NCBI RefSeq assembly: GCF_009392895.1
Contig: NZ_CP045488.1
Location: 248,001 to 312,000 of the forward strand
Direction: 5' to 3'
Length of the DNA stretch: 64,000 nt
Source of the DNA: Natronorubrum aibiense
GTDB taxonomy: Archaea; Halobacteriota; Halobacteria; Halobacteriales; Natrialbaceae
Shown here: in pieces, positions 1-64,000 of the stretch
Layout: each line of letters begins with the position of its first letter
Numbering within the stretch: the first letter of the stretch is position 1
Translations under genes and position numbers: made by a program
Notes under the pieces: generated by a model
The model's database searches: none
What the model saw: only the letters and a program-made list of their open reading frames with translations
What the model was told of the DNA's origin: nothing

Positions 1-281
1 TAATTCCCCGTCGGAAACCCGGTCCATATCTCGTAGGGCATCGTGTTCGGGTAGTTCTCTGCCGTCCACTCGATCGTCCGCCAGTGATACCAGGAGTCGA
101 TGCCACCCAGCGCGGGCGTGCCGTCCTCGGTGACGAATCGCCCGTACGCCTGGGTCCGTACCCAGAACATAAACAGCATCACCACCCCGATGATGGGGAT
201 GTGATACCAGTCGGCCCACGTCTGGAGGAACGACGGCGACGTTTCAGCCCCGTCGTCGACGTGTTCAGTGTCCGTACTCAT
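1..281 (-). CDS. aglB: Oligosaccharyltransferase AglB, N-terminal part (truncated by window edge)
   Basis: The reverse strand reads from an ATG at 281 and runs off the window start, giving 93 visible residues. After a short acidic, cytoplasmic N-terminus (about 25 residues) comes one hydrophobic segment (HIPIIGVVMLFMFWV), then a loop with GGIDSWYHWRTIEW. The D-x-x-YHWR block is characteristic of the first external loop of STT3/AglB oligosaccharyltransferases, which transfer the assembled glycan from dolichol phosphate to Asn in N-x-S/T sequons on the outer membrane face. A TATA-like GGCTTATTC lies about 28 nt upstream, so the transcript is probably leaderless. It is divergent from the glycosyltransferase at 449, the same neighbourhood as aglB-aglG in Haloferax. 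The catalytic WWDYG motif lies outside the window. Confidence 0.85.
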   Translation of the reverse strand, partial: MSTDTEHVDDGAETSPSFLQTWADWYHIPIIGVVMLFMFWVRTQAYGRFVTEDGTPALGGIDSWYHWRTIEWTAENYPNTMPYEIWTGFPTGN

Positions 282-362
282 TAGGTTGCAACAGACACAA
301 CCCAAGAATAAGCCTTGTCATCTATCTGTCGCTCTTCGGAAACGAAAGTTACGATGGCACGT

Positions 363-384
363 AACCCGGTACGGGTTCGTACCG
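363..384. promoter_or_regulatory. Overlapping inverted repeats in the aglB/aglG divergent promoter region
   Basis: AACCCG (363-368) pairs with CGGGTT (372-377), and the overlapping CGGTAC (367-372) pairs with GTACCG (379-384). The two arrangements are mutually exclusive. They lie between the divergent aglB and aglG promoters, so an operator is plausible, but function is inferred only from position. Confidence 0.3.
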
Positions 385-416
385 CCCCTACGACTGGAAC
401 CCTCCTGAAGGAAAAC

Positions 417-424
417 ACTTATTC
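417..424 (+). promoter_or_regulatory. TATA-like box of the aglG-type gene
   Basis: ACTTATTC is centred about 29 nt upstream of the ATG at 449, the spacing of a haloarchaeal leaderless promoter. Confidence 0.5.
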
Positions 425-448
425 GCCGTTCACAGCAACCGATTCCCG

Positions 449-1408
449 ATGAAGGTCTCTGTCGTCATCTGTACCTACGCGATGGAACGCTACGACGTGT
501 TCTCCGAGTGTGTTGACAGCGTACTCGCCCAGACGTACGAGCCACTCGAGGTCGTCATCGTCGTCGACGGGAACGATGCCGTCTTCGATCGCGTCCAGGA
601 TGACTACGGCGACCTCGAGGACGTCATCCTCCACTGCAACGACGAGAATCAGGGCATTTCGTACAGCCGAACTCGAGGTGCCGAACTCGCAACCGGCAAC
701 GTCGTGGCGTTTATCGACGACGACGCCGTTGCCGAACCCGACTGGATCGAGGAGTTGGCTCGCGTCTACGACGAGACCGACGCAATCGCTGTCGGTGGCC
801 ACGCGAAACCCGACTGGGTGACTGAGAAGCCGGAGTTCTTCCCCGAAGAGTTCTACTGGCTGGTCGGCTGTGACGAGCGCGGGATGGGCGAGCACATGGA
901 GGAACTGCGGAACACGTACGGCTCGAACATCTCGTTTCGCCGTGACGTGTTCCTCAACGTCGGCGGCTACGACGAGAATACCGGCCGGAAAGGCGATCGC
1001 CACATCCAGGCCCACGAGGCGCCGGTCTGCATTCGAATGGCCAACAAGTACGGCAAGGGTGTGATCTACAACACCGACGCCGTGGTCCATCACAAACTGT
1101 TCGACTACCGCGGCGATTTCCGCTGGCTCGTGTTTCGCTCGTTCTGGCAGGGCTACTCCAAACGGATCATGGATATTCTGCTGCCCGAGGCGTCGGGAGA
1201 CAAGAACGAGTATTTGAAGCAGCTCATGCTCGAGTTCGTCCCCGACCGGCTGTTCGATCTCGTCCGCGAGCCGTCGACGGCGAAGGCGAAACAGCTCGTG
1301 ACGATCTTCATCTTTACCGCCGCGGTCGGATTCGGCTATCTGTACGGTCTCATCGACGTCGATCGTTCGGAACTTGCTGCGGATCATGACACTGTAACGG
1401 GACGCTGA
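449..1408 (+). CDS. aglG: Family 2 glycosyltransferase, AglG-like
   Basis: This 319-residue protein has a GT-A fold. It starts MKVSVVICTY, a typical GT2 first beta strand, with VVIVVDGND near residue 38 and the metal/nucleotide motif FIDDDA near residue 90. A C-terminal hydrophobic stretch (LVTIFIFTAAVGFGYLYGLI, about 285-305) could anchor it to the inner membrane leaflet. The family adds sugars to dolichol-phosphate-linked intermediates. Length, start sequence and position next to aglB match Haloferax AglG, which adds the second (hexuronic acid) residue. The specific sugar cannot be read from sequence, so the AglG name is by context and resemblance. Confidence 0.65.
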   Translation: MKVSVVICTYAMERYDVFSECVDSVLAQTYEPLEVVIVVDGNDAVFDRVQDDYGDLEDVILHCNDENQGISYSRTRGAELATGNVVAFIDDDAVAEPDWIEELARVYDETDAIAVGGHAKPDWVTEKPEFFPEEFYWLVGCDERGMGEHMEELRNTYGSNISFRRDVFLNVGGYDENTGRKGDRHIQAHEAPVCIRMANKYGKGVIYNTDAVVHHKLFDYRGDFRWLVFRSFWQGYSKRIMDILLPEASGDKNEYLKQLMLEFVPDRLFDLVREPSTAKAKQLVTIFIFTAAVGFGYLYGLIDVDRSELAADHDTVTGR

Positions 1409-1440
1409 GCCTGTGAGTTGACGACGCTGGGTCGGTTTGG

Positions 1441-2373
1441 TTACTCCTCGAGTGTCGGGATACCGCACTCGCGTGTCGTGTCGCGGTCGCCGGTGAGATA
1501 CTCCTGATAGTAGCCGAGGCCACGGACACCAGTGAGAAATCTCGAGAGTGCGCCGAACGCGAGTCGGTCTCGCCGCGGCAGGTCGCGGTTGGGACGTTTA
1601 ATCCCGCTCGGTCGTGGCGGAACGCCGGGAGTGCCGTAGCGCTCGGGATGATAGCGCTGTAGTTGGCAGAGCCCGCGACCGACGCGGCGGTCTTTTTTCA
1701 CGAGCTCGGAGAGGGTGTTTCTGGTCGGGTGGGACATCGTGACGTCATCGGCGAAGTGCATGTCGTAGCCCGCTTCGTGAACCCGGTTACCGAACTCCTT
1801 GTCGCCGCCCGAAATCAGGCGGTGGTCGAACAGCCCCACGTCCGCAAAGACCTCGCGGCGGACGAACAGACAGCAAGTCGGCGCGAACTGCTGGCGCTCG
1901 AGGTACTGCTGAATGGGAAAGCCAGTGTGATGGTCGTAGCGGGCTGCCAGTGACGGGTTCTCGGGCAGGGCGAGTTCGACGTTGCAACCCATGTAGTCGG
2001 CATCCGTTGAGTGGAACGTCTGGAGGGCGGACTCGAGCCAGCCCTCGGGAACCGTCATATCGGCGTCGACGAAGGCCAGAAGTTCGCTGTCGGTGTTGCG
2101 GATGCCAGTGTTGCGAGCGGCGTAGGAGGACTGAATCTCGGTTTCGTGACAGAGTGAGAGTCTGTCGTCGTCGTAGGATCGGACGACATCAGAGGTTCGG
2201 TCGGTGGAGTTGTTGTCGACGACGGCGATTCGGTAGTCGTGAGTGGTTGATTGGGCAAGGAGGGACTCGAGAGTGGTAGTAATTCCGCTAGGGTCGTTGT
2301 AGACCGGTATTACAACAGACACTTCTGTTGGTTCTTCGGTCATTTTGTCGCCCTGATTGACGACTGTTTGCAT
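1441..2373 (-). CDS. Family 2 glycosyltransferase of the agl cluster
   Basis: This 310-residue GT2 enzyme has VSVVIPVYND near residue 18, VVDNNSTDRT near 50 and the DxD-type motif FVDADM near 97. A later GGDKEFGNRV region resembles the acceptor/base segment of GT2 enzymes. It probably adds one sugar to a lipid-linked glycan at the cytoplasmic face. The ATG at 2373 lies 27 nt below a GCATATTAACC TATA-like box, so I keep this start; the alternative ATG at 2343 would shorten the protein by 10 residues. It is convergent with the aglG-like gene. AglI or AglE are possible equivalents, but I cannot separate them. Confidence 0.75.
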   Translation of the reverse strand: MQTVVNQGDKMTEEPTEVSVVIPVYNDPSGITTTLESLLAQSTTHDYRIAVVDNNSTDRTSDVVRSYDDDRLSLCHETEIQSSYAARNTGIRNTDSELLAFVDADMTVPEGWLESALQTFHSTDADYMGCNVELALPENPSLAARYDHHTGFPIQQYLERQQFAPTCCLFVRREVFADVGLFDHRLISGGDKEFGNRVHEAGYDMHFADDVTMSHPTRNTLSELVKKDRRVGRGLCQLQRYHPERYGTPGVPPRPSGIKRPNRDLPRRDRLAFGALSRFLTGVRGLGYYQEYLTGDRDTTRECGIPTLEE

Positions 2374-2443
2374 GGTTTAAATCAATGATGAGTGGTTAAT
2401 ATGCATTCGTATGTAATGGAGGCAACCGATTCGGAAACGAGAT

Positions 2444-3424
2444 TCACCGATACCCAAGATCGCGGAGGTGCTCTTCCACGTCTATCGCTTCACTTCGACC
2501 GGCATCCAAATCCGGTTCTCGCGTTCTCTGATCGGTCGCTGACGCTTCTACCCACGGGACCTGCTTTACGACCGGATGTGGAAATCCCTCCGGATGACCG
2601 TATGCGTGAAACTCTCCGAACGCTTCGCCGTGGTCAGCAGTAATCGCGACGGTTTCAGCATCGATGTTCTCCAGTAGAACCTCGAGGTCATCGAGAACGA
2701 GGCGGAGTGTGTGCATGTATAGTTCGTAGACATCCTCGCGGTCAGCATCTCCCGTCTCGAGTTGCTGATACCCTTCTTGCTCGAGGTCAGTCAGCGGCCG
2801 ACCTTCATCTAGTGCACGGCCGAGGTATGGCAGGTGTGGCTGCATGTAGTGAACTATCAGTCGATCAGGGTCGTTTTCCCTCCCCGCTTTGATCGCGTGA
2901 TCGGTCATTACTCGCGGAAGCGCCACTTGATACGTGTCGTCGTGGTAGTCACGCCACACCATATCGACCGCATCGAACGTCGACAGGTCGACGAGATTCC
3001 ACCGAGAAAAATCCAGTGGCGTCGTGTTGTTCTTCGGCGGTAAGGTGCCGCGTTCGAACAACTGTCCTGCATGACCGTTCCCGGTTACGTAGTGCGTTCG
3101 TTCAATCTCGTCTCGATATGTCTCAGTGAACGTGTTCGCCATCCACTCGTCCGACTGACTTCCGACCGACCACATCGTGTCGACGTCCGCAATGAAGTCG
3201 TACTCGTCTGCGACTTCGCGAAGCGTGTCGACCCGACAGGCGTCCAGAACCACGAGGACGTCCCACTCACGTTCGTAGATGTTCGTACCCAACGGAGCTC
3301 GTGACGTTATCGCATACCAGAACACAAGATACCACGTATATACGATGTATAGTGGTGCTCGAGTGGGATGTTGACGGAATCGCTCGCGCATCTCTGCGAG
3401 CCATTCCCGGACGTTCGTCTGCAT
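2444..3424 (-). CDS. Alkaline-phosphatase-superfamily (sulfatase-like) protein of the agl cluster
   Basis: A 326-residue protein starting MQTNVREWL; a longer frame upstream would overlap the flippase gene, so the ATG at 3424 is preferred, leaving a 40-nt gap. One hydrophobic segment (YIVYTWYLVFWYAI, about 25-38) precedes a sulfatase/phosphatase core: LVVLDACRVDTLR carries the first metal-binding Asp, IVHYMQPHLPYLG the substrate loop and ITADHGEAFGE the second metal site. The Cys of the sulfatase signature CxPxR is not present, so it need not be a true sulfatase. A transferase or hydrolase acting on the surface glycan or its lipid carrier is inferred from location. Confidence 0.7.
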   Translation of the reverse strand: MQTNVREWLAEMRERFRQHPTRAPLYIVYTWYLVFWYAITSRAPLGTNIYEREWDVLVVLDACRVDTLREVADEYDFIADVDTMWSVGSQSDEWMANTFTETYRDEIERTHYVTGNGHAGQLFERGTLPPKNNTTPLDFSRWNLVDLSTFDAVDMVWRDYHDDTYQVALPRVMTDHAIKAGRENDPDRLIVHYMQPHLPYLGRALDEGRPLTDLEQEGYQQLETGDADREDVYELYMHTLRLVLDDLEVLLENIDAETVAITADHGEAFGEFHAYGHPEGFPHPVVKQVPWVEASATDQRTREPDLDAGRSEAIDVEEHLRDLGYR

Positions 3425-3464
3425 GTGTTCTCGGTCGCAGGACAACAGTGATGAAACGACCGAT

Positions 3465-4889
3465 TCACTCCGAGGAGAACACTGGCAACCGGAACGGGAG
3501 GTTGTTCTCGACAGTCGTCCGGAACTCTCGAGAGAGCGCAAGGAGGACAGAGAAGTAGACGGCGGCGCCAATGCCGATCAACACGATAACGATGGGCAAC
3601 GAATCACCGACAGTGACACGAGCGACGAAAACGACCACAGCCATTGTACCGGCGGATAAGCACTGTTTAGCTATTTCACCGGCCGGTAGGTCGACGTTGA
3701 CAACCCGGTTGGCGTAGTGGTAGCCGAGCAAGAGGCCGATACCGGCAGAGAGAGTTGTCGCTGCTGCCGCACCGTACCAGCCGAACTGCCACGTGAGAAC
3801 GAGGTTCAGTGTGAGGTTCACTGCGACGAAAACAGCATTGATATGGAACGTGAGCTCCGGGTGGTCAAGCGCGTTGATCGTCGACAGGAACTGGTCCATA
3901 TAGCCGTATAGGAGCCGCGCGAACGTGAGCACGAGGAGAACGTAGTATCCAGTTTCGAACCCAGATCCGTAGACAGTCAGAACGACGTCACCGACGAGCG
4001 CGGCGCCGACCAGCCCCGGTATGATGAACAGTCCAGCGTACGCGAGACTGACACGCAACAACCCAGCGACTTGGTCGGATTCTTTTTCTGACGATAACTT
4101 GCTCATCTCCGGGAACAACGTTCGGGAGATAGACGCACCGAAGATGGCAAATAGAGATGCGAGGTTCCACGCAATTTCGTAGACGGCGATGAGGCTGTGG
4201 GAGACAAAGATCGCGAGGATAATTGTGTCCATCGACAAGAACGTTCGACCCTTAATCGAACTGAGCCACGAGAACTGTGCATACGATTTCAACCGGTAGA
4301 ATTCCTGCCGAGACGGCGGTTTATTGGGTATCGTAACGAAGTACGCACCGATAGCGACCGCGACAACGGCACCGACGACGTACCCGGTAAACGCACCGGC
4401 GATGCCGAATCCAGTGAGCACTAATACAATCTGGACGATACTTCGGCTCGTCCATTCGACTGGGGAAAGAAGACTCGACACGTGCACAAGGTGCTGGCCG
4501 TCAAGAACCGTTTGAACAAAGACGAGTGCAAGCCGCACAGCCAACATTACGACGAGAATCCACGTCGCGTCAATATTCATGAAGTCGTTCAAATAGGGGC
4601 GGGCAATCCAAAGAGAAATAGCGACGATGCCGTACAGCGCGAACTGCGTGACCGCGCCGGCGACAACGTAGTTGCCGTTGTTACCCTCGCTGACGCGTTT
4701 TCGAATCGCCTGTGGCAAGCCGAACTCTCCAGCAATTGCCACCCAGGAGAGTACAGACAACACAACGATGTACGTCCCGTATTGGTCTTGTCCAAGTGTA
4801 CGCGTGAGGACAATGGTTGCGACAAATCCCGAGACCGACATCGCAAGCTGGGACAGGAAATTCACTATGGATGTGCGGCCATATTTCAT
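3465..4889 (-). CDS. aglR: Polysaccharide flippase (MOP/Wzx superfamily), AglR-like
   Basis: This 474-residue integral membrane protein has about 12-14 hydrophobic segments. The N-terminus (TSIVNFLSQLAMSVSGFVATIVLTRTLG...YGTY) is typical of Wzx/MVF flippases, which move lipid-linked oligosaccharides across the membrane. In Haloferax, AglR has been assigned to flipping dolichol-phosphate-linked sugar. Here the gene sits between the sulfatase-like protein and AglF, inside a glycosylation cluster. A TATA-like CGCTAATC lies about 20 nt upstream of the ATG. The AglR assignment is by family and context. Confidence 0.75.
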   Translation of the reverse strand: MKYGRTSIVNFLSQLAMSVSGFVATIVLTRTLGQDQYGTYIVVLSVLSWVAIAGEFGLPQAIRKRVSEGNNGNYVVAGAVTQFALYGIVAISLWIARPYLNDFMNIDATWILVVMLAVRLALVFVQTVLDGQHLVHVSSLLSPVEWTSRSIVQIVLVLTGFGIAGAFTGYVVGAVVAVAIGAYFVTIPNKPPSRQEFYRLKSYAQFSWLSSIKGRTFLSMDTIILAIFVSHSLIAVYEIAWNLASLFAIFGASISRTLFPEMSKLSSEKESDQVAGLLRVSLAYAGLFIIPGLVGAALVGDVVLTVYGSGFETGYYVLLVLTFARLLYGYMDQFLSTINALDHPELTFHINAVFVAVNLTLNLVLTWQFGWYGAAAATTLSAGIGLLLGYHYANRVVNVDLPAGEIAKQCLSAGTMAVVVFVARVTVGDSLPIVIVLIGIGAAVYFSVLLALSREFRTTVENNLPFRLPVFSSE

Positions 4890-5039
4890 AGACGGTCACG
4901 GGATTAGCGGATACAAGCGGAGTTGCTGGCGCCGACGTGTTAATACTGTGTTTCTTCGCGATGGGAGGCAACCATTTTGTGTTCGGTATTCGTGAAATAA
5001 CGCCGTCAGTAGATAGACGCAATCGTGTATCGCTCACAA

Positions 5040-5050
5040 AGTATATACTA
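5040..5050 (+). promoter_or_regulatory. TATA box of aglF
   Basis: AGTATATACTATC is centred about 28 nt upstream of the ATG at 5072, indicating a leaderless transcript and supporting that start over longer frames. Confidence 0.6.
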
Positions 5051-5071
5051 TCCCGTCAGAACATTCGGTAC

Positions 5072-5809
5072 ATGCAAGCAGTCGTCTTGGCCGCGGGCAA
5101 GGGAACTCGCCTCCGGCCGCTCACCGACGATAAGCCGAAGGTCCTCGTCGAAGTCGACGACACACCGCTCATCGAGGACGTCTTCGACAACCTCCTCGAG
5201 ATCGGCGTCACCGAGCTCGTCGTGGTCGTCGGCTACATGAAAGAAAAGATCATCGAGCGCTACGGCGACGAGTACGAGGGCGTCCCGATCACCTACGCGC
5301 ACCAGCGCGAGCAGTTGGGACTTGCCCATGCGATCTTACAGGCCGAGCCGCACATCGACGACGAGTTCGTGTTGATGCTCGGGGACAACATTTTCCGGGG
5401 GAACCTCGGCGACGTGATCAACCGCCAGCAGGAAGACCGCGCCGACGCGGCCTTCCTCGTCGAGGAAGTGCCGTACGAGGAGGCCTCCCGCTATGGCGTG
5501 CTCGACACGAACGAGTACGGCGAGATCGTCGAAGTGGTCGAGAAACCGGACGAGCCGCCGTCGAACCTCGTCATGACTGGCTTCTATACGTTTACACCGG
5601 CGATCTTCCACGCCTGTCATCTCGTTCAGCCGAGCGACCGGGGCGAGTACGAACTCCCCGACGCGATCGATCTGCTGATCCAGTCCGGGCGTACGATCGA
5701 CGCGATCCGGATGGACGGCTGGCGGATCGACGTCGGCTATCCCGAGGATCGAGAGACCGCAGAAGAACGAATTCAGTCCGACGATGACGAACCGGTCTTC
5801 GAGCAGTAA
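5072..5809 (+). CDS. aglF: Nucleoside-triphosphate:sugar-1-phosphate nucleotidyltransferase, AglF-like
   Basis: The 245-residue protein starts MQAVVLAAGKGTRLRPLT, the classic nucleotide-binding signature (GxGxRLxPLT) of glucose-1-phosphate uridylyl/thymidylyltransferases. KPKVLVEV holds the conserved Lys, LMLGDNIF the metal/sugar-phosphate region, and EVVEKPDEP the EKP motif. It makes the activated sugar (UDP- or dTDP-hexose) that feeds glycan assembly. The size matches Haloferax AglF (glucose-1-phosphate uridylyltransferase), and it lies in the agl cluster. UTP versus dTTP preference cannot be told from the sequence. Confidence 0.8.
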   Translation: MQAVVLAAGKGTRLRPLTDDKPKVLVEVDDTPLIEDVFDNLLEIGVTELVVVVGYMKEKIIERYGDEYEGVPITYAHQREQLGLAHAILQAEPHIDDEFVLMLGDNIFRGNLGDVINRQQEDRADAAFLVEEVPYEEASRYGVLDTNEYGEIVEVVEKPDEPPSNLVMTGFYTFTPAIFHACHLVQPSDRGEYELPDAIDLLIQSGRTIDAIRMDGWRIDVGYPEDRETAEERIQSDDDEPVFEQ

Positions 5810-5881
5810 CACGAACGGACTCGAGTGTGGTCGCCGCGTGGTGTGATACGTAGCGACCGAACGAAGAGTCGCGTGATGGAG

Positions 5882-6427
5882 CTACCAGGGCTCGTTTTTC
5901 AGGCCGAGTTTGTAGGCGATGACGTTCGTCGTGACGTGGAGAACCGGCGTGAGGATCACGACGACGGCGATGACGTCCCAAGTAAACACGTCGACGAACC
6001 AATCGGTCGCCAGTAGCGCGGTCAGTGGCAGCGAGACGACGACGAAGTCGAGCTGGTCGAGTCCGGGGAACATCGCGCCGCGCTGGCGGCCGGACCGGCG
6101 TTTGAGAAACGACGCAAGGATGTCGCCGAGCATCGCTCCGGCGGCGAGTCCGAGCGCCGCGGGGAACGTGAATTCGGGGACATCGACGCCAATCGCGGAG
6201 CCGACGGAGTTCGCAGCGAGAGTCAGGAGACCCGCAAGCGCGAGCCCGGCAGTGGTCCCCGCTGCGGTGCCGCGCCACGTTTTGCCGTCGCCCAGTACCC
6301 GCTTGTCACCCCACGTCCGGCCGCCGTCGATCGGTCGACCGCCGCCGGCCAACACTGCGGCGTTGTTCGGCACGTAGGCGGGCAACATCGCCCAGAACGC
6401 GATCACGATCGTCTCGAAGATTGCCAT
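5882..6427 (-). CDS. carS: CDP-archaeol synthase
   Basis: This 181-residue membrane protein starts MAIFETIVIAFWAMLPAYVPNN and has 4-5 hydrophobic segments. The cytoplasmic loop around DGGRTWGDKRVLGDGKTWRG is the signature of CarS (former DUF46), which condenses CTP with unsaturated archaetidic acid to give CDP-archaeol, the precursor of archaeal phospholipid head groups. GAMLGDILASFLKRR is the second conserved loop. The ATG at 6427 is 28 nt below a CGATTAAGAC TATA-like box; longer frames upstream are not credible. It is transcribed away from doeA. Confidence 0.9.
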   Translation of the reverse strand: MAIFETIVIAFWAMLPAYVPNNAAVLAGGGRPIDGGRTWGDKRVLGDGKTWRGTAAGTTAGLALAGLLTLAANSVGSAIGVDVPEFTFPAALGLAAGAMLGDILASFLKRRSGRQRGAMFPGLDQLDFVVVSLPLTALLATDWFVDVFTWDVIAVVVILTPVLHVTTNVIAYKLGLKNEPW

Positions 6428-6542
6428 ATCCGGCCGAACGAACCGCCGTGTCTTAATCGGCGGTGGTTCGCAGGCGACCGCGAGAACGACCCACGAACGA
6501 CCCACGGTGCCGATGTCTCGTCGACTCACTTCCCAAATGTAA

Positions 6543-6557
6543 ACAGTATCTGTAATA
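6543..6557. promoter_or_regulatory. Dyad upstream of doeA (ACAGTATCTGTAATA)
   Basis: ACAG-TAT-CTGT is a perfect short inverted repeat about 25 nt upstream of the TATA-like CTTTTAG (about 6572-6578) of the ectoine hydrolase gene. The core ACAGTATCTRTA recurs at 25061-25072 in the promoter of the diaminobutyrate-type aminotransferase, which suggests a common regulator. Confidence 0.4.
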
Positions 6558-6617
6558 GACGTACACGAAAAACTTTTAGCGCTGCTAGTCGATCTGCCTC
6601 GTAGAGGCCCTGTTACC

Positions 6618-7796
6618 GTGTCACGAAATATTTTCGACGAAGCCGAGTACGAACGGCGGGTCGAGCGGACGAAAGAACGGTTGCGCGAGGAGGATCTCGA
6701 CGCGATCGTCGTCGCCGACCCGGCCAACATGAACTATCTCACCGGCTATGACGGTTGGTCGTTTTACGTCCACCAGGCCGTCGTTGTCACGGTGGACCAC
6801 GAGGAACCAGTCTGGGTTGGCCGCGAGATGGACGGGGGCGGCGCGCGAGCGACGACGTATCTGTCCGAGCCGAATATCCTCTCTTACAGCGACGACCACG
6901 TCCACTCGCCACACGACCTCCATCCGATGGACTACATCGCGGGCGTGCTCGAGGACCTCGAGGTCGCGGACGGCCGGATCGGCCTCGAGATGGACGCGGC
7001 TTACTTCACCGCGAAGTCCTACACGCGTCTGCAACAGAACCTACCCGACGCCGAGTTCGAAGATGCGACGCTGCTGGTCGGCTGGGTACGGATCAAAAAG
7101 TCCGAGCAGGAACTCGAGTACATGCGCGAGGCCGCCCGAATCTCCGAAAACGCCATGCAGGCGGGCCTCGACGCGATCGAAGCAGGCGTGCCGGAGTACG
7201 AGGCCGCGGCAGCGATTTACGAGGCGCTGATCACCGGCACCGAGGAGTACGGCGGCGACTATCCCTCGATCGTCCCGCTGATGCCCTCGGGCGACCACAC
7301 CGACACGCCCCACCTCACGTGGACCGACCGCCCGTTCGAGGACGGCGACCCGGTCATCATCGAACTCTCGGGCTGTCGCCACCGGTATCACTCGCCGCTG
7401 GCCCGCACGACGTTCGTCGGCGATCCGCCCGAGGAACTCGAGGAAACCGCCGAGATCGTCGTCGAAGGGATCGAGGCGGCCCTCGATGTCGTCGAACCGG
7501 GCGTGACCTGCGAAGCCGTCGAGAAGGCCTGGCGCGAGACGATCGCCCAGTATGGCCTCGAGAAGGAGGATCGGATCGGCTACTCGATGGGACTGGGCTA
7601 CCCGCCGGACTGGGGCGAACACACCGCGAGCATTCGGCCGGGCGACGAGACGGTCCTCGAGGAGAACATGACCTTCCACATGATCCCCGGCATCTGGACG
7701 GAGGAAGTCGGCATGGAGATCAGCGAGACGTTCCGCGTCACCAACAACGGAGCCGAAACGCTGGCTGACTTCCCGCGACAGCTGTTTACAACCTGA
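6618..7796 (+). CDS. doeA: Ectoine hydrolase (M24-fold), DoeA/EutD family
   Basis: This 392-residue creatinase/M24-fold protein belongs to the ectoine hydrolase group, which opens the ectoine ring to N-acetyl-2,4-diaminobutyrate. Family hallmarks along the chain are [13 protein letters not shown] (41-53), [15 protein letters not shown] (211-225), PHLTW (231-235), [11 protein letters not shown] (256-266), [15 protein letters not shown] (321-335), [10 protein letters not shown] (351-360) and DFPRQLF (384-390). The two Asp metal ligands of true M24 peptidases are replaced (IELSGC and SPLART), as in DoeA-type enzymes. The start is GTG with GAGG 12-15 nt upstream. The next gene, glutamate dehydrogenase, begins 8 nt after the stop. 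Substrate is inferred from family; hydroxyectoine is also possible. Confidence 0.85.
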
Positions 7797-7804
7797 GAAA
7801 TACA

Positions 7805-9085
7805 ATGACAACGACACCACCCACTCACGAGACGGACGACGACCTTGACTCGGCGCTCGTCACCGCCCGCCGCCAACTCGAGCGAGCCGCGGCCCATATC
7901 GACGTCGACCCGGGCGTGATCGAGCGGCTAAAACACCCGACAAAGGTCCAGCAGGTCTCGGTCCCCCTCGAGCGCGACGACGGGAACGTCGAAGTCTTCA
8001 CTGGCTACCGCGCCCAGCACGACGACGTCCGCGGACCGTACAAGGGTGGGCTTCGGTACCACCCCGAGGTAACCGCCGAGGAGTGTACCGGGCTGTCGAT
8101 GTGGATGACCTGGAAGTGCGCCGTGATGGATCTCCCCTTCGGCGGCGGAAAAGGCGGTGTCGCCGTCGATCCCAAGTCGCTGAGCAGCGACGAGACCGAA
8201 CGGCTCACCCGCCGATTCGCCGAAGAACTGCGCGACGTCGTCGGCCCGACGAAAGACGTTCCCGCACCCGACATGGGCACCGACGCGCAGACGATGGCGT
8301 GGTTCATGGACGCCTACTCGATGCAACAGGGTGAGACCGTCCCCGGCGTCGTCACCGGCAAACCACCCGTCATCGGTGGCTCCTACGGCCGCGAGGAGGC
8401 ACCCGGTCGATCGACCGCGATCGTCACACGAGAGGCGGTCGACTACGACGGCCGCGACCTCTTGGAGACGACCGTCGCCGTCCAGGGCTTCGGCAGCGTC
8501 GGTGCCAACGCCGCCCGCCTGCTTGAGGACTGGGGCGCGACGATCGTCGCCGTCAGCGACGTCAACGGCGCGATCTACGACCCCGACGGCCTCTCGACGC
8601 ACGACGTCCCGACCCACGAGGAAGAACCCGAAGCCGTCCTCGAGCAGGACGCCCCCGAGACGCTCACGAACGAGGCGCTCCTCGAACTCGACGCCGACGT
8701 GTTGATCCCAGCCGCCGTCGGCAACGTCATCACCGCGGACAACGCGGACGCCATCGCGGCCGACATCGTCGTCGAGGGGGCAAACGGGCCGACAACGTTC
8801 GCGGCCGACTCGATCCTGGCCGAGCGCGACGTGCAGGTGATCCCGGATATCCTCGCCAACGCCGGCGGGGTGACGGTGAGCTACTTCGAGTGGCTCCAAG
8901 ATATCAACCGCCGCCAGTGGAGCCTCGAGCGCGTCAACGCGGAACTCGAGGAACACATGCTCGAGGCCTGGAACGACGTCCGTGCGGAGGTCGAAGCGAA
9001 GGACCTGACGTGGCGTGACGCCGCCTACGTCGTGGCGCTCTCCCGGATCGCCGAGGCGAAGGCGACGCGCGGGCTCTGGCCGTAG
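7805..9085 (+). CDS. gdhB: Glu/Leu/Phe/Val dehydrogenase (glutamate dehydrogenase type)
   Basis: A 426-residue enzyme with [11 protein letters not shown] (substrate Lys), [18 protein letters not shown] (active-site segment), [11 protein letters not shown] and a Rossmann motif [14 protein letters not shown]. It interconverts 2-oxoglutarate plus ammonia and glutamate with NAD(P). It starts 8 nt after doeA and is almost certainly co-transcribed with it. In that setting it could regenerate 2-oxoglutarate for the transaminases of the island, or release ammonia from solute degradation. Cofactor preference is not determined. Haloarchaea have several paralogues, so the symbol is only approximate. Confidence 0.85.
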
Positions 9086-9198
9086 CCCGTCTTCCAACGT
9101 CCAGTTCGTGTGTCAGTTCAGGGCAGTGTCTATCCGTTGAACGACGTTCCCTCGCATTTCAAAATACAAAGTCAAAATAACTTGATAGACAGTCGCTA

Positions 9199-9465
9199 TC
9201 ACTTGATTTTGGTGTAGTATTCTTCTTCGATTCTCCCAGGTGCACCAACTGTCTTGTAAAAGATTTTGTATTTTAGACTGTTACCTGTGTAAATTTTCTC
9301 AACATTATATGGTCGTTGACCGTATTTTTCTATGTAACCCTCATAATAGCCAGCATTCGCCTTATGGACCCATTCTGGCAGAGTCGATACCTGCACCCAC
9401 GATCCCAGTTTGAATTTAAGGTACCGGAGTAGTCCCATCTCGTCTCGCGGATTCCGGTCAACCAT
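9199..9465 (-). CDS. Small low-G+C orphan protein
   Basis: An 88-residue frame from ATG 9465, rich in Lys, Tyr and Ile (for example KYKIFYKT and EEEYYTKIK near the end), unlike the acidic Asp/Glu-rich proteins around it. Its DNA is visibly A+T-rich compared with its neighbours. CGATTTATCC lies about 25 nt upstream as a possible TATA box. An internal ATG at 9438 is an alternative start. I recognise no domain or signal peptide. Base composition and the basic character suggest recent acquisition, perhaps from a mobile element, but no transposase or att site is visible. It sits in a convergent gap between glutamate dehydrogenase and the FAD/Fe-S dehydrogenase. Confidence 0.5.
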   Translation of the reverse strand: MVDRNPRDEMGLLRYLKFKLGSWVQVSTLPEWVHKANAGYYEGYIEKYGQRPYNVEKIYTGNSLKYKIFYKTVGAPGRIEEEYYTKIK

Positions 9466-9553
9466 ATTACCTTTCTCTTTTTGATGGATAAATCGCTTAT
9501 GGCCTATACCATTCTATCAACTCGAGTCGCAACGAGATCGAAAAATCGGGTCG

Positions 9554-12500
9554 TTACGTCGTCGACAGCGCTTCGGAGACCTTCTCGATCGGATGCGGTG
9601 GATCGCCACAGCCGTCGTACTCCGAGAGCTGAGTGCGACAGGAGGCCCCCGGCGCGACGACGGTTTCGCCGTCGCTTGCGTCGACCTGGTCGAACAGGAC
9701 CTCACCGATCTTCCGGCTCAGTGAGTAGTGTTCGGCCTCGTAGCCGAACGAACCTGCCATCCCACAACAGCCAGAATCCAGCGCGTCGACCTCGTAGCCG
9801 ACCGTCTCGAGCACCGTCGCTGCGTACCCGTCCTTCTTCGTCGCCTTCTGGTGGCAGTGGCCGTGGTAGGTCAGCCGCTCGCCGGGTGCTGCGGTCGGCA
9901 GTTCCGTTGCGAGATCGAACCGCTCGAGAAACTCCATGACGCCGTAGGTGTTCGCCGCGACGCGTTCGGCGTCACGGCCGGAGAGTAAGTCAAGGTAGTC
10001 AGACTGGACCATCACCGCGTCGGAGGGCTCGACGAGGACGATCTCCCAGCCGTCCTCGACGGCAGGGGCCAGCGCGTCGACGTTCGTCCGCGCTCGCTCG
10101 CGCGAGACGTCGAGAAAGCCCTTCGAGTGAGCCGGCCGGCCAGTCGGTCCGACGTTCTCTGGAATCCGGACGTGGACGCCCGCCGTCTCGAGGACCTGTA
10201 CGGCTGCCTTCCCCGCCCGTGGGTGGTTGTAGTTCGTGTACGTATCGGGGACGAGCATGACCTTTCGGTCGGCCTCCTCGAGTGAGATCCGCGGCCCACG
10301 CGCGTCGAACCAGTCCTCGAAGCTCTGGCTCGCGAACGTCGGCAGGTCGCGCTCGCGGGCAATGCCGACGGTCTGCTCCGCGATGGTTCCGGCACCGGGC
10401 AGCGACGTCGCCCAGTTCGACACCGGGGCGAGCGCGGAGCCGACGGCGTTCAGTCGGTCGATGTTCGCGAACAGCTTCGCACGGAGGCTCGAGCCGTTTT
10501 GCTGGTGATTCGCGTGTTCAACTTCGGCTTTGAGTTTGGCCATATCGACCTCACTCGGACAGTCCCGCGCACAGCCCTTACAGCCGATACAGAGATCCAT
10601 CACCTCCGCCAAGAACTCCTCGTCGGTCGCATCGGCGTCCAGCTCGCCGTTCATCGCACTCCGGAGCATGTTCGCCCGGCCGCGGGTGCTAAGACTCTCC
10701 TCTTCGGCGGCCCGGTAGGTCGGACACATCACGCCGCCGGTGGTCTCCTGGTCGCCGCGACAGCCGGCACAGCCGTGACAGAGTTCGACCATGCCCTGCA
10801 TCCCGTTGTCGACGTCCCACTCGAGGGCGGGCTCGAAGCCGGCGTCGAACTCGTAGTCGGGGGAGAACCGCAAGTGCTCGGTCATGTCGTGGTCGCCACA
10901 GACGTTGCCCGGGTTGAGCAGCCAGTCGGGGTCGAACGCGGTCTTCAGGTCGCGAAACAGCGACCAGACGTCCTCGCCGTACAGTTTGCGGTTCCACTGA
11001 GTGCGAGCGCGGCCGTCGCCGTGTTCGCCCGAGACGCTGCCGCCGTACTCGACGACGAGGTCGGTGACGGCGTCCGAAATCGCCTCGAACTGATTCAGGC
11101 CGGCCGGGCTCTTGGTGTCGACCAGTGGCCGCATGTGCATACAACCCGGTCCCGCGTGCGCGTAGAAGCTCGCAAAGGTGTCGTTGTCCTCGAGCACCTG
11201 TTGAAAGTCCGCCACGTACTCTGCGAGGTTCTCCGTCGGGACGGCCGTGTCCTCGATGAAGGAGATGTGTTTCGCGTCGGAGGTCCGCGAGAGCAAAATC
11301 GGCGCGGCGCTCTTGCGGAGCTTCCAGAGTTCGGCGATTCCCTCCGGCTCGTGGGCCTCGAGGGCGTCAAACGCGCGGACGGGGTCGGTGTCGGACCCTC
11401 CTTCGACGTCTGTCGTTGCGTTCACACCGCCGTCAGCCGTCGGGTCAGGAACGTCCGTGCCGGACAGTCGATCGGCCAGCAGGTCGGCGACCTGTTCGCG
11501 GCCGTCGTCGTCGCTGTCGGCGTAGAACTCGACGAGCAGCGCGGTTTCGGTTCCATCTGGGAGTCGGTCGACCAGGTCGGCGAACTCTTCGGTGTCGCGA
11601 GCGAGGTCGAGTAAGACGTCGTCGATCGCCTCGATCGCCGCCGGATCGTGGTTTCGGACGATGGTGTCGACGTCGGCCATCGCGGGGAGCTGCTCGCGGT
11701 AGGTCAACAGCGCCACGGACGTCGTCTCGGGAACGGGCTCGAGCGAGACTGTGGCAGCCGTCACGACACCGAGCGTGCCCTCGCTGCCGGCGAAGACGCG
11801 GGCGAGGTTGACCGTCGCATCGGGGTCGGGCTCGCCGTCGATGACGACCGACTCCTCGGTGTTCTCGTCGAACGCCGCCGGCTCGCCGTAGGCTTCCGCG
11901 ACCAGCCGATCGAGGTTGTACCCCGAGACGTTGCGTTTCAGTTGTGGGAAGACCTCCCGAATCGCGTCGGCTTCCTCGTCGATAACGCGACGGAGGGCCT
12001 CGTGGATTCGCTCGAGCAGATTCCCATCGGGATCGGCCCGCTCGCGCAATTCGGCGACGGTTACCTCGCCGAAGCGCTCGACGGTGCCGTCGGCAAGGAC
12101 GACCTCGCAGGCCTCGACGTAGGCGTCGGTCTTGCCGTACTGCAGCGAGTGGGCCCCCGTCGAGTTGTTCCCGATCGCGCCGCCGATCGTGCTTCGATTC
12201 CCGGCGGCAGGGTCCGGGGCGAACTTTAGGCCGTAGGGTTCGAGTTCGTCGTTGAGATCGGCGAGCACCACCCCGGCCTGCACCGTCGCCCGACGCTCGT
12301 CGGGATTGACCTCGCATACCTCGCCCATGTGTGCCGAGAGGTCGAGGACGACGGCTTCGTTGACCGCCTGTCCGGCGAGACTGGTCCCGCCACCTCGCGG
12401 GAGCACCGGAATCCCGTTGTCGGCGCAGTAGGTGACGACGCTGGCGATATCCGCCGTCGACTCCGGCAGAACGACGCCGACGGGCGTCATCTCGTAGGCG

Positions 12501-12745
12501 CTCGCGTCGGTGGCGTACAGCCGGCGGCTGTACTCGTCGAATCGAACCTCGCCGTCGATTCGCTCGCGCAGTGCCGAGACGAGGTCAGGACGGTCGACGT
12601 CGCCACCGACGTAGTCGTAGTCGGCTCGCGGGTCCGCTGCAGGATCGCCCGCCCGCGGGTCCGACGGCGGTCCGAGGTCGGTCTCGTCCGGCGTCGACGT
12701 CTGGTCGCTGTGGTCAGTCGTCGAACGCGAGTTATCGGTTGCCAT
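9554..12745 (-). CDS. FAD-linked oxidase / Fe-S / CCG-domain fusion dehydrogenase (D-2-hydroxyglutarate or D-lactate type)
   Basis: A 1063-residue three-part protein. The N-terminal half is a PCMH-type FAD domain (PRGGGTSLAGQAVNEAV near 115; GNNSTGAHSLQYGKT near 190) followed by an FAD-oxidase C domain. Next is a ferredoxin-like region with two cluster motifs, CHGCAGCRG...GGVMCP and CIGCKGCARDCP. The end carries one CCG domain (HCHQKAT...DSGCCGMAGSFG). This architecture is that of YdiJ/GlpC-type D-2-hydroxyacid dehydrogenases that pass electrons to the respiratory chain. It starts 5 nt after the D-2-hydroxyacid dehydrogenase stop, so the two form an operon and may act on the same D-2-hydroxyacid. 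The exact substrate is unknown. Confidence 0.75.
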   Translation of the reverse strand: MATDNSRSTTDHSDQTSTPDETDLGPPSDPRAGDPAADPRADYDYVGGDVDRPDLVSALRERIDGEVRFDEYSRRLYATDASAYEMTPVGVVLPESTADIASVVTYCADNGIPVLPRGGGTSLAGQAVNEAVVLDLSAHMGEVCEVNPDERRATVQAGVVLADLNDELEPYGLKFAPDPAAGNRSTIGGAIGNNSTGAHSLQYGKTDAYVEACEVVLADGTVERFGEVTVAELRERADPDGNLLERIHEALRRVIDEEADAIREVFPQLKRNVSGYNLDRLVAEAYGEPAAFDENTEESVVIDGEPDPDATVNLARVFAGSEGTLGVVTAATVSLEPVPETTSVALLTYREQLPAMADVDTIVRNHDPAAIEAIDDVLLDLARDTEEFADLVDRLPDGTETALLVEFYADSDDDGREQVADLLADRLSGTDVPDPTADGGVNATTDVEGGSDTDPVRAFDALEAHEPEGIAELWKLRKSAAPILLSRTSDAKHISFIEDTAVPTENLAEYVADFQQVLEDNDTFASFYAHAGPGCMHMRPLVDTKSPAGLNQFEAISDAVTDLVVEYGGSVSGEHGDGRARTQWNRKLYGEDVWSLFRDLKTAFDPDWLLNPGNVCGDHDMTEHLRFSPDYEFDAGFEPALEWDVDNGMQGMVELCHGCAGCRGDQETTGGVMCPTYRAAEEESLSTRGRANMLRSAMNGELDADATDEEFLAEVMDLCIGCKGCARDCPSEVDMAKLKAEVEHANHQQNGSSLRAKLFANIDRLNAVGSALAPVSNWATSLPGAGTIAEQTVGIARERDLPTFASQSFEDWFDARGPRISLEEADRKVMLVPDTYTNYNHPRAGKAAVQVLETAGVHVRIPENVGPTGRPAHSKGFLDVSRERARTNVDALAPAVEDGWEIVLVEPSDAVMVQSDYLDLLSGRDAERVAANTYGVMEFLERFDLATELPTAAPGERLTYHGHCHQKATKKDGYAATVLETVGYEVDALDSGCCGMAGSFGYEAEHYSLSRKIGEVLFDQVDASDGETVVAPGASCRTQLSEYDGCGDPPHPIEKVSEALSTT

Positions 12746-12750
12746 CGAAC

Positions 12751-13722
12751 TCAGCTCGAGCCCGGCTGATAGACGACGTTCTCGAGGTCACCGTCGCCCT
12801 CGAGCGCGCTCACGTTGTTCGCGACGATGTCGGCGAGTCGGTCCCAGTGTTTCGGCGTGTGACCGCCCGTGTGGGGCGTGATGAGGCAGTTCTCGAGGTC
12901 CCAGAGCTCGTGGTCGTTCGGCAGCGGCTCGGGGTCGGTGACGTCGAGGGCAGCCCCGCGAATGCCGTTGAACTGCAGCGCCGAGACGAGCGCGTCGGTG
13001 TCGATGATGCCGCCGCGGGCCGCGTTGACGATCACGGCGTTCGGCGGAAGCGTCGCCAGCGCGTCCTCGTCGACGAGGTTTCGGGTCAGGTCGTTGAGCG
13101 GACAGGCGAGGACGACGTACTCGCTGCGGGAGAAGGCCTCGTGGATGTCTTCGTCCTCGAACCCGAGCACTTCGTCGGTCGGGCCGCCCTTCGAGGGCGT
13201 GTATCGAATCCCGATCGTCTCGACGTCGAACCCCTCGAGTCGCTTGACGACCTCCTGACCGATCGAGCCGAGGCCGACGACCGTGACGGTGCTGTCGGTG
13301 AACTCGTGGGACTGGAAGTGACGCCACTCGCCGTTTTGCTTGCGTCGCCACCCCTCGTGGAGGTTTCGCGCGAAGACGAGCATGTTGGCGATGGACTGCT
13401 CGGCGATGCCGGGCGCGTGGATGCCGCCCGCGTTCGTCACGGCGACGCCGTGGTCGGCCAGCGCGTCCATCGGGACGTGGTCGGTGCCGGCGAAGGTACA
13501 GGCGAACAGCTCGAGTCGGTCGGCGGACTCGAGGAGGTCTTCCTCGATGGTGATGCCGGTCACGATCCGTGCTTTCGGGACGAGTTCGCGCTCTTCTTTC
13601 GGCGTCCGCGCGAGCGCGACGGTGTGGTCGGGCAGCCGTTCGCGCAGCGTGTCAGCGTACGACTCCATCGACAGTCCTTCGGTCCCCTCTCTCAGAACGA
13701 CGATATCTGGATTCGTGCTCAT
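12751..13722 (-). CDS. NAD(P)-dependent D-2-hydroxyacid dehydrogenase
   Basis: A 323-residue member of the D-3-phosphoglycerate/D-2-hydroxyacid dehydrogenase family. It shows VTVVGLGSIGQEVVKRL (Rossmann GxGxxG), VLACPLNDLTRNLVDEDAL, VNAARGGIIDTDAL (catalytic Arg region), DPEPLP with the catalytic Glu, and ITPHTGGHTP with the catalytic His. It reduces 2-oxoacids or oxidises D-2-hydroxyacids in the cytoplasm. It is first in an operon with the FAD/Fe-S dehydrogenase and divergent from the M20 amidohydrolase. The shared intergenic region carries an operator-like repeat at 13823-13839. Confidence 0.8.
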   Translation of the reverse strand: MSTNPDIVVLREGTEGLSMESYADTLRERLPDHTVALARTPKEERELVPKARIVTGITIEEDLLESADRLELFACTFAGTDHVPMDALADHGVAVTNAGGIHAPGIAEQSIANMLVFARNLHEGWRRKQNGEWRHFQSHEFTDSTVTVVGLGSIGQEVVKRLEGFDVETIGIRYTPSKGGPTDEVLGFEDEDIHEAFSRSEYVVLACPLNDLTRNLVDEDALATLPPNAVIVNAARGGIIDTDALVSALQFNGIRGAALDVTDPEPLPNDHELWDLENCLITPHTGGHTPKHWDRLADIVANNVSALEGDGDLENVVYQPGSS

Positions 13723-13807
13723 AGTGGTGTCTGTGGGCGCAACGGCGGTTTGATCCCACCGAAACGCAACTCTACCCTACGATTGTCATCGTCTCTCTTA
13801 TCCTTTT

Positions 13808-13845
13808 TGTGTATCCATCGTAAACACTGATTGTGTATAATTAAG
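13808..13845. promoter_or_regulatory. Divergent promoter with operator-like repeats (hydroxyacid dehydrogenase / M20 amidohydrolase)
   Basis: AACACTGATTGTGTATA (13823-13839) matches 13 of 17 positions of the TACACAGATTATGTGTA repeat found at 18237 and 20136. It overlaps the TATA box TATAATTAAG (13836-13845), which lies about 31 nt upstream of ATG 13871. A second imperfect inverted repeat, TGTGTA...TAAACA, occupies 13808-13826. The position fits a repressor or activator site serving the divergent genes. Confidence 0.5.
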
Positions 13846-13870
13846 TCGGTGGGGCGCGTCAGTGACTCGC

Positions 13871-15172
13871 ATGAACGAGCCGATACGGGACCGCCTCGTG
13901 ACGCTGCGACGGAGCCTGCACCGCCACCCCGAGCCGGCGTGGCGCGAGTTCGCCACGACAGCCCGACTCGTCGAAGAGATCCGTGCCATCGGTGTCGACG
14001 AACTCGCCGTCGGCCCGGACGCCTACGACCCTGCCGATCGGATGGCCGTCCCCGACGCAGACCTCGAGCCGTGGGTCGAACGCGCCCGCGAGCGCGGCGT
14101 CGACGACGCCCTGCTCGAGCGAATGACCGGCGGCAACACCGGCGCGGTCGCCGTCCTCGAGCGCGGTGAAGGGCCGGCGATTGGGCTGCGCGTCGACATC
14201 GACGGGCTGTTCATCGAGGAGTCGACCGACGACGACCACGATCCCACAGCCGAAGGGTTTCGCTCGGAGATCGACAGCACGATGCACGCCTGCGGCCACG
14301 ACGCCCACATGACGTGGGGGCTGGCCGTCCTCGAGGCGATCAAACGGAGCGACTTTTCGGGGCGACTGGTCGTCTTCTTCCAGCCCGCAGAAGAGACCGG
14401 CGGCGGCGGCTGTCCGATGGCCAAAAGCGAGTTCGCCGAGGGGCTGGATTACCTGCTCGCGATCCACGTCGGCCTCGATCATCCGACGGGCGAGGTGGTC
14501 GCCGGAATCGAGAAGCCGCTGGCGATGTGTCACGTTGACGCGACGATCGAGGGGACCTCTGCCCACGCGGGCAAGGCACCCAACGAGGGTGACAACGCCA
14601 TGCACGCGATGGGGACGGCGATCGAGAACGCCTACGGCATCCCCCGCCACGCCGACGGGATGACCCGCGTCAACATCGGCTACGCGGAAGCGGGCTCGGC
14701 GAGTAACGTCATCGCCGAACGCGCCCACATGGAGGCCGAAGCCCGCGGCGAGACGACCGAGCTGATGGAGTACATGAAGGATCGCCTCGAGCGCACGATC
14801 AAATCCGCGGCCAGAATGCACGGCTGTCGGGCCGACGTCGACGTCGTCAGCGAGTCGCCGCGCGCCGACAGCGATCCCGAACTGCAGTCGCTCGTCAGCA
14901 CCGTCGCAAACGGCGTCGACGGCATCGACCGCGTGCTGCCCGCCGCCGACTTTGGCGCGAGCGAGGACGCGACCTTCCTCATGGATCGCGTCCAGCGCGA
15001 CGGCGGCCTCGCGACGTACATGATCGTCGGCACCGACCACCCGACGAGCCACCACACGCCGACGTTCGACGTCGACGAAGACAGCCTCGAGCACGGCGTC
15101 GACGTCTTGGTTGAGACGATTCGAGCACTCGAGCACCAGCACCCGGTGGCACGGAACGAGGGTGAGACATGA
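13871..15172 (+). CDS. M20-family amidohydrolase, AbgA-like (candidate acetyl-diaminobutyrate deacetylase)
   Basis: A 433-residue M20 metallohydrolase. Zinc ligands are visible in MHACGHDAHM, FFQPAEETGGGG and AIHVGLDHP; the dimerisation-domain signature is SAHAGKAPNEGDNAMHA. The N-terminal half resembles the p-aminobenzoyl-glutamate hydrolase subunit AbgA, including an RMAVPDADLEPWVERARERG insert. The leaderless TATA spacing supports ATG 13871 over a GTG 9 nt upstream. Its stop overlaps the next start by 4 nt. Family knowledge says it cleaves an N-acyl amino-acid amide. Acting on N-acetyl-2,4-diaminobutyrate, in place of the M14-type DoeB, is my inference from the island. A paralogue lies at 21855-23135. 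Confidence 0.8.
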   Translation: MNEPIRDRLVTLRRSLHRHPEPAWREFATTARLVEEIRAIGVDELAVGPDAYDPADRMAVPDADLEPWVERARERGVDDALLERMTGGNTGAVAVLERGEGPAIGLRVDIDGLFIEESTDDDHDPTAEGFRSEIDSTMHACGHDAHMTWGLAVLEAIKRSDFSGRLVVFFQPAEETGGGGCPMAKSEFAEGLDYLLAIHVGLDHPTGEVVAGIEKPLAMCHVDATIEGTSAHAGKAPNEGDNAMHAMGTAIENAYGIPRHADGMTRVNIGYAEAGSASNVIAERAHMEAEARGETTELMEYMKDRLERTIKSAARMHGCRADVDVVSESPRADSDPELQSLVSTVANGVDGIDRVLPAADFGASEDATFLMDRVQRDGGLATYMIVGTDHPTSHHTPTFDVDEDSLEHGVDVLVETIRALEHQHPVARNEGET

Positions 15173-16419
15173 ACGAGGTCGACGGGATGAACGACTCGCT
15201 CGTCACCGTCGACGACGTCGAGGCCGCTCACGAGCGTATCGCCGACGTCGTCCACCGCACGCCGCTTGACACCTCGCGGACGTTCGCCAACATGAGCGGG
15301 GCCGCCTCCGTCGGTCTTAAACTCGAGAACGTCCAGCGGACGGGCTCGTTCAAGATCCGCGGCGCGTACAATCGGATGGCCCAGCTCTCCGCCGAGGAAC
15401 GCGAGGCAGGCGTCATCGCCTCGAGCGCGGGCAACCACGCGCAGGGTGTTGCGCTGGCCGGCCAGTTGCTCGACATCGAGACGACCATCGTCGTCCCCGA
15501 GGTCACGCCCGCAGCGAAGATCGAGGCCACGCGGGGCTACGGGGCCGAGGTCGTCGTCGAGGGCGAGATTTACGAGCGGTCCTACGAGTACGCCCTCGAG
15601 CGCGCCGCCGAAACCGGCGAGACGTTCGTCCACCCCTTCGACGACGAGGCCATCATCGCCGGGCAAGGGACGATCGGTCTCGAGTTGCTCGAGCAGTATC
15701 CCGACCTCGACACCGTCCTCGTCGCCATCGGCGGCGGCGGCCTCATCTCGGGTATCGGAACGGTGCTGAAGGCACACGATCCGGACATTCGCGTGATTGG
15801 GATCCAGCCGGAGGGGGCTGCCCATGCAAAACCGTCGCTCGAGGGCGACGAAATCCACGAACTCGAAGGCGTCGACACCGTCGCGGAGGGGATCGCCGAT
15901 ACCCGCATGCTCACCAAGACGTTCACCGTCGCCAGCGAGGTCGTCGACGACGCCGTCAGCGTCAGCGATACGGAGATCGCGACCGGCGTGACGCTGCTCG
16001 CAGAGCGCGCAAAAACTGTCGCCGAGAGCGCCGGTGCCGCCCCGCTGGCAGCCGCTCTCTCGGACGACCTCGATCTCGAGGGCGACCACGTCGGCGTCGT
16101 CATCTCGGGCGGGAACGTCAACCTCACCGAACACGCCGAACTGACCCGCACCGGCCTCCACGACCTCGAGCGCTACGTCGACGCCCGACTGGCCGTTTCG
16201 GGGTGGCCGACGACCGTCGGCGACGTGGTCGACGCCGTGGAGTCACAGGGGGCGGAACTCGACGTCTTAGAGCGCGCGCGACGGGGCGCGGACGATCACC
16301 CGAATCGAACGCCCGTAACCGTCGGCCTCGAGGGGAGCGGCCCAGAGCATCTAACAGACGTACTCGAAGCGCTAGATGACCTCGAGAGCGTAGCGGTGGT
16401 CGAGCACTCGCTCGAGTGA
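15169..16419 (+). CDS. Threonine dehydratase-like PLP enzyme with C-terminal ACT-type domain
   Basis: A 416-residue fold-type II PLP enzyme. The Schiff-base Lys is in GSFKIRGAYNRM, the substrate loop is SSAGNHAQGVA and the phosphate loop is IGGGGLISGIG. Residues from about 330 on form an ACT-like regulatory domain. It resembles short-form threonine ammonia-lyase (IlvA); EutB of hydroxyectoine utilisation is a relative. The ATGA overlap with the M20 gene implies translational coupling, so the two are likely to serve one pathway. A dehydratase could remove water and ammonia from a hydroxylated or diamino acid intermediate, generating the enamine/imine that RidA-type proteins hydrolyse. Threonine is the default substrate, and an alternative start exists at 15187. 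Confidence 0.75.
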   Translation: MNEVDGMNDSLVTVDDVEAAHERIADVVHRTPLDTSRTFANMSGAASVGLKLENVQRTGSFKIRGAYNRMAQLSAEEREAGVIASSAGNHAQGVALAGQLLDIETTIVVPEVTPAAKIEATRGYGAEVVVEGEIYERSYEYALERAAETGETFVHPFDDEAIIAGQGTIGLELLEQYPDLDTVLVAIGGGGLISGIGTVLKAHDPDIRVIGIQPEGAAHAKPSLEGDEIHELEGVDTVAEGIADTRMLTKTFTVASEVVDDAVSVSDTEIATGVTLLAERAKTVAESAGAAPLAAALSDDLDLEGDHVGVVISGGNVNLTEHAELTRTGLHDLERYVDARLAVSGWPTTVGDVVDAVESQGAELDVLERARRGADDHPNRTPVTVGLEGSGPEHLTDVLEALDDLESVAVVEHSLE

Positions 16420-16875
16420 GCCCACGAAGACACCGTCGGCGCGCTGAATCGCGACACCGTCACGATTCGAACACCGCGAGGGTGAGCGAGTGAGCGGCGC
16501 GAACGAGCGAATCGGGTGAGGAGAGTGAGGAACTCATCGGTGCCAGTGTTGCAGGACGACGGGCTCTCGGTTTCCGTCCGCATCGTGTTATGCTCTTGTG
16601 TAGGACATTGTTGGTGGGGCGCTGTCTGGCGATTTTGTTGTCACCAGAGCCGGTGACTTGTCTCGTCAGAAAGGCCGTGAAATCGATTGAATGGGTGTGT
16701 CTCTTGATCCGACGCTACCCGCGCGGTTGTCACCAACAATCTGCTTCACGAGAGCGATAGTGTTATTCTCCCCACAGGAACTGAATCCTGCGACTCACGA
16801 CCGGTGTCACTGTCATCGATCCCGCCGCGCCGGGTAGCCGACAGAACGATCGTCGAGTAAGAATACAGAGCCCGA
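16420..16875. other. 456-nt gene-free stretch with a small inverted-repeat remnant
   Basis: No convincing gene is seen. ATTGTTGGTG (16607-16616) and CACCAACAAT (16731-16740) form a perfect 10-bp inverted repeat enclosing 114 nt, like the ends of a tiny MITE or decayed insertion element. The first 100 nt are a degenerate GAGCGAA/GTGAGCG-rich run of a type common in haloarchaeal spacers. Confidence 0.35.
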
Positions 16876-18237
16876 TTACGCCGCTTTCGCGCTCGCGCCG
16901 ACGGCCTCGATCGCCTCGAGGAAGATGCCGATCCCGAGTTCGATCTCGCGTTCGCTCGAGTCGAGCGGCGGGAGCAGACGGATCGTCTTCTTGCCACAGC
17001 CGAGCGTGAGCAGGCCGCGCTCGAGCGATTCCTGCACGACAGCGGTGCGGCGTTCGGGCGTGTCGAACTCGACGGCGAGCATCAGGCCCTTCCCGCGGAC
17101 GTCCTCGACGTACTCCGGCGAGTCGTCGCGCAGGAGTTCTTTGGCCTGCTCGCCGCGTTCGGTGGCATTGTCGAGCAGGTCGTACTCCTCGATGGCCTCG
17201 AGGGTGAACGTGCCCATCATCGAGCCGAGCAGGTCGCCGCCGCCGAAGGTCGAGCCCAGTCGGTTCTTCTCGCTGGGGAAGATCTCCGACCGAGAGATCG
17301 TCGCACCGACGCGCAGCGCCTTCGCGCTGGCGATGACGTCGGGTTCGATCGGGTAGTGATCCGACGCCCAGATCTCGCCGGTACGACCGACACCAGCCTG
17401 AATCTCGTCGACCACGAGAGGAATGTCGTACTCGTCTGTGACGTCCGCGATTTCTTGCATGAACTCGGTGCTCGGAAATCGGTAGCCGCCGACGCCCTGA
17501 ATCGGCTCGAGGGTGAGGAAGGCGATCTCGTCGGGATCGATATGCCCGCCTTCGGGCGCAAGCGAGTTGCGAAGCTGTGAGCCCGCGCCGGTGAAAAAGC
17601 CACAGTCGCAGGTGTCGGCCGAACAGCCACGGTCGGCACAGAACGGTACCGTTTCGATGCCGCTGATCTCCGGGTAGTGGCGCGTGTAGACGTCTTTGGA
17701 TTTCGTGATCGACAGCGTACCGAACGTCCGGCCGTGGAAACTCCCCGAGAACGCCACGCCGTACTTCGAAGGTGCGCGATGGTCGTGGGTGATCTTCATC
17801 GCGTTCTCCATGGCCTCGGCCCCGGAGTTCGAGAGGAAGACGGTATCCATCCCGTACTGACTCGAGACGTCAGTCAGTTTCTCCATCAGGTGACTCGAGC
17901 CCGGCACGGCAGACTCCTCGGGGCTCGGGCCGGCGCCGAAGTACATATCTTGGCCGGCGATCTTCATCGGTTCGACGAGGTCGAACTCACGGAGTTTGTC
18001 GGTGACTTTCTCGTTGTTGTAGCCAAGCGGCGCCGCGCCGATGTGGCAGGTAAAGTCGAGGAGGACGTTCCCGTCGACGTCGGTGACGAAGGGACCGTCG
18101 GCCTCGCGGGTGATGTCCCAGACGAATTCGTGTGAGTACTCACTCGGTGCCGCGTTCTTTCCGTGGAACTCGACCCACTCGCGGCCGTTGGGTCCGGGGA
18201 AGGCATCCACGTCCGGTTGCGCTGTGTCCCTGTCCAT
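16876..18237 (-). CDS. Class III aminotransferase with Cys-rich insertion
   Basis: A 453-residue PLP aminotransferase. SNSGAEAMENAMK (136-148) binds the PLP phosphate, VVDEIQAG (275-282) carries the Asp that pairs with the PLP nitrogen, and Lys306 in SAKAL is the expected Schiff-base Lys. C200-x4-C205-x4-C210-x-C212 forms a tight Cys cluster in the region where eukaryotic GABA aminotransferase binds its Fe-S cluster. The family moves omega- or alpha-amino groups (GABA, ornithine, lysine, diaminobutyrate). The gene has its own leaderless promoter, with the 17-bp operator at the start codon. It could transaminate a diamino or amino acid from ectoine breakdown, but the substrate is unproven. Confidence 0.75.
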   Translation of the reverse strand: MDRDTAQPDVDAFPGPNGREWVEFHGKNAAPSEYSHEFVWDITREADGPFVTDVDGNVLLDFTCHIGAAPLGYNNEKVTDKLREFDLVEPMKIAGQDMYFGAGPSPEESAVPGSSHLMEKLTDVSSQYGMDTVFLSNSGAEAMENAMKITHDHRAPSKYGVAFSGSFHGRTFGTLSITKSKDVYTRHYPEISGIETVPFCADRGCSADTCDCGFFTGAGSQLRNSLAPEGGHIDPDEIAFLTLEPIQGVGGYRFPSTEFMQEIADVTDEYDIPLVVDEIQAGVGRTGEIWASDHYPIEPDVIASAKALRVGATISRSEIFPSEKNRLGSTFGGGDLLGSMMGTFTLEAIEEYDLLDNATERGEQAKELLRDDSPEYVEDVRGKGLMLAVEFDTPERRTAVVQESLERGLLTLGCGKKTIRLLPPLDSSEREIELGIGIFLEAIEAVGASAKAA

Positions 18238-18253
18238 ACACAGATTATGTGTA
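18237..18253. promoter_or_regulatory. 17-bp operator-like inverted repeat, aminotransferase promoter
   Basis: TACACAGATTATGTGTA has perfect 6-bp arms (TACACA/TGTGTA). On the minus strand it lies between a TATA-like TTTAAT (18263-18268) and the leaderless start at 18237, overlapping the expected transcription start, the position of a repressor site. A near-identical copy is at 20136-20152 in the BCCT promoter, at the same distance from its TATA box. Confidence 0.65.
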
Positions 18254-18359
18254 CGTCATCATTAAATCTTGTTATGGATTGGAACGATGGTCGCAGAAAT
18301 CGGACGGACTGGCGAGCCACTGTCGAGACGAATGGCGAAAACGGAGAGCGGTAGCGAGG

Positions 18360-19994
18360 TTAGTCGTCAGTCGGTTCGGCGCTTGCGGCCGGTTCCTCGT
18401 CGGACTGGTCCGGCGTCGAGCCGACGAGCACCGTCTTATCCTGCAGCAACACTCGCCCCTCGGTTGCGCTGAAGTTCTTGATCAGCGAGAGCATGGCGAG
18501 GAAACAGACGAACGCAAATGGTGCGCCGGTGATGACGACCGCCTGCTGGAGTGCATCAGCTCCGGCCCCATCGCCGAGGATCATGAGAATCGCTGCCGTC
18601 AGCCCGAGGACGATCCCCCAAAAGACCCGATTGATGGTCGAGGGGCGTTCCTTGCCGCCGGTCGTCATCATCGAGACGGCGAGCGTCGAGGAGTCCGCCG
18701 ACGTGATGAAGAACGTGGTGACGATGATCATAAAGGCGATCATGAGCACGGAACCGAACGGGAACGCCTCGAACAGCGCGAAGCCAGCGACTGGCGCGCC
18801 GTGTTCGCTCACGGGGCCGAGGATATCCGTGACGCCGTTGTGCTGGGCCCAGACGGCCGAGCCACCGACGAACGTAAACCACGGAATGGTTGCTGCCGAG
18901 GTTGCGACGATTCCCGTAAACGCGACCTCACGAACGGTACGGCCCTTGGCGATCCGCGCGATGAACAGGCCGGCGAAGGGCGACCACGAGAGCGCCCATG
19001 CCCAGTAGAAGACGGTCCAGGATTCGACCCAGGCGGTTCCGCCCTCGGATCCAGTCCCGGTGTAGAGACTCATCGACACGAAGTCGCTGATCATCCCGCC
19101 CATGGCCTGTGAGCCAAGCAACAACAGGAACATCGTCGGCCCCAAGATGAACGTCGCGAGCATGATCACGACGAACAGCCCCATGTTGAAGTTCGAGAGC
19201 CGCCGGATTCCCTTGTCGACCCCGAGCACCATCGAGACGGTAAACAGGATCGTCATCGTCGTCACGATCAGGAGAATACCCCAGTCACCCAGGTTGATTC
19301 CCCACTGGTAGTCCAGCCCGGTGATGAACTGACTGCCGATGAATCCAAGCGAGGTCGCGACGCCACCGATCGTCGCGAAGACGGCCAGAATGTCCACGAC
19401 CTTGGCGACCGGCCCATCGAGGTTTTCTTTCCCGATAACCGGTGTGAGTGCCGAGGAAACGCGCAGTGGCACGTTCTCGTAGTTGTACGCGAAGTACCCG
19501 ATCGCGATCCCCATAATCGTAAACACCGCCAACTGTGGCAGCGCCCAGTGGAACAGTGTCTGCTGGACTGCGACCGAGATCGCCGCACTCGAGCCACCCT
19601 CGACGCCGAACAGCGGCGATGGGTTGTCGTAGTAGAATAGCGCCTCGGTCGGGCCCCAGAAGACGACCCCGGCAGCGAACCCGGCTGAGTACAGCATCGA
19701 GAAAAACGACAGGAAGCTGTACTCAGGATCGTCATCGCCCAGCGTGGCCTTCCCCCACGGACCGACGATCAAAAACAACAGGAACAGGACGATGAGGAAG
19801 ACGATCACCAGCAACGCCCAGCTGAGGTAGCTGAGCATTTCGGCGTGCACAGTCGCGATACCGCTCGAAACGGCGTCTCGGTCGACGAAGAAGGCCCCGA
19901 TCACCCCCAGTGTGATCAACGCCCCGAACATGAAGACGACCGGATCGAGTTCGTCGGTAAAGCGCTCGACCATCCCCATCTCGGAGTCGCTCAT
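18360..19994 (-). CDS. BCCT-family compatible-solute transporter
   Basis: A 544-residue protein with about 12 transmembrane segments. FWGPTEALFYY (TM3-4 region) and WSPFAGLFIARIAKGRTVREV, the BCCT signature of TM8 and the following loop, identify the betaine-carnitine-choline transporter family, which imports quaternary ammonium compounds and ectoines with Na+ or H+. It has short soluble N- and C-termini; the acidic C-terminal tail (DQSDEEPAASAEPTDD) is much shorter than the osmosensing tail of BetP, which favours a nutritional uptake role. It lies in the catabolic island and shares the 17-bp operator with the aminotransferase downstream. The substrate (ectoine, betaine or other) cannot be read from sequence. 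Confidence 0.85.
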   Translation of the reverse strand: MSDSEMGMVERFTDELDPVVFMFGALITLGVIGAFFVDRDAVSSGIATVHAEMLSYLSWALLVIVFLIVLFLLFLIVGPWGKATLGDDDPEYSFLSFFSMLYSAGFAAGVVFWGPTEALFYYDNPSPLFGVEGGSSAAISVAVQQTLFHWALPQLAVFTIMGIAIGYFAYNYENVPLRVSSALTPVIGKENLDGPVAKVVDILAVFATIGGVATSLGFIGSQFITGLDYQWGINLGDWGILLIVTTMTILFTVSMVLGVDKGIRRLSNFNMGLFVVIMLATFILGPTMFLLLLGSQAMGGMISDFVSMSLYTGTGSEGGTAWVESWTVFYWAWALSWSPFAGLFIARIAKGRTVREVAFTGIVATSAATIPWFTFVGGSAVWAQHNGVTDILGPVSEHGAPVAGFALFEAFPFGSVLMIAFMIIVTTFFITSADSSTLAVSMMTTGGKERPSTINRVFWGIVLGLTAAILMILGDGAGADALQQAVVITGAPFAFVCFLAMLSLIKNFSATEGRVLLQDKTVLVGSTPDQSDEEPAASAEPTDD

Positions 19995-19998
19995 GTTC

Positions 19999-20136
19999 TC
20001 ACCCCCGTCGTCGACTGCTGGTCGGATAGTTTGGTCCCCAATCCCTGCGTTCGTCTACCACTCGCCATGCGCTGCAATGGCATACCTCACCAATTGTCAG
20101 TATCTCGTATAAACATTTCCTTTCTGTAACCGACAT
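19999..20136 (-). CDS. Possible 45-residue leader ORF upstream of the BCCT gene
   Basis: An ATG at 20136 lies 29 nt below the TATA box CTATAAGG, so a leaderless transcript would start with this codon. The frame runs 45 codons and stops 4 nt before the BCCT ATG. The product contains CHCSAW and a basic end (TSSRRRG). Codon usage lacks the G/C third-position bias of neighbours, so it may be a leader peptide or chance. The operator at 20136-20152 abuts its start. Confidence 0.35.
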   Translation of the reverse strand: MSVTERKCLYEILTIGEVCHCSAWRVVDERRDWGPNYPTSSRRRG

Positions 20137-20152
20137 ACACAGATTACGTTTA
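20136..20152. promoter_or_regulatory. 17-bp operator-like repeat in the BCCT promoter
   Basis: TACACAGATTACGTTTA differs from the 18237 copy at two positions. It lies 9 nt below the TATA box CTATAAGG (20161-20168, minus strand) and covers the predicted transcription start. A weaker relative, CACACAGATCTTTGTG, is at 20235-20250. Confidence 0.6.
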
Positions 20153-20525
20153 TTGGACAGCCTTATAGAGCACAGCCACAACGATATACATAATCAAACG
20201 CCCATGCAATTATAGTTCAGAAGAAGACAATACCACACAGATCTTTGTGCCGAGCACAACACACCGGGCCGACAGTACACTAACCCTGAACGATTACGGG
20301 GGCAGGGTGACGAAGAACGAACTCACATACTGTATACAGTCCCGACGCGAGCCCTTCTAATGACACGACATGGCATGCTGCCTCGGTTTGTGAGACACAC
20401 CACCCACGGCTAATCTCGATACCGGACGACCGATGCCCGACTGTCACGCCACGAGTGACTTGGCGACCGGGTGGACGACTTACCCCACACAGCCACGACT
20501 CCGGGCAGCGACGCTCACCCTGAAA
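20153..20525. other. Gene-free spacer upstream of the BCCT operon
   Basis: No gene is recognised. It contains the BCCT TATA box (20161-20168), an ACACAGAT-containing repeat (20235-20250) and a perfect 12-bp palindrome ACTGTATACAGT (20329-20340). It is relatively A+T-rich in the first 100 nt. Confidence 0.4.
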
Positions 20526-20942
20526 TCAGTTGAGAGCCTCTCGTCGAACACCGTTTCCGATTCGCCGAACCTGATGGGATCCCCAATTGACCGGGTCGTC
20601 GTACTGTTCGTTTACCGACATCAGATACAACAAGACGAGAATCGGGATCACGATTCCTACCGGGGGAATTGCATACGCGATACTGATGAGAAGTACCCCG
20701 AACGCCGATACTGTAAAATATGCGACTGCCGTGAGTCAGCCAAGCGGGTGTAACGACAGCAACCCGATACCCACAGTTAACGTGACTAGCGCTCCCAAAA
20801 CGCCGCCTAGCCACTCGAACGGCGAACCACCGATGCCAATATCAGCGATCGATTGGTAAAGCGACACCGTCCCGTCCAGTCCGAGAACGAGTGAGAGCAA
20901 AATGACACCGAGAGGGGCTTCCTCGAGACAATTTCCTATCAT
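20526..20942 (-). pseudogene. Small membrane protein interrupted by an in-frame TGA
   Basis: The minus strand from ATG 20942 encodes 68 residues with two hydrophobic segments (LGVILLSLVLGLDGTV; WLGGVLGALVTLTVGIGLL). After a TGA at 20738-20736, the same frame continues with AVAYFTVSAFGVLLISIAYAI and VGIVIPILVLLYLMSV, then a polar tail DDPVNWGSHQV, to a stop at 20526. The continued hydrophobic helices in the same frame indicate a single 138-codon, four-helix protein broken by one nonsense change (TGG to TGA would be enough). It could be real decay or a base error. The function is unknown. Confidence 0.55.
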
Positions 20943-21121
20943 AAAATATATTTTTCTTCAACTTATGGTTAATATATCTATTTATAGATAATAAACTATC
21001 GTATCTGATGCCAGCTTTCTGGACCGGTAGTGTATGTCTGCCCTCTCTCGGATTGTCATACTGTCGGACAGAATAGACGACACGGCCAGCACGTCACTGC
21101 CGGTGGATCGGTTTGACGGGC

Positions 21122-21769
21122 TCAGTTCGTCAACTCCTCGAGTTTTTGCTCGCGCGTCTCGGCGCTTTCGGTGAGTCGCTGGCTGAACTCGTCGACGCGG
21201 TCCTGGATGTTCTCGCGGGCCGCGTCGGGCGAGAAGCCATCCGACATCGTCAACAGCCGGACGAACGCACGGAGTTCCTCGTCGGTCAACTGGGCGAACT
21301 CCTCGTTCTCGAGTTTGTCGATGACCTCGTCGACATCGATCTGGCCGACCGGTTCGACGTTGAACTCGACGTTGACCATCCGGTAGTTCGAGCCGGCGAG
21401 TTGCTGTTCGGCTTTGCCGACACCTTCCGAGAGCATGTCCTTGAAGGGGGTGTAGTAGCCCATCGTTCCGAGATGCAAGAACGCGAGCATGTCGGTGATC
21501 CCCTGCGTGTAGGCGTCCCGATCCTCGTCGTCGGGATCGAACACGGTCTGTCGGTCGCGTTCCTCGAGGTACTCGAAGAGGATGCTGAAATCGAGCACTG
21601 CGTTACGAACTCGCCGCCGGATCCGGTTTCGCTTCTGCTTTTTCGAGTGATCCGTGTAGTCCGTTTTTCGACCGAGCAGAAAATCGCGGTCGGAGGGCGT
21701 CAGAATACCGCGCGGGCGATCCGAGTCCGCCGCCGTTCGGAGCGACTCCGGCACGTCGTCCTGGCTCAT
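21122..21769 (-). CDS. Conserved haloarchaeal-type protein of unknown function
   Basis: A 215-residue, charged, soluble protein with no signal peptide or membrane segment. It contains GILTPSDRDFLLGRKTDY near residue 20, then a very basic helix (KKQKRNRIRRRVRNAVLDF) and a long, acidic, helical C-terminus ending in a possible coiled coil (EFSQRLTESAETREQKLEEL). The basic patch could bind nucleic acid, but I recognise no named family. It stands alone, with the interrupted membrane gene upstream and the M20 gene downstream on the same strand. Confidence 0.65.
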   Translation of the reverse strand: MSQDDVPESLRTAADSDRPRGILTPSDRDFLLGRKTDYTDHSKKQKRNRIRRRVRNAVLDFSILFEYLEERDRQTVFDPDDEDRDAYTQGITDMLAFLHLGTMGYYTPFKDMLSEGVGKAEQQLAGSNYRMVNVEFNVEPVGQIDVDEVIDKLENEEFAQLTDEELRAFVRLLTMSDGFSPDAARENIQDRVDEFSQRLTESAETREQKLEELTN

Positions 21770-21854
21770 ACACCCTACACAGAGAGCGCGGGAATTAACG
21801 TTTCTGATCTCTCAAACATGATATGTATTCAACAACACTGCCGGATGGACCGCC

Positions 21855-23135
21855 TCACGGTTGCCGCCGTGAGAGGTCGATCACGGTGTTTGCGAGCACC
21901 GAAACGCCAATCTCGAGGCTGTCCTCGTCGATGTCGAATGTCGGCGTGTGGTGGTTCGTCGGGTGATCGGTGCCGACGAGCACGTACGACGCCAGCCCGT
22001 TGTTCGACTGCACACGCTCCATCAGATAGGTGACGTCCTCGCTGGCGCCGAAATCTGTCTTCGGAACGACGGAGTCGACGCCCGACACCTCCCAGGCGAC
22101 GTCGCCGACGAGCGAGCGAAGCGCCGGATGGCTATCGACGCGGGGCGACTCGCCGAGCACGCGCGGCGTGACGTCGCAGTCGTGCATCTCGGCGGCGGCG
22201 TACAACACGCGCTCGAGTTCCGTCCGGGTGTACTCCATCAGCGCCGTGGTCTCCCCGCGAACCTCGGCCTCGATCGAGACCTCCTCGGCGATGACGTTGC
22301 TCGCGGTGCCGCCTTCGATCCGGCCGACGTTGACGCGAGTCATCCCGTCGGCGTGTCGAGGGATCGCGTAGGCGTTTTGGATCGCGGTTGCAGCCGCCTG
22401 CATCGCGTTCGCCCCCTGATTCGGCGCTTTGCCGGCGTGGGCGCTGGCCCCCTCGAACGTCGCCGTCAGATGCGCCATCGCCAGCGGCTTTTCGACGCCA
22501 GCGACGATCTCGCCGGTCGGGTGATCGAGGCCGATGTGCACCGCGAGCAGGTAGTCGACATCGTCGAGATAGCCGCTGGCAGCCATCGCCTTCCCACCAC
22601 CGGAGATCTCCTCGGCGGGCTGGAAAAAGACCTTCAGCGTCCCCTCGAACTCGCTCGCTTTGACCGCCTCGAGCGTTCCCAGCCCCATCGCGATGTGGCC
22701 GTCGTGGCCACAGGCGTGCATGTAGCCCTCGTGATTCGAGCGAAACCCTTCGGCAGTCGGCCGGTGATCGTCAGCCGTCGATTCCGCCATCGAAATCGCG
22801 TCGAGATCGACGCGCAAGCCGACCGTGGGTCCCGCACCCTGCTCAAGGACCGCCACGACGCCGGTGTGACCATCTGCCGTCCGCTCGAGGATGTCGGATC
22901 GAACGCCCGCGTCTCGGGCCCGCTCGAGCCACGGCTCGAGTTCAGCGTCGGATGGGACAGCCATGCGTTCGTCGGTCGCCAGCGCCTCACGGCCGACGGC
23001 GATCTCGTCGACGCCGATCGACTCGAGTTCGCGGACGACGCGGGCCGTCGTCTGGAACTCCCGCCAGCCGGGCTCGGGATGGCGATGGAACGCCCGCCGG
23101 AGATCGCGCAGTCGAGTGGGGGTGTCGTAGGCCAT
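21855..23135 (-). CDS. Second AbgA-like M20 amidohydrolase
   Basis: A 426-residue paralogue of the protein at 13871. It has the same zinc ligand motifs (MHACGHDGHI, FFQPAEEISGGG, AVHIGLDHP), the SAHAGKAPNQGANAM dimerisation motif and the RMAVPSDAELEPWLERARDAG insert typical of AbgA. ATG 23135 lies 30 nt below a GATTAAATAG TATA-like box, so it has its own leaderless promoter although it follows RidA on the same strand. It probably hydrolyses an N-acyl amino acid. Two such enzymes in one island might handle different acetyl isomers (N-alpha and N-gamma acetyl-diaminobutyrate) or different substrates; this is inference. Confidence 0.8.
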   Translation of the reverse strand: MAYDTPTRLRDLRRAFHRHPEPGWREFQTTARVVRELESIGVDEIAVGREALATDERMAVPSDAELEPWLERARDAGVRSDILERTADGHTGVVAVLEQGAGPTVGLRVDLDAISMAESTADDHRPTAEGFRSNHEGYMHACGHDGHIAMGLGTLEAVKASEFEGTLKVFFQPAEEISGGGKAMAASGYLDDVDYLLAVHIGLDHPTGEIVAGVEKPLAMAHLTATFEGASAHAGKAPNQGANAMQAAATAIQNAYAIPRHADGMTRVNVGRIEGGTASNVIAEEVSIEAEVRGETTALMEYTRTELERVLYAAAEMHDCDVTPRVLGESPRVDSHPALRSLVGDVAWEVSGVDSVVPKTDFGASEDVTYLMERVQSNNGLASYVLVGTDHPTNHHTPTFDIDEDSLEIGVSVLANTVIDLSRRQP

Positions 23136-23231
23136 GCGTGGCACTGCTAGAGAGCAGAACTATTTAATCGTGCTCAATGATCGCACACTGAGCGGGGGAG
23201 GAAAACAGATATCGTCGCTCGGCCGCCGGTC

Positions 23232-23621
23232 TCAACCGAGATATGCGGTCGCGTCCATCTCGACGCAGACATCCTCGGGGAGCCGCGAGACTTCGACGCA
23301 GACGCGAGCCGGCGGTTCGTCGCCGAACTGCGCGCCGTAGGCCTCGTTGACGCGTTCGTAGTCCTCGAGATCGGTCAGATAGACCGTTACCTTGACGACG
23401 TCCGCGAGGCCGTCGCCGCCGGCCTCGGAGACGACGGCAGCAATGTTCTCGAGTACTTGCTCAGTTTGAGCCTCGATCTCGCCGTCGACGGCCTCGCCGG
23501 TCGCCGGATCGACCGGGCCGTAGCCGGAGACGTGGAGGGTGTCACCGGCGCGGACGCCCTGCGAGTAGGGGTTGTCGTTGCTCGGTGCGCCGTCGGTTTC
23601 GATTGGGGTGGGGTCGGACAT
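23232..23621 (-). CDS. ridA: RidA family enamine/imine deaminase
   Basis: A 129-residue YjgF/YER057c/UK114 protein. It shows NPYSQGVRAGDTLHVSG (typical PYSQA/G start), a GDGLADVVKVTVYLTDL core and the C-terminal PARVCVEVSRLPEDVCVEMDATA with the conserved Arg (PAR) that binds the imine carboxylate. Family members hydrolyse reactive 2-aminoacrylate-type enamines/imines made by PLP enzymes, releasing ammonia. It lies 18 nt downstream of the diaminobutyrate-type aminotransferase and so is probably co-transcribed with it. It may clear intermediates made by that enzyme or by the threonine-dehydratase-like enzyme. Confidence 0.9.
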   Translation of the reverse strand: MSDPTPIETDGAPSNDNPYSQGVRAGDTLHVSGYGPVDPATGEAVDGEIEAQTEQVLENIAAVVSEAGGDGLADVVKVTVYLTDLEDYERVNEAYGAQFGDEPPARVCVEVSRLPEDVCVEMDATAYLG

Positions 23622-23639
23622 CGTGCTTCGAGTGACTGT

Positions 23640-25022
23640 TCAGGCGGTCTGTGCCGTCGCTTTCGTCGCGTGTTCGATCGCGTCGACGACGACGTCGAGC
23701 GCCGTTTCGGCCAGTTCGTGTGTGAGCACGAGCGGCGGGAGGAATCGCAGCACGTTGCCGTGGCGGCCGGCCGTCCAGATCAGGACGCCGTGTTCGAAAC
23801 AGTACTGCTGGATCTCGTCGACGACGTCGCCGTCCGGTCGGCCGTCTTCGTCGACGAATTCGGCGCCGATGAACAGTCCCTTGCCGCGGATGTCGGCGAG
23901 ACGATCCGTCTCGTCGGCGGCTTCGCGGAGTCGGCCCTGGATGTACTCGCCCAGGTCACGGGCGTGGGCGAGCAGGTCGTGTTCCTGAATGTACTCGATG
24001 GCGCGGGTGCCGGCGCGCATGCCGACGACGTGGCCGCGGTAGGTGCCGGCGTGGTCGCCCGAGCCCCACGTGTCGAGGTCCTCTTTGTACATCGTCGCCG
24101 ACAGCGGGAAGCCCGCGCCACCGAGTGCCTTCGCGGAGGTCATCGCGTCGGGCGTGACGCCCTCCCAGTCGCTGGCCCACCACTGACCGGTGCGGCCGAG
24201 GCCGGACTGAATCTCGTCGAAGACGAGCGTAACGTCGTTGTCGGTGGCGATGTCGCGCAGCCCCTGCAGGAACCCTTCCGGCGGCGTGACGATACCGCCC
24301 TCGCCCTGAATCGGTTCGACGATGATGCCCGCGGGGTTCGCGAGCCCGCCGTAGGGGTCCTCGACGATCGCCTGCACTTCCTCGAGCGCGTGGTCGATGG
24401 CCTCCTGTGGCGTCTTGCCCTGTCGGAACGGATGCGGGTACGGCGCGTGGACGACGTCCGAGAGCAGCGGCGTGTAGTGGCCCTTGAACTTCTTGTTCGA
24501 GGTGACGCTCATCGCGCCGGTGGTCGCGCCGTGGTAGGCCCCGCGGAAGGCAATAAGGCCGTCGCCCCCGGTGTTGTACTTGGACAGTTTGATCGACGCT
24601 TCGATCGCGTCGCTGCCGGTTGGGCCGCCGAAGACGACCCGGTTGTTCCCCTGCAGACCCGAAGGCGCGATCTCGTCGAGTTTCTCGATCAACTCGAGGC
24701 GCGCGTCGGTCGGGAAGTCGACCGTGTGGACGAACTTGTCTGCCTGCTCGTGGACTGCCTCTAAGACGTACGGGTTCGAGTGGCCGACGTTGAGCACGCC
24801 GATCCCCGCGAAGAGATCGATGTACGTGTTGCCGTCGGCGTCACGAACCGTCGAACCCTTGCCTTCCTCGAACGCGATCGGAATGTCGTTCGGGTACGCG
24901 ACCGCGCTACTGTCGATTTCCGCCTGTTTCTCGAGCAGCGAGCGGGTGTTCGGCCCGGGAACGGTGTCGACGTCCGGTGCGTCATCGTAGTGGAGTTCCT
25001 CGATCGGTGGTCCTGCTGTCAT
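23640..25022 (-). CDS. Class III aminotransferase resembling 2,4-diaminobutyrate aminotransferase
   Basis: A 460-residue PLP aminotransferase. [18 protein letters not shown] (131-148) with its G-P-x-G-x-x-A-x-E-A-x-I-K-L pattern, PYPHPFR near 195 and [15 protein letters not shown] resemble DABA aminotransferases (Dat, and EctB/DoeD in ectoine pathways). [12 protein letters not shown] carries the PLP-N Asp, and Lys298 in SAKALGG is the Schiff-base Lys. The expected reaction is L-2,4-diaminobutyrate plus 2-oxoglutarate to aspartate semialdehyde plus glutamate. The leaderless promoter has ATAAATTATT about 30 nt upstream. RidA follows 18 nt downstream. GABA or ornithine are alternative substrates. 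Confidence 0.75.
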
Positions 25023-25047
25023 ACCTCACCCCAGGAGAAACAGCTAC

Positions 25048-25058
25048 TAATAATTTAT
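25048..25058 (-). promoter_or_regulatory. TATA box of the diaminobutyrate-type aminotransferase
   Basis: On the minus strand ATAAATTATTAG is centred about 31 nt upstream of ATG 25022, giving a leaderless transcript. Confidence 0.5.
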
Positions 25059-25060
25059 CC

Positions 25061-25096
25061 ACAGTATCTATACAGGCCATACACAGATATCGAATA
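25061..25096. promoter_or_regulatory. Two candidate regulatory motifs upstream of the aminotransferase TATA box
   Basis: ACAGTATCTATACAG (25061-25075) shares ACAGTATCTRTA with the doeA promoter. TACACAGATATCGAATA (25080-25096) keeps the left nine bases of the 17-bp operator seen at 18237 and 20136 but not the right arm. Both lie upstream of the TATA box, a position more typical of activation than repression. Confidence 0.45.
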
Positions 25097-25180
25097 CTAT
25101 CGTGCGTCGGTCCTCGAGACGGGAGCGGTCGGTCCTGACTCCAGTCAGTCGAACGCATCAGTCTGAGAGACGTACAAACG

Positions 25181-25190
25181 CCCTTAATAG
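25181..25190 (+). promoter_or_regulatory. TATA-like box of proline dehydrogenase
   Basis: CCCTTAATAG lies 21-30 nt upstream of ATG 25211, supporting that start rather than an upstream GTG at 25190. Confidence 0.45.
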
Positions 25191-25210
25191 TGGCTGCCGA
25201 ACGAACGCGT

Positions 25211-26059
25211 ATGATTCCGCCGATCGCGGACCGCTTCGTCGCCGGCGAATCGCCGGCAGAAGCGCTCGATCACGTCCGACAGCTCAACGGACAGCACGTC
25301 AAGGCGATCGTCAACCTGCTCGGCGAACACTACGACGACCGATCGTCGGTTCGTGCCGACGCCGCGGCGTATCGGGCGCTGGTCGGCGACATCTCGAAAT
25401 CGGGGCTCGATGCCTGTCTCTCGGTCAAACCCTCGCAGCTCGGCCTCGATCTCGGCGAGGATGTCTTCCGCGAGGAACTCGCCGCGGTCGTCGACGCGGC
25501 GGCTGACCACGACGTCTTCGTCTGGATCGATATGGAAGATCACACGACGACGGACGCGACCCTCGACGCCTTCGAGGCCCTCGCCCGTGAGTACGGCGAC
25601 GATGACCAGTATCGGGTCGGCGTCTGCGTGCAGGCGAATCTCAGACGGACCCGCGACGACGTCGAGCGGCTCGCGGACGTTCCCGGCAAGGTCCGGTTCG
25701 TCAAGGGTGCCTACGACGAACCGGCCGCCGTCGCCTACCAGCAGTCGGCTCGTGTCGACCAGGAGTACAAATCCCTCCTCGAGTATGTCTTCGAACGGTA
25801 CGACGGGGGCATCGGCGTCGGCAGCCACGATCCGGCGATGATCGACCACGCGATCGCCCTCCACGACGAACACGGCACCGACTTCGAGATTCAGATGCTC
25901 ATGGGCGTCCGTGAAACCGCACAGTTCGACCTCGCCGAGTCGTACCCGGTCTACCAGTACGTCCCCTTCGGCGACCGCTGGAAGTCGTACTTCTATCGTC
26001 GAATGACCGAGCGGAAAGAAAACCTCCGGTTCGGCCTTCGAGCGATCCTCGGTCGCTAA
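25211..26059 (+). CDS. Proline dehydrogenase (FAD)
   Basis: A 282-residue single-domain PRODH (TIM-barrel). LSVKPSQLG, VWIDMEDHTTTD, VCVQANLRRT, VRFVKGAYDEP, GVGSHDP, EIQMLMGV and the C-terminal YVPFGDRWKSYFYRRMTERKENL, which carries the double Arg that binds the proline carboxylate, are all recognisable. It oxidises L-proline to pyrroline-5-carboxylate and hands electrons to the quinone pool. No P5C dehydrogenase is adjacent. It closes the catabolic island; proline is another compatible solute, which fits a solute-scavenging theme, although the shared operator is not seen here. Confidence 0.9.
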   Translation: MIPPIADRFVAGESPAEALDHVRQLNGQHVKAIVNLLGEHYDDRSSVRADAAAYRALVGDISKSGLDACLSVKPSQLGLDLGEDVFREELAAVVDAAADHDVFVWIDMEDHTTTDATLDAFEALAREYGDDDQYRVGVCVQANLRRTRDDVERLADVPGKVRFVKGAYDEPAAVAYQQSARVDQEYKSLLEYVFERYDGGIGVGSHDPAMIDHAIALHDEHGTDFEIQMLMGVRETAQFDLAESYPVYQYVPFGDRWKSYFYRRMTERKENLRFGLRAILGR

Positions 26060-26098
26060 AGGGAAGGGCTCATTAGCCCTTGGTGTGAGTTTTTGTAC

Positions 26099-26815
26099 AT
26101 GGCTTCGTGGAAGCGGGATTTCGCGAGTGGGCTGATCGTTCTCGGCCCAATTCTCGTCACACTCTACGTCATCTACTGGCTCTACGGGCTCATCGCGGGG
26201 CTCACGCCCGGCCTCATCCTCGAGGCTGAAGCCCTCGAGTCGCTGATCCCCGGCAGTGGCCCGCAGGCCCAGCAGACTCGCGAACAGCTCGCACAGTTTC
26301 TCCGCGTCGTGGTCGCGTTGACCGTCTTCGTTATTCTCACCTTCTCCGTCGGCTATCTCATGCGGACGACCGTCGGCGGCCTGGTCGAACGGCTCGTCGA
26401 CAACGTCGCCAACCGCGTCCCCGTCATGCGCGTCGTCTACAACGCCTCGAAGATGGCCGCCGAAACCGCCTTCGGCGAACAGGAATCGCTACAGAAACCC
26501 GTGAAAGTCGAGACCTGGAACGGGTTACGAATGACGGCGTTCAAAACCGGCAAGACGACCGACGACGGCCGCGAGGTGCTGTTCTTACCGACGTCACCGA
26601 ACATCACGACCGGGTTCGTCATCGAGGTCGAATCCGAGCGGATCATCGAACTCGACGAAGACGTCGAAGACGCGCTGACTCGCGTTCTGAGCGCCGGATT
26701 CGGCGATGCAAGCCGGAATCGCAGCATGGACGCCGGCGTCTCGATCGACGTCGTCGACGAGCGACAGGTCGAGGCCCTCGAGGACTCGAGCGCCGACAGC
26801 GCCGACGACGACTGA
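26099..26815 (+). CDS. DUF502 family membrane protein
   Basis: A 238-residue protein with two membrane segments near the N-terminus (LIVLGPILVTLYVIYWLYGLIAG and VVVALTVFVILTFSVGYLM) and a soluble C-terminal domain containing RVPVMRVVYNASKMAAETAF and FLPTSPNITTGFVIEV. These are hallmarks of DUF502, widespread in bacteria and haloarchaea, without an assigned biochemical role. The ATG at 26099 is used; a TTG lies 6 nt upstream in the same frame. The C-terminus is acidic and probably disordered. Confidence 0.8.
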   Translation: MASWKRDFASGLIVLGPILVTLYVIYWLYGLIAGLTPGLILEAEALESLIPGSGPQAQQTREQLAQFLRVVVALTVFVILTFSVGYLMRTTVGGLVERLVDNVANRVPVMRVVYNASKMAAETAFGEQESLQKPVKVETWNGLRMTAFKTGKTTDDGREVLFLPTSPNITTGFVIEVESERIIELDEDVEDALTRVLSAGFGDASRNRSMDAGVSIDVVDERQVEALEDSSADSADDD

Positions 26816-26834
26816 GTCGGTATCGAGACTCGTT

Positions 26835-28028
26835 CTAGACGCCCTGACTCATCAGGTGGCTGCGCAACACGTCGCCCTCCTTGCTTCCCGCAGCAGTGTT
26901 GACGATGACGACCGTCTCGTCGCCGTCGAACGCGCCGCGCTCGGATAGGTCCCACACGCCGCTGGCGGTTGCTGCCGCGCTCGGCGTCAGCTCGAGACCA
27001 GTGTGTTTGGCGACCTGGACGCCGGCCTCGAGGATGTCCGGGTCCTCGGTGGCGACAGCCCCGCCGTCGGTCTCGTCGATCGCCTCGAGCACCCGCTCAC
27101 TCGCCGGCGGGTCCGGAATCTCGAGTTCGCCACAGATGGTGTCTGGCGTCTCGACCGGGTCGTGGACGTCCAGTTCGTTCTCGACGGCGTCGACGATCGG
27201 CGCACAGCCGGCCGCCTGCGCAGCGTACAGCCCCGGCAGCTTGTCGATCAGGCCGAGCGCCCGCAGCTCCGTCGCGGCCTTGTACGCGCCGACGAGGCCG
27301 ACGCCGATGCCCGTCGGGTAGGCGACCACGTCAGGGACCTCCCACTCGAGTCCCTCGACGATTTCGTACAGCGTCGTCTTCGCGCCCTCGTGGCGGTACG
27401 GCGTGACGAACGACTGGACCGAGTACCAGTCGTCGTGTTCGGCCAGTCCCTCCTCGTAGGCCCCGACGGCGTCGCCGAAGCGCCCGCCGACGACGTTCAT
27501 GTCGCCGCCGTGGACGTTGATCATGGCCTTGTTCGAAAAACTCGAGCGCGAGGGAACGTAGGTGTGGGACTCGAGGCCTGCCCGGCCGGCGTAGGCGGCC
27601 GCGGACTGCCCGCTGTTGCCCGTCGATGCGAGGACGACGTCCGTCGCGCCGTGGTGGCTGGCCGCCGTCAGCGCAAGCGACTGGCCCCGATCCGCCATCG
27701 AACCCGTCGGGTTTCGGCCGTCGTCTTTGATCAGCAGGCGCTCGACACCCAGTTCGTCAGCCAGGTCGGGACAGTCGATCAGCGCTGTTGCCCCCTCGCC
27801 GGTCGTCACTGCCGATTCGCGCGGGAACGGCAGCAGTTCCTCGTAGCGCCACTGTGAGTCGAACGGTCGCGACGCGAGCGTTTCGCGATCGAGATCGATC
27901 GCGTCGTAGTCGTAAGTCGGATCGAGCATCCCGCCGCAGTCGGGACACTGGTGCGGTTCGTCCGCGGCGTCGTAGGTCGCCTCACAGTCGACACACTCGA
28001 GGCCAACAAAGGCGTCCGTCGTCTCCAT
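26835..28028 (-). CDS. Threonine synthase-like PLP-fold protein lacking the usual Schiff-base lysine
   Basis: A 397-residue fold-type II protein. A zinc-ribbon-like N-terminus (C12, C15, C28, C31) is followed by a ThrC-like core with KDDGRNPTGSMADRG (101-115), STGNSG (135-140, phosphate loop) and YPTGIGVGLVG. In threonine synthases the NPTGSFKDRG segment carries the PLP lysine; here it reads NPTGSMADRG, so the position is Ala112. The DNA at this point is unambiguous. It could be a non-catalytic paralogue, or an enzyme using another residue. True threonine synthase activity from O-phosphohomoserine is therefore doubtful. It stands alone and is convergent with the DUF502 gene. Confidence 0.75.
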   Translation of the reverse strand: METTDAFVGLECVDCEATYDAADEPHQCPDCGGMLDPTYDYDAIDLDRETLASRPFDSQWRYEELLPFPRESAVTTGEGATALIDCPDLADELGVERLLIKDDGRNPTGSMADRGQSLALTAASHHGATDVVLASTGNSGQSAAAYAGRAGLESHTYVPSRSSFSNKAMINVHGGDMNVVGGRFGDAVGAYEEGLAEHDDWYSVQSFVTPYRHEGAKTTLYEIVEGLEWEVPDVVAYPTGIGVGLVGAYKAATELRALGLIDKLPGLYAAQAAGCAPIVDAVENELDVHDPVETPDTICGELEIPDPPASERVLEAIDETDGGAVATEDPDILEAGVQVAKHTGLELTPSAAATASGVWDLSERGAFDGDETVVIVNTAAGSKEGDVLRSHLMSQGV

Positions 28029-28158
28029 ACTCGAGTGTTCGCGGCCCGGGACAAATGATTGTCCATCGGCGGGTTCACGCCATTGGGTCGCCGTCAGTGA
28101 CCTCGAGTGTCGTCACTCGAGGTGGAGAAAGCAGAAGCGAAAACGGCAGAGGTCAGAA

Positions 28159-28335
28159 TCAGTTGTCGCCGGTTTTCGACTGCCACTCGTAGCTGCGGCG
28201 TTTGGCCGATTTGCCAAAGCCACACGACGAGCAGACTTTCTTCTTGGTGTGGTAAGACTTCTCTCCGCAGCGACGACACTTCGTGTGCGTCGTCTTGTTC
28301 TTCTTTCCTTGGCTCGGGGTTCCTGCGCCAGTCAT
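28159..28335 (-). CDS. rpl37e: 50S ribosomal protein L37e
   Basis: A 58-residue zinc-ribbon ribosomal protein: [20 protein letters not shown], then CRRCG and [17 protein letters not shown]. The CxxC pairs and very basic composition are diagnostic of L37e, which binds the large-subunit rRNA. Its ATG overlaps the stop of the Lsm gene by 4 nt, the arrangement known from other haloarchaea, where lsm and rpl37e are co-transcribed. Confidence 0.97.
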
Positions 28336-28559
28336 GGAGTGATCGAAACGACGTTATCGCCGCGTATAATGGTTGTGTCTTCGGCCGGCGACTCCGATTC
28401 GACTTCGTCCCCAACGGGGATCGTGACGTCCTCGAGCACGAGATTCATGTGCTGGTCGTAGCCAGCGAGGTCACCGACGTACTCGTCGCCACTCTTGAGT
28501 CGTACCGTGACACGTTCGCCAAGCGACGCCTCGAGGACGTCCAGCGGTCGTCCACTCAT
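28332..28559 (-). CDS. lsm: Sm-like archaeal protein Lsm
   Basis: A 75-residue Lsm protein. The Sm1 motif is in [27 protein letters not shown], where the DQHMNLVL segment binds uridines. The Sm2 motif is [10 protein letters not shown]. It forms a hexameric or heptameric ring that binds small RNAs. Overlap with L37e couples its translation to ribosomal protein synthesis. The internal loop is short and acidic, as is usual for haloarchaeal Lsm. Confidence 0.96.
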
Positions 28560-28671
28560 ACGAAAGACCGCAGGTGATGGACACTTAATCGTACCGGTCC
28601 GTCGCCCGAAATCGTCTCACCTCGAGTGAGTCAACCCAACGGCTAAGTGTCCACTCGTGGAGTGTCCGACC

Positions 28672-28971
28672 ATGGCAGACAAGAAATTCACCTTCATCGA
28701 GTTGCATCTCGACGGCGACACCCAGTTCGGTCCGCGAGCGCTCGGCGACGCGTTGCCAGTCGGCGACGACGAGTCGGCGACAGAGGCCGAGAGCGAAACC
28801 GAGGACGACGAGGTCGCCGCGGCCGACGACGAGTCCGGCGGAAAAGCCATCGGTGCGATCGTTGCGCTCGCCGTTCTCGTCGCCATCGCCGCTGCCGCCA
28901 AGAAGTTCCGTGGCGGTGACGAGGGATCGGACCTCGAGGCCGACGAAGAGCCCGAAGTCATCGTCAACTAA
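28672..28971 (+). CDS. Small single-span membrane protein
   Basis: A 99-residue protein: a soluble start (MADKKFTFIELHLDGDTQFG), a long acidic stretch, one membrane helix (AIGAIVALAVLVAIAAAAKKF, about 59-79) and an acidic tail. ATG 28672 lies about 27 nt below a GGCTAAGTG TATA-like element. I recognise no family; the layout is common among uncharacterised haloarchaeal proteins. Confidence 0.65.
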   Translation: MADKKFTFIELHLDGDTQFGPRALGDALPVGDDESATEAESETEDDEVAAADDESGGKAIGAIVALAVLVAIAAAAKKFRGGDEGSDLEADEEPEVIVN

Positions 28972-29013
28972 CCCGACCGAACGCTTTTGCGCCTGCCTCC
29001 CGTATCCGTATTC

Positions 29014-29976
29014 GTGAATCTCTATCGTAGCGCCCAGGCCGTTGCCGGGGCGTCCGGTGACGATATGATCGACTGGCAGTCGGCCGCAGACGCTGCGAAA
29101 GCAGCGACCGAACCGGGCTCGCTCGACGTGTCGCCTGCCGAGCGCGAGGCCTACGCGCGTGACGTCCGCGAGGCGCGAGCGGCGATCCGAACGGTGTCCG
29201 GTGCCGACTTCGACGTTCCCGACACCATCGAGATCCAGAACCGTCACCACTGGATCGACGCCAACATCGCGACGTTCGAACGCGTCATGGGCACCCTCGA
29301 GGAGCAGGTCCAGACGGGGATGTTCCCCGGCGTTGCCCAGACGATCAACACGGGAACGATGACGGTGTTGCTCGCGTTCCTCGGGCGAAACGTACTGGGC
29401 CAGTACGATCCCCTCTTGCTCGCCGAGACACCCGCCGACGACCACGCACTCTACTTCGTCCGGCCGAACATTCTGAACGCCGCCGACAAACTCGACGTCG
29501 ACGCCGACCGGTTCCGGCGCTGGATCGCCTTCCACGAGGTGACCCACGCTGCCGAGTTCGGGGCCGCCCCGTGGCTATCCGACCACCTCGAGACCCGCAT
29601 GGAACACGGCATCGCCGCGCTTTCTGACGGCTCGTTCGACCGACAGTCGTTCCGCGAACTCGACGCCGCGATGACCGTCGTCGAGGGCTACGCAGAACTG
29701 CTGATGGACCACGCGTTCGACGACGAGTACGCCGACCTCCGGCGCAAACTCGACCAGCGCCGACAGGGTCGTGGGCCGCTCCAGAAGCTGTTCCGACGGC
29801 TGCTCGGCCTCGGCCTGAAAGAACGACAGTACGAGCGCGGCAAGGGATTCTTCGAGGACGTCGTCAGCGCACGCGACCTCGAGACGGCGAGTCTCGTCTG
29901 GGAGCGACCCGAAAACCTTCCGACGCACGACGAACTCGACCAGCCCGGGCTGTGGCTCCGCCGTATCGAGCGCTAA
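29014..29976 (+). CDS. Zinc-dependent metalloprotease-like protein (zincin, DUF2342/TIGR03624 type)
   Basis: A 320-residue protein with the zincin motif HEVTHAAEF, in which two His and a downstream acidic residue would bind Zn, and the family segments WIDANIATFERVM, TGTMTVLLAFLGRNVLGQYDPLL and VEGYAELLMD. The group is annotated as zinc-dependent metalloprotease, sometimes as coenzyme F420 biosynthesis-associated because of its phylogenetic distribution; its substrate is unknown. The start is GTG 29014 (MNLYRSAQ); a TTG at 28987 is less likely. No signal peptide is seen, so it is cytoplasmic. Confidence 0.8.
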   Translation: MNLYRSAQAVAGASGDDMIDWQSAADAAKAATEPGSLDVSPAEREAYARDVREARAAIRTVSGADFDVPDTIEIQNRHHWIDANIATFERVMGTLEEQVQTGMFPGVAQTINTGTMTVLLAFLGRNVLGQYDPLLLAETPADDHALYFVRPNILNAADKLDVDADRFRRWIAFHEVTHAAEFGAAPWLSDHLETRMEHGIAALSDGSFDRQSFRELDAAMTVVEGYAELLMDHAFDDEYADLRRKLDQRRQGRGPLQKLFRRLLGLGLKERQYERGKGFFEDVVSARDLETASLVWERPENLPTHDELDQPGLWLRRIER

Positions 29977-30024
29977 CGACGGCTGTCTTCTGCGGGTCTG
30001 CGGGTTCGTGGATCGTATTTTCGC

Positions 30025-30435
30025 TTACGATAGCTCGTGGGCTGCGCTGACGTGCATCGTTGCGAACAGCCACTCGCGGCCGTCGTCGGCCGCCGTCGAT
30101 TCTTCGGGGACTCGAACGAGCGTCCCGCTCCAGCGCGTCTCGAAGCACCGGCGCTCACCGTCTCGAGTATCGGTCCAGGCCATCGTCACCTCGTCGGCGA
30201 CCGTGGCGACGCCGTCGCGCTCGGTGACGACGAGGTGGTGGCTCTCGACGGACCACCCCGACGTCGTTTCGGTCTGTTCTTGGAGTGCCTCGCTGACGGC
30301 CTCGAAGCCGAACAGCGACTCACTGATGCCGAACTTGACGGTTGACTCGTCCTCGAGGAAGTACGGTGACAGCGGTTCCCCGGCTCGGAGCGCCTCGTAG
30401 TAGTCGCGGACGACGGTTTCGGCGCGGTCGCTCAT
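30025..30435 (-). CDS. SnoaL/NTF2-like fold protein
   Basis: A 136-residue alpha+beta protein: AETVVRDYYEALRAGEPLSPYF (helical start typical of NTF2-like folds), FGFEAVSEALQEQ, and beta strands ending in RWSGTLVRV and WLFATMHVSAAHEL. The superfamily holds small ketosteroid-isomerase-like enzymes and ligand-binding proteins; no substrate can be assigned. ATG 30435 is preferred over an upstream ATG that lacks family similarity. It is convergent with the zincin gene. Confidence 0.75.
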   Translation of the reverse strand: MSDRAETVVRDYYEALRAGEPLSPYFLEDESTVKFGISESLFGFEAVSEALQEQTETTSGWSVESHHLVVTERDGVATVADEVTMAWTDTRDGERRCFETRWSGTLVRVPEESTAADDGREWLFATMHVSAAHELS

Positions 30436-30491
30436 ACCGTCTCCTGTCGACGTCCAATTCAAAAGGCCCACCGGCGACAGACGGCGGCTGA

Positions 30492-31043
30492 TTACATGAA
30501 GCCGCGGCCGACGTCGTCGGTCTCGATCAGGTCGTCGAGTTCCGCGTTCAGCAGGTCGTCAGCATCCTCGAATCGGTCCGAGAGGTCCTCGAGTTCGTCG
30601 GGTCGGTCGTACTGGTCGTAGGCCATCGGGCCGAACGCGGGACTCTCGATTGCCTCCATGACGTCGTCGAACAGATCCTGTGGGCGCGTTGGCGCGTCCG
30701 CATGAGTCTCGAGGACGGTCTCGAGACGTTTGCCGACGGTTTCGGCCTGAGCTTCGTCCTCGGGTGGAGACTGGACTGCAAACCGGCCACCTTCGTCCCG
30801 TTCGGGCAGAAACGAGCCGATCTCGTCGTCGAGGTTGCGCGCGACCTGCGTGCCGACGCCACGCACCTCGAAGGGGTTTTTCGCGTAGGTCTTCAGGAAG
30901 AAGACCCCGGCACGGGGGTGGGCGAGGTACATGTCTTCACCGACGCCGCCAGCACGGTCACCGGCGACGGCGCGCCAGTTCTCGGGATCGACGTTCCGTT
31001 CGGTGACGTCCTCGAGTATGTCCTGCCACTCGCGAATCCGCAT
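30492..31043 (-). CDS. Uncharacterised acidic haloarchaeal protein
   Basis: A 183-residue soluble protein starting MRIREWQDILEDVTERNVDP. It has GDRAGGVGEDMYLAHPRAGVFFLKTYAKNP in the first half and a long acidic helical C-terminus (ELEDLSDRFEDADDLLNAELDDL). I do not recognise the family. It lies 66 nt downstream of the AI-2E-family transporter on the same strand and may be co-transcribed with it. The ATG at 31043 is used because the preceding 18 codons look non-coding. Confidence 0.65.
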   Translation of the reverse strand: MRIREWQDILEDVTERNVDPENWRAVAGDRAGGVGEDMYLAHPRAGVFFLKTYAKNPFEVRGVGTQVARNLDDEIGSFLPERDEGGRFAVQSPPEDEAQAETVGKRLETVLETHADAPTRPQDLFDDVMEAIESPAFGPMAYDQYDRPDELEDLSDRFEDADDLLNAELDDLIETDDVGRGFM

Positions 31044-31109
31044 ACGTGACGGTTGTGTCGCGGACAGAATGAACGTATCGGTCGCGACGAACGACACTCG
31101 AGGCAGACC

Positions 31110-32123
31110 CTACCAGTCGCCGGCCGGCTCGAGGTCGTCGTAGTGGTCGTCGAACGTCTCGAGGATGACCTTACACGCGCCGACGATGACCGGGCCGAAG
31201 AACAGCCCCATAAAGCCCATGAGGTACATCCCGCCGATGACGCCGACGATGATGATACTCGGGTTGACGTCGGCGCGACCGACGATCAGCGGTCGGAGGA
31301 ACTCGTCGGAAGCGCCGACGACGATGGTCCCGTAGACGGCCAGCGCGACCGCCGCAACGGCCGAGCCGGTTGCGGCCAGCCACACTGCAGCCGGCGCCCA
31401 GACGGCGAACGAGCCGATCAGCGGAATCAGCGAGAGCAAGATCATGACGAACGTCCAGAAGACGACGTTCGGAATGCCGGTCGCGAACAGGCCGAGTCCC
31501 GCGAGTACGCCCTGGATAATCGCCACGGCAACGTGACCGACCAGTACCGCCCACGTGAGCCGATCCAGTTCCTCGAACAGCGTCGTCTGGACTTCGCGTG
31601 GGAGGGGAACGATCTCGCGGACCCAGGTGAACAGGCGATCCCCATCTCGCAACAGGAAATAGAGGAGGAACGCTGCCAGCCCGATCCCGACCACCGCGTG
31701 GATGAGTCCACTGAGGGCGTCGGGTGCACCCCCTAACAGCCCTTCGGCAGCGCTTCGGGCACCGTTGGTCGCCGTCTCGGCGATGTTCACGTCCTGTCCC
31801 GTGCGCTCGCTGATCGTCGTCTCGAGGCGATCGATCCCCGGTCCGCCGTTCTCTAGGGACTGTGCGAACCGCACGACATCGGTCGCGATGAGGCCGATCA
31901 TCGCCGCAAACGGGACGATGATCGACAGCGTCGCCCCGACGACCAACGAGGCCGACGAGAACGACGGGCCGACTCGAGGCTCGAGCCGTTTCTGCAGCGG
32001 ATAGAGAACGTACGCCAGAAGCACGGCGAGCAGGACGTACTGCAGGAACGGCCACACTATCGCGAGCGTCAGCACGGCCGAAATCGTGACGAGAAGGAGG
32101 TAAAACCCCTTGCTGACGTTCAT
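31110..32123 (-). CDS. AI-2E/PerM family transporter
   Basis: A 337-residue membrane protein with about eight membrane segments. It has the family pattern: an N-terminal hydrophobic triplet (FYLLLVTISAVLTLAIVWPFLQYVLLA), LAYVLYPLQKRLEPR, a soluble central part, then LIPLIGSFAVWAPAAVWLA and the end motif VIGGMYLMGFMGLFFGPVIVG. Members export small molecules or exchange ions (Na+/H+ antiport in some halophiles). The first ATG after the in-frame upstream region, at 32123, is used. Confidence 0.85.
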   Translation of the reverse strand: MNVSKGFYLLLVTISAVLTLAIVWPFLQYVLLAVLLAYVLYPLQKRLEPRVGPSFSSASLVVGATLSIIVPFAAMIGLIATDVVRFAQSLENGGPGIDRLETTISERTGQDVNIAETATNGARSAAEGLLGGAPDALSGLIHAVVGIGLAAFLLYFLLRDGDRLFTWVREIVPLPREVQTTLFEELDRLTWAVLVGHVAVAIIQGVLAGLGLFATGIPNVVFWTFVMILLSLIPLIGSFAVWAPAAVWLAATGSAVAAVALAVYGTIVVGASDEFLRPLIVGRADVNPSIIIVGVIGGMYLMGFMGLFFGPVIVGACKVILETFDDHYDDLEPAGDW

Positions 32124-32297
32124 TCGACCACCAACTCCTGTCCGTTCATACCGTCCGTATCGTGTCGTCGTGCAAAAGCGCGCGGCCGGCAACTTCTCCC
32201 GGCTGCGGGCTGCGACCGCCATCAGACGCCCCGCCCATCACCGAACCAAAAGGGATACGATGGCTCCCCCGACAGGACGAGTAACCACCGTTTGTCC

Positions 32298-32579
32298 ATG
32301 TCCGTCCGCCAGTCACTCTCGCTCGTCGAACTGTTTCGTGCGACACCAGCCAAAACCGCCCTCCTCATGATCGGCCCACTCGCACTGGCCGCCGGACAAC
32401 TCGGGAACAGCTACGTTAACGGCGTCTCGCCCCTCGTCTCGAGTGCGTTCGCCGTCGTCATGCTCGCGTTTGCCGTCGTCGCGACGCGTCATCACGCTGC
32501 CGAACACCGGCGTCGACAACTCGAGGCGGAGACGAACGTCGACACCGCATTCGAGTCCGGGATCAGCCAGCAGCGCTGA
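32298..32579 (+). CDS. Small two-helix membrane protein
   Basis: A 93-residue protein with two membrane helices (TALLMIGPLALAAGQLGNSYV and VSSAFAVVMLAFAVVAT) and a charged C-terminus. ATG 32298 follows an in-frame TTG by 6 nt. Its TGA is immediately followed by the stop of the convergent SPW gene (TGATCA at 32577-32582), so the two genes share no spacer. The function is unknown. Confidence 0.6.
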   Translation: MSVRQSLSLVELFRATPAKTALLMIGPLALAAGQLGNSYVNGVSPLVSSAFAVVMLAFAVVATRHHAAEHRRRQLEAETNVDTAFESGISQQR

Positions 32580-33155
32580 TCAGGCCCGCGTGGACTCGGT
32601 CGCGACCCGTCGGGCACCGCGGGCTTCGTAGGCGTTGTATCCTGCCAAGGCGGCGATGAGCAGTCCAGCGCCGAGTGTACTCCAGAACAGCATCCCAGTC
32701 ATCTCGAGCAGTGCCGGTGAGATGATCAGCCAGATACCGAGGATCGCCACCAGCGAAGCGACGCCGATGCTCAGCGGAATGTCGTTCGACAGCCGGTAGA
32801 AGTTGTAGCCGGCGGCGATGGCGACGAACGCACCGGCCAGCAGGTTGTTCCAGAGCGCCGCCGCGCCGGTATCGAAAGCCAGCACCGAGACGGCGGCCCA
32901 GACGCCGAGTGCAGCGATGACGATGCTAAGCACCGACGTCTTCCGTCGCCGTTCCTCGTCTGCGATCGCGGTGGACTCGTCTCGAGGGTCTCGACGATCC
33001 GGACGGTCGCCGACGCCAGTTCCCGAATCGACGTCGGCGGCGGTGATGGTATCGGCGTCGTCGGATGGCGCTCCGGTGTGCGATTCTCGGCCGAGGTCGT
33101 TCGCACTCTCGTGTGCCGAGCGTGGCTCACGGTCGTCTTTGTTCGAGTCGGTCAT
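32580..33155 (-). CDS. SPW repeat membrane protein
   Basis: A 191-residue protein: about 75 residues of acidic, disordered N-terminus (SNKDDREPRSAHESAN...), then four membrane segments arranged as two SPW-type repeats, seen in ALWNNLLAGAFVAIAAGYNFYR and FWSTLGAGLLIAALAGYNAYE, with ISPALLEM before the second. The role of SPW proteins is unknown. It converges with the preceding gene with directly abutting stops. Confidence 0.8.
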   Translation of the reverse strand: MTDSNKDDREPRSAHESANDLGRESHTGAPSDDADTITAADVDSGTGVGDRPDRRDPRDESTAIADEERRRKTSVLSIVIAALGVWAAVSVLAFDTGAAALWNNLLAGAFVAIAAGYNFYRLSNDIPLSIGVASLVAILGIWLIISPALLEMTGMLFWSTLGAGLLIAALAGYNAYEARGARRVATESTRA

Positions 33156-33353
33156 GACGAGCGAGACGAGACTCCGGTCGGGCAAAAACGCCGACGACTG
33201 TTCCACCGTCGCAATCTGAAACTCGGTGGTAATCAGCTATTACGACAATTCTATCCCCGGTTCGACACGTCACCACGAATCACCGGACCGAGTGATCAAC
33301 CTCTCGCCCGCGACCGATAGCGTTTTTGACGGCTCGGCCCGTGACGATCAGTC

Positions 33354-36128
33354 GTGCACATACGCGGAACCGTCGCTGGCGAGGTCGAAGTGCGCTCGGT
33401 GTCGACGAGCTACGGCGAAAGCGAACTCGCCGAGGTGCCGCTGTTGCTGGCGGCCGAGGATGACGGCGAGCGACCCCCGACCAGAACGTTCGCTCGAGAC
33501 GGTGACGGTGCAGTGTCGGACCCGACATCTGATTACGAGACCACGACGGTCACGCTGTGGAACAAGTGGGCCGAGTCGGCCGACTACCTCGAGCCGGGAC
33601 TAGAGGTGCTCGTCACCGACGCGAAAGAAGAGACGTATCAGGGCGAGACCCAGTACGCCACGACGGGCGACTCCTACGTCGTCGTCGAGCCGAGCTTTCT
33701 GGTGAACGTGACGGCGATCCGCAACTGGGTGCAGTGTCCCCGCCTCTACTATCTGAACAAACTCTCGGGCGTGCCGCTGAACTACCCCGTCGTCAAGGGG
33801 ACGCTCGTCCACGAGGTCTTCGGCGACCTCTTGCGAGGACGCGACCTCGAGGAGTCGATCGACGCTCGCGTCGACGAACGCGGCCTCGAGCTCGGCTTGC
33901 TCGGCGAGACACCCGAGGCCGTCGCCGAGGAGGTCAGAGAGAACGCCAAAGCGATCGAAGGCTGGCTCGAGCAGGGTCGATTAACCGAAGAAGACAGCTG
34001 GCGCTCCGAACAACTCCTCATCAGCGAGACGTTCGGCCTCCGCGGCCGGGCCGACGCGATCCGTCGCGGCGCGCCGGTCGAACTCAAGACGGGCAAGAAC
34101 CTGAAGAAAGAGCCGCGATTCAAGGACAAGGTGCAGGCCGCCTGTTATGCGCTCTTGCTCGAGGAACACGGCGGCGACGTCGACCTCGGGACGCTGCTCT
34201 ATACGAAGAACTCGGCGCTAGATCGCAACGAGGAGACTGGCGATCTCACCCCGGCAAAGGAGTTCACGATGGGCGACGGCCTGTTGAAATTCGTCGTCCG
34301 CCAGCGTAACGAACTCGCGGCGATGGAGATTTCAGGCGACGTGCCGACCGGCTACGAGGGCTCGGCGAAGTGTGAGTACTGTTTCGAACAGGACACCTGC
34401 ATGGTCGTCTCGGGCCGACTCGATCAGGAATCGAAAGCCGGCCAGATCGCGACGCCGCTGCCCGAGGAGGAACGCGAGTACTTCTATCGGTTCTATCAGG
34501 CGATCGAAGAAGAACGCCGGGAGGTCCACCGCGAGTACGCCAAACTCTGGGAACAGGACGCCCAGGAGCGCGCCGACGACGACCGGGCGCTGATCGACCT
34601 CAAGTTCGTCGAGAAACGCCCGCTCGAGGGCGGTCGCTGGGAGCTTCGCGCCCGGCGGACGAGCAGCGCGAACTCGAAGATTCGGGAAGGCGACTTCGTC
34701 TTGGCGAGCGACGGCCATCCAGTGCGTGGGAACTCGGAGCTTGCAACGATCGAACGGCTCGATGACGAAGTCGTCCTGACAGCCGACGAGCCGGTCGAGG
34801 TCACGCGCCTCGACGTCTACCCCTCCGAACTGACGACCGACCGGCTGCTGGTCGCGATGCACGACGCGCTGCTCAAAGGCGACGAGCGCCGCAAGGACAT
34901 CCTGTTCGGACGGGCCACGGCCGAATTTGACGAGATTTCAGAGACGTTCATCGACAACAACGCCGCCCAGAACGAGGCCGTGACGAAAGCCGTCGGCGCA
35001 CGGGATTGTGCCCTGATCCACGGGCCGCCGGGCACCGGGAAGACCTACACCATCGCCCGTGCCATCCGCGCGATGGTCGAACGCGGCGAGCGCGTCCTGC
35101 TCTCTGCGTTTACGAACCGAGCCGTCGACAACGCCCTCGAGGCCTTGCTCGAGCAACTCGAGGACGGCGTTGGGTCGCAGACGCAACGATCTGGAGACGG
35201 CAAAGCCGTCTCCGTCGTCCGCGTCGGCTCCGAGAGCGGCATCCGCGAGGATATGGAGCCCTACCGGCTGGAACGCGCCGGCGACCCTGAAGACCGCGTC
35301 GCAGAACTACAAAATGCGCAGGTCGTCGCCGCGACGACGGCGACGTGCGGTTCCCGCGTGATGAAAGAGCAGGCGTTCGACGTCGCGCTCGTCGACGAGG
35401 CCGCCCAGCTGACGGAGCCGGGCACCTGCGCGGCGATCAATCTCGCCGAGCGGTTCGTCCTCGTCGGGGACCACGAGCAGCTACCGCCGGTCGTCCGCGC
35501 CGAAAACGACCTCACGGAGTCGCTGTTCGAACGGCTCATCGACTGTCATCCCGAGGCTGGCGTCATGCTCGATCGCCAGTACCGGATGAACCAGCGCATT
35601 CAGGCCTTCGCCTCGCAGGAGTTCTACGACGGCGAGCTCCGACCCGCCGAACCCGAGGTCGCCGGACGGACCCTTGACGATCTCGCGGGCGTCTCGACGG
35701 ACGCACTCCCACCGGAACTGCAAGATCCGGTCGCGTTCGTCGACGTCGAGGGCGACGGCGGGCAGTACACCGACAGCGAGGAGGCGGCCCGAATCGCCGA
35801 CCTGATCGCAACCTACGAGCGCGCGGGCCTCGAGCGATCCGAAATCGGCGTCATCGCGCCGTTTCGCGCGCAGGTTTCGGAGATCGCGAGTCACGTCCCC
35901 GACGACGTCACCGTCGACACGGTCGACCGTTTCCAAGGCTCGAGTCAGGAGGTCATCATCGTCTCGTTTACGGCGACGGGGTCGCTCGAGGGCCCTATCT
36001 TCGAGGATTACCGGCGGATCAACGTCGCACTGACCCGGCCGAAACGGGCGCTCGTGCTCGTCGGCGACCCGGCGGCGTTGGCATCGGACCCCGTGTACGA
36101 GCGGATGCTCGAGTGGGCACGGACGTAA
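33354..36128 (+). CDS. Dna2-like nuclease-helicase (RecB/Cas4-type nuclease fused to SF1 helicase)
   Basis: A 924-residue fusion starting at GTG. The N-terminal half is a RecB/Cas4-like nuclease: C128 in WVQCPRLYYL, GTLVHEVF with the His, RGRADAIRRG with the Asp and VELKTGKN with Glu-x-Lys, and C340, C343 and C349 in CEYCFEQDTC. The four Cys probably hold a 4Fe-4S cluster. The C-terminal half is an SF1B helicase with Walker A GPPGTGKT (about 557), VDEAAQL (about 680), RQYRMN and TVDRFQGSSQEV. The architecture matches eukaryotic Dna2, which processes flaps and resects ends. It stands alone, with no Cas genes nearby. Confidence 0.88.
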   Translation: MHIRGTVAGEVEVRSVSTSYGESELAEVPLLLAAEDDGERPPTRTFARDGDGAVSDPTSDYETTTVTLWNKWAESADYLEPGLEVLVTDAKEETYQGETQYATTGDSYVVVEPSFLVNVTAIRNWVQCPRLYYLNKLSGVPLNYPVVKGTLVHEVFGDLLRGRDLEESIDARVDERGLELGLLGETPEAVAEEVRENAKAIEGWLEQGRLTEEDSWRSEQLLISETFGLRGRADAIRRGAPVELKTGKNLKKEPRFKDKVQAACYALLLEEHGGDVDLGTLLYTKNSALDRNEETGDLTPAKEFTMGDGLLKFVVRQRNELAAMEISGDVPTGYEGSAKCEYCFEQDTCMVVSGRLDQESKAGQIATPLPEEEREYFYRFYQAIEEERREVHREYAKLWEQDAQERADDDRALIDLKFVEKRPLEGGRWELRARRTSSANSKIREGDFVLASDGHPVRGNSELATIERLDDEVVLTADEPVEVTRLDVYPSELTTDRLLVAMHDALLKGDERRKDILFGRATAEFDEISETFIDNNAAQNEAVTKAVGARDCALIHGPPGTGKTYTIARAIRAMVERGERVLLSAFTNRAVDNALEALLEQLEDGVGSQTQRSGDGKAVSVVRVGSESGIREDMEPYRLERAGDPEDRVAELQNAQVVAATTATCGSRVMKEQAFDVALVDEAAQLTEPGTCAAINLAERFVLVGDHEQLPPVVRAENDLTESLFERLIDCHPEAGVMLDRQYRMNQRIQAFASQEFYDGELRPAEPEVAGRTLDDLAGVSTDALPPELQDPVAFVDVEGDGGQYTDSEEAARIADLIATYERAGLERSEIGVIAPFRAQVSEIASHVPDDVTVDTVDRFQGSSQEVIIVSFTATGSLEGPIFEDYRRINVALTRPKRALVLVGDPAALASDPVYERMLEWART

Positions 36129-36200
36129 TCCGACCCGACGGTGTATATTTCACATCCGAAGTTGACAACATATTACTATCCCGCTTCGAAAGCAATCGCA

Positions 36201-37100
36201 ATGACCGAATCAACGAGACGACGACTGCTCGCCGTCGCTGTGGGCGTCGTCTCCACGGCAGGTGCCGGCTGTCTGGACGAGTCATCCGTCGAACGCGACG
36301 AGTCGAGCGGGGACGACACCGACGCGGCCGATGGCGACGACTCGAGTCCGCTCGCCGATGCGGTGACGGCTGACGCAACCGTTGACTATCCCGCGTTCGT
36401 CGACAGAGACGTGCGCGTCACGGACGATGAGCGAGGGATCGAATATTCGGATTCCGGGCCGGTGTTCGTCCTCGCTGTGCAGTTCGAGGGTGCAGACGCG
36501 ACCGCCGACGAACTCCGTGTCAGCCGTGACCTCGACAGTGACGTGTCGACGGCCTACATCGCACCGGTCGTGGACAGCGACGGCGTGACGTATCACGTCT
36601 TCGCGAACGAGTCGTTCATCGCTCTCGCCGACTGGACGCTCGTCGAGTTGGTGGACAATACCCCCGCTGACGAGCGTCGAGCCTCGTTCGACGAGCTGCA
36701 GGCCGGCGTGTTCCACCTCGAGACGAGTGCCGACGCCGACGGTCTCGTAATCGTCGATGGTGGACGGGACGCGCTCGAGACAGACGCGGCGACGGTCGTC
36801 GGCATTCACCGACTGGATGCCGACACCGTAACGGAGAGCGCTCCACAGGTCGCGTTCGAGATCGAACGACTGGACGACGGGTCGACCGTCGAGATTACTC
36901 ACACGAGCGGCGACCACCTCGAGGGCGATGCTGTCGTCGTCGACGTTGACGGCGACCGACTCGAGAACCCGTTCGGCGTCGAGACGGTGACTGCAGGCGA
37001 CACAGCCACGATCGAGGACGTTCCGGCCGGGGCGGAACTCGCGGTGCGCTACGACGACGGTGAGACTGCGACCGTCATGACCACGACGACCCTCGAGTGA
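36201..37100 (+). CDS. Putative Tat-exported lipoprotein
   Basis: A 299-residue secreted protein. The N-terminus MTESTRRRLLAVAVGVVSTAGAGC has a Tat-like RRR and a lipobox AGAGC, with Cys24 as the expected lipid-modified residue. An acidic linker (DESSGDDTDAADGDD) follows, typical of haloarchaeal lipoproteins, then a beta-rich domain. The last 75 residues (QVAFEIERLDDGSTVEITHTSGD, DVPAGAELAVRY) resemble the C-terminal beta domain of archaeal pilin-like proteins. CATATTACTATCC is a TATA-like box 28 nt upstream. No function is assignable. Confidence 0.7.
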   Translation: MTESTRRRLLAVAVGVVSTAGAGCLDESSVERDESSGDDTDAADGDDSSPLADAVTADATVDYPAFVDRDVRVTDDERGIEYSDSGPVFVLAVQFEGADATADELRVSRDLDSDVSTAYIAPVVDSDGVTYHVFANESFIALADWTLVELVDNTPADERRASFDELQAGVFHLETSADADGLVIVDGGRDALETDAATVVGIHRLDADTVTESAPQVAFEIERLDDGSTVEITHTSGDHLEGDAVVVDVDGDRLENPFGVETVTAGDTATIEDVPAGAELAVRYDDGETATVMTTTTLE

Positions 37101-37231
37101 GGTGCTCGCGTCGCCCGGCAGGTTCGCGGTTCCGCGTTGCTGGCGGGTTGCCGAACTGTGTGGACTCGAGAACCGCCCGACGCGGCGACGGGATACGTTT
37201 ATAATGCTTTGCTTGACAGTCAGCAGACGTG

Positions 37232-38104
37232 ATGCGATTCGAAGCGGAGAGCGAACTCGTTCGCGAGGCAGTGTCGGCAGAGTATGCGGAGTTCGTGATC
37301 GCGATCACCGAACTCGGCGGCGTCACGGCGCTGATGGGTATCCTCGCGCTGTTGTTCTGGTGGGGCGACCGACGGCAGAGCGCGCTCGTGATCAGCTACG
37401 CGATCGCCGGCCTCGCCGTGTTGCTGGCGGTGAAGACGGCGTTCGCCCTCCCGCGACCGCCGGAAGACGCCATGCTGGTCGCACTCGAGGACGAGCGCGA
37501 AGGGTATGGCTTCCCGAGCGGCCACGCGTTCGCGGCGACGGTCGTCTACGGCGGCCTGCTCTCGATGTCCGACCGCGCTCGAGAACCGTGGACCGTCGTC
37601 GGCGTCGTCGCGCTCGTCGTCGCCGTCTCGCTCTCGCGGGTCGTCCTCGGGGTCCACTATTTGGGGGACGTGATCGTCGGTATGCTGTTGGGCGTCGGCT
37701 TCGTCGTCGCGATGAACCGACTCACTCGCGGCGTGCCGGCGGTCGGATTCGCGGTCGCGCTCGTCCTCGCGGTGCCCGCCCTCGCCATCACTGGCGTCAG
37801 CGAGGACACTGTCCTCGCCGTCGGCGGGGCGCTCGGCGGCCTCCTGACCGCCGGCCGAATCGACCGCCTTCCCGCGTTACGCTCGAGACTCGAGGGCGTC
37901 GCCCTCGCCGCGGTCGGTGGCAGCGGCATCGTAGTGCTCCAAGTCGCCGAATCGGTCGTCGACGCCACACTCGCGCTCGGCGTCCTGTACGCCGCTCTCG
38001 TCGCGTGGATTTTCGTCGTCCCCACGGTCGTCGGCCGCGTCGGCGACCGACTCGTCGACTCGTCGGTGGACAATCGTCGCTCGAGGCGGCCCACGGAGGA
38101 GTAG
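37232..38104 (+). CDS. PAP2-superfamily membrane phosphatase
   Basis: A 290-residue protein with about eight membrane segments and all three PAP2 motifs: KTAFALPRP (KxxxxxxRP), GFPSGHAFA (PSGH) and SRVVLGVHYLGD (SRxxxxxHxxxD). It would dephosphorylate a lipid phosphate such as a polyprenyl/dolichyl diphosphate or phosphatidate analogue at the membrane. TTTATAATG lies about 30 nt upstream. The extra C-terminal membrane segments are also seen in other haloarchaeal members. The substrate is unknown. Confidence 0.88.
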   Translation: MRFEAESELVREAVSAEYAEFVIAITELGGVTALMGILALLFWWGDRRQSALVISYAIAGLAVLLAVKTAFALPRPPEDAMLVALEDEREGYGFPSGHAFAATVVYGGLLSMSDRAREPWTVVGVVALVVAVSLSRVVLGVHYLGDVIVGMLLGVGFVVAMNRLTRGVPAVGFAVALVLAVPALAITGVSEDTVLAVGGALGGLLTAGRIDRLPALRSRLEGVALAAVGGSGIVVLQVAESVVDATLALGVLYAALVAWIFVVPTVVGRVGDRLVDSSVDNRRSRRPTEE

Positions 38105-38263
38105 TCGACCGCTTTCACGACGGTGTCGTCGGGTGCGCGATTGTCGCCAGCCCGAGAGAATCGTTATCGTGGCGAAACTCGTGCAGGCGAATTCGGGCCG
38201 GATCCGACCTCGAAAAGCGAAAGACAGGGTGGGGTTTACCGCCGTCGGCAGTGTGAATTCGCT

Positions 38264-39422
38264 ATGTTCGGCTCCGTCCACCTGCGTCGACCCGGCGTTC
38301 GGGCCGCGGTCTGGCTCGTCGTCGCCATCGCGCTGACGTCGATTGCGACCGGCGTCGTGGCGATCCTCACGGATCCCGCCATCGCTGCGCACGGCACACT
38401 GGGGGCGCTGCAAGCGGCCGCGGAGTTCAGCGGCACCATCGTCGGCTTCGCGTTGCTCGTCACCGCATGGGGAATGCGACGCGGCTACCGGGTCGCGTTC
38501 GTCGCCGCCGTCGGCCTCGTCGGGCTGTCGCTGGCTCACGGTATCGTCCAGTACCGGCTGCTGTCGGTGCCGCTCGTCGTCCTCTCCGTCGGCGGTCTCG
38601 TCGTCCTCGTGGCCACGAGCGGACGGTTCAGACGGACAACTCATCTCACCGCGACCCAGGTCGGGGCGCTGCTGGCGATCGTCGGCGTGTTCTGTTACGG
38701 CACTGCCGGCGCGTACACGCTCCGCGGGCAGTTCGACGGCGTCGTCGACGCGATCTACTTCACCGTCGTCACCGCGAGTACGGTCGGCTACGGCGACGTC
38801 CACGCGGCTACCGATACGGGACGCCTCTTCGCCATCTCGCTGGCCATCCTTGGGCCCGCAACCATCGCCGTGGCTGCCGGCAGCCTGTTCCAGCCTGCAC
38901 TCGAGGCACACCTCGAGCGAACCGGCCGGCGCGCGCTGGCGGCGAACGACGCCAGCGCTGACGATACCGATGACAAGGGCGAAGACGAGGGCCCGCGGAT
39001 CGCCGTCCTCAACGGCGACGCTCGTGCCCGTAATCGAGGGGCTTTCGAAACACGCGTCGGTCACGGTCGTCACGAACGAGGACGCAGTTCCGGGTCTGCC
39101 CGACGACGTCAGCAAGTTCGTCGGCGAGGTGACGGACGGCGACGCGCTCGAGCGAGCGGGCCTCGAGCGGTGCGAGGCGGTTCTCGTCGCGGCTGTCGGG
39201 CCCAATGCTGACGGGGCGGTCGCCGCCGCTCGGTCGCTCACCGATGCTCGAATCGTGGCCATCGCGGAGTCCGACTCGAGCGCGTCAATCGCCCATCACG
39301 GCGCGGACGTCGTCGTCGTTGCGCCCGATCCAGACCTCGTCGAAACGATCGTGGACGCGGTGGTGAACGCCAGCGAAGCCGACGATCAGTCCTCGGCGTC
39401 GGCCGCTTCCCAGAGCGGGTAG
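38264..39422 (+). pseudogene. Six-helix potassium channel with TrkA-type domain, frameshifted
   Basis: From ATG 38264 the frame encodes five membrane segments, a pore helix with the K+ selectivity filter TVGYGD, a sixth segment (LFAISLAILGPATIAVAAG) and the start of a nucleotide-binding RCK/TrkA-N domain (PRIAVLNGDA). Around 39018-39024 the coding frame shifts; the continuation LVPVIEGLSKHASVTVVTNEDAV and further RCK-like strands is in another frame and runs to 39422. Loss of two bases at GACG|CTCGTG would explain it. It is either a recent pseudogene or a base-call error. The end overlaps the convergent AIR-synthase-like gene by 37 nt. Confidence 0.7.
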
Positions 39423-40372
39423 AGGTCGTCCTCGATCGGCTCGGTGATCGACTCGTCGTCGAGGACGAGTTCGAACGCACCCTCGCCAACCGTGCCGATT
39501 TCGGCCCCCTCGAGGCCGGCCTCGGCGAGCGACTCGAGGCAGTCGTCGACGGCCTCGCTCGGCACGGTCGCGAGCAACGCCCCGGAGCCGAAGATCCGAA
39601 GCGGGTCGACGCCGGCCGCCGCACACAACTGTTCGGTCTCCTCGCGGATCGGCACCGCGCCGCGGTCGATTTCGAGGCGAACGTCGGAGGCGCGGGCGAT
39701 CTCGAGTGCGCCGGCGGCGACGCCGCCCTCGGTCGGGTCGTGCATCGCAGTTGCGTACTCGCGAATCGCGCGGCCGTCGACGACGATACTGATCTCGTCG
39801 ACGAATCCCGCAGCGCGCTCGCAGATGGTGTCGTCGACACCGAGGTCGGCACCGAAGTCGGACGCGAGGATGGCGGTGCCCTCGAGGCCGGCGGCTTTCG
39901 TCAGCACGACGCTGTCGCCGGGTTCAGCGCCGTGTGTCGGAACGAACGACTCGGCCATCCCCATCGCCGTCAGCGAGAGCAGCGGGCGCTCGAGCTGGTC
40001 GACGTACTCCGAGTGGCCGCCGACGATCGACGCCCCGACGTCTCGAGCGGCCACGTCGAGGTCGCGCGTGATTTCCTCGAGCGGCGCGTCCTCGTCGGGG
40101 AGCATGATGACGGCCGTCAGCCAGCGTGGGTCGGCACCCGAGGCGGCGACGTCGTTGCAGGCGACGCGGACGGCGAGCGTGCCGACCTGTGAGGCCGCAA
40201 GCGAGATGGGGTCGGAGCTGACGACGAGCGTCTCGTCGCAGCCGGGCACCGCAATTCCGGCGGCGTCCTCGCCGTCCGCGGGTCCCTGTAGCACTGTCTC
40301 GTCGTCGGCGGCCGTTCCCGTCCGGCCGAAGACGTGTTCGAGCAAGTCGTCCGGGCTCACCTTGCCGGGCAT
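39386..40372 (-). CDS. AIR synthase-related protein (HypE/PurM-like)
   Basis: A 328-residue PurM-fold protein starting MPGKVSPDDLLEHVFGRTG. Nucleotide-binding features are SSDPISLAASQVGTLAVRVACNDVAASGADPRWL (the D-x6-G...N-D/A-SGA pattern of AIR synthases) and ASIVGGHSEY; the second half has AMHDPTEGG. Relatives include HypE, SelD, ThiL and PurM, which use ATP to activate a carboxamide or phosphate. No hydrogenase genes are present, so HypE function is unlikely; haloarchaea carry this orphan type. It converges with the damaged potassium channel. Confidence 0.75.
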   Translation of the reverse strand: MPGKVSPDDLLEHVFGRTGTAADDETVLQGPADGEDAAGIAVPGCDETLVVSSDPISLAASQVGTLAVRVACNDVAASGADPRWLTAVIMLPDEDAPLEEITRDLDVAARDVGASIVGGHSEYVDQLERPLLSLTAMGMAESFVPTHGAEPGDSVVLTKAAGLEGTAILASDFGADLGVDDTICERAAGFVDEISIVVDGRAIREYATAMHDPTEGGVAAGALEIARASDVRLEIDRGAVPIREETEQLCAAAGVDPLRIFGSGALLATVPSEAVDDCLESLAEAGLEGAEIGTVGEGAFELVLDDESITEPIEDDLYPLWEAADAED

Positions 40373-40470
40373 ACCACGAACTGGGGGAATCCGGGGTTTG
40401 TAGCTGTCGGGGTCGACTCGAGCGCCCCGCAAAAAACACACCGCGGTCGACGTCGTTCGACCGTCGACGC

Positions 40471-41472
40471 TCAGGTGTCCGGAGCCACCGCGTCCATCGT
40501 CTGTCGAATATCGTCTTCGGTCGCGCCGCGTGGGAAACTGACCGCGATGGCGTCGATCCCGTCGACGGCCTCGTAGCGCTCGAGGCTCTCGCGAGCCGAT
40601 TCGGGGTCGCCCACGGCACAAAGATCGTCGAGCAGGTCGTCGCCGAGGCACTCGAGTGCGCGCTCACGGTCGCCTGCCTGCCAGGCGTCGTGGATCTCCG
40701 TGGCCTCGTCGTAGCCCTGTCGCTCGAGGGCGTCGCGGTAGAACGTGCCCATGCCGCCGACGTAGAAGGCGACGTGCTGACGGGCGAGTTCGCGGGCGCG
40801 ATCAGTATCGTCCAGCACACAGCAGGTCACGCCGGTCGTGACCTGCACGTCTTCGGGGTCGCGCTCGCCCAGTTCGGCCCCGCGTTCGATGTCCTCGAGG
40901 CGGTCGCGGACGCCGTCGGGGGTGAGCATGATGCCGTGCCAGCCGTCGGCGAACCGGCCGGCGAGTTCGACGGCCTTTGGCCCCATTCCGGTGACCTCGA
41001 TCGGCGGAGTAGGTTCCGGCGGCGCACAGCGCAGCCGAAAACCGGAGAGGTCGAACTCGTCGCCGTCGTAGTCGACCGGGTCGCCCGAGAGCACCTGCCG
41101 AACGATGTCGACGGTCTCGCGGGTGCGCTTGAGCGGGTTGCCGTACGCCATCCCGTGCCAGTTCTCGATGACGACAGGGCCGCTCGGGCCGAGGCCGAGT
41201 CGGAAGCGGCCCTTGGAGACCTCCTGTAGCGTAGCCGCCGTCTGGCCCAGCAGAGCGGGCGAGCGCGAGTAGGTGTTGAGGATGCTCGAGCCGATGTCGA
41301 TCGAGTCGGTGCGTTCGGCCATCGCCGTCAGGACGGTGACGCCGTCGCGACCCCACGTCTCGGGGAGCCACGCGCAGTCGTAGCCGCCGGCTTCGGCCCG
41401 CTGGGTGTAGTCGACGATCGAGTCGATGGTCGGCTGGGCGGCGACCGGCAGGTGGACGTCTCGGTCGGTCAT
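40471..41472 (-). CDS. LLM-class F420-dependent oxidoreductase
   Basis: A 333-residue luciferase-like monooxygenase-fold protein: HLPVAAQPTIDSIVDYTQRAEAGGYDCAWLPETWGRD, IGSSILNTYSRSPALLGQTAATLQEVSKGRFRLGLGPSG, PIEVTGMGPKAVELAGRFADGW. This barrel type uses F420 or FMN; in Halobacteria F420 is expected. Its ATG overlaps the stop of the upstream SDR by 4 nt, so SDR and LLM are translated together and may act on the same redox substrate, not identified. Confidence 0.85.
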   Translation of the reverse strand: MTDRDVHLPVAAQPTIDSIVDYTQRAEAGGYDCAWLPETWGRDGVTVLTAMAERTDSIDIGSSILNTYSRSPALLGQTAATLQEVSKGRFRLGLGPSGPVVIENWHGMAYGNPLKRTRETVDIVRQVLSGDPVDYDGDEFDLSGFRLRCAPPEPTPPIEVTGMGPKAVELAGRFADGWHGIMLTPDGVRDRLEDIERGAELGERDPEDVQVTTGVTCCVLDDTDRARELARQHVAFYVGGMGTFYRDALERQGYDEATEIHDAWQAGDRERALECLGDDLLDDLCAVGDPESARESLERYEAVDGIDAIAVSFPRGATEDDIRQTMDAVAPDT

Positions 41473-42245
41473 ACCTCGTACTCCTCCGAAATTTGTGGGA
41501 CGCCACCGGCGGTGATCGTCTCGCCGACGATGTACGACGAGGCCGGGCTCGCGAGGAACTGCGCGATGTCGGCAATCTCCTCGACGGTGCCGATCCGTCG
41601 GGCGACTGCCTCGCGGTCGATGTTCTCGGCGGAGACGCCCATCTGGCTCTCGACGCCCGGCGTCGCGACGAAGCCGGGGGCGATGCAGTTGACGCGGACG
41701 CCGTCGTGGGCCCACTCGTTGGAGAGGGTCGTCGTGAGATTGATGACGGCGGCCTTGGCCGCGCCGTAGGGGCTCATCAGCGGCGAGCCGCGCTGGCCGG
41801 CGACGCTCGCGAAGTTGATTACGGTGCCGCCGCCGTCTTTGAGGTGTGCCGCGGCGGCGTGGGTGCAGTGATAGGTGCCGTGGAGGTTGATGTCGACGAT
41901 CGTCTGCCAGCCGTTCGGCGAGACGTCGTCGAACGCGGCCATGAACGACGCGCCGGCGTTGTTGACCAGCACGTCGAGGCCGCCGAACTCCTCGACGGTG
42001 GCTTCGACGAGCGCCTCGACAGCCTCTCGGTCCGTCACGTCACACTCGACCGCCAGCGCCCGGCCGGGGCTGTCGCCCTCGTTGATCTCCTCGGCAACGG
42101 GGTCGACGTTTTCCTGCTCGCGCGAGCAGACGACGACGTCGACGCCGTCTTCGGCGAACCGCCGTGCGATTGCCCGCCCGATCCCGCTCGAGGACCCGGT
42201 GACGATGGCGGTCTCGCCGTCGACGCCGAACTGGGCGGTGCTCAC
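41469..42245 (-). CDS. Short-chain dehydrogenase/reductase (SDR)
   Basis: A 258-residue classical SDR: TGSSSGIGRA (nucleotide binding), NNAGASF, the catalytic Ser in NFASVAGQRGS and YGAAK (Tyr-x-x-x-Lys). It resembles 3-oxoacyl-ACP reductase/glucose dehydrogenase types. The start is GTG at 42245. It is coupled by an ATGA overlap to the F420-dependent oxidoreductase. Substrate and cofactor are not determined; the neighbouring fatty-acid genes make a 3-hydroxyacyl role possible. Confidence 0.85.
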   Translation of the reverse strand: MSTAQFGVDGETAIVTGSSSGIGRAIARRFAEDGVDVVVCSREQENVDPVAEEINEGDSPGRALAVECDVTDREAVEALVEATVEEFGGLDVLVNNAGASFMAAFDDVSPNGWQTIVDINLHGTYHCTHAAAAHLKDGGGTVINFASVAGQRGSPLMSPYGAAKAAVINLTTTLSNEWAHDGVRVNCIAPGFVATPGVESQMGVSAENIDREAVARRIGTVEEIADIAQFLASPASSYIVGETITAGGVPQISEEYEV

Positions 42246-42392
42246 GCGCGACCACCGACGCTTCGAGCTGTCTGTGTTACCATTGTTAGTTCCACTCGAG
42301 TGTATGGAGAGTTTGTTAATAAAGATGGGTATGAATCCCGCAGCGTTAAGTGCGCGGCAATCACTGCCACAGACAGACGACGACAGACCACT

Positions 42393-42518
42393 ATGACAGG
42401 CGACACCCTACCCGCCCGACTCGAGGGCTCGATCCGAAACCAGAACGCCGCAAACGGCACGCGACTTGAGCGACCGCCCGTCGGTGGCGATCGCACGACG
42501 AGTCGGAGGATCGACTGA
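42393..42518 (+). CDS. Possible 41-residue upstream ORF coupled to the HAD gene
   Basis: ATG 42393 opens a 41-codon frame (MTGDTLPARLEGSIRNQN...) whose TGA (42516-42518) overlaps the HAD ATG by one base (TGATG). The product is basic and low-complexity, without a recognised family. It may be a leader or a small protein; support is only the tight junction. Confidence 0.25.
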   Translation: MTGDTLPARLEGSIRNQNAANGTRLERPPVGGDRTTSRRID

Positions 42519-43228
42519 TGGCTGAGAGCGACCCCGACTGCATCGAGTGGGAGGCAGTGTTCTGGGATATCGGGGGCGTCATCCTCGACCTCGAGTCCGT
42601 CCGCGAGGCCCACGAGAAGTTTATCGCGACCCTCGTCGACCAACACGACCTCGAGACGACGGTCGAGGAGGCGACGGCGACGTGGCGGTCGGCCGTCGGG
42701 AACCACTTCCGCGAGCGCGAGGGGACGGAGTTTCGAGCCGCACGCGAGGCCTACGCGAAGGGGATCGACGAACTCGCCGCGGAGCCGATCCCGAAACGGG
42801 TGTGGCTGTCGACGTTCGAAGATGTCGTCCAGTCGTCGATCGAACCCGTTCCGGGTGCCGTCGAGACGATCACGGAACTGGCCGAACGAGACGTCCACGT
42901 CGGCGTTATCAGCGACGTCGACGACGAGGAGGGCAAGTGGATGCTGTCGCAGTTCGGTGTCCGCGAGCGGTTCGATTCGATCACCACCTCCGAGGAGGTA
43001 GGCCAGACGAAACCCGATCCGGCGATGTTCGAAACCGCCCTCGAGAAAGCTGGCGTCGACTCCAGCCGGTCGCTGATGATCGGCGATCGCTACAGCCACG
43101 ACGTACGCGGGGCCGACGAGGTGGGGATGCACGGCGTCGCGTTCGGAGCCGAGGACGGCCCGGCCGTCTCGTATCGGATCGAGTCGCCCGAGGGGGTCCT
43201 CGAGATCATCGACGACGACGGCTGCTGA
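42518..43228 (+). CDS. HAD-family hydrolase
   Basis: A 236-residue HAD phosphatase: AVFWDIGGVILD (motif I with the nucleophile Asp), GVISDVDDEEG (motif II), KPDPAMFETAL (motif III Lys) and MIGDRYSHDVRGADEVGM (motif IV). The helical cap between motifs I and II makes it a subclass I enzyme like phosphoglycolate phosphatase or haloacid dehalogenase. It precedes the kinase-like and beta-oxidation genes on the same strand. The substrate is unknown. Confidence 0.85.
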   Translation: MAESDPDCIEWEAVFWDIGGVILDLESVREAHEKFIATLVDQHDLETTVEEATATWRSAVGNHFREREGTEFRAAREAYAKGIDELAAEPIPKRVWLSTFEDVVQSSIEPVPGAVETITELAERDVHVGVISDVDDEEGKWMLSQFGVRERFDSITTSEEVGQTKPDPAMFETALEKAGVDSSRSLMIGDRYSHDVRGADEVGMHGVAFGAEDGPAVSYRIESPEGVLEIIDDDGC

Positions 43229-43363
43229 CTCCCGATACGAACAATGTAAGCTCAGAGAGCGCCGAAACTATTTTCGTAAAGCAGTGATGTGGTAGTACCG
43301 AACACAGATGCCGAGTTCGTATTGTGATCCGATCGTCGCCGTCGTACCGACACCCCAACCCAC

Positions 43364-44458
43364 ATGAGCGACAGCTACTACGAGCGGCTGGTCGACGAAA
43401 CGTCGCTGGTTGCGCACCTCGAGTCTCGACTCGGCGAGGTCGACGAGTACGAAATCGACCGCCATCAGGAGGGTCACTCGAACGAGACGCTCTTTCTCGA
43501 TTGGGGTGAGCGGGAGCTGGTGCTCCGTCGCCCACCGCCGGGAAACACCGCCGACACGGCTCACGACGTCCTTCGGGAGTATCGCGTCACGGCGGCGCTG
43601 GCCGAGACCGACGTTCCCGTTCCCGAGCCTGTACTGGCCTGTGACGACCACGACGTCATCGGGAGCGACTTCTACGTGATGGAGCGACTCGAGGGAGACG
43701 TCCTCCGAGACGACGAACCCGACCGGTTCGCCGCCCCCGAACACCGCGAGCGGATCGGGGAGGAACTCGTCGACACGCTCGCGACGATCCACGACGTCGA
43801 GTACGAGGCCGTCGGCCTCGGCGAGTTCGGCCGGCCCGCGGGCTACACGCAGCGACAGGTCGACCGCTGGGGGAAACAGCTCGCGTGGGCGTTCGAGGTG
43901 ACCGAGGACGAACGGGCGGTGCCGGATCTTCATGCGGTCGGCGACTGGCTCCGTGACAGCGTGCCCGAGGAGCACCCGCACGCGCTCGTTCACGGCGACT
44001 ACAAACTCGACAACGTCATGTTCGGAACGGCGGGAGCCGACCGCGCGGCCGACGACAACGCCGAGCGGTCGCCGGAACTCGTCTCCGTCTTCGACTGGGA
44101 GATGGCCACGCTCGGCGATCCGCGCGCCGATCTGGGCTGGATGCTGTCCTACTGGCGCGATCCGAAAGACCCCGAGCCGTCGATGCCCGAACTCACCAGT
44201 CGGTTCATGGAACGTGCGGGGTATCCGACACGGGTCGAACTCGTCGACCGCTGGGAAACCCACACTGGCCTCAAGTTCGAACACGAGCGGTTCTACCGAA
44301 CGCTCGCCGTCTACAAACTGGCCGCCCTCGGCGAGATGTTCTTCCGACGCTACCTCGAGGGCAACAGCGACAACCCGATCTACCCGAAGATGGAGGCCCG
44401 CGTCCCGGCGCTGGCCGCTCGAGCGATGCGGATCATCGAGGGTGACGAGCCGCTGTAG
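43364..44458 (+). CDS. Aminoglycoside-phosphotransferase-like kinase (ACAD10/11 N-domain type)
   Basis: A 364-residue APH-fold protein: GHSNETLFLDWG...LVLRRPPPG (N-lobe with the ATP-binding Lys/Arg), HALVHGDYKLDNVMF (catalytic HGDxxxxN) and VFDWEMATLGDPRADLGWML (metal-binding DWE). This subgroup resembles the kinase domain of mammalian ACAD10/11, which phosphorylates 4-hydroxy fatty acyl-CoA for beta-oxidation. It is followed 138 nt later by a hydroxyacyl-CoA dehydrogenase/enoyl-CoA hydratase fusion, which agrees with a hydroxy-acyl-CoA substrate, though this is inference. Antibiotic resistance is unlikely. Confidence 0.8.
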   Translation: MSDSYYERLVDETSLVAHLESRLGEVDEYEIDRHQEGHSNETLFLDWGERELVLRRPPPGNTADTAHDVLREYRVTAALAETDVPVPEPVLACDDHDVIGSDFYVMERLEGDVLRDDEPDRFAAPEHRERIGEELVDTLATIHDVEYEAVGLGEFGRPAGYTQRQVDRWGKQLAWAFEVTEDERAVPDLHAVGDWLRDSVPEEHPHALVHGDYKLDNVMFGTAGADRAADDNAERSPELVSVFDWEMATLGDPRADLGWMLSYWRDPKDPEPSMPELTSRFMERAGYPTRVELVDRWETHTGLKFEHERFYRTLAVYKLAALGEMFFRRYLEGNSDNPIYPKMEARVPALAARAMRIIEGDEPL

Positions 44459-44566
44459 GCCGCTGCGCCAGCCCCGGTTACTGTCGTTCACGAGACGTCC
44501 GACCCCGCGTACGAGCTGTGTCTCTATTGACTTCGTGCTTAACATTGGTAACGAATCGTCGGTGGT

Positions 44567-44577
44567 ATTAAGACAGT
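44567..44577 (+). promoter_or_regulatory. TATA-like box of the fused beta-oxidation gene
   Basis: GTATTAAGACAG lies about 27 nt upstream of ATG 44597, indicating a separate leaderless promoter rather than read-through alone. Confidence 0.5.
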
Positions 44578-44596
44578 CCCGGTCGAGCACACGACC

Positions 44597-46555
44597 ATGT
44601 CACTCGAAAACATCGACCACATCGCCGTCTTGGGCGCGGGGAACATGGGTCACGGAATCGCCGAGGTAACCGCGATGGCCGGCTACGACGTCTCGATGCG
44701 GGATATCAAACCCGAGTTCGTCGAGGACGGCTACGACGCGATCGCCTGGAGCCTCGAGAAACTCGAGGAGAAAGACCGACTCGACGAATCCGCCGACGAG
44801 ATCCTCTCACGAATCGAGACGACGACTGATCTCGAGGCGGCCGTCGCGAACGCCGATCTGGTCATCGAGGCCGCACCCGAGAACCTCGAGTTGAAACACG
44901 ACATCTTCAGCGACCTCGAGCGGTATACGGACGAGGAGACGCTGCTCGCGACGAACACCTCGAGTCTACCGATCTCGGACATCGCGGACGTCGTCGACAC
45001 ACCCGAGCGCGTCCTCGGCCTGCACTTTTTCAATCCACCGGTGAAGATGGATCTCGTCGAAGTTATCTACGGCGAGCGGACGAGCGACGACGCCGCCGAG
45101 GCCGGCTCCGAGTGGGTCGAGTCGATCGACAAGACGCCGATCTACGTCCGGAAGGACGTCCGCGGGTTCGTCGTCAACACCATCGTTGGGCCATTCATCG
45201 GCGAACCCGCGTGGATGGTTTCCGACGGCGAGGCGACGATCCGGCAGGCCGACGCCGCGATGGTCCACCAGCGGGGCTACCCGATGGGGCCGTTCGAACT
45301 CGGCGATCTGACCGGGATCGACGTCGGCTACCACGTCCGCAAGGAAGCCGGCGACGCGATCCCGCCGATCATGGAGGAGAAAGTCGAGGCCGAAGCACTC
45401 GGGCAGAAAACCGGGACGGGGTACTACGAGTACGAGAACGGTGACGGGGCCGACTACGAGCGCGGGGATGGCGAGGGATTCGACACGCTCCGCGTCGAGG
45501 CCCGAATGATCAATCGCGCGGCGTACCTCGTCGGCGAGGACGTCGCCACTCCCGAGGCGGTCGACACCGGCGTCCAACTCGGACTGGGCTTCCCCGAAGG
45601 CATCTGCCGCCGTGCCGACAAAATCGGGCTCGAGCGGGTCCTCGAGAAACTCGAGACGCTCCACGAGTCAACCGGCGACGACCGGTTCGAGCCCCATCCG
45701 TACCTCGAGGACCTCGTCGAAGCGGGGAACACAGGCGAAGACGCCGGGGCCGGGTTCTACGAATACGACAGCGACGACGGCGAGCTCGACTCCTACCACC
45801 ACCTGAACGTCGCGCTCGAGGACGGCGTCCTGCAGGTCGAACTCGATCGGCCCTCGCGGATGAACGCGCTCTCGTCTGATCTCCTCGAGGAGATCGACGA
45901 CCTGTTCTCGACGGTCGACACCGACGACGTGCGGTGTGCGACGATCGAGGGCGCGGGCGACCGCGCGTTCAGCGCCGGCGCCGACATCGGCGGCTTCGCC
46001 GGCGCGGAGCCGACCGACCTGATGGACGTCACGCCGGCGTTCGAGACGGTCAACGACTTCCCGCGGCCCGTCGTCGCCAAGATCGACGGCTTCTGTCTCG
46101 GCGGCGGCTTAGAGCTCGCACTCGCCTGTGATCTCCGACTCGCCACCGAGCGCTCGACGTTCGGCGCGCCGGAGATCACGCTCGGGCTGATCCCCGGTGG
46201 CGGTGGCACGCAGCGACTCCTGCGGCTGCTCGGCGAGACTCGCGCGAAGGAACTGGTGTTCCGGGGCAACCACATCGACGCCGACCGCGCCGAGGACTGG
46301 GGGCTGATCAACCGCTCAGTCGACCGCGACGAGTTCGACGAGACGGTCGACGAGTTCGTCGACGACCTCCGTACCGGCCCACCGATCGGCCTCGAGGTCG
46401 CCAAGAAGGTGATGAACGAGGGCACGGACGCGAGTCTGGACGCCGCCATCGCCATGGAGAGTCAGGGCTTCGGGCTGCTTGCGAGTACGGAAGACGTCTT
46501 AGAGGGGACGACGGCTTTCGCCGAGGACCGCGAGCCCGAGTTCGAGGGGAAATAA
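44597..46555 (+). CDS. 3-hydroxyacyl-CoA dehydrogenase / enoyl-CoA hydratase fusion
   Basis: A 652-residue bifunctional protein. Residues 1-190 form a Rossmann domain (IAVLGAGNMGHGIAEVTAMAG; LATNTSSLPISDIA; LHFFNPPVKM), about 190-385 the 3HCDH C-terminal domains (including GPFELGDLTGIDVGYHV), and about 395-650 a crotonase domain with GAGDRAFSAGADIGGFAG (oxyanion hole) and GGGLELALACDLRLA...FGAPEITLGLIPGGGGTQRL. It hydrates enoyl-CoA and oxidises the 3-hydroxyacyl-CoA. The domain order is the reverse of bacterial FadB, as in other archaeal fusions. The thioesterase starts at the base right after its stop. Confidence 0.92.
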   Translation: MSLENIDHIAVLGAGNMGHGIAEVTAMAGYDVSMRDIKPEFVEDGYDAIAWSLEKLEEKDRLDESADEILSRIETTTDLEAAVANADLVIEAAPENLELKHDIFSDLERYTDEETLLATNTSSLPISDIADVVDTPERVLGLHFFNPPVKMDLVEVIYGERTSDDAAEAGSEWVESIDKTPIYVRKDVRGFVVNTIVGPFIGEPAWMVSDGEATIRQADAAMVHQRGYPMGPFELGDLTGIDVGYHVRKEAGDAIPPIMEEKVEAEALGQKTGTGYYEYENGDGADYERGDGEGFDTLRVEARMINRAAYLVGEDVATPEAVDTGVQLGLGFPEGICRRADKIGLERVLEKLETLHESTGDDRFEPHPYLEDLVEAGNTGEDAGAGFYEYDSDDGELDSYHHLNVALEDGVLQVELDRPSRMNALSSDLLEEIDDLFSTVDTDDVRCATIEGAGDRAFSAGADIGGFAGAEPTDLMDVTPAFETVNDFPRPVVAKIDGFCLGGGLELALACDLRLATERSTFGAPEITLGLIPGGGGTQRLLRLLGETRAKELVFRGNHIDADRAEDWGLINRSVDRDEFDETVDEFVDDLRTGPPIGLEVAKKVMNEGTDASLDAAIAMESQGFGLLASTEDVLEGTTAFAEDREPEFEGK

Positions 46556-47002
46556 ATGGCACAGGAGCCGACGTCCTCGAGCGACTGGCCCGAGTGGGGC
46601 TCGTTCGTCGACCAGCACGGCTACCTCTCGTGGCTCGACGTCAGCGTCGCCCACCTCGAGGACGGGACGGCGGCCCTCGAGGTCGAACACAACGAGGAGT
46701 TCGAGAATCCGGTCGGAAACGACGGCTACGATCCGGTCCACGGCGGCATCGTCGCGACCCTGATCGACACGGCGAGCGCGTTTGCCCTCCGGACGACGTT
46801 CGACGAGCCGGCAACGGCGCGGCTGACGACGACCGATCTCAACGTCTCGTACCTTCGGCCGGCGACGGGTGACCTCCGAGCGAGGGCGGAGGTGATTCGC
46901 GCCGGCGGAACGACCGGCGTCACCGACGTGTCGGTCACCGGTGCCGACGGCGAGGCAGCCGTCGGGCGCACCACGTACCGGCTGTTCCGGCCCGGCGACT
47001 GA
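46556..47002 (+). CDS. PaaI-type hotdog thioesterase
   Basis: A 148-residue hotdog-fold protein: GYDPVHGGIVATLIDTASAFALRT (HGG plus the catalytic Asp/Ser helix), ATARLTTTDLNVSYLRPATGDLRARAEV and a closing strand AAVGRTTYRLF. It hydrolyses acyl- or phenylacetyl-CoA thioesters. It starts immediately after the stop of the fused dehydrogenase/hydratase, so the two are translated from one message and probably act on the same acyl-CoA series, perhaps to rescue CoA. Confidence 0.85.
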   Translation: MAQEPTSSSDWPEWGSFVDQHGYLSWLDVSVAHLEDGTAALEVEHNEEFENPVGNDGYDPVHGGIVATLIDTASAFALRTTFDEPATARLTTTDLNVSYLRPATGDLRARAEVIRAGGTTGVTDVSVTGADGEAAVGRTTYRLFRPGD

Positions 47003-47024
47003 TAGGTTTACTGTAGTCAATTAC

Positions 47025-47056
47025 CGCCGATCGCCAGAACGGGTCGGCGATCGGCG
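47025..47056. terminator. Hairpin between convergent thioesterase and regulator genes
   Basis: CGCCGATCGCC (47025-47035) pairs perfectly with GGCGATCGGCG (47046-47056) around a 10-nt loop, followed by ATAAATAGTTA. It lies 23 nt after the thioesterase stop in a convergent gap, so transcription termination on one or both strands is likely. Confidence 0.5.
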
Positions 47057-47119
47057 ATAAATAGTTACAGCAATCCGTATGAGCCGGGAGCGAGCCTCGA
47101 GAAGGGGATCAGATCCTCC

Positions 47120-47638
47120 TTACTGCTCGTCGCGCAGGTCTTCGTAGATCTGCGGGTCGGTCTGGAACTTCAACACGTTGTGGACCGACGAGTTGCGGAT
47201 GTTTGCGATGACGTCGCCGTACTCCTTGTAGCAGTTGTGGATCCACTTCGATATCTGCTCGCGGCTGCGAAACATCATGACGGTCTTCCACTGGTACTCC
47301 CCGTCCGAGAGGAAGAAAAACAGGGTGTGTTTGTCCCCTTTGATGTGTTCCATCGCATTACGCCAGCTCTCTTCGAAGTGTTCCGTGTTGAACTTGAACT
47401 CGAACAGCGCGAAGATGTAGTACTCCTCGTTGGGGATGATCGCCTCGCGGAAGACGCCCTCGTCGCGCATCCGCCGGATCGATTCGCTGACGGTGACGTG
47501 TGAGACGTCGATATCGTACTCCGATTTGAGCACGCTCGTCAACTCCCGCGAGGAGAGTTGTGGATCGTTCGAGAGCTCACACAGGATAGCGATATCGCGG
47601 TCCTTGAAATCCCAGTTTGGGTGTTCGCCGTCGGTCAT
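47120..47638 (-). CDS. Lrp/AsnC-like winged-helix regulator
   Basis: A 172-residue DNA-binding protein. A winged HTH (DRDIAILCELSNDPQLSSRELTSVLKSEYDIDVSHVTVSESIRRMRDEGVF, residues about 12-62) is followed by a ligand/dimerisation domain with aromatic-rich strands (YYIFALFEFKFN; HTLFFFLSDGEYQWKTVMMF). A CATACTAATG TATA-like box is about 28 nt upstream. It is convergent with the beta-oxidation operon and may regulate it, as Lrp-type regulators often act on neighbours. It is the regulator nearest to the ectoine-like island in this half of the window but lies over 20 kb from it. Confidence 0.7.
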   Translation of the reverse strand: MTDGEHPNWDFKDRDIAILCELSNDPQLSSRELTSVLKSEYDIDVSHVTVSESIRRMRDEGVFREAIIPNEEYYIFALFEFKFNTEHFEESWRNAMEHIKGDKHTLFFFLSDGEYQWKTVMMFRSREQISKWIHNCYKEYGDVIANIRNSSVHNVLKFQTDPQIYEDLRDEQ

Positions 47639-47931
47639 ATTAGTGTGCAGTGTAGTGGGTCATTAGTATGCATCTGTTCCGTCCAGAAACTCGAACAGTC
47701 GGTCGCTGCCGACCTCCAGCCGCCCCTCAAGGTCAGGAACCGACCGAGCGGTTGCCGACGGCAGGCAGCTCTGCCCCCGTGGCCACGACAGAAACGTCGT
47801 CCGACTGGCTCGACCATTGCCCGTGGTGACATATACCCAATTCAATTTCCAACACAAAATCATTTCGGGAGAACGCTACCGTTGTTAACTCGGTTCGGTT
47901 GTCTCGCGAACTGGATACCTCGGCTGACTCG
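47639..47931. other. Spacer between the Lrp-like gene and the Lhr helicase
   Basis: No gene is supported in these 293 nt. It holds the Lrp-like promoter (TATA-like element about 47665-47670) and an A+T-rich run (about 47830-47870). Confidence 0.4.
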
Positions 47932-50712
47932 CTACTCGTCGGCCGAACTGGTCGTCAGCCTCCGCCCCGACTCGTCGCTGATTTCCTCGAGGACGTGTTC
48001 GTGAAACGCCTGCAAGGCGGCGCTTTCGTCTTCCGCGAGGACGACGTCGCTGGCCGACAGCGTCGCCAGCCCGAACGCCCGCGGCGTCGGCGAATCGAGG
48101 AGGGTTCGAGAAACGTCGAGGTCGCCAGCCTCGAGTGCGCCGACGATATCCTCGATTTCGTCGACGGTGAGTTTGTCTTCGAGGATCTCCCGGTACGTCT
48201 CCTCGATGACGGCGAACTCCTCGAGTTCCTCGGCGAAGCCGAGTAACATCTCGCTCGAGACCTGCTGTTCGCTCGCCGATTTCTCGTAGCCCTTGTAGCG
48301 TTTGAGGATCATCAGCGCCCGCGTCGCGTTGATCCGGAAGTATCGCTGGAGGAGGTCCGTACCCGAGATTGCTTGTCGGAGATCCTCGCGGACGTCGTCG
48401 GCCTCGAGGTCACCGATGAGTCCCTCGAGGTCGACTTTTCGGTTCAACGGCATCGAGAGGACGAAGCCGTTGTCCGCGACGGCGACGCGGACGTTGGCGG
48501 TCGCCTGCTGGGCACAGTGGTACGCGAACAGTCGTGAGAGGCCGTCGTTGACCGTGCGGCCGTACGCCGAGTGAACGTAGTAGTGGCGTTCGTACTCCTC
48601 GCGGTCACGGACGACTTCGATCGCCAGTCGGTCGTGGGTGCTTACGCTCTCGGGGCCCGCGTACTGGAGTTGGTGGTCGAACAACCGGGCGATCGCGCGC
48701 ACGCTGTCGTCGTCCAGCGGGAACTCCCGCAGCCAGGCCCGAACCCGTGGTGGACCACCCGCCTCGTAGTTGTCGAGCAGGTCGGCCTGGAACGCGAGGA
48801 TCTCTCGGCCGAGGTCGACCGACAGCGGCAGCCGTTCGGAGTACCACGATGGGACGGTCGGGCGGGCACTCGTGCGGTCGACGTAGACCTTCGAGCCGCG
48901 TCGGTAGCGGTACTCGAAGTGGTCGCCGCCGAGGACGAACACGTCGCCTTTCTCGAGCGTATCGAGGTAATTCTCGTCCAACTGGCCGACCCACTCGTCG
49001 CTGGCGCGCGTGTAGACGTCGCAGGTAAACGAGTCCGGAATCGTCCCGATGTTGGTCATGTAGATGACCCGCGCCAGCCGGCCGCGTTTGCCGATCAGGG
49101 GCTCGCCGACCGGAAACGCCTCGTGGTGGTGCTCGCCGTCAGGTGGATCGTTCTCATCGCGCCAGATCTTCGCGTAGACGTTTCGATCCTCGAGGCCGGC
49201 GTACTCGGCGGTGAGATATCGCATCAGCGACTCGTACTCGGCGTCGGTGTAGTTCCGGTAGGGGTAGGCCCGCTTTAAAACCGCCTTCAGGTCGGCTTCC
49301 GGGCGGATCTCCGCGATCGCCATGCCGTAGACGTGCTGGGCGGCGACGTCCTGTGCGTTCTCGGGGATCGACACCGAGTCGACGAACCCCTCGTCGGCTT
49401 TTTTTAGCATAACCGCACACTCGAGCAGTTCGTCCCGATCCAGGGCGATCACCCGGCCGGTGACGGTCTGGCCGACGCGGTGGCCCGCGCGGCCGACCCG
49501 CTGGAGCAACGCGGCGACGCTTTTGGGTGAGCCGACCTGGATCACCATATCGACGTGGGGCATGTCGATACCCAACTCGAGGCTCGTCGAGGTGGTGACG
49601 ACCTCGAGGTCGCCGTCTTTCAGTCGTCTTTCGATGTCTTGGCGAACGTCTTTCGAGAGGCTCCCGTGGTGACAGCCGGAGTTGTCCTCGTCGTAGGCAT
49701 CGAAGCGCTCGCGAAGGGTGTGCAAGACGCGTTCGGCACCCGAGCGCGTGTTCGTGAACACGAGCGTGTTCGTGTGGGCCTGAACGTGGTCGTGCAGTTG
49801 TTGGTAGAACCGTTCCTGGACGACCTCGCGAGAGGTGTTGATCAGGTCGTCCGTTGGACACTCGAGTTCGATGTCGAACTCGCGGGCGAAGCGGGCGTCG
49901 ACGATCTCGTATGGACGAGCGTCGCCACCCGGCGTCTCCTGCCCGACCAAAAACTCGGCCACCTCCTCGAGCGGATCGACCGTCGCCGAACAGCCGATTC
50001 TGGTGATGTCGCCCTCGGCCATCGCCTCGAGCCGCTCGAGGCTGACCGACAGGTGGGTGCCGCGTTTGCCGTCGGCGAGCGAGTGGATCTCGTCGACGAT
50101 GACGTACTCGACGGTACGCAGTTTCTCGCGGAATTTCGGTGAATTCAGCAGGATGGCGAGCGTTTCGGGCGTCGTGTTGAGGATGTGGGGCGTCTCCTCG
50201 AGCATCTGCTGGCGGTCGCTCGAGGACGTGTCGCCGTGGCGAATGGCGTGTCGAATCTCGCCCATCGTTCGGTCGTCGTCTCCGCGCGCGACGATATCTG
50301 CGATCCCCTCGAGGGGTACCTCGAGGTTGCGGTGGATGTCGTTGGCGAGCGATTTCAGCGGCGAGACGTACAGACAGTAGACGGTGTTCTCGAGGCCGTC
50401 CTCCGAATCCCGCTCCGTGGTAAACAGCGCATTGATAATCGACGTAAAGCTCGCGAGCGTCTTGCCGCTGCCCGTCGGTGCACAGATCAGGGTGTTCGTT
50501 CCCTCGTGGATCTTCGGGATCGCCCCTCGCTGTGGCGGTGTGAAAAAACCCTCATTTTCGGGAACGTACTCGCCGAAGGCCTCGAGCCACCACTGCTGGA
50601 CCGCGGGCTCGAGCAGGTCGAAGACGTCACCGTCCTCGATCGTGACCGCGTCCGAATCGAACGGTACGTCGGCGTCGGCAACCGGTCCCTCGAGGCGGTC
50701 GTTCCCGTCCAT
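47932..50712 (-). CDS. lhr: Lhr-type DEAD/DEAH helicase
   Basis: A 926-residue SF2 helicase. CAPTGSGKTLASF (motif I), VIVDEIHSLADGKRGTHLSVSLERL (motif II DEIH with the Lhr-specific extension), GCSATVDPL (motif III), TLVFTNTRSGAERVL, TTSTSLELGIDMPHVDMVIQVG and LLQRVGRAGHRVGQ (motif VI) are in order, followed by a winged helix and the Lhr-core C-terminal domain. Archaeal Lhr/Hel308-like helicases act in DNA repair. ATG 50712 is used. The length equals the Lhr-Core form, without the bacterial C-terminal extension. Confidence 0.9.
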   Translation of the reverse strand: MDGNDRLEGPVADADVPFDSDAVTIEDGDVFDLLEPAVQQWWLEAFGEYVPENEGFFTPPQRGAIPKIHEGTNTLICAPTGSGKTLASFTSIINALFTTERDSEDGLENTVYCLYVSPLKSLANDIHRNLEVPLEGIADIVARGDDDRTMGEIRHAIRHGDTSSSDRQQMLEETPHILNTTPETLAILLNSPKFREKLRTVEYVIVDEIHSLADGKRGTHLSVSLERLEAMAEGDITRIGCSATVDPLEEVAEFLVGQETPGGDARPYEIVDARFAREFDIELECPTDDLINTSREVVQERFYQQLHDHVQAHTNTLVFTNTRSGAERVLHTLRERFDAYDEDNSGCHHGSLSKDVRQDIERRLKDGDLEVVTTSTSLELGIDMPHVDMVIQVGSPKSVAALLQRVGRAGHRVGQTVTGRVIALDRDELLECAVMLKKADEGFVDSVSIPENAQDVAAQHVYGMAIAEIRPEADLKAVLKRAYPYRNYTDAEYESLMRYLTAEYAGLEDRNVYAKIWRDENDPPDGEHHHEAFPVGEPLIGKRGRLARVIYMTNIGTIPDSFTCDVYTRASDEWVGQLDENYLDTLEKGDVFVLGGDHFEYRYRRGSKVYVDRTSARPTVPSWYSERLPLSVDLGREILAFQADLLDNYEAGGPPRVRAWLREFPLDDDSVRAIARLFDHQLQYAGPESVSTHDRLAIEVVRDREEYERHYYVHSAYGRTVNDGLSRLFAYHCAQQATANVRVAVADNGFVLSMPLNRKVDLEGLIGDLEADDVREDLRQAISGTDLLQRYFRINATRALMILKRYKGYEKSASEQQVSSEMLLGFAEELEEFAVIEETYREILEDKLTVDEIEDIVGALEAGDLDVSRTLLDSPTPRAFGLATLSASDVVLAEDESAALQAFHEHVLEEISDESGRRLTTSSADE

Positions 50713-50805
50713 CGTACTCGTCTGCGGTCCCGCCGTGTAAGAGGGTTTGCCCACCGGAGCGAAAGTGAACGGCACGCTGCCCCGGTGGTTGCGTCGATCA
50801 GCCGC

Positions 50806-51054
50806 TCAGAAGACGGCCGCAACGAGCGTCCCGACGAGGAACACGTGCCAGACGACTGCAGCAGCTTTGACACCCGCCGTCGGAAGCGGTGGATTCCGAA
50901 ACATCGCGTCGTAGACGAACACCGTCGCGAACACCGCACCGCCAGCCAGCCCGGTTTCGGGAGCGACCGACGTGGCGAGGCCGATCGCCAGCCCGACTGC
51001 GAGGCTCCCGACGATGGCGAGCAGCAGTTTATCGTAGTACTCGAGCTGTGACAC
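50806..51054 (-). CDS. Small three-helix membrane protein
   Basis: An 82-residue protein from GTG 51054 (MSQLEYYDKLL...) with three hydrophobic segments (LLAIVGSLAVGLAIGLATSV, GLAGGAVFATVFVYDAMF, AAAVVWHVFLVGTLVAAVF). An ATG 33 nt upstream is an alternative. It has no family I can name. It lies 93 nt upstream of the helicase on the same strand. Confidence 0.6.
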   Translation of the reverse strand: MSQLEYYDKLLLAIVGSLAVGLAIGLATSVAPETGLAGGAVFATVFVYDAMFRNPPLPTAGVKAAAVVWHVFLVGTLVAAVF

Positions 51055-51216
51055 TGGCCTTCTAGCGAAGAGTACGATCCCCATCACCGAAAACCCCTCG
51101 TCGATTACGAGCTGGTTGGAATCCGATCGGGCGTGGGCTGTGCTGTCGCCGACGCGCTCGCGTGGCGTGATTCCAAGAGGCTAACCTTATCGGACAGGCC
51201 GTTCGAAGGGTTCGAT

Positions 51217-51951
51217 ATGCGCGTTACTTTCCTCGGAACCGGCAGCGCGATGCCGACCGGTGAGCGCTTCCAGACGGGCGTGCTCGTACAGGACGACGGC
51301 CGAACCCTGCTCGTCGACTGCGGTTCGGGCGTCTTACACCGACTCCAGCAATCCGGTGTCGGCTACGAACGCATCTCGACAGTGTTGTTGACCCACCACC
51401 ACCTCGACCACGTCGCCGACTTGCTACCGCTGATGAAAGCGCGCTGGCTCGCCGGCGAAGAGCACCTCGAGATCGTCGGTCCACAGGGGACGAAAGCGCT
51501 GATCGACGACCTCCTCGAGGTCCACGAATATATGCAGGGCAAACTCGACGTGCAGGTTCGGGAGGTCGTCGCCGGCGAGTTCTCCGTCGCCGGCTTCGAC
51601 GTCTCGGCCTACGAGACGCGACACTCGCTGCCGTGTCTGGCCTACCGATTCGGCGATCTGTTTACGTTCAGCGGCGACAGTGAGGCCTTTGCGGGGCTGG
51701 CGAACTTCGCCGAGGGCTCCGCGATCCTGGCCCACGACTGTTCCTTTCCCGACGACGTCGACGTCTCGAACCACCCGACGCCCGACGCACTCGGCAAGGC
51801 ACTCGCCGGCCGAGAGATCGGTCGGGTCTACCTGACCCATCTCTACCCGCACACCGAGGGTCGCCACGACGAGATGCTCGAGTCGATCGGAGCCCACTAC
51901 GACGGCGACGTGCGGTTCGCCGAGGATCTGAAAACGATCTCGATCGAGTGA
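51217..51951 (+). CDS. MBL-fold metallohydrolase, RNase Z-like
   Basis: A 244-residue metallo-beta-lactamase-fold protein. It starts MRVTFLGTGSAMPTGER, as RNase Z-type enzymes do, and carries LLTHHHLDHVADLLPL (HxHxDH-type metal motif), YRFGDLFTFSGDSEAF (GDS/T motif) and the distal VYLTHLYPHTEGRHDEM. The length is shorter than canonical tRNase Z and there is no clear exosite arm, so a phosphodiesterase or other hydrolase role is more likely than tRNA 3-prime processing. It stands alone. Confidence 0.8.
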   Translation: MRVTFLGTGSAMPTGERFQTGVLVQDDGRTLLVDCGSGVLHRLQQSGVGYERISTVLLTHHHLDHVADLLPLMKARWLAGEEHLEIVGPQGTKALIDDLLEVHEYMQGKLDVQVREVVAGEFSVAGFDVSAYETRHSLPCLAYRFGDLFTFSGDSEAFAGLANFAEGSAILAHDCSFPDDVDVSNHPTPDALGKALAGREIGRVYLTHLYPHTEGRHDEMLESIGAHYDGDVRFAEDLKTISIE

Positions 51952-52117
51952 CGACCACGGACCCCGTTCGCCGAGACGTATTTTCGCCCGATTCGCACTC
52001 TGTCTGAGTACTGAGTACCGAGACGCACAGAGTGAAGTCCGTCTAACTACGGCTCCGACAGCGCCTCATATGCGTGGCGTCATCACCTCTCACACCTAAC
52101 ATAGATATCCGAACGAA

Positions 52118-52125
52118 GTATATAC
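52118..52125 (+). promoter_or_regulatory. TATA box upstream of the RND exporter
   Basis: AGTATATAC lies about 33 nt upstream of the short leader ATG at 52154 and about 77 nt upstream of the RND ATG. Confidence 0.5.
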
Positions 52126-52153
52126 GCGTAGTTTGTAGGATCATAACAACAGA

Positions 52154-52201
52154 ATGATTTTGGAACAGCAGCTGACGGATTTCGAGGCGAAGAACGGATG
52201 A
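52154..52201 (+). CDS. Possible 15-residue leader peptide overlapping the RND start
   Basis: ATG 52154 opens the frame MILEQQLTDFEAKNG, whose TGA overlaps the RND ATG (ATGA, 52198-52201). A TATA box 33 nt upstream would place this ATG at or very near the 5-prime end. Overlap suggests translational coupling or a control peptide. There is no homology evidence. Confidence 0.35.
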   Translation: MILEQQLTDFEAKNG

Positions 52202-55200
52202 GCGTCCCGAATCGTCTCGCGGACGTGATAACCGCGCACGCTCGAGTCGTCATCGTCGTCTTGCTTTTGACGACGGCGCTCGTGGGTGCGGGAATGCCGA
52301 TGGTCGACGACGACTCGTCGCTCGACCAGTTCGAAAGCGACTCGCCGGAGGCCGAGGCGCTCGAAGACGCCAACGAGCGCTTCGCCGCCGAAGGCGAGGA
52401 AAACACGACAGCAGTACAGTTGATATATCGCGGTGACAATGCCCTCACGAAGGAGTCACTGATCGACTCGCTCGAGTTCCAACAAGAGATTCACGCGAAC
52501 GAGTCGATCAACGCGACGCTCGTCGAGAACGACTCGATCACCGGCGTCGAGAACCTCGTCGCGATCACGGCGATCACGAACGAACAGGTCGCCGGCCTCG
52601 AGGAACGCGGCGCTGAACTCGAAGCACAGCGCGAGGAACTCGAAACGCGCGGGGCCGAACTCGAGCAACGAGAGGCGGCCCTCGAGACCAGACGCGGCGC
52701 ACTCGAGGACGGGCTCAACGAGACGGTGGCACTCGAGCGCGAGCGCCAGGCCCAGCTCGCAAACGACGAGACTGAGGCCGCCGCGGGAACTGAAACCAAA
52801 ATCAACGGCACGATCGCTCAGGCAGCACAGACGGCCGACCTCGACGACGAGCAGACCGCCGAGTACGAGCAGTTGGCCGGACAGGCACGCGAGATCGAGG
52901 CCGAGCGCTGGGCGATCGAGCAGGAGACCGACGATCCGGAGTCCATCCCCGAGTATCAGGACCTCTCCGAGCAACTCGAGGAGGTGTACACCGGCGCGAC
53001 GGTCGGCGTCCTCGAAAACGAGTACGCACAACTCGAGACCGATGCCGAGCAACTCGAGGCCGATCAGCAGGCACTCGAGGAAGACTTCGAACAGTTCGAA
53101 GCAGACCAACAGGCGCTCGAGGAGAGCGGCGACGAGCGACCGTCGCTCGACGAGCAGATCGAGGCGCTCGAGGACCTTGACGACGAGGAGTACGAGGAGG
53201 TTCTCGTCGAAACGCTGTCCGACGACGAGGAGCGCGGCGGTGCGGCGCTGGCGTTCATGCCGACATCGTACGAGCCCGGCTCGACCGAAGCCGACGCCCG
53301 CATGACACTGATCAGCCAGCAGACGGACGTCAGTCAGGCTGGAATGGGCGGCGGTTCCAGCCCGGAACTCGACGCCCAGCTCGACCTTCGTGAACTCGCC
53401 GAGCAGAGCGAGCAGGAGTATCTGGTCTTCGGGTTCGGCATTGTCAACGACGAGATCGAACGGTCGATGGGCGACAGTCTCGCGATCGTCGGCCCGCTCG
53501 CGCTGTTGTTCGTCGTCATCGCGCTGGTGATCGCCTATCGTGATCCTCTCGACATCGCGCTGGGGGTCGCCGGGATCGGTGCCGTCCTCGTCTGGACGTT
53601 CGGCTTCATGGGCTGGGCCGGAATCGCGTTCAACCAGATGATGATCGCAGTGCCGGTGTTGTTGATCGGACTCTCGATCGACTACGCGATCCACGTCTTC
53701 ATGCGCCATCGCGAGCAACGCGAGACCCAGCGGGTCTCGGACGAGCGAGCGGGAAGCAACGCGATTCGCGAGCAACGCGAGACGGATGGGGCGATGAGCA
53801 CCGTCCGTGGCTCGATGGCGCTCGCGCTGGCAGGCGTCGGCGTCGCCCTCATCTGGGTGACAGCTACGACCGCGATCGGATTCCTCGCGAATCTCGTCAG
53901 CCCGATCGGCCCCATCCAGGAGTTCGGAATCGTCAGCTCCGTCGGTATCATCGCTGCCCTGATCATCTTCGGCGCACTGATCCCCGCGCTCAAAGTCGAG
54001 ATCGACTCGGCACTCGAGGCACGCGGCTGGAGCCGCCACAAGCGAGCGTTCGGGACCGGCGAGAGCCGCTTCGCCAGCGCCCTCACGGTCGGCTCGACTG
54101 CTGCCCGAAAGGCACCACTTGTCGTCTTGGTGGCTGCGCTGTTGCTCACCGCCGGCGGCGTCTACGGCGCGAGCGAAGTCGACACGAGCTTCAATCAGGA
54201 GGATTTCCTCGCCGAGAGCCCACCCGCCTGGACCGAGAACCTTCCGGCGGGGATGGCACCTGGCGAGTATCAGGCCAAAAACGACCTCGACTACGTCAAC
54301 GAGAACTTCCAGCGCGAAGACACACAAGCACAGATCCTCGTCGAAGGGGACGTCGGCGACGATAGCACGCTCGAGGAGTTGGCCGATGCAGAGGCAGAAG
54401 CGGCCGCGACCGATTCCGTCTACACGCTCCCGAACGGCGATGCGGACGTTCGCGGCCCGCTGTCGGTGATGGAAGAGACCGCAGCCCAGAACGAGTCGTT
54501 CAACGAGTCGTTCGAGGCTGCCGATACGGACGACAACGACGTCCCCGACCAAAACGTCGAGGCGCTGTACGACGAGCTGTTCGAGGTCAACGAGGACGCG
54601 GCGAGCAGCGTCCTCTATCGGACCGACGACGGCGAGTACGAGTCGGCTCGGCTGATCATCTCCACTCGCGGCAACGTCGGATTCGACCAGACGACCGAGG
54701 ACATGCGAGCCGTCGCTGGATTCATCGACGCCAGCGGAACCGGCGACCAGCGGAATCTCGACGCCGGGCCGGGCGAGCGAAACGCCATCGCAACCGGCGA
54801 TCCGATCGTGAGCCACATCGTCGAGCAGGACCTGCTCGACACGGTGTTACAGAGCCTGCTCATCACACTCGTCGCCGTCTTCGTGTTCCTGACGGTGGCC
54901 TACTGGCTAACCGGGAACAGCGCGACGCTCGGCACGGTGACCCTGTTGCCGGTCGCGTTCTCAGTGAGCTGGATCCTCGGAACGATGTATCTCATCGACA
55001 TGCCGTTTAACGTGTTGACTGGGATGATCACCAGCCTCACGGTCGGTCTCGGCGTCGCCTACAGCATCCACGTCAGCGCCCGCTATACGCTCGAACTCGA
55101 GCGACAGGGCAACGTCTGGTCGGCGATGCGGACGACGGTGACGGGAACCGGGGGCGCGCTGCTCGGCAGCGCGGCGACGACCGTCGGTGGCTTCGGCACC

Positions 55201-55434
55201 CTCGCCTTTGCCATCTTACCCGTACTCCGGCAGTTCGGGATTATCACTGCGCTGACGATTACGTACGCGTTCCTCGCGAGCGTCGTCGTCCTGCCAGCGC
55301 TGCTGGTGGTCTGGACGCGGTACTTCGGGCCAGACGTCTCCTTCGACACGTCCGGAGCGGCGACGGCAGCGCCAACCGCGAGCGATGGCGGCACCGAAAC
55401 GACACGCGACGGACCGGGAGGCGATGACCGATGA
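52198..55434 (+). CDS. RND-superfamily (MMPL/SSD-type) membrane exporter
   Basis: A 1078-residue protein with the RND pattern: one N-terminal helix (VVIVVLLLTTALVGAGMP), a large extracytoplasmic loop that is unusually rich in Glu/Gln coiled-coil heptads (about 130-330, many LEQREAALETRR-like repeats), a block of about five helices, a second loop and a final helix block. GLSIDYAIHVFMRHRE and LGVAYSIHVSARYT are the paired TM4/TM10 motifs that carry protons in MMPL-type transporters. It probably exports lipids or hydrophobic compounds. A TrmB regulator overlaps its 3-prime end by 4 nt. Confidence 0.85.
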   Translation: MSVPNRLADVITAHARVVIVVLLLTTALVGAGMPMVDDDSSLDQFESDSPEAEALEDANERFAAEGEENTTAVQLIYRGDNALTKESLIDSLEFQQEIHANESINATLVENDSITGVENLVAITAITNEQVAGLEERGAELEAQREELETRGAELEQREAALETRRGALEDGLNETVALERERQAQLANDETEAAAGTETKINGTIAQAAQTADLDDEQTAEYEQLAGQAREIEAERWAIEQETDDPESIPEYQDLSEQLEEVYTGATVGVLENEYAQLETDAEQLEADQQALEEDFEQFEADQQALEESGDERPSLDEQIEALEDLDDEEYEEVLVETLSDDEERGGAALAFMPTSYEPGSTEADARMTLISQQTDVSQAGMGGGSSPELDAQLDLRELAEQSEQEYLVFGFGIVNDEIERSMGDSLAIVGPLALLFVVIALVIAYRDPLDIALGVAGIGAVLVWTFGFMGWAGIAFNQMMIAVPVLLIGLSIDYAIHVFMRHREQRETQRVSDERAGSNAIREQRETDGAMSTVRGSMALALAGVGVALIWVTATTAIGFLANLVSPIGPIQEFGIVSSVGIIAALIIFGALIPALKVEIDSALEARGWSRHKRAFGTGESRFASALTVGSTAARKAPLVVLVAALLLTAGGVYGASEVDTSFNQEDFLAESPPAWTENLPAGMAPGEYQAKNDLDYVNENFQREDTQAQILVEGDVGDDSTLEELADAEAEAAATDSVYTLPNGDADVRGPLSVMEETAAQNESFNESFEAADTDDNDVPDQNVEALYDELFEVNEDAASSVLYRTDDGEYESARLIISTRGNVGFDQTTEDMRAVAGFIDASGTGDQRNLDAGPGERNAIATGDPIVSHIVEQDLLDTVLQSLLITLVAVFVFLTVAYWLTGNSATLGTVTLLPVAFSVSWILGTMYLIDMPFNVLTGMITSLTVGLGVAYSIHVSARYTLELERQGNVWSAMRTTVTGTGGALLGSAATTVGGFGTLAFAILPVLRQFGIITALTITYAFLASVVVLPALLVVWTRYFGPDVSFDTSGAATAAPTASDGGTETTRDGPGGDDR

Positions 55435-56192
55435 GCGTCGACGAAAGCGACGCCGTCGACGCCTTCGAACGGCTCGGACTCACCAGCTACGAGGCTAAGG
55501 TCTTCATCGCCCTCCACCGGCTCGGCTCCGGGACAGCGCGCGACGTCGCCAGCGTCACCGACGTTCCCCGCTCGCAGGTCTACAGCGTCGCCGAGAGTTT
55601 GGAGAATCGTGGGCTGCTCGAGATCCAGCAGTCGAACCCGATTCGGTACCGACCCGTGAGCATCGAGGAAGCACAGACCACGCTCAAGGAACGATTCGAA
55701 CGCGAACGTGAGCGGGCTTTCGAGTACGTCGACGCAGTCAAACGGGAGTCAGCAACCGAGGAGACACAGGAGGATATCTGGACCGTCCGCAGTCGCGACC
55801 GCGTCGACGACCGCGTCGTCGATCTCCTCTCGCAAGCCGAGGAGACGATCGTCTTCGGGACGCGTCTGCCGTCGTTCGTCACGGACTCGATCGAGCGCAC
55901 GCTCGAGGAACAGGCCGCCGCCGGCGTGTCGGTGCTCGTACTCAGCCGCACGGATGCCGTTCGAGAACGACTCGGCGCGCTCGAGGGTGTCGAGACTGCG
56001 ACTCCGCCAGCCCACCGCGATGACGACGACCGATCGGGCCGGATCGTCCTCGTCGACGACGAGAGCCTCCTGTTGAGCGTCGTCGACGATGACCTCAGCG
56101 AGACGGCGATCTGGAGTGCCGACTCGCTGTTTGCGTCCGTGCTGATCCAGTTGATCGAAGCGAGCGACGAGGTCCAACCCATCGCCGAGTGA
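55431..56192 (+). CDS. TrmB-family transcriptional regulator
   Basis: A 253-residue regulator. The TrmB winged helix is at the N-terminus (FERLGLTSYEAKVFIALHRLGSGTARDVASVTDVPRSQVYSVAESLENRGLL), followed by a coiled coil (ERFERERERAFEYVDAVKRE) and a phospholipase-D-like effector region (EETIVFGTRLP, VSVLVLSRTDAVRERL). Its ATG overlaps the stop of the RND gene, so it is co-translated with the exporter and is likely to control it in response to a bound effector. The effector is unknown. Confidence 0.85.
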   Translation: MSVDESDAVDAFERLGLTSYEAKVFIALHRLGSGTARDVASVTDVPRSQVYSVAESLENRGLLEIQQSNPIRYRPVSIEEAQTTLKERFERERERAFEYVDAVKRESATEETQEDIWTVRSRDRVDDRVVDLLSQAEETIVFGTRLPSFVTDSIERTLEEQAAAGVSVLVLSRTDAVRERLGALEGVETATPPAHRDDDDRSGRIVLVDDESLLLSVVDDDLSETAIWSADSLFASVLIQLIEASDEVQPIAE

Positions 56193-56237
56193 CCGAATCG
56201 GTCCTTCGAAACCGCGTTGCCGGCGATCGACCCGTGC

Positions 56238-57305
56238 TCACTCGAGGCGGTATCGAAGCAGTGCCGCGATCCCGCCGAGATTGGCGAGTTGCTGACCGGG
56301 CGGGAACTCACTCGAGAAAACCGTGACCTCGCCGCCTTTCTGTTCGGTCGTGCGGACGATATCGTCGACGTCGATCGCCCACTCGCCGTCGGGGCCGCGT
56401 TCTTTCCGGAGTCGGTCGTCGAGAATGAGTAGCCGTTCGATCGCACCGAACTCGGCGGCCTGCTGGACTTCTTCGGGTCCGTAGGCCGCTTTCGCGCCCT
56501 CGGCAATCCGCTTCGTGAGTTCGTCGATGTATTCGGCCTCGCTCTCGATGCGAGTCTCCTGTTGGACGTCGGCGACAGCGCCGCGTTTGAGCACTTCGTG
56601 GACGCCGCGGTCGCCGACTGCTGCGGTGTCGACCATCGTGATCTGCTCGGTGATCTCGGGCACGTTCTGCTCGAAATACTTGTAGGCGTCCTGTTTCGTA
56701 AAGCCGGGCCCGGCGAGGATGATCGCGTCCGCGTCTTGCCGTTTGAGAACCGTGCCGAGTTCGGAGAACAGCTCCGAGCGCCCGCGGGCGTACTCGCCTT
56801 TCCCGGTCGTGCCAGTGATCGTCGCCCGCTCTTCGGTGCCGTACTGGGCGACCGTGTGGACGTGGGCCTGCCCCTCCTCGACGGTCGCGATCGCGACGTC
56901 GGGATTTTCGGTCGCCTCCTCGGCTTCCTCGAGGCGGGCCTCCTGGTCCGGCTTGAACCGTTTCTCGATCGAGAGTTCGTCGCGCTCCTCGACGTTCAGG
57001 GTGTGGTAAAAGCCCAATTGGTCCTCCCGCGAGCAGGCGACGATCTCGCCGCCGACTCGGAGCCGATTCGCGAACTTGTGGAACTCGATATCGTCGACAG
57101 CGATGGCGACCCACATATGCTCGCGCTCGCCGCCCGTATCACGCATCTGGTCGTCGTTGCGCTGGATCCGTCGGGTCGTATCGCCCGCAACGCGGTCACC
57201 GGGCTCTAAGACGTACTGCAAGTGCCAGAGGTCGTCGACGCTCTCGGGAACGACGGTCACCCGTTCGCGCCCGCCCTCGACGTGCTCCCGGTCTTTGATC
57301 TGCAT
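56238..57305 (-). CDS. pelA: mRNA surveillance protein Pelota (Dom34)
   Basis: A 355-residue Pelota protein: an N-terminal Sm-like domain ([25 protein letters not shown]), then the eRF1-like central domain ([49 protein letters not shown]) and C-terminal domain ([40 protein letters not shown]). It recognises stalled ribosomes with an empty A site and promotes subunit splitting with an aABCE1/aEF1A partner. ATG 57305 ([12 protein letters not shown]) is the family start. The gene lies about 1 kb from rqcH, another ribosome rescue factor. Confidence 0.95.
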
Positions 57306-57489
57306 GGCCGTGGCTTTGCGCGGAATCGGTAAGTGGGCTGCGATCCCTCGAGCGGCTCTCGACTCGAACGAGTCCCGCGTGGTCGACGGATTCGCTCGGC
57401 GTTCGTATCGGTTCGCGACACAGTCACGTTTGGTACAGTGTGGCATAGTTAGGGACGCGTTGTATTCACGCTCGAAGCCAACTGTGTGT

Positions 57490-58044
57490 ATGAAGCTCGC
57501 ACACGTTCAGCTCTTCGAGGACTTCGGCACGCGCTCACTCACGATCCACGCGGTCATGGTCGTCGCCTTCGCCAACGCGATTCTGGCGGGGCTGTTCGTC
57601 GGGGGAGAGATCGGGCTCGTCTCCTTCGTCGCCTTGCTCAACTTCACCGCCGGGCTGTGGGTCGCCCACTCGATTCACTCGCTCGGCAACGCCTCTCGCG
57701 ACGACGAGTACAGCGGAATCATCAACGAGCTGCTGGACACCGGCACCGACGACGCCGACACGGGCTTCGACACCGGCCGCTTCGGTCGCCTGCTCGCCCT
57801 GATCGCAGCCGTGACCGCGGTGTCGTTGCTGACCTCTGCGCAGGTGCTGGGCGGCGAACTCCTGTCGGTCGCCGTCGTCGCCGTCGGTGCAATCGCGGTG
57901 ATCACCGCAATCATCGGCTTCCTGATCGCGCTCGGGGCGTCCTACGACGAAAGTCAACAGCGCTGGACGGACAAGCTCGAGCACGACGCCAACGCCGACG
58001 CGGACGCGGATGTCGATGTCGACGTAGACATCACCGAAGGGTAG
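57490..58044 (+). CDS. Membrane protein with two pairs of helices and an acidic tail
   Basis: A 184-residue protein from ATG 57490: [18 protein letters not shown], then four hydrophobic segments ([82 protein letters not shown]). It ends in a run of alternating Asp/Ala and Asp/Val ([14 protein letters not shown]), which reflects repetitive GAC-GC/GTC codons. I recognise no family. It is divergent from pelA. Confidence 0.65.
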
Positions 58045-58136
58045 TCGTGGCCGGACCGCGGCCTCCGCGGTCGCATTACGCTCGAGGCCGTCGATATCAA
58101 ACCCTTCTCCAGTCGACATCCCATCGACTCGAGCGA

Positions 58137-58361
58137 ATGCCGACCGAGATCGACCGCGACCTCGTAGCGACGTCGCTCGAGCACGACGCCGAGACGTAGG
58201 GTGTGTTGCCCGAACGGCTGGCGACGTTCGGCGACCAGTACCGAGAGCAGCGGTATCTCACCCGCAGCCAACTGTACGACATCGACTACGAGTTCTCGAC
58301 ACACGCCGTCGTGGACACGCGCGTCTGGACGATCTTCGAGCGATTCGACGAAAATGGGTGA
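58137..58361 (+). pseudogene. Small protein gene interrupted by an in-frame TAG
   Basis: ATG 58137 begins MPTEIDRDLVATSLEHDAET, then TAG (58197-58199). The same frame continues with protein-like sequence (VLPERLATFGDQYREQRYLT, then SQLYDIDYEFSTHAVVDTRV) to a TGA at 58361. The continuous acidic, haloarchaeal-style codons on both sides suggest a single 74-residue protein with one nonsense mutation, or a sequence error. A GTG at 58203 could initiate the second part. No family is recognised. Confidence 0.45.
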
Positions 58362-58364
58362 GCG

Positions 58365-60503
58365 CTACTCCTCGGCGATTCGACTGCCACCCGGCGGCAT
58401 GAAATGCTGAATGCGGTCCGGACTCGCAATTTTGCGGACGAACGACTCGTCAGCGAACTGCTCGCGGAAGCGTCGATACAGTCGCTTCGCCGCGTCAGCC
58501 TGGGCGTAGCGCCCCGGCTCGAGTTCGATCGTCGTCTCCGCGGTCTGTTCGATCGCCGACGGCGGGCCGCCGATGACGCGGGTGTAGGGTTCACACTGGA
58601 TGCCGACTGCGACGCCGACCGGCGTATCGCGGTGATAGGTCCGATCCCCGCGGATCGCGAAGCCACCTTTCTCTAAGTACTCGCCGCTTTCGGGCGTCTT
58701 CGTCACCTGATCGGAGTCGACGGCATAGACGTCACCCGCGTAGCGGCCATCCTTCCAGACCGACGAGTAGGAGACGGCGAACTGGGCGGCCTCCTCGATA
58801 CTCGAGTCGGGCAACTCGATGTCCGAGGAGGAGGCTTCGCTCGGGTCCGTCGCCTTCAACACGGTGACGGGGCCGCCGTGGGCCTGCGTGTGCAGGACCG
58901 TATCGCCGGGCTCGAGATACTTCTTGACGAGTTCCTCGTTCTGGTCGGCGTTGCGACCCCCGATCACGAGGTAGCCGTCGCTGGTGTGGAACCAGCGGAA
59001 GCGATCGAACCACGGCTCGTTCTCTCGGATGGGGATCGACGGCATCTCGAGCCAGTTTTTCTCCTCGGCTTCCTCGTCGTCGGCTTGCTCGTCGCCCTCG
59101 TCGTCGGCTTCCCAGTCGTCGCGGCGACGCTTTGCGTCCTCGAGATCCTCGCGGGTGTCCTCGATGGCCGCCAGCGCGCCTTCTTTCTTTTCTGCGACGC
59201 GTTTCGCCTCGGTGTAGAGCCGGTCGGCGTTCTGCTCGACGCCGTCGTGGGCGACGAGGTCGATCCGGTCGCCGTCGAGGTCGATCGTCACGATTCCCTC
59301 GCTGCTGTCGATGTCGACGACCGCCTCGGCGGCTTCGATGCCGCGCTCGGCTCCCTCTTCGAAGCGTTCCTCGATTTCGTCCCACGGGCGGTCCTGCGCG
59401 CGAGCCTCCTGAATCGTCGAGAGGATGTCGTCGACGAGGCCGTACTCGGCGTAGAGCAACTCGGCTTGCGCTCGTAGCTCGTCGGCCTGCTGTTCGAACC
59501 CCTCGATCGCCCCCTGCTGTTGCTCGATGATCCGCTCGTATTTGGCGATCTCCTCCTCGAAATCGGGTTTCTGGGTCGTCGGGTCCGGCTCCTCGTCCTC
59601 GTCGAGTTCGAGCCGGAAAAAATAGTCGTCGAGCGCGGCCAGAAACGAGTCGTAAGGTTCGGCCGCCAGTTCGGCGTGTTCCTCGAGCGGGAACGGCGTC
59701 GCGTCGACGACGCGTGCGCTGTCGGTTTCGCCGTCGTCCCCTTCCTCGTCTCCGTCCTCGAGGTAGAGTCGTGGCTCGAAGTTCCCGTTTCGCAAGTCGA
59801 GCGCGAGCCGTTCGATGGCCTCGTAGAGGCGGTCGTACTCGTCCTCGGCGGCGTCGGCGATATCCATCCCTTTCTCGACACCGGCACGAGTACAGAGCTC
59901 CTCGGCGTAGAGGCCACCGAAGTTGAGTTGCGTTGCAAGCGTTCGGACGACGTCCGTATCCGAATCCTCCATCTCGCGGTCGAACGCCTCACGAGACACC
60001 GTTAGCGGGTTGAGTCGGCTCTCGGGGAACTCATAGCGCGAGCCCGGCACGACGGTTCGAGACTTGAGTCGCACCGTCTCGAGGCAGTCGATCACTTCGT
60101 ACTCGCCGTCGGTGACGGCGACGTTGCCCTGCCCGAACAGCTCGACGATGAGTCGGGTCGTCCCGTCCTCGCGCTCGAAGGTGAACTCGAGGATGCGGTC
60201 GAACTCGTACTGCTCGACGCCGACGAAGTCAGCCCCGGAGAGTCGGTTTCGGAGCATCATCGCGAACTGCGGCGGTCGCCCGGGGGCGTCGGGTACCCGC
60301 TCGGGGGCGACCGTGTGGGCGCGTTTGACCTCGCCGACCTCGAGAACGAGTTCGATGCGGCCGCGGTCGAAATCCCGCATCTTGAGTCGGACGAGATCGT
60401 CGCCGTAGAGATACGCCTTGTCGAGCTTCGCGCCCTCGTAAGCCCCGAGTTCCCCGACGAGGGCAGCGAGGTCGACGCTCGTAAGCTCGCGCTTTGGATC
60501 CAT
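58365..60503 (-). CDS. rqcH: RqcH (Rqc2/NEMF/NFACT) ribosome quality-control protein
   Basis: A 712-residue NFACT protein. NFACT-N occupies about 1-170 (SSDLAALVGELGAY-type start, RLKMRDFDRGRIELVLEVG, PPQFAMMLRNRLSGA) with the DR motif at D102-R103, equivalent to the residues that RqcH/Rqc2 need for tail synthesis. Helical and coiled-coil parts follow (about 170-480), then the NFACT-R domain (WFDRFRWFHTSDGYLVIGGRNADQNEELVKKYL; VLHTQAHGGPVTVLK). Inserts are very acidic. It binds stalled 50S-peptidyl-tRNA and can add Ala tails. Its partner-pathway factor Pelota is encoded 1 kb away. Confidence 0.92.
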   Translation of the reverse strand: MDPKRELTSVDLAALVGELGAYEGAKLDKAYLYGDDLVRLKMRDFDRGRIELVLEVGEVKRAHTVAPERVPDAPGRPPQFAMMLRNRLSGADFVGVEQYEFDRILEFTFEREDGTTRLIVELFGQGNVAVTDGEYEVIDCLETVRLKSRTVVPGSRYEFPESRLNPLTVSREAFDREMEDSDTDVVRTLATQLNFGGLYAEELCTRAGVEKGMDIADAAEDEYDRLYEAIERLALDLRNGNFEPRLYLEDGDEEGDDGETDSARVVDATPFPLEEHAELAAEPYDSFLAALDDYFFRLELDEDEEPDPTTQKPDFEEEIAKYERIIEQQQGAIEGFEQQADELRAQAELLYAEYGLVDDILSTIQEARAQDRPWDEIEERFEEGAERGIEAAEAVVDIDSSEGIVTIDLDGDRIDLVAHDGVEQNADRLYTEAKRVAEKKEGALAAIEDTREDLEDAKRRRDDWEADDEGDEQADDEEAEEKNWLEMPSIPIRENEPWFDRFRWFHTSDGYLVIGGRNADQNEELVKKYLEPGDTVLHTQAHGGPVTVLKATDPSEASSSDIELPDSSIEEAAQFAVSYSSVWKDGRYAGDVYAVDSDQVTKTPESGEYLEKGGFAIRGDRTYHRDTPVGVAVGIQCEPYTRVIGGPPSAIEQTAETTIELEPGRYAQADAAKRLYRRFREQFADESFVRKIASPDRIQHFMPPGGSRIAEE

Positions 60504-60691
60504 ACGTACACCTGCCCGGCGCGGTCAAAAAGACGTGTCGCTCCGACGTGGCGTCGTGGCGCCGACGGCGCTGTCTGGTCGAGGTCGCGGTCGGAAAGGC
60601 TAATCCGCACCCGGTACCTCCATGACGGTATGTACGACGCTGTCGACACTGCTTGCCACCACGGCCAGCCGACACACGGAGGGAAGTGCCC

Positions 60692-61336
60692 ATGAGTTCG
60701 CGTGAGGAGCGCCCGTGGACCGACGTCTCCCGCTTTCAGACGTTCGTCGACCACCTCGAGGACGAAGGCGCGTTCTCCGTTCGGTCCATCGTCGACCAAC
60801 TCGACGCCGATATCGACGTCGACGGGATCGTCTACCACGACCGCGGCATCCGCGTCCCCGGCTACGACGCCACCTTCGTCCACGAGCCGTCCGGCGCGCG
60901 CGGCCGCCCTGCCTTCAGCGTCGAGGTCGATACGGTCGGGCCCCGAAACACGTGGGCCGTGTTCGATGCCCAACTCGGCTGGGACCTGTACCTGCTCCAG
61001 ACCGACGACGTAGCGGCACTCGCGTGGGTCAGCGACGAGGAGTACAAAAGCGAGGAAGGCGACCTCTTCGCGTCGAAACACGACGCCCTCGCCGCCGGTC
61101 GGTTCTCCTTCGGCATCTTCCTCTACTCGGGCCGCGACTGGGAGGAACGCGTCGATCGAATCCAGAATACGGATGCCCCGGCCTATCTCAAACGCGACGA
61201 CGGCACGCCGGTGATCCCACAGACGCCCGGAGAGTTCTACGACTACATCGGCGCGTCGGCGACCGAACTCCGCCAGAGCGGCGGCAACGCGCCGCCGTAT
61301 CTGGGCATCCTCGAACTCGAGGTTTCGATCGACTGA
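60692..61336 (+). CDS. Conserved haloarchaeal-type protein of unknown function
   Basis: A 214-residue soluble protein beginning MSSREERPWTDVSRFQTFVDHLEDEGAF. It is predicted alpha/beta, with GIRVPGYDATFVHEP, TWAVFDAQLGWDLYLLQTDDVAALAWVSDEEY and FGIFLYSGRDWEERV. I recognise no catalytic motif or named family. It is divergent from rqcH with 188 nt between the starts. Because of this placement a translation-related role is possible, but that is only context. Confidence 0.65.
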   Translation: MSSREERPWTDVSRFQTFVDHLEDEGAFSVRSIVDQLDADIDVDGIVYHDRGIRVPGYDATFVHEPSGARGRPAFSVEVDTVGPRNTWAVFDAQLGWDLYLLQTDDVAALAWVSDEEYKSEEGDLFASKHDALAAGRFSFGIFLYSGRDWEERVDRIQNTDAPAYLKRDDGTPVIPQTPGEFYDYIGASATELRQSGGNAPPYLGILELEVSID

Positions 61337-61451
61337 GGGCGCACACGCTGCTTCGTCAACTGGCCGAGAACGACCGGTTCGGTTGCTTGCTTCGGGTCTC
61401 CCTCGCTTCGGTCGAACTGCTCGCAAAAATCTACAGAGAAGCAAGGCAAGT

Positions 61452-61528
61452 GCCTCGGGGTCGTACGGAAATCTCCGATTTCCGTGATGACGAGAGACGA
61501 AGTCTCTCGAACCACTTGACCCCGAGGC
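61452..61528. repeat. 77-nt nested stem structure between convergent genes
   Basis: An 11-bp outer stem (GCCTCGGGGTC 61452-61462 with GACCCCGAGGC 61518-61528) encloses two perfect hairpins: ACGGAAATC/GATTTCCGT (61465-61473, 61477-61485, loop TCC) and CGAGAGAC/GTCTCTCG (61491-61498, 61502-61509, loop GAA). Together they form a three-way-junction shape. It lies just before the stop of the convergent TenA gene. It may be a dispersed palindromic element, a bidirectional terminator or a small structured RNA. Confidence 0.55.
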
Positions 61529-61531
61529 GGT

Positions 61532-62194
61532 TCACGCTATCTCCCACTCCTCGAGCGTGTACGCCATCTCCCAGAATCGGTACTCGAGTTTCGCGCTCGT
61601 GAGGAAGGCCTCGCGCATGGCGTCGTGTTCGCCTGGGAACCGTTCGCCGCAGTCGTCGACGAACTCCCGACACCACGCGGTGGCCTCACGGAACTCCTCG
61701 CTCGTGTACATGTCGATGAAGGGAGTGTATCGATGCTCGCCGTCGGCGAGGGCGGCCATGTGCTCGGCCACGTCGAGATAGCCCTGCATACAGGGGAATA
61801 GCGCGGCCGCGATTTCGGCGATCGTGCCCTCGTAGGCCGTCCGCACGAGGAAGTTCGTGTAGGCGACACAGGTCGGCACTTTCTCGACTGACTCGAGGTC
61901 CGCACGCGAGATGCCGTAGTCGGCGGCGAACTCCCGGTGAAGATCCATCTCGTGGTCGAGGACCTCGTGGGCGACCCCCAGTAGATGAGTCATCGTCGCC
62001 TCGTCGCGGGCCTTCGAGCCCGCGATCGAAAACAGCCGCGCGTAGTCGAGCAGATACCGATAATCCTGCGTCACCCAGTGGCGAAACGCAGCCGCATCGA
62101 GCGTTCCCGCCGCGAGTTCGCGGACGAACGGATGGGCTTTCTGTGCCTCCCAGATGTGGTCGCCGTCCTCGAGCAGTTGGTCGCTGAATGTCAT
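61532..62194 (-). CDS. tenA: TenA/thiaminase II family protein
   Basis: A 220-residue helical protein: IWEAQKAHPFVRELAAGTLDAAAFRHWVTQDYRYLLDYARLF, LDHEMDLHREFAADYGI and LFPCMQGYLDVAEHM, where the Cys is the catalytic nucleophile of the TenA family, and an end segment SAKLEYRFWEMAYTLEEW with the conserved Glu. It hydrolyses aminopyrimidine breakdown products of thiamine for salvage. ATG 62194 (MTFSDQLLEDG) fits the family; an in-frame ATG at 62230 would add 12 residues. No thiamine riboswitch is evident. Confidence 0.85.
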   Translation of the reverse strand: MTFSDQLLEDGDHIWEAQKAHPFVRELAAGTLDAAAFRHWVTQDYRYLLDYARLFSIAGSKARDEATMTHLLGVAHEVLDHEMDLHREFAADYGISRADLESVEKVPTCVAYTNFLVRTAYEGTIAEIAAALFPCMQGYLDVAEHMAALADGEHRYTPFIDMYTSEEFREATAWCREFVDDCGERFPGEHDAMREAFLTSAKLEYRFWEMAYTLEEWEIA

Positions 62195-62230
62195 CTCGTC
62201 TCGAAAGAGGTCGGCCTCGAGAATATACAT

Positions 62231-62650
62231 GACGAATACAACCTAGTTATCCTTTGCTCGCGGCGACGTCGAGAACTCAGACGTGATTCGAGACGCGCCG
62301 CTCTCGAGTTCGTGCGACGGTAAAAGACACGCCGCGGGGTGCTCGTTCGGTGGGGGACGAACGAGCTGGGGAGTTCACGGCGCGTTGAGAGGCAACTCGG
62401 TGCCGTTGTCGGGGTGGGGAGTGATGACAACGGTGCCGACGATCGTCGGCAGGTGAAACGTTATCCACAGTGCCGTATAAATTTTCTGGAGGTGTATTGT
62501 TATATTAGCCCTCGAGAATCGGCAATTGTCTCCCGTTCTCGAGCGTGAAACCACTCGAAGGCATCACGATTAGCGGTCCGACTCAAGCGGGCAGCGATCG
62601 ACGAACACAGATGCGGACGAAAAGCGTTCGAATCGGTTCGACGGCGGACC
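62231..62650. other. Gene-free stretch with a 16-bp palindrome
   Basis: No gene is supported between tenA and elp3. GCCGACGATCGTCGGC (62435-62450) is a perfect 16-bp palindrome, and an A+T-rich TATAAATTTT run (about 62476-62485) follows, which could be a TATA box, but no credible gene starts after it on the plus strand. Confidence 0.4.
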
Positions 62651-64000
62651 TCAGAGCCGTTTGCTGACGTACGGGCCGTCCTGATGGTAGCCGAGTTTGT
62701 TCCGGTAGTACTCCCGTGCACCGATGCCCGAGATCACGCTGACCTTGTCGTAGCCCGCGTCGGCGGCGAGGTCCTCGGCGCGTTCCATCAGCCGCTGGCC
62801 GTAGCCCTGATGCTGGTGTTGGTCCGTCTCGCCCGTCCCGCCGACGGCGACTTCGGAGCCGTAGACGTGGAGTTCTCGGATGAGCGCCGTGTTCTCGAGT
62901 TCCGGGCGCACCGGATCGTTCGGGAATCGGAGCCGGCAGAAGCCGACCAGCAGGTCCTGCTCGAAGTCCTCGAACGAGATGAAGTGTTCCGTGCCGCCAC
63001 AGGCGTCGTAGGTCATGACGTCGAGGTCGACGGTGTCGGGTTCCTCGTCGTTCATGCCGGCCTCGCGACAGCGGATACACTCACACTCCCAGCCGTGCTC
63101 GTCCATGCGTTGTCGGGCGAGCTGGCGGAGGTTGGACTTCCAGACGCCGGCGTCGATGAAGTCGGCCGGAATGTCGCGCTGCACTCGCTGGAGCCGGGTG
63201 TAGCGCGGGACCATATCTTTGATCTCGGCGACGAGGTCGGCGGCCTCGTCGTTGTCGAGCGGGTCGTACTCGCCGTTGTGCCACCAGTCGTAGGTCGCTG
63301 TCCCGCGGACGATCAGCGTCGGGTAGATCTTCAGATAGTCCGGCTTCCACTGCTCTTGCTCGAAGATCCGCCGGAAGTCCTCGAGGCACATCTCCTTGGA
63401 CATCCCCGGCTGGCCAGGCATCATGTGGAAGCCGACTTTGAACGCCGAATCGCGCAGGCGCTGGTTGGCCTCGATTGATTCGGCGACGCCGTGGCCCCGG
63501 TGCATCTCCCGGTTGATCCGCTCGAACGTCGTCTGGACGCCGACCTCGACTTTCGTCCCGCCGAGGTCGAGCATCCGGTCGATCTGTTCCGGATCGCACC
63601 AGTCGGGTTTGGTCTCGAACGTCGTCCCGATGTTTCGGACATCTGCCGTCTCGTTTTCCTCGGTGACGTCCTCGACGTACTTCCACTCGTACTCCTCGGG
63701 ATCCTGTGCGAAGCTTTCGCCTTCGGCCGGTTCTGGCTCTTTCTCGACGTCGTAGTCGTTCATCGCCTCTAAGGCCCGCTTGACGAACCACTCTTGGTAG
63801 TCGTGGCTGCGGGCGGTCATCGTCCCGCCCATCAGGATGAGTTCGACCTTGTCGACGGGATGGCCGATCTCGCGCAGTTGCTCGAGTCGCAGCGTCACCT
63901 GCCCGTAGGGATCGTAATCGTTCTGGACGCCACGGGCCGCGGCGGGTTCTTCGCCCGTGTAGCTCTGGGAGGAGGAAAACTCCGAGTCGGGGCCGCCGGG
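62651..64000 (-). CDS. elp3: tRNA uridine-34 acetyl/carboxymethyl-modifying enzyme Elp3, C-terminal part (truncated by window edge)
   Basis: The minus strand encodes 449 residues from the window edge to a stop at 62651. The visible part covers the later radical-SAM half (VDKVELILMGGTMTARSHDYQEWFVKRALEAMNDYD, GGTKVEVGVQTTFERINREMHRGHGV, HMMPGQPGMSKEMCLEDFRRIF) and the C-terminal GNAT acetyltransferase domain (LHVYGSEVAVGGTG...GYGQRLMERAEDLA...ISGIGAREYYRNKLGY). It makes the cm5U-type modification at wobble uridine. The SAM-binding Cys cluster lies beyond the window. Elp3 acts alone in archaea, without the other Elongator subunits. Confidence 0.93.
   Translation of the reverse strand, partial: PGGPDSEFSSSQSYTGEEPAAARGVQNDYDPYGQVTLRLEQLREIGHPVDKVELILMGGTMTARSHDYQEWFVKRALEAMNDYDVEKEPEPAEGESFAQDPEEYEWKYVEDVTEENETADVRNIGTTFETKPDWCDPEQIDRMLDLGGTKVEVGVQTTFERINREMHRGHGVAESIEANQRLRDSAFKVGFHMMPGQPGMSKEMCLEDFRRIFEQEQWKPDYLKIYPTLIVRGTATYDWWHNGEYDPLDNDEAADLVAEIKDMVPRYTRLQRVQRDIPADFIDAGVWKSNLRQLARQRMDEHGWECECIRCREAGMNDEEPDTVDLDVMTYDACGGTEHFISFEDFEQDLLVGFCRLRFPNDPVRPELENTALIRELHVYGSEVAVGGTGETDQHQHQGYGQRLMERAEDLAADAGYDKVSVISGIGAREYYRNKLGYHQDGPYVSKRL

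Follow-up and report, generated by a model that had tools for sequence, protein, structure and literature searches.

A threonine synthase-like gene and its missing lysine

This locus raises the question of what a protein with the fold of threonine synthase could be kept for once it has lost the lysine that forms the Schiff base with PLP. The gene lies in the window (the whole stretch of 64,000 nucleotides analysed here) and is an intact open reading frame with an ATG start and no internal stops. A sequence-only reading of this DNA had claimed that the Schiff-base Lys is replaced while the zinc-ribbon cysteines are kept, and both statements hold: codon 112 is GCG, so that the segment NPTGSFKDRG of threonine synthases reads NPTGSMADRG, and cysteines 12/15/28/31 are present. 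The features needed below are, in window coordinates:

26835..28028, reverse strand: Lys-less threonine synthase-like gene, 397 aa (open reading frame; PF00291 and NF006050 matches; AlphaFold2 pLDDT 96.6)
27684..27713, reverse strand: NPTGSMADRG motif, residues 106-115, aligned with T. thermophilus ThrC Lys61
27693-27695, reverse strand: Ala112 codon GCG, replacing the Schiff-base Lys (codon reading)
27609..27626, reverse strand: STGNSG, residues 135-140, the asparagine loop, in which Asn138 aligns with ThrC Asn87
27297..27317, reverse strand: PTGIGVG, residues 238-244, aligned with the PLP phosphate cup; Ile replaces Gly241 (all 117 Phe-Lys orthologues have TGGGVG)
27126..27128, reverse strand: Glu301 (Gly at this position in 117/117 Phe-Lys orthologues)
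27393..27395, reverse strand: Arg212, aligned with T. thermophilus ThrC Arg160 and kept in 99% of Lys-less proteins
27936..27995, reverse strand: N-terminal zinc-ribbon cysteines 12/15...28/31 (from the sequence)
28159..28335, reverse strand: rpl37e, directly upstream of the Lys-less gene, a marker of the shared locus
28332..28559, reverse strand: lsm, upstream of rpl37e, a marker of the shared locus

A divergent neighbour at 28987-29976 on the forward strand, conserved in many family loci, has an HEVTH motif and looks by eye like a zinc metallopeptidase.

The protein belongs to the PLP fold type II superfamily, scoring 195.5 bits against PF00291 (PALP; gathering cut-off 35), and it passes the curated cut-off of NCBIfam NF006050 (PRK08197, 'threonine synthase') with 317.4 against 303 bits, a score that does not demand the Schiff-base Lys. 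Its AlphaFold2 model (pLDDT 96.6, pTM 0.94) has the fold type II architecture of threonine synthases, which made up all of the top 21 Foldseek matches. An intact fold is plausible and confidently predicted, a prediction that says nothing on activity or dimer state.

In the alignment with solved threonine synthases, Ala112 falls on Lys61 of T. thermophilus ThrC, whose cofactor contacts we take to be Lys61, Asn87, Thr317 and loop 187-191. These map to residues 112, 138, 378 and 240-244 of the window protein, and this mapping revises one assignment of the sequence-only reading: STGNSG, which had been called the phosphate loop, is the asparagine loop, and the true PLP phosphate cup aligns with P238-TGIGVG-244, which is altered here. 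Where all 117 Phe-Lys orthologues have TGGGVG, the window protein thus has TGIGVG, and the loop of canonical ThrC reads PVGNAG. Since Asn138, Thr378, Gly240, Gly242 and Gly244 are still present, residual PLP binding is possible, and the window protein, in which fewer shell positions have changed, could still bind PLP non-covalently.

Recurrent loss of the lysine in haloarchaea

At an identity of about 57% or more, 124 of 125 genomes of the family (Natrialbaceae) have an orthologue. At E <= 1e-80 it is found in 286 of the 292 genomes sampled across the haloarchaeal class, and in some Haloferacaceae two copies pass this threshold. The 124 family genomes comprise 64 with Phe-Lys, 55 without Lys and 5 in which Lys has an altered neighbour; the 255 distinct haloarchaeal orthologues divide into 117 with Phe-Lys, 132 without Lys and 6 odd ones. 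The loss is wider than first proposed, being recurrent across haloarchaea with 14 kinds of replacement residue in the 132 proteins (T 37, L 31, A 26, R 9, V 9, Y 8, D 3, F 3, and M, E, G, Q, H and I one each). Within the window's own genus, 9 of 10 genomes, the window's among them, have A, T or M at position 112, and as these come from independent assemblies, a sequencing error at Ala112 is ruled out; close relatives with Lys throughout, which would have spoken against a Lys-less subfamily, are not what the search returned. The presumed Haloferax genus has an orthologue in 15/15 genomes, with Leu at position 112 in 8/8 that were read. Obligate pairing with a Lys-containing orthologue is ruled out, since many genomes have a Lys-less copy only. 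Outside haloarchaea, among the few sequences inspected, L339 has the loop YPTGGGTGL, like that of this group, and the others looked like canonical ThrC.

Several variants of the family were seen alongside. Five proteins of genus g16, the Natrinema group (L023, L025, L055, L066, L069), have Lys (TSK) but have lost Phe111 and have a degenerate loop; they are nested among Lys-less relatives, reflecting either late loss elsewhere or reversion to Lys. In many Haloferacaceae genomes a Phe-Lys copy with TGGGVG and a Lys-less copy, both orthologue-like, occur together (L232-L243, L245, L246, L249, L250, L262-L279). A few genomes have another Lys-containing paralogue, which reads NPTNTFKDRG and shares about 38-45% identity with the window protein (L131-L135, L204), and the Halomarina sister proteins L175 and L176, one with Lys and one without, have a wholly different cup (PLEGTEGL / PFEGSDGL).

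A site-heterogeneous tree (94 rows, cofactor columns removed, a quick method with SH-aLRT only) has 14 changes of the Lys state, at least 8 of them forced by starred branches; such counts alone do not tell loss from gain, and we infer loss because Lys is present in the outgroup and in every canonical ThrC. Placing all Lys-less rows in one clade is rejected (AU test, p about 1e-73), so that the Lys-less proteins do not form one ancient clade. L171 beside L160, L308 beside L284 and L320 beside L318 are clearly nested, as are the Lys-less L166/L306 inside Lys-containing Halococcaceae-type rows. The first FastTree run had given 8-10 changes and had seemed to split Lys-containing from Lys-less Natrialbaceae, a split that the site-heterogeneous tree overturned by nesting the window's clade inside the Lys-containing Natrialbaceae.

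Within the family both forms occupy the same lsm-rpl37e locus, as with L001 and L024 in one genus. The Lys-containing L024 has an identity of 0.87-0.90 to Lys-containing proteins of other genera versus 0.72-0.79 to Lys-less proteins of its own, a pattern compatible with gene exchange at the locus or with retention of the ancestral form. As a clue to function the neighbours are uninformative, as they differ between haloarchaeal families: lsm-rpl37e in Natrialbaceae, and elsewhere genes that by eye look FAD oxidoreductase-like, DtxR-like, Gdt1-like and LysE-like.

Selection on the protein and relaxation of the cofactor shell

The Lys-less gene is under strong purifying selection. In independent close pairs the median omega (Nei-Gojobori) is 0.130 for Lys-less (n=30) and 0.119 for Lys-containing copies (n=45; Mann-Whitney p 0.10), while identity to the outgroup is 0.41 for the Lys-less versus 0.50 for the Lys-containing proteins, the former being somewhat faster overall. 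A PLP-fold protein that has lost its catalytic residue is thus still under selection, and from its sequence we class it, with good confidence, as a putative pseudoenzyme.

In the Lys-less proteins the cofactor shell has changed along with the lysine. The cofactor-shell columns are the most conserved of all in the Lys-containing proteins (mean entropy 0.08 vs 0.85 over all columns), and the corresponding values are 0.88 vs 0.66 in Lys-less Natrialbaceae, 1.05 vs 1.24 in Lys-less Haloferacaceae and 1.40 vs 1.29 in the Lys-less Haloarculaceae-type, above average in two of three clades, a contrast that is descriptive, as the shell columns were picked partly after the relaxed columns had been seen. 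The nine columns that relax most in the Lys-less proteins include 112, 241, 111, 243, 216, 244 and 237. TGGGVG, complete in all 117 Phe-Lys proteins, is found in none of the Lys-less ones among the 255 distinct orthologues, and Asn at column 138 falls from 100% to 77% (weighted). Both groups retain Lys101, Asn106-Gly109, Asp113-Arg114, Arg161, Lys167, His173, Arg212, Lys217 and Glu222.

Some clades have fixed new residues in this region. Glu243 and Glu301 occur in all 45 Lys-less Haloferacaceae members, and His241 in 94% of the Lys-less Haloarculaceae-type members, where Thr135 is also fixed; by the same test Ser350 is the sole newly fixed residue of the window's clade. An acid at position 243, in the phosphate cup, would argue against PLP binding in the Haloferacaceae. 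The earlier suggestion of a PLP-binding pseudoenzyme is therefore doubtful for those members and possible for the window protein. A shifted or new catalytic Lys is ruled out, since no alignment column gains a conserved Lys in the Lys-less proteins.

What the protein may be kept for

Where a protein is kept although one residue is lost time and again, that residue is dispensable for the function being kept. We consider it likely that the window gene is a recurrently derived, maintained pseudoenzyme, descended in place from a Lys-containing ThrC paralogue and kept for a role independent of Lys chemistry. The ancestor would have been a haloarchaeal member of the NF006050/PRK08197 group, probably with two roles, one a Lys-dependent reaction and the other independent of Lys. 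The reaction would have been lost repeatedly, the folded protein no longer forming a PLP Schiff base at the usual place, and the second role would have kept the protein. With modest confidence we suggest that this role is regulatory or ligand-binding, involving a metabolite in the substrate half of the former pocket, in which Arg212 and Lys217 remain, contact with a partner enzyme, or both; canonical ThrC, being present throughout, would be the first partner to consider. A fuller version, which we put forward tentatively and at somewhat less than even chances, is that a bifunctional haloarchaeal ancestor had a conserved Lys-independent role, that its enzyme half was dropped in about eight or more independent events, and that in some clades the cofactor pocket was remade as a new site for ligands or signalling, with Glu243/Glu301 in the Haloferacaceae and with His241 in the Haloarculaceae-type.

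One could also think of a sensor or carrier that can still bind a phosphorylated or amino-acid metabolite in the substrate half of its pocket but does no chemistry on it. Arg212, Lys217, Arg161, Lys167 and Glu222, kept in nearly all Lys-less proteins, and the clade-specific fixations in the pocket are consistent with this, but these charged residues could have been conserved for structural reasons, and we regard such a role as rather doubtful. A specific regulator that pairs with or binds canonical ThrC and tunes threonine synthesis, as plant TSB-like does for TSA, seems to us less probable again. Fold and ancestry are common to the two proteins, and the host genome has the second, intact thrC that the sequence-only reading had raised: of its three other threonine synthase-like genes, L002 (GSFKDRG), L003 (GSYKDRG) and L004 (GSFKDRG), L002 is of the canonical type. 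Orthologues of L002 are present in 111/111 good family genomes and 27/27 good genomes across the order, with SFK kept in 38/38 canonical ThrCs inspected; as thrC is near-universal, this co-occurrence counts for little. There is a precedent for a fold type II pseudoenzyme acting as activator of a partner (PMC12727527), and insertion in H. volcanii thrC3 (HVO_2969), which we do not equate here with any one Haloferax paralogue, gives a Gly/Ser/Thr-requiring mutant, so that the remaining copies do not make up for its loss (PMC4300041). The Lys-less gene is, however, not co-located with thr genes, and its product is only about 35% identical to canonical ThrC.

The new acids or histidine fixed in whole clades might instead serve an enzyme with Lys-independent chemistry in a remodelled pocket. 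The newly fixed residues differ between clades, though, and the window's clade has none except Ser350. Position 112 takes 14 residues and is thus unconstrained, which also disfavours the other catalytic base once proposed there, and we hold this chemistry to be improbable. Least credible of all is a relaxed, decaying paralogue heading for loss. Lys-less members are indeed faster overall and variable at the cofactor columns, but omega is about 0.13 in close pairs, like that of Lys-containing copies, the reading frames are intact, nearly all genomes keep the orthologue and many positions are invariant; simple decay had been doubted from the outset, and these data bear that out.

Pseudoenzymes are usually viewed as the outcome of a single event after duplication; here the same catalytic Lys has been lost repeatedly at one locus, and a genus that has both Lys-containing and Lys-less members provides natural replicates for non-catalytic roles of a metabolic enzyme fold. 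It also follows that the name 'threonine synthase' is given to many haloarchaeal genes whose products cannot work as such by the known mechanism. What the fold does beyond catalysis can be tested directly in the genetic model Haloferax volcanii; its genus seems to have the Lys-less form.

Comparison with known systems

In the open-licence PMC papers searched, neither a description of such a haloarchaeal ThrC-like pseudoenzyme nor an activity test of the Lys-containing NF006050/PRK08197 group was found. The haloarchaeal orthologues of that group resemble the window protein in family locus, predicted fold and zinc ribbon, and those of its own family are 62-77% identical to it; they have the Schiff-base Lys, whereas the window protein lacks it and has an altered phosphate cup. 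Canonical ThrC (TIGR00260; solved structures 2d1f, 1uim/1v7c, 6nmx and 2c2b), a separate gene in the window's genome, has the substrate-side Arg/Lys in common with the window protein, and the fold of 2c2b is like that of our model (TM-score 0.90 by query length), but the window protein, at about 35% identity, has no equivalent of Lys61 and no GNAGN loop. The LCB1/SPTLC1 subunit of serine palmitoyltransferase likewise has a PLP fold without the catalytic Lys; it is of fold type I and forms an obligate heterodimer with the catalytic LCB2. The best mechanistic parallel would be plant TSB-like, a fold type II pseudoenzyme of a different family that activates its partner TSA and would correspond to the ThrC regulator considered above (PMC12727527). 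It too descends from a fold type II PLP enzyme and is kept as a non-catalytic paralogue, but it was inactivated by other substitutions (PMC12727527), whereas the haloarchaeal protein has lost the Lys itself, many times.
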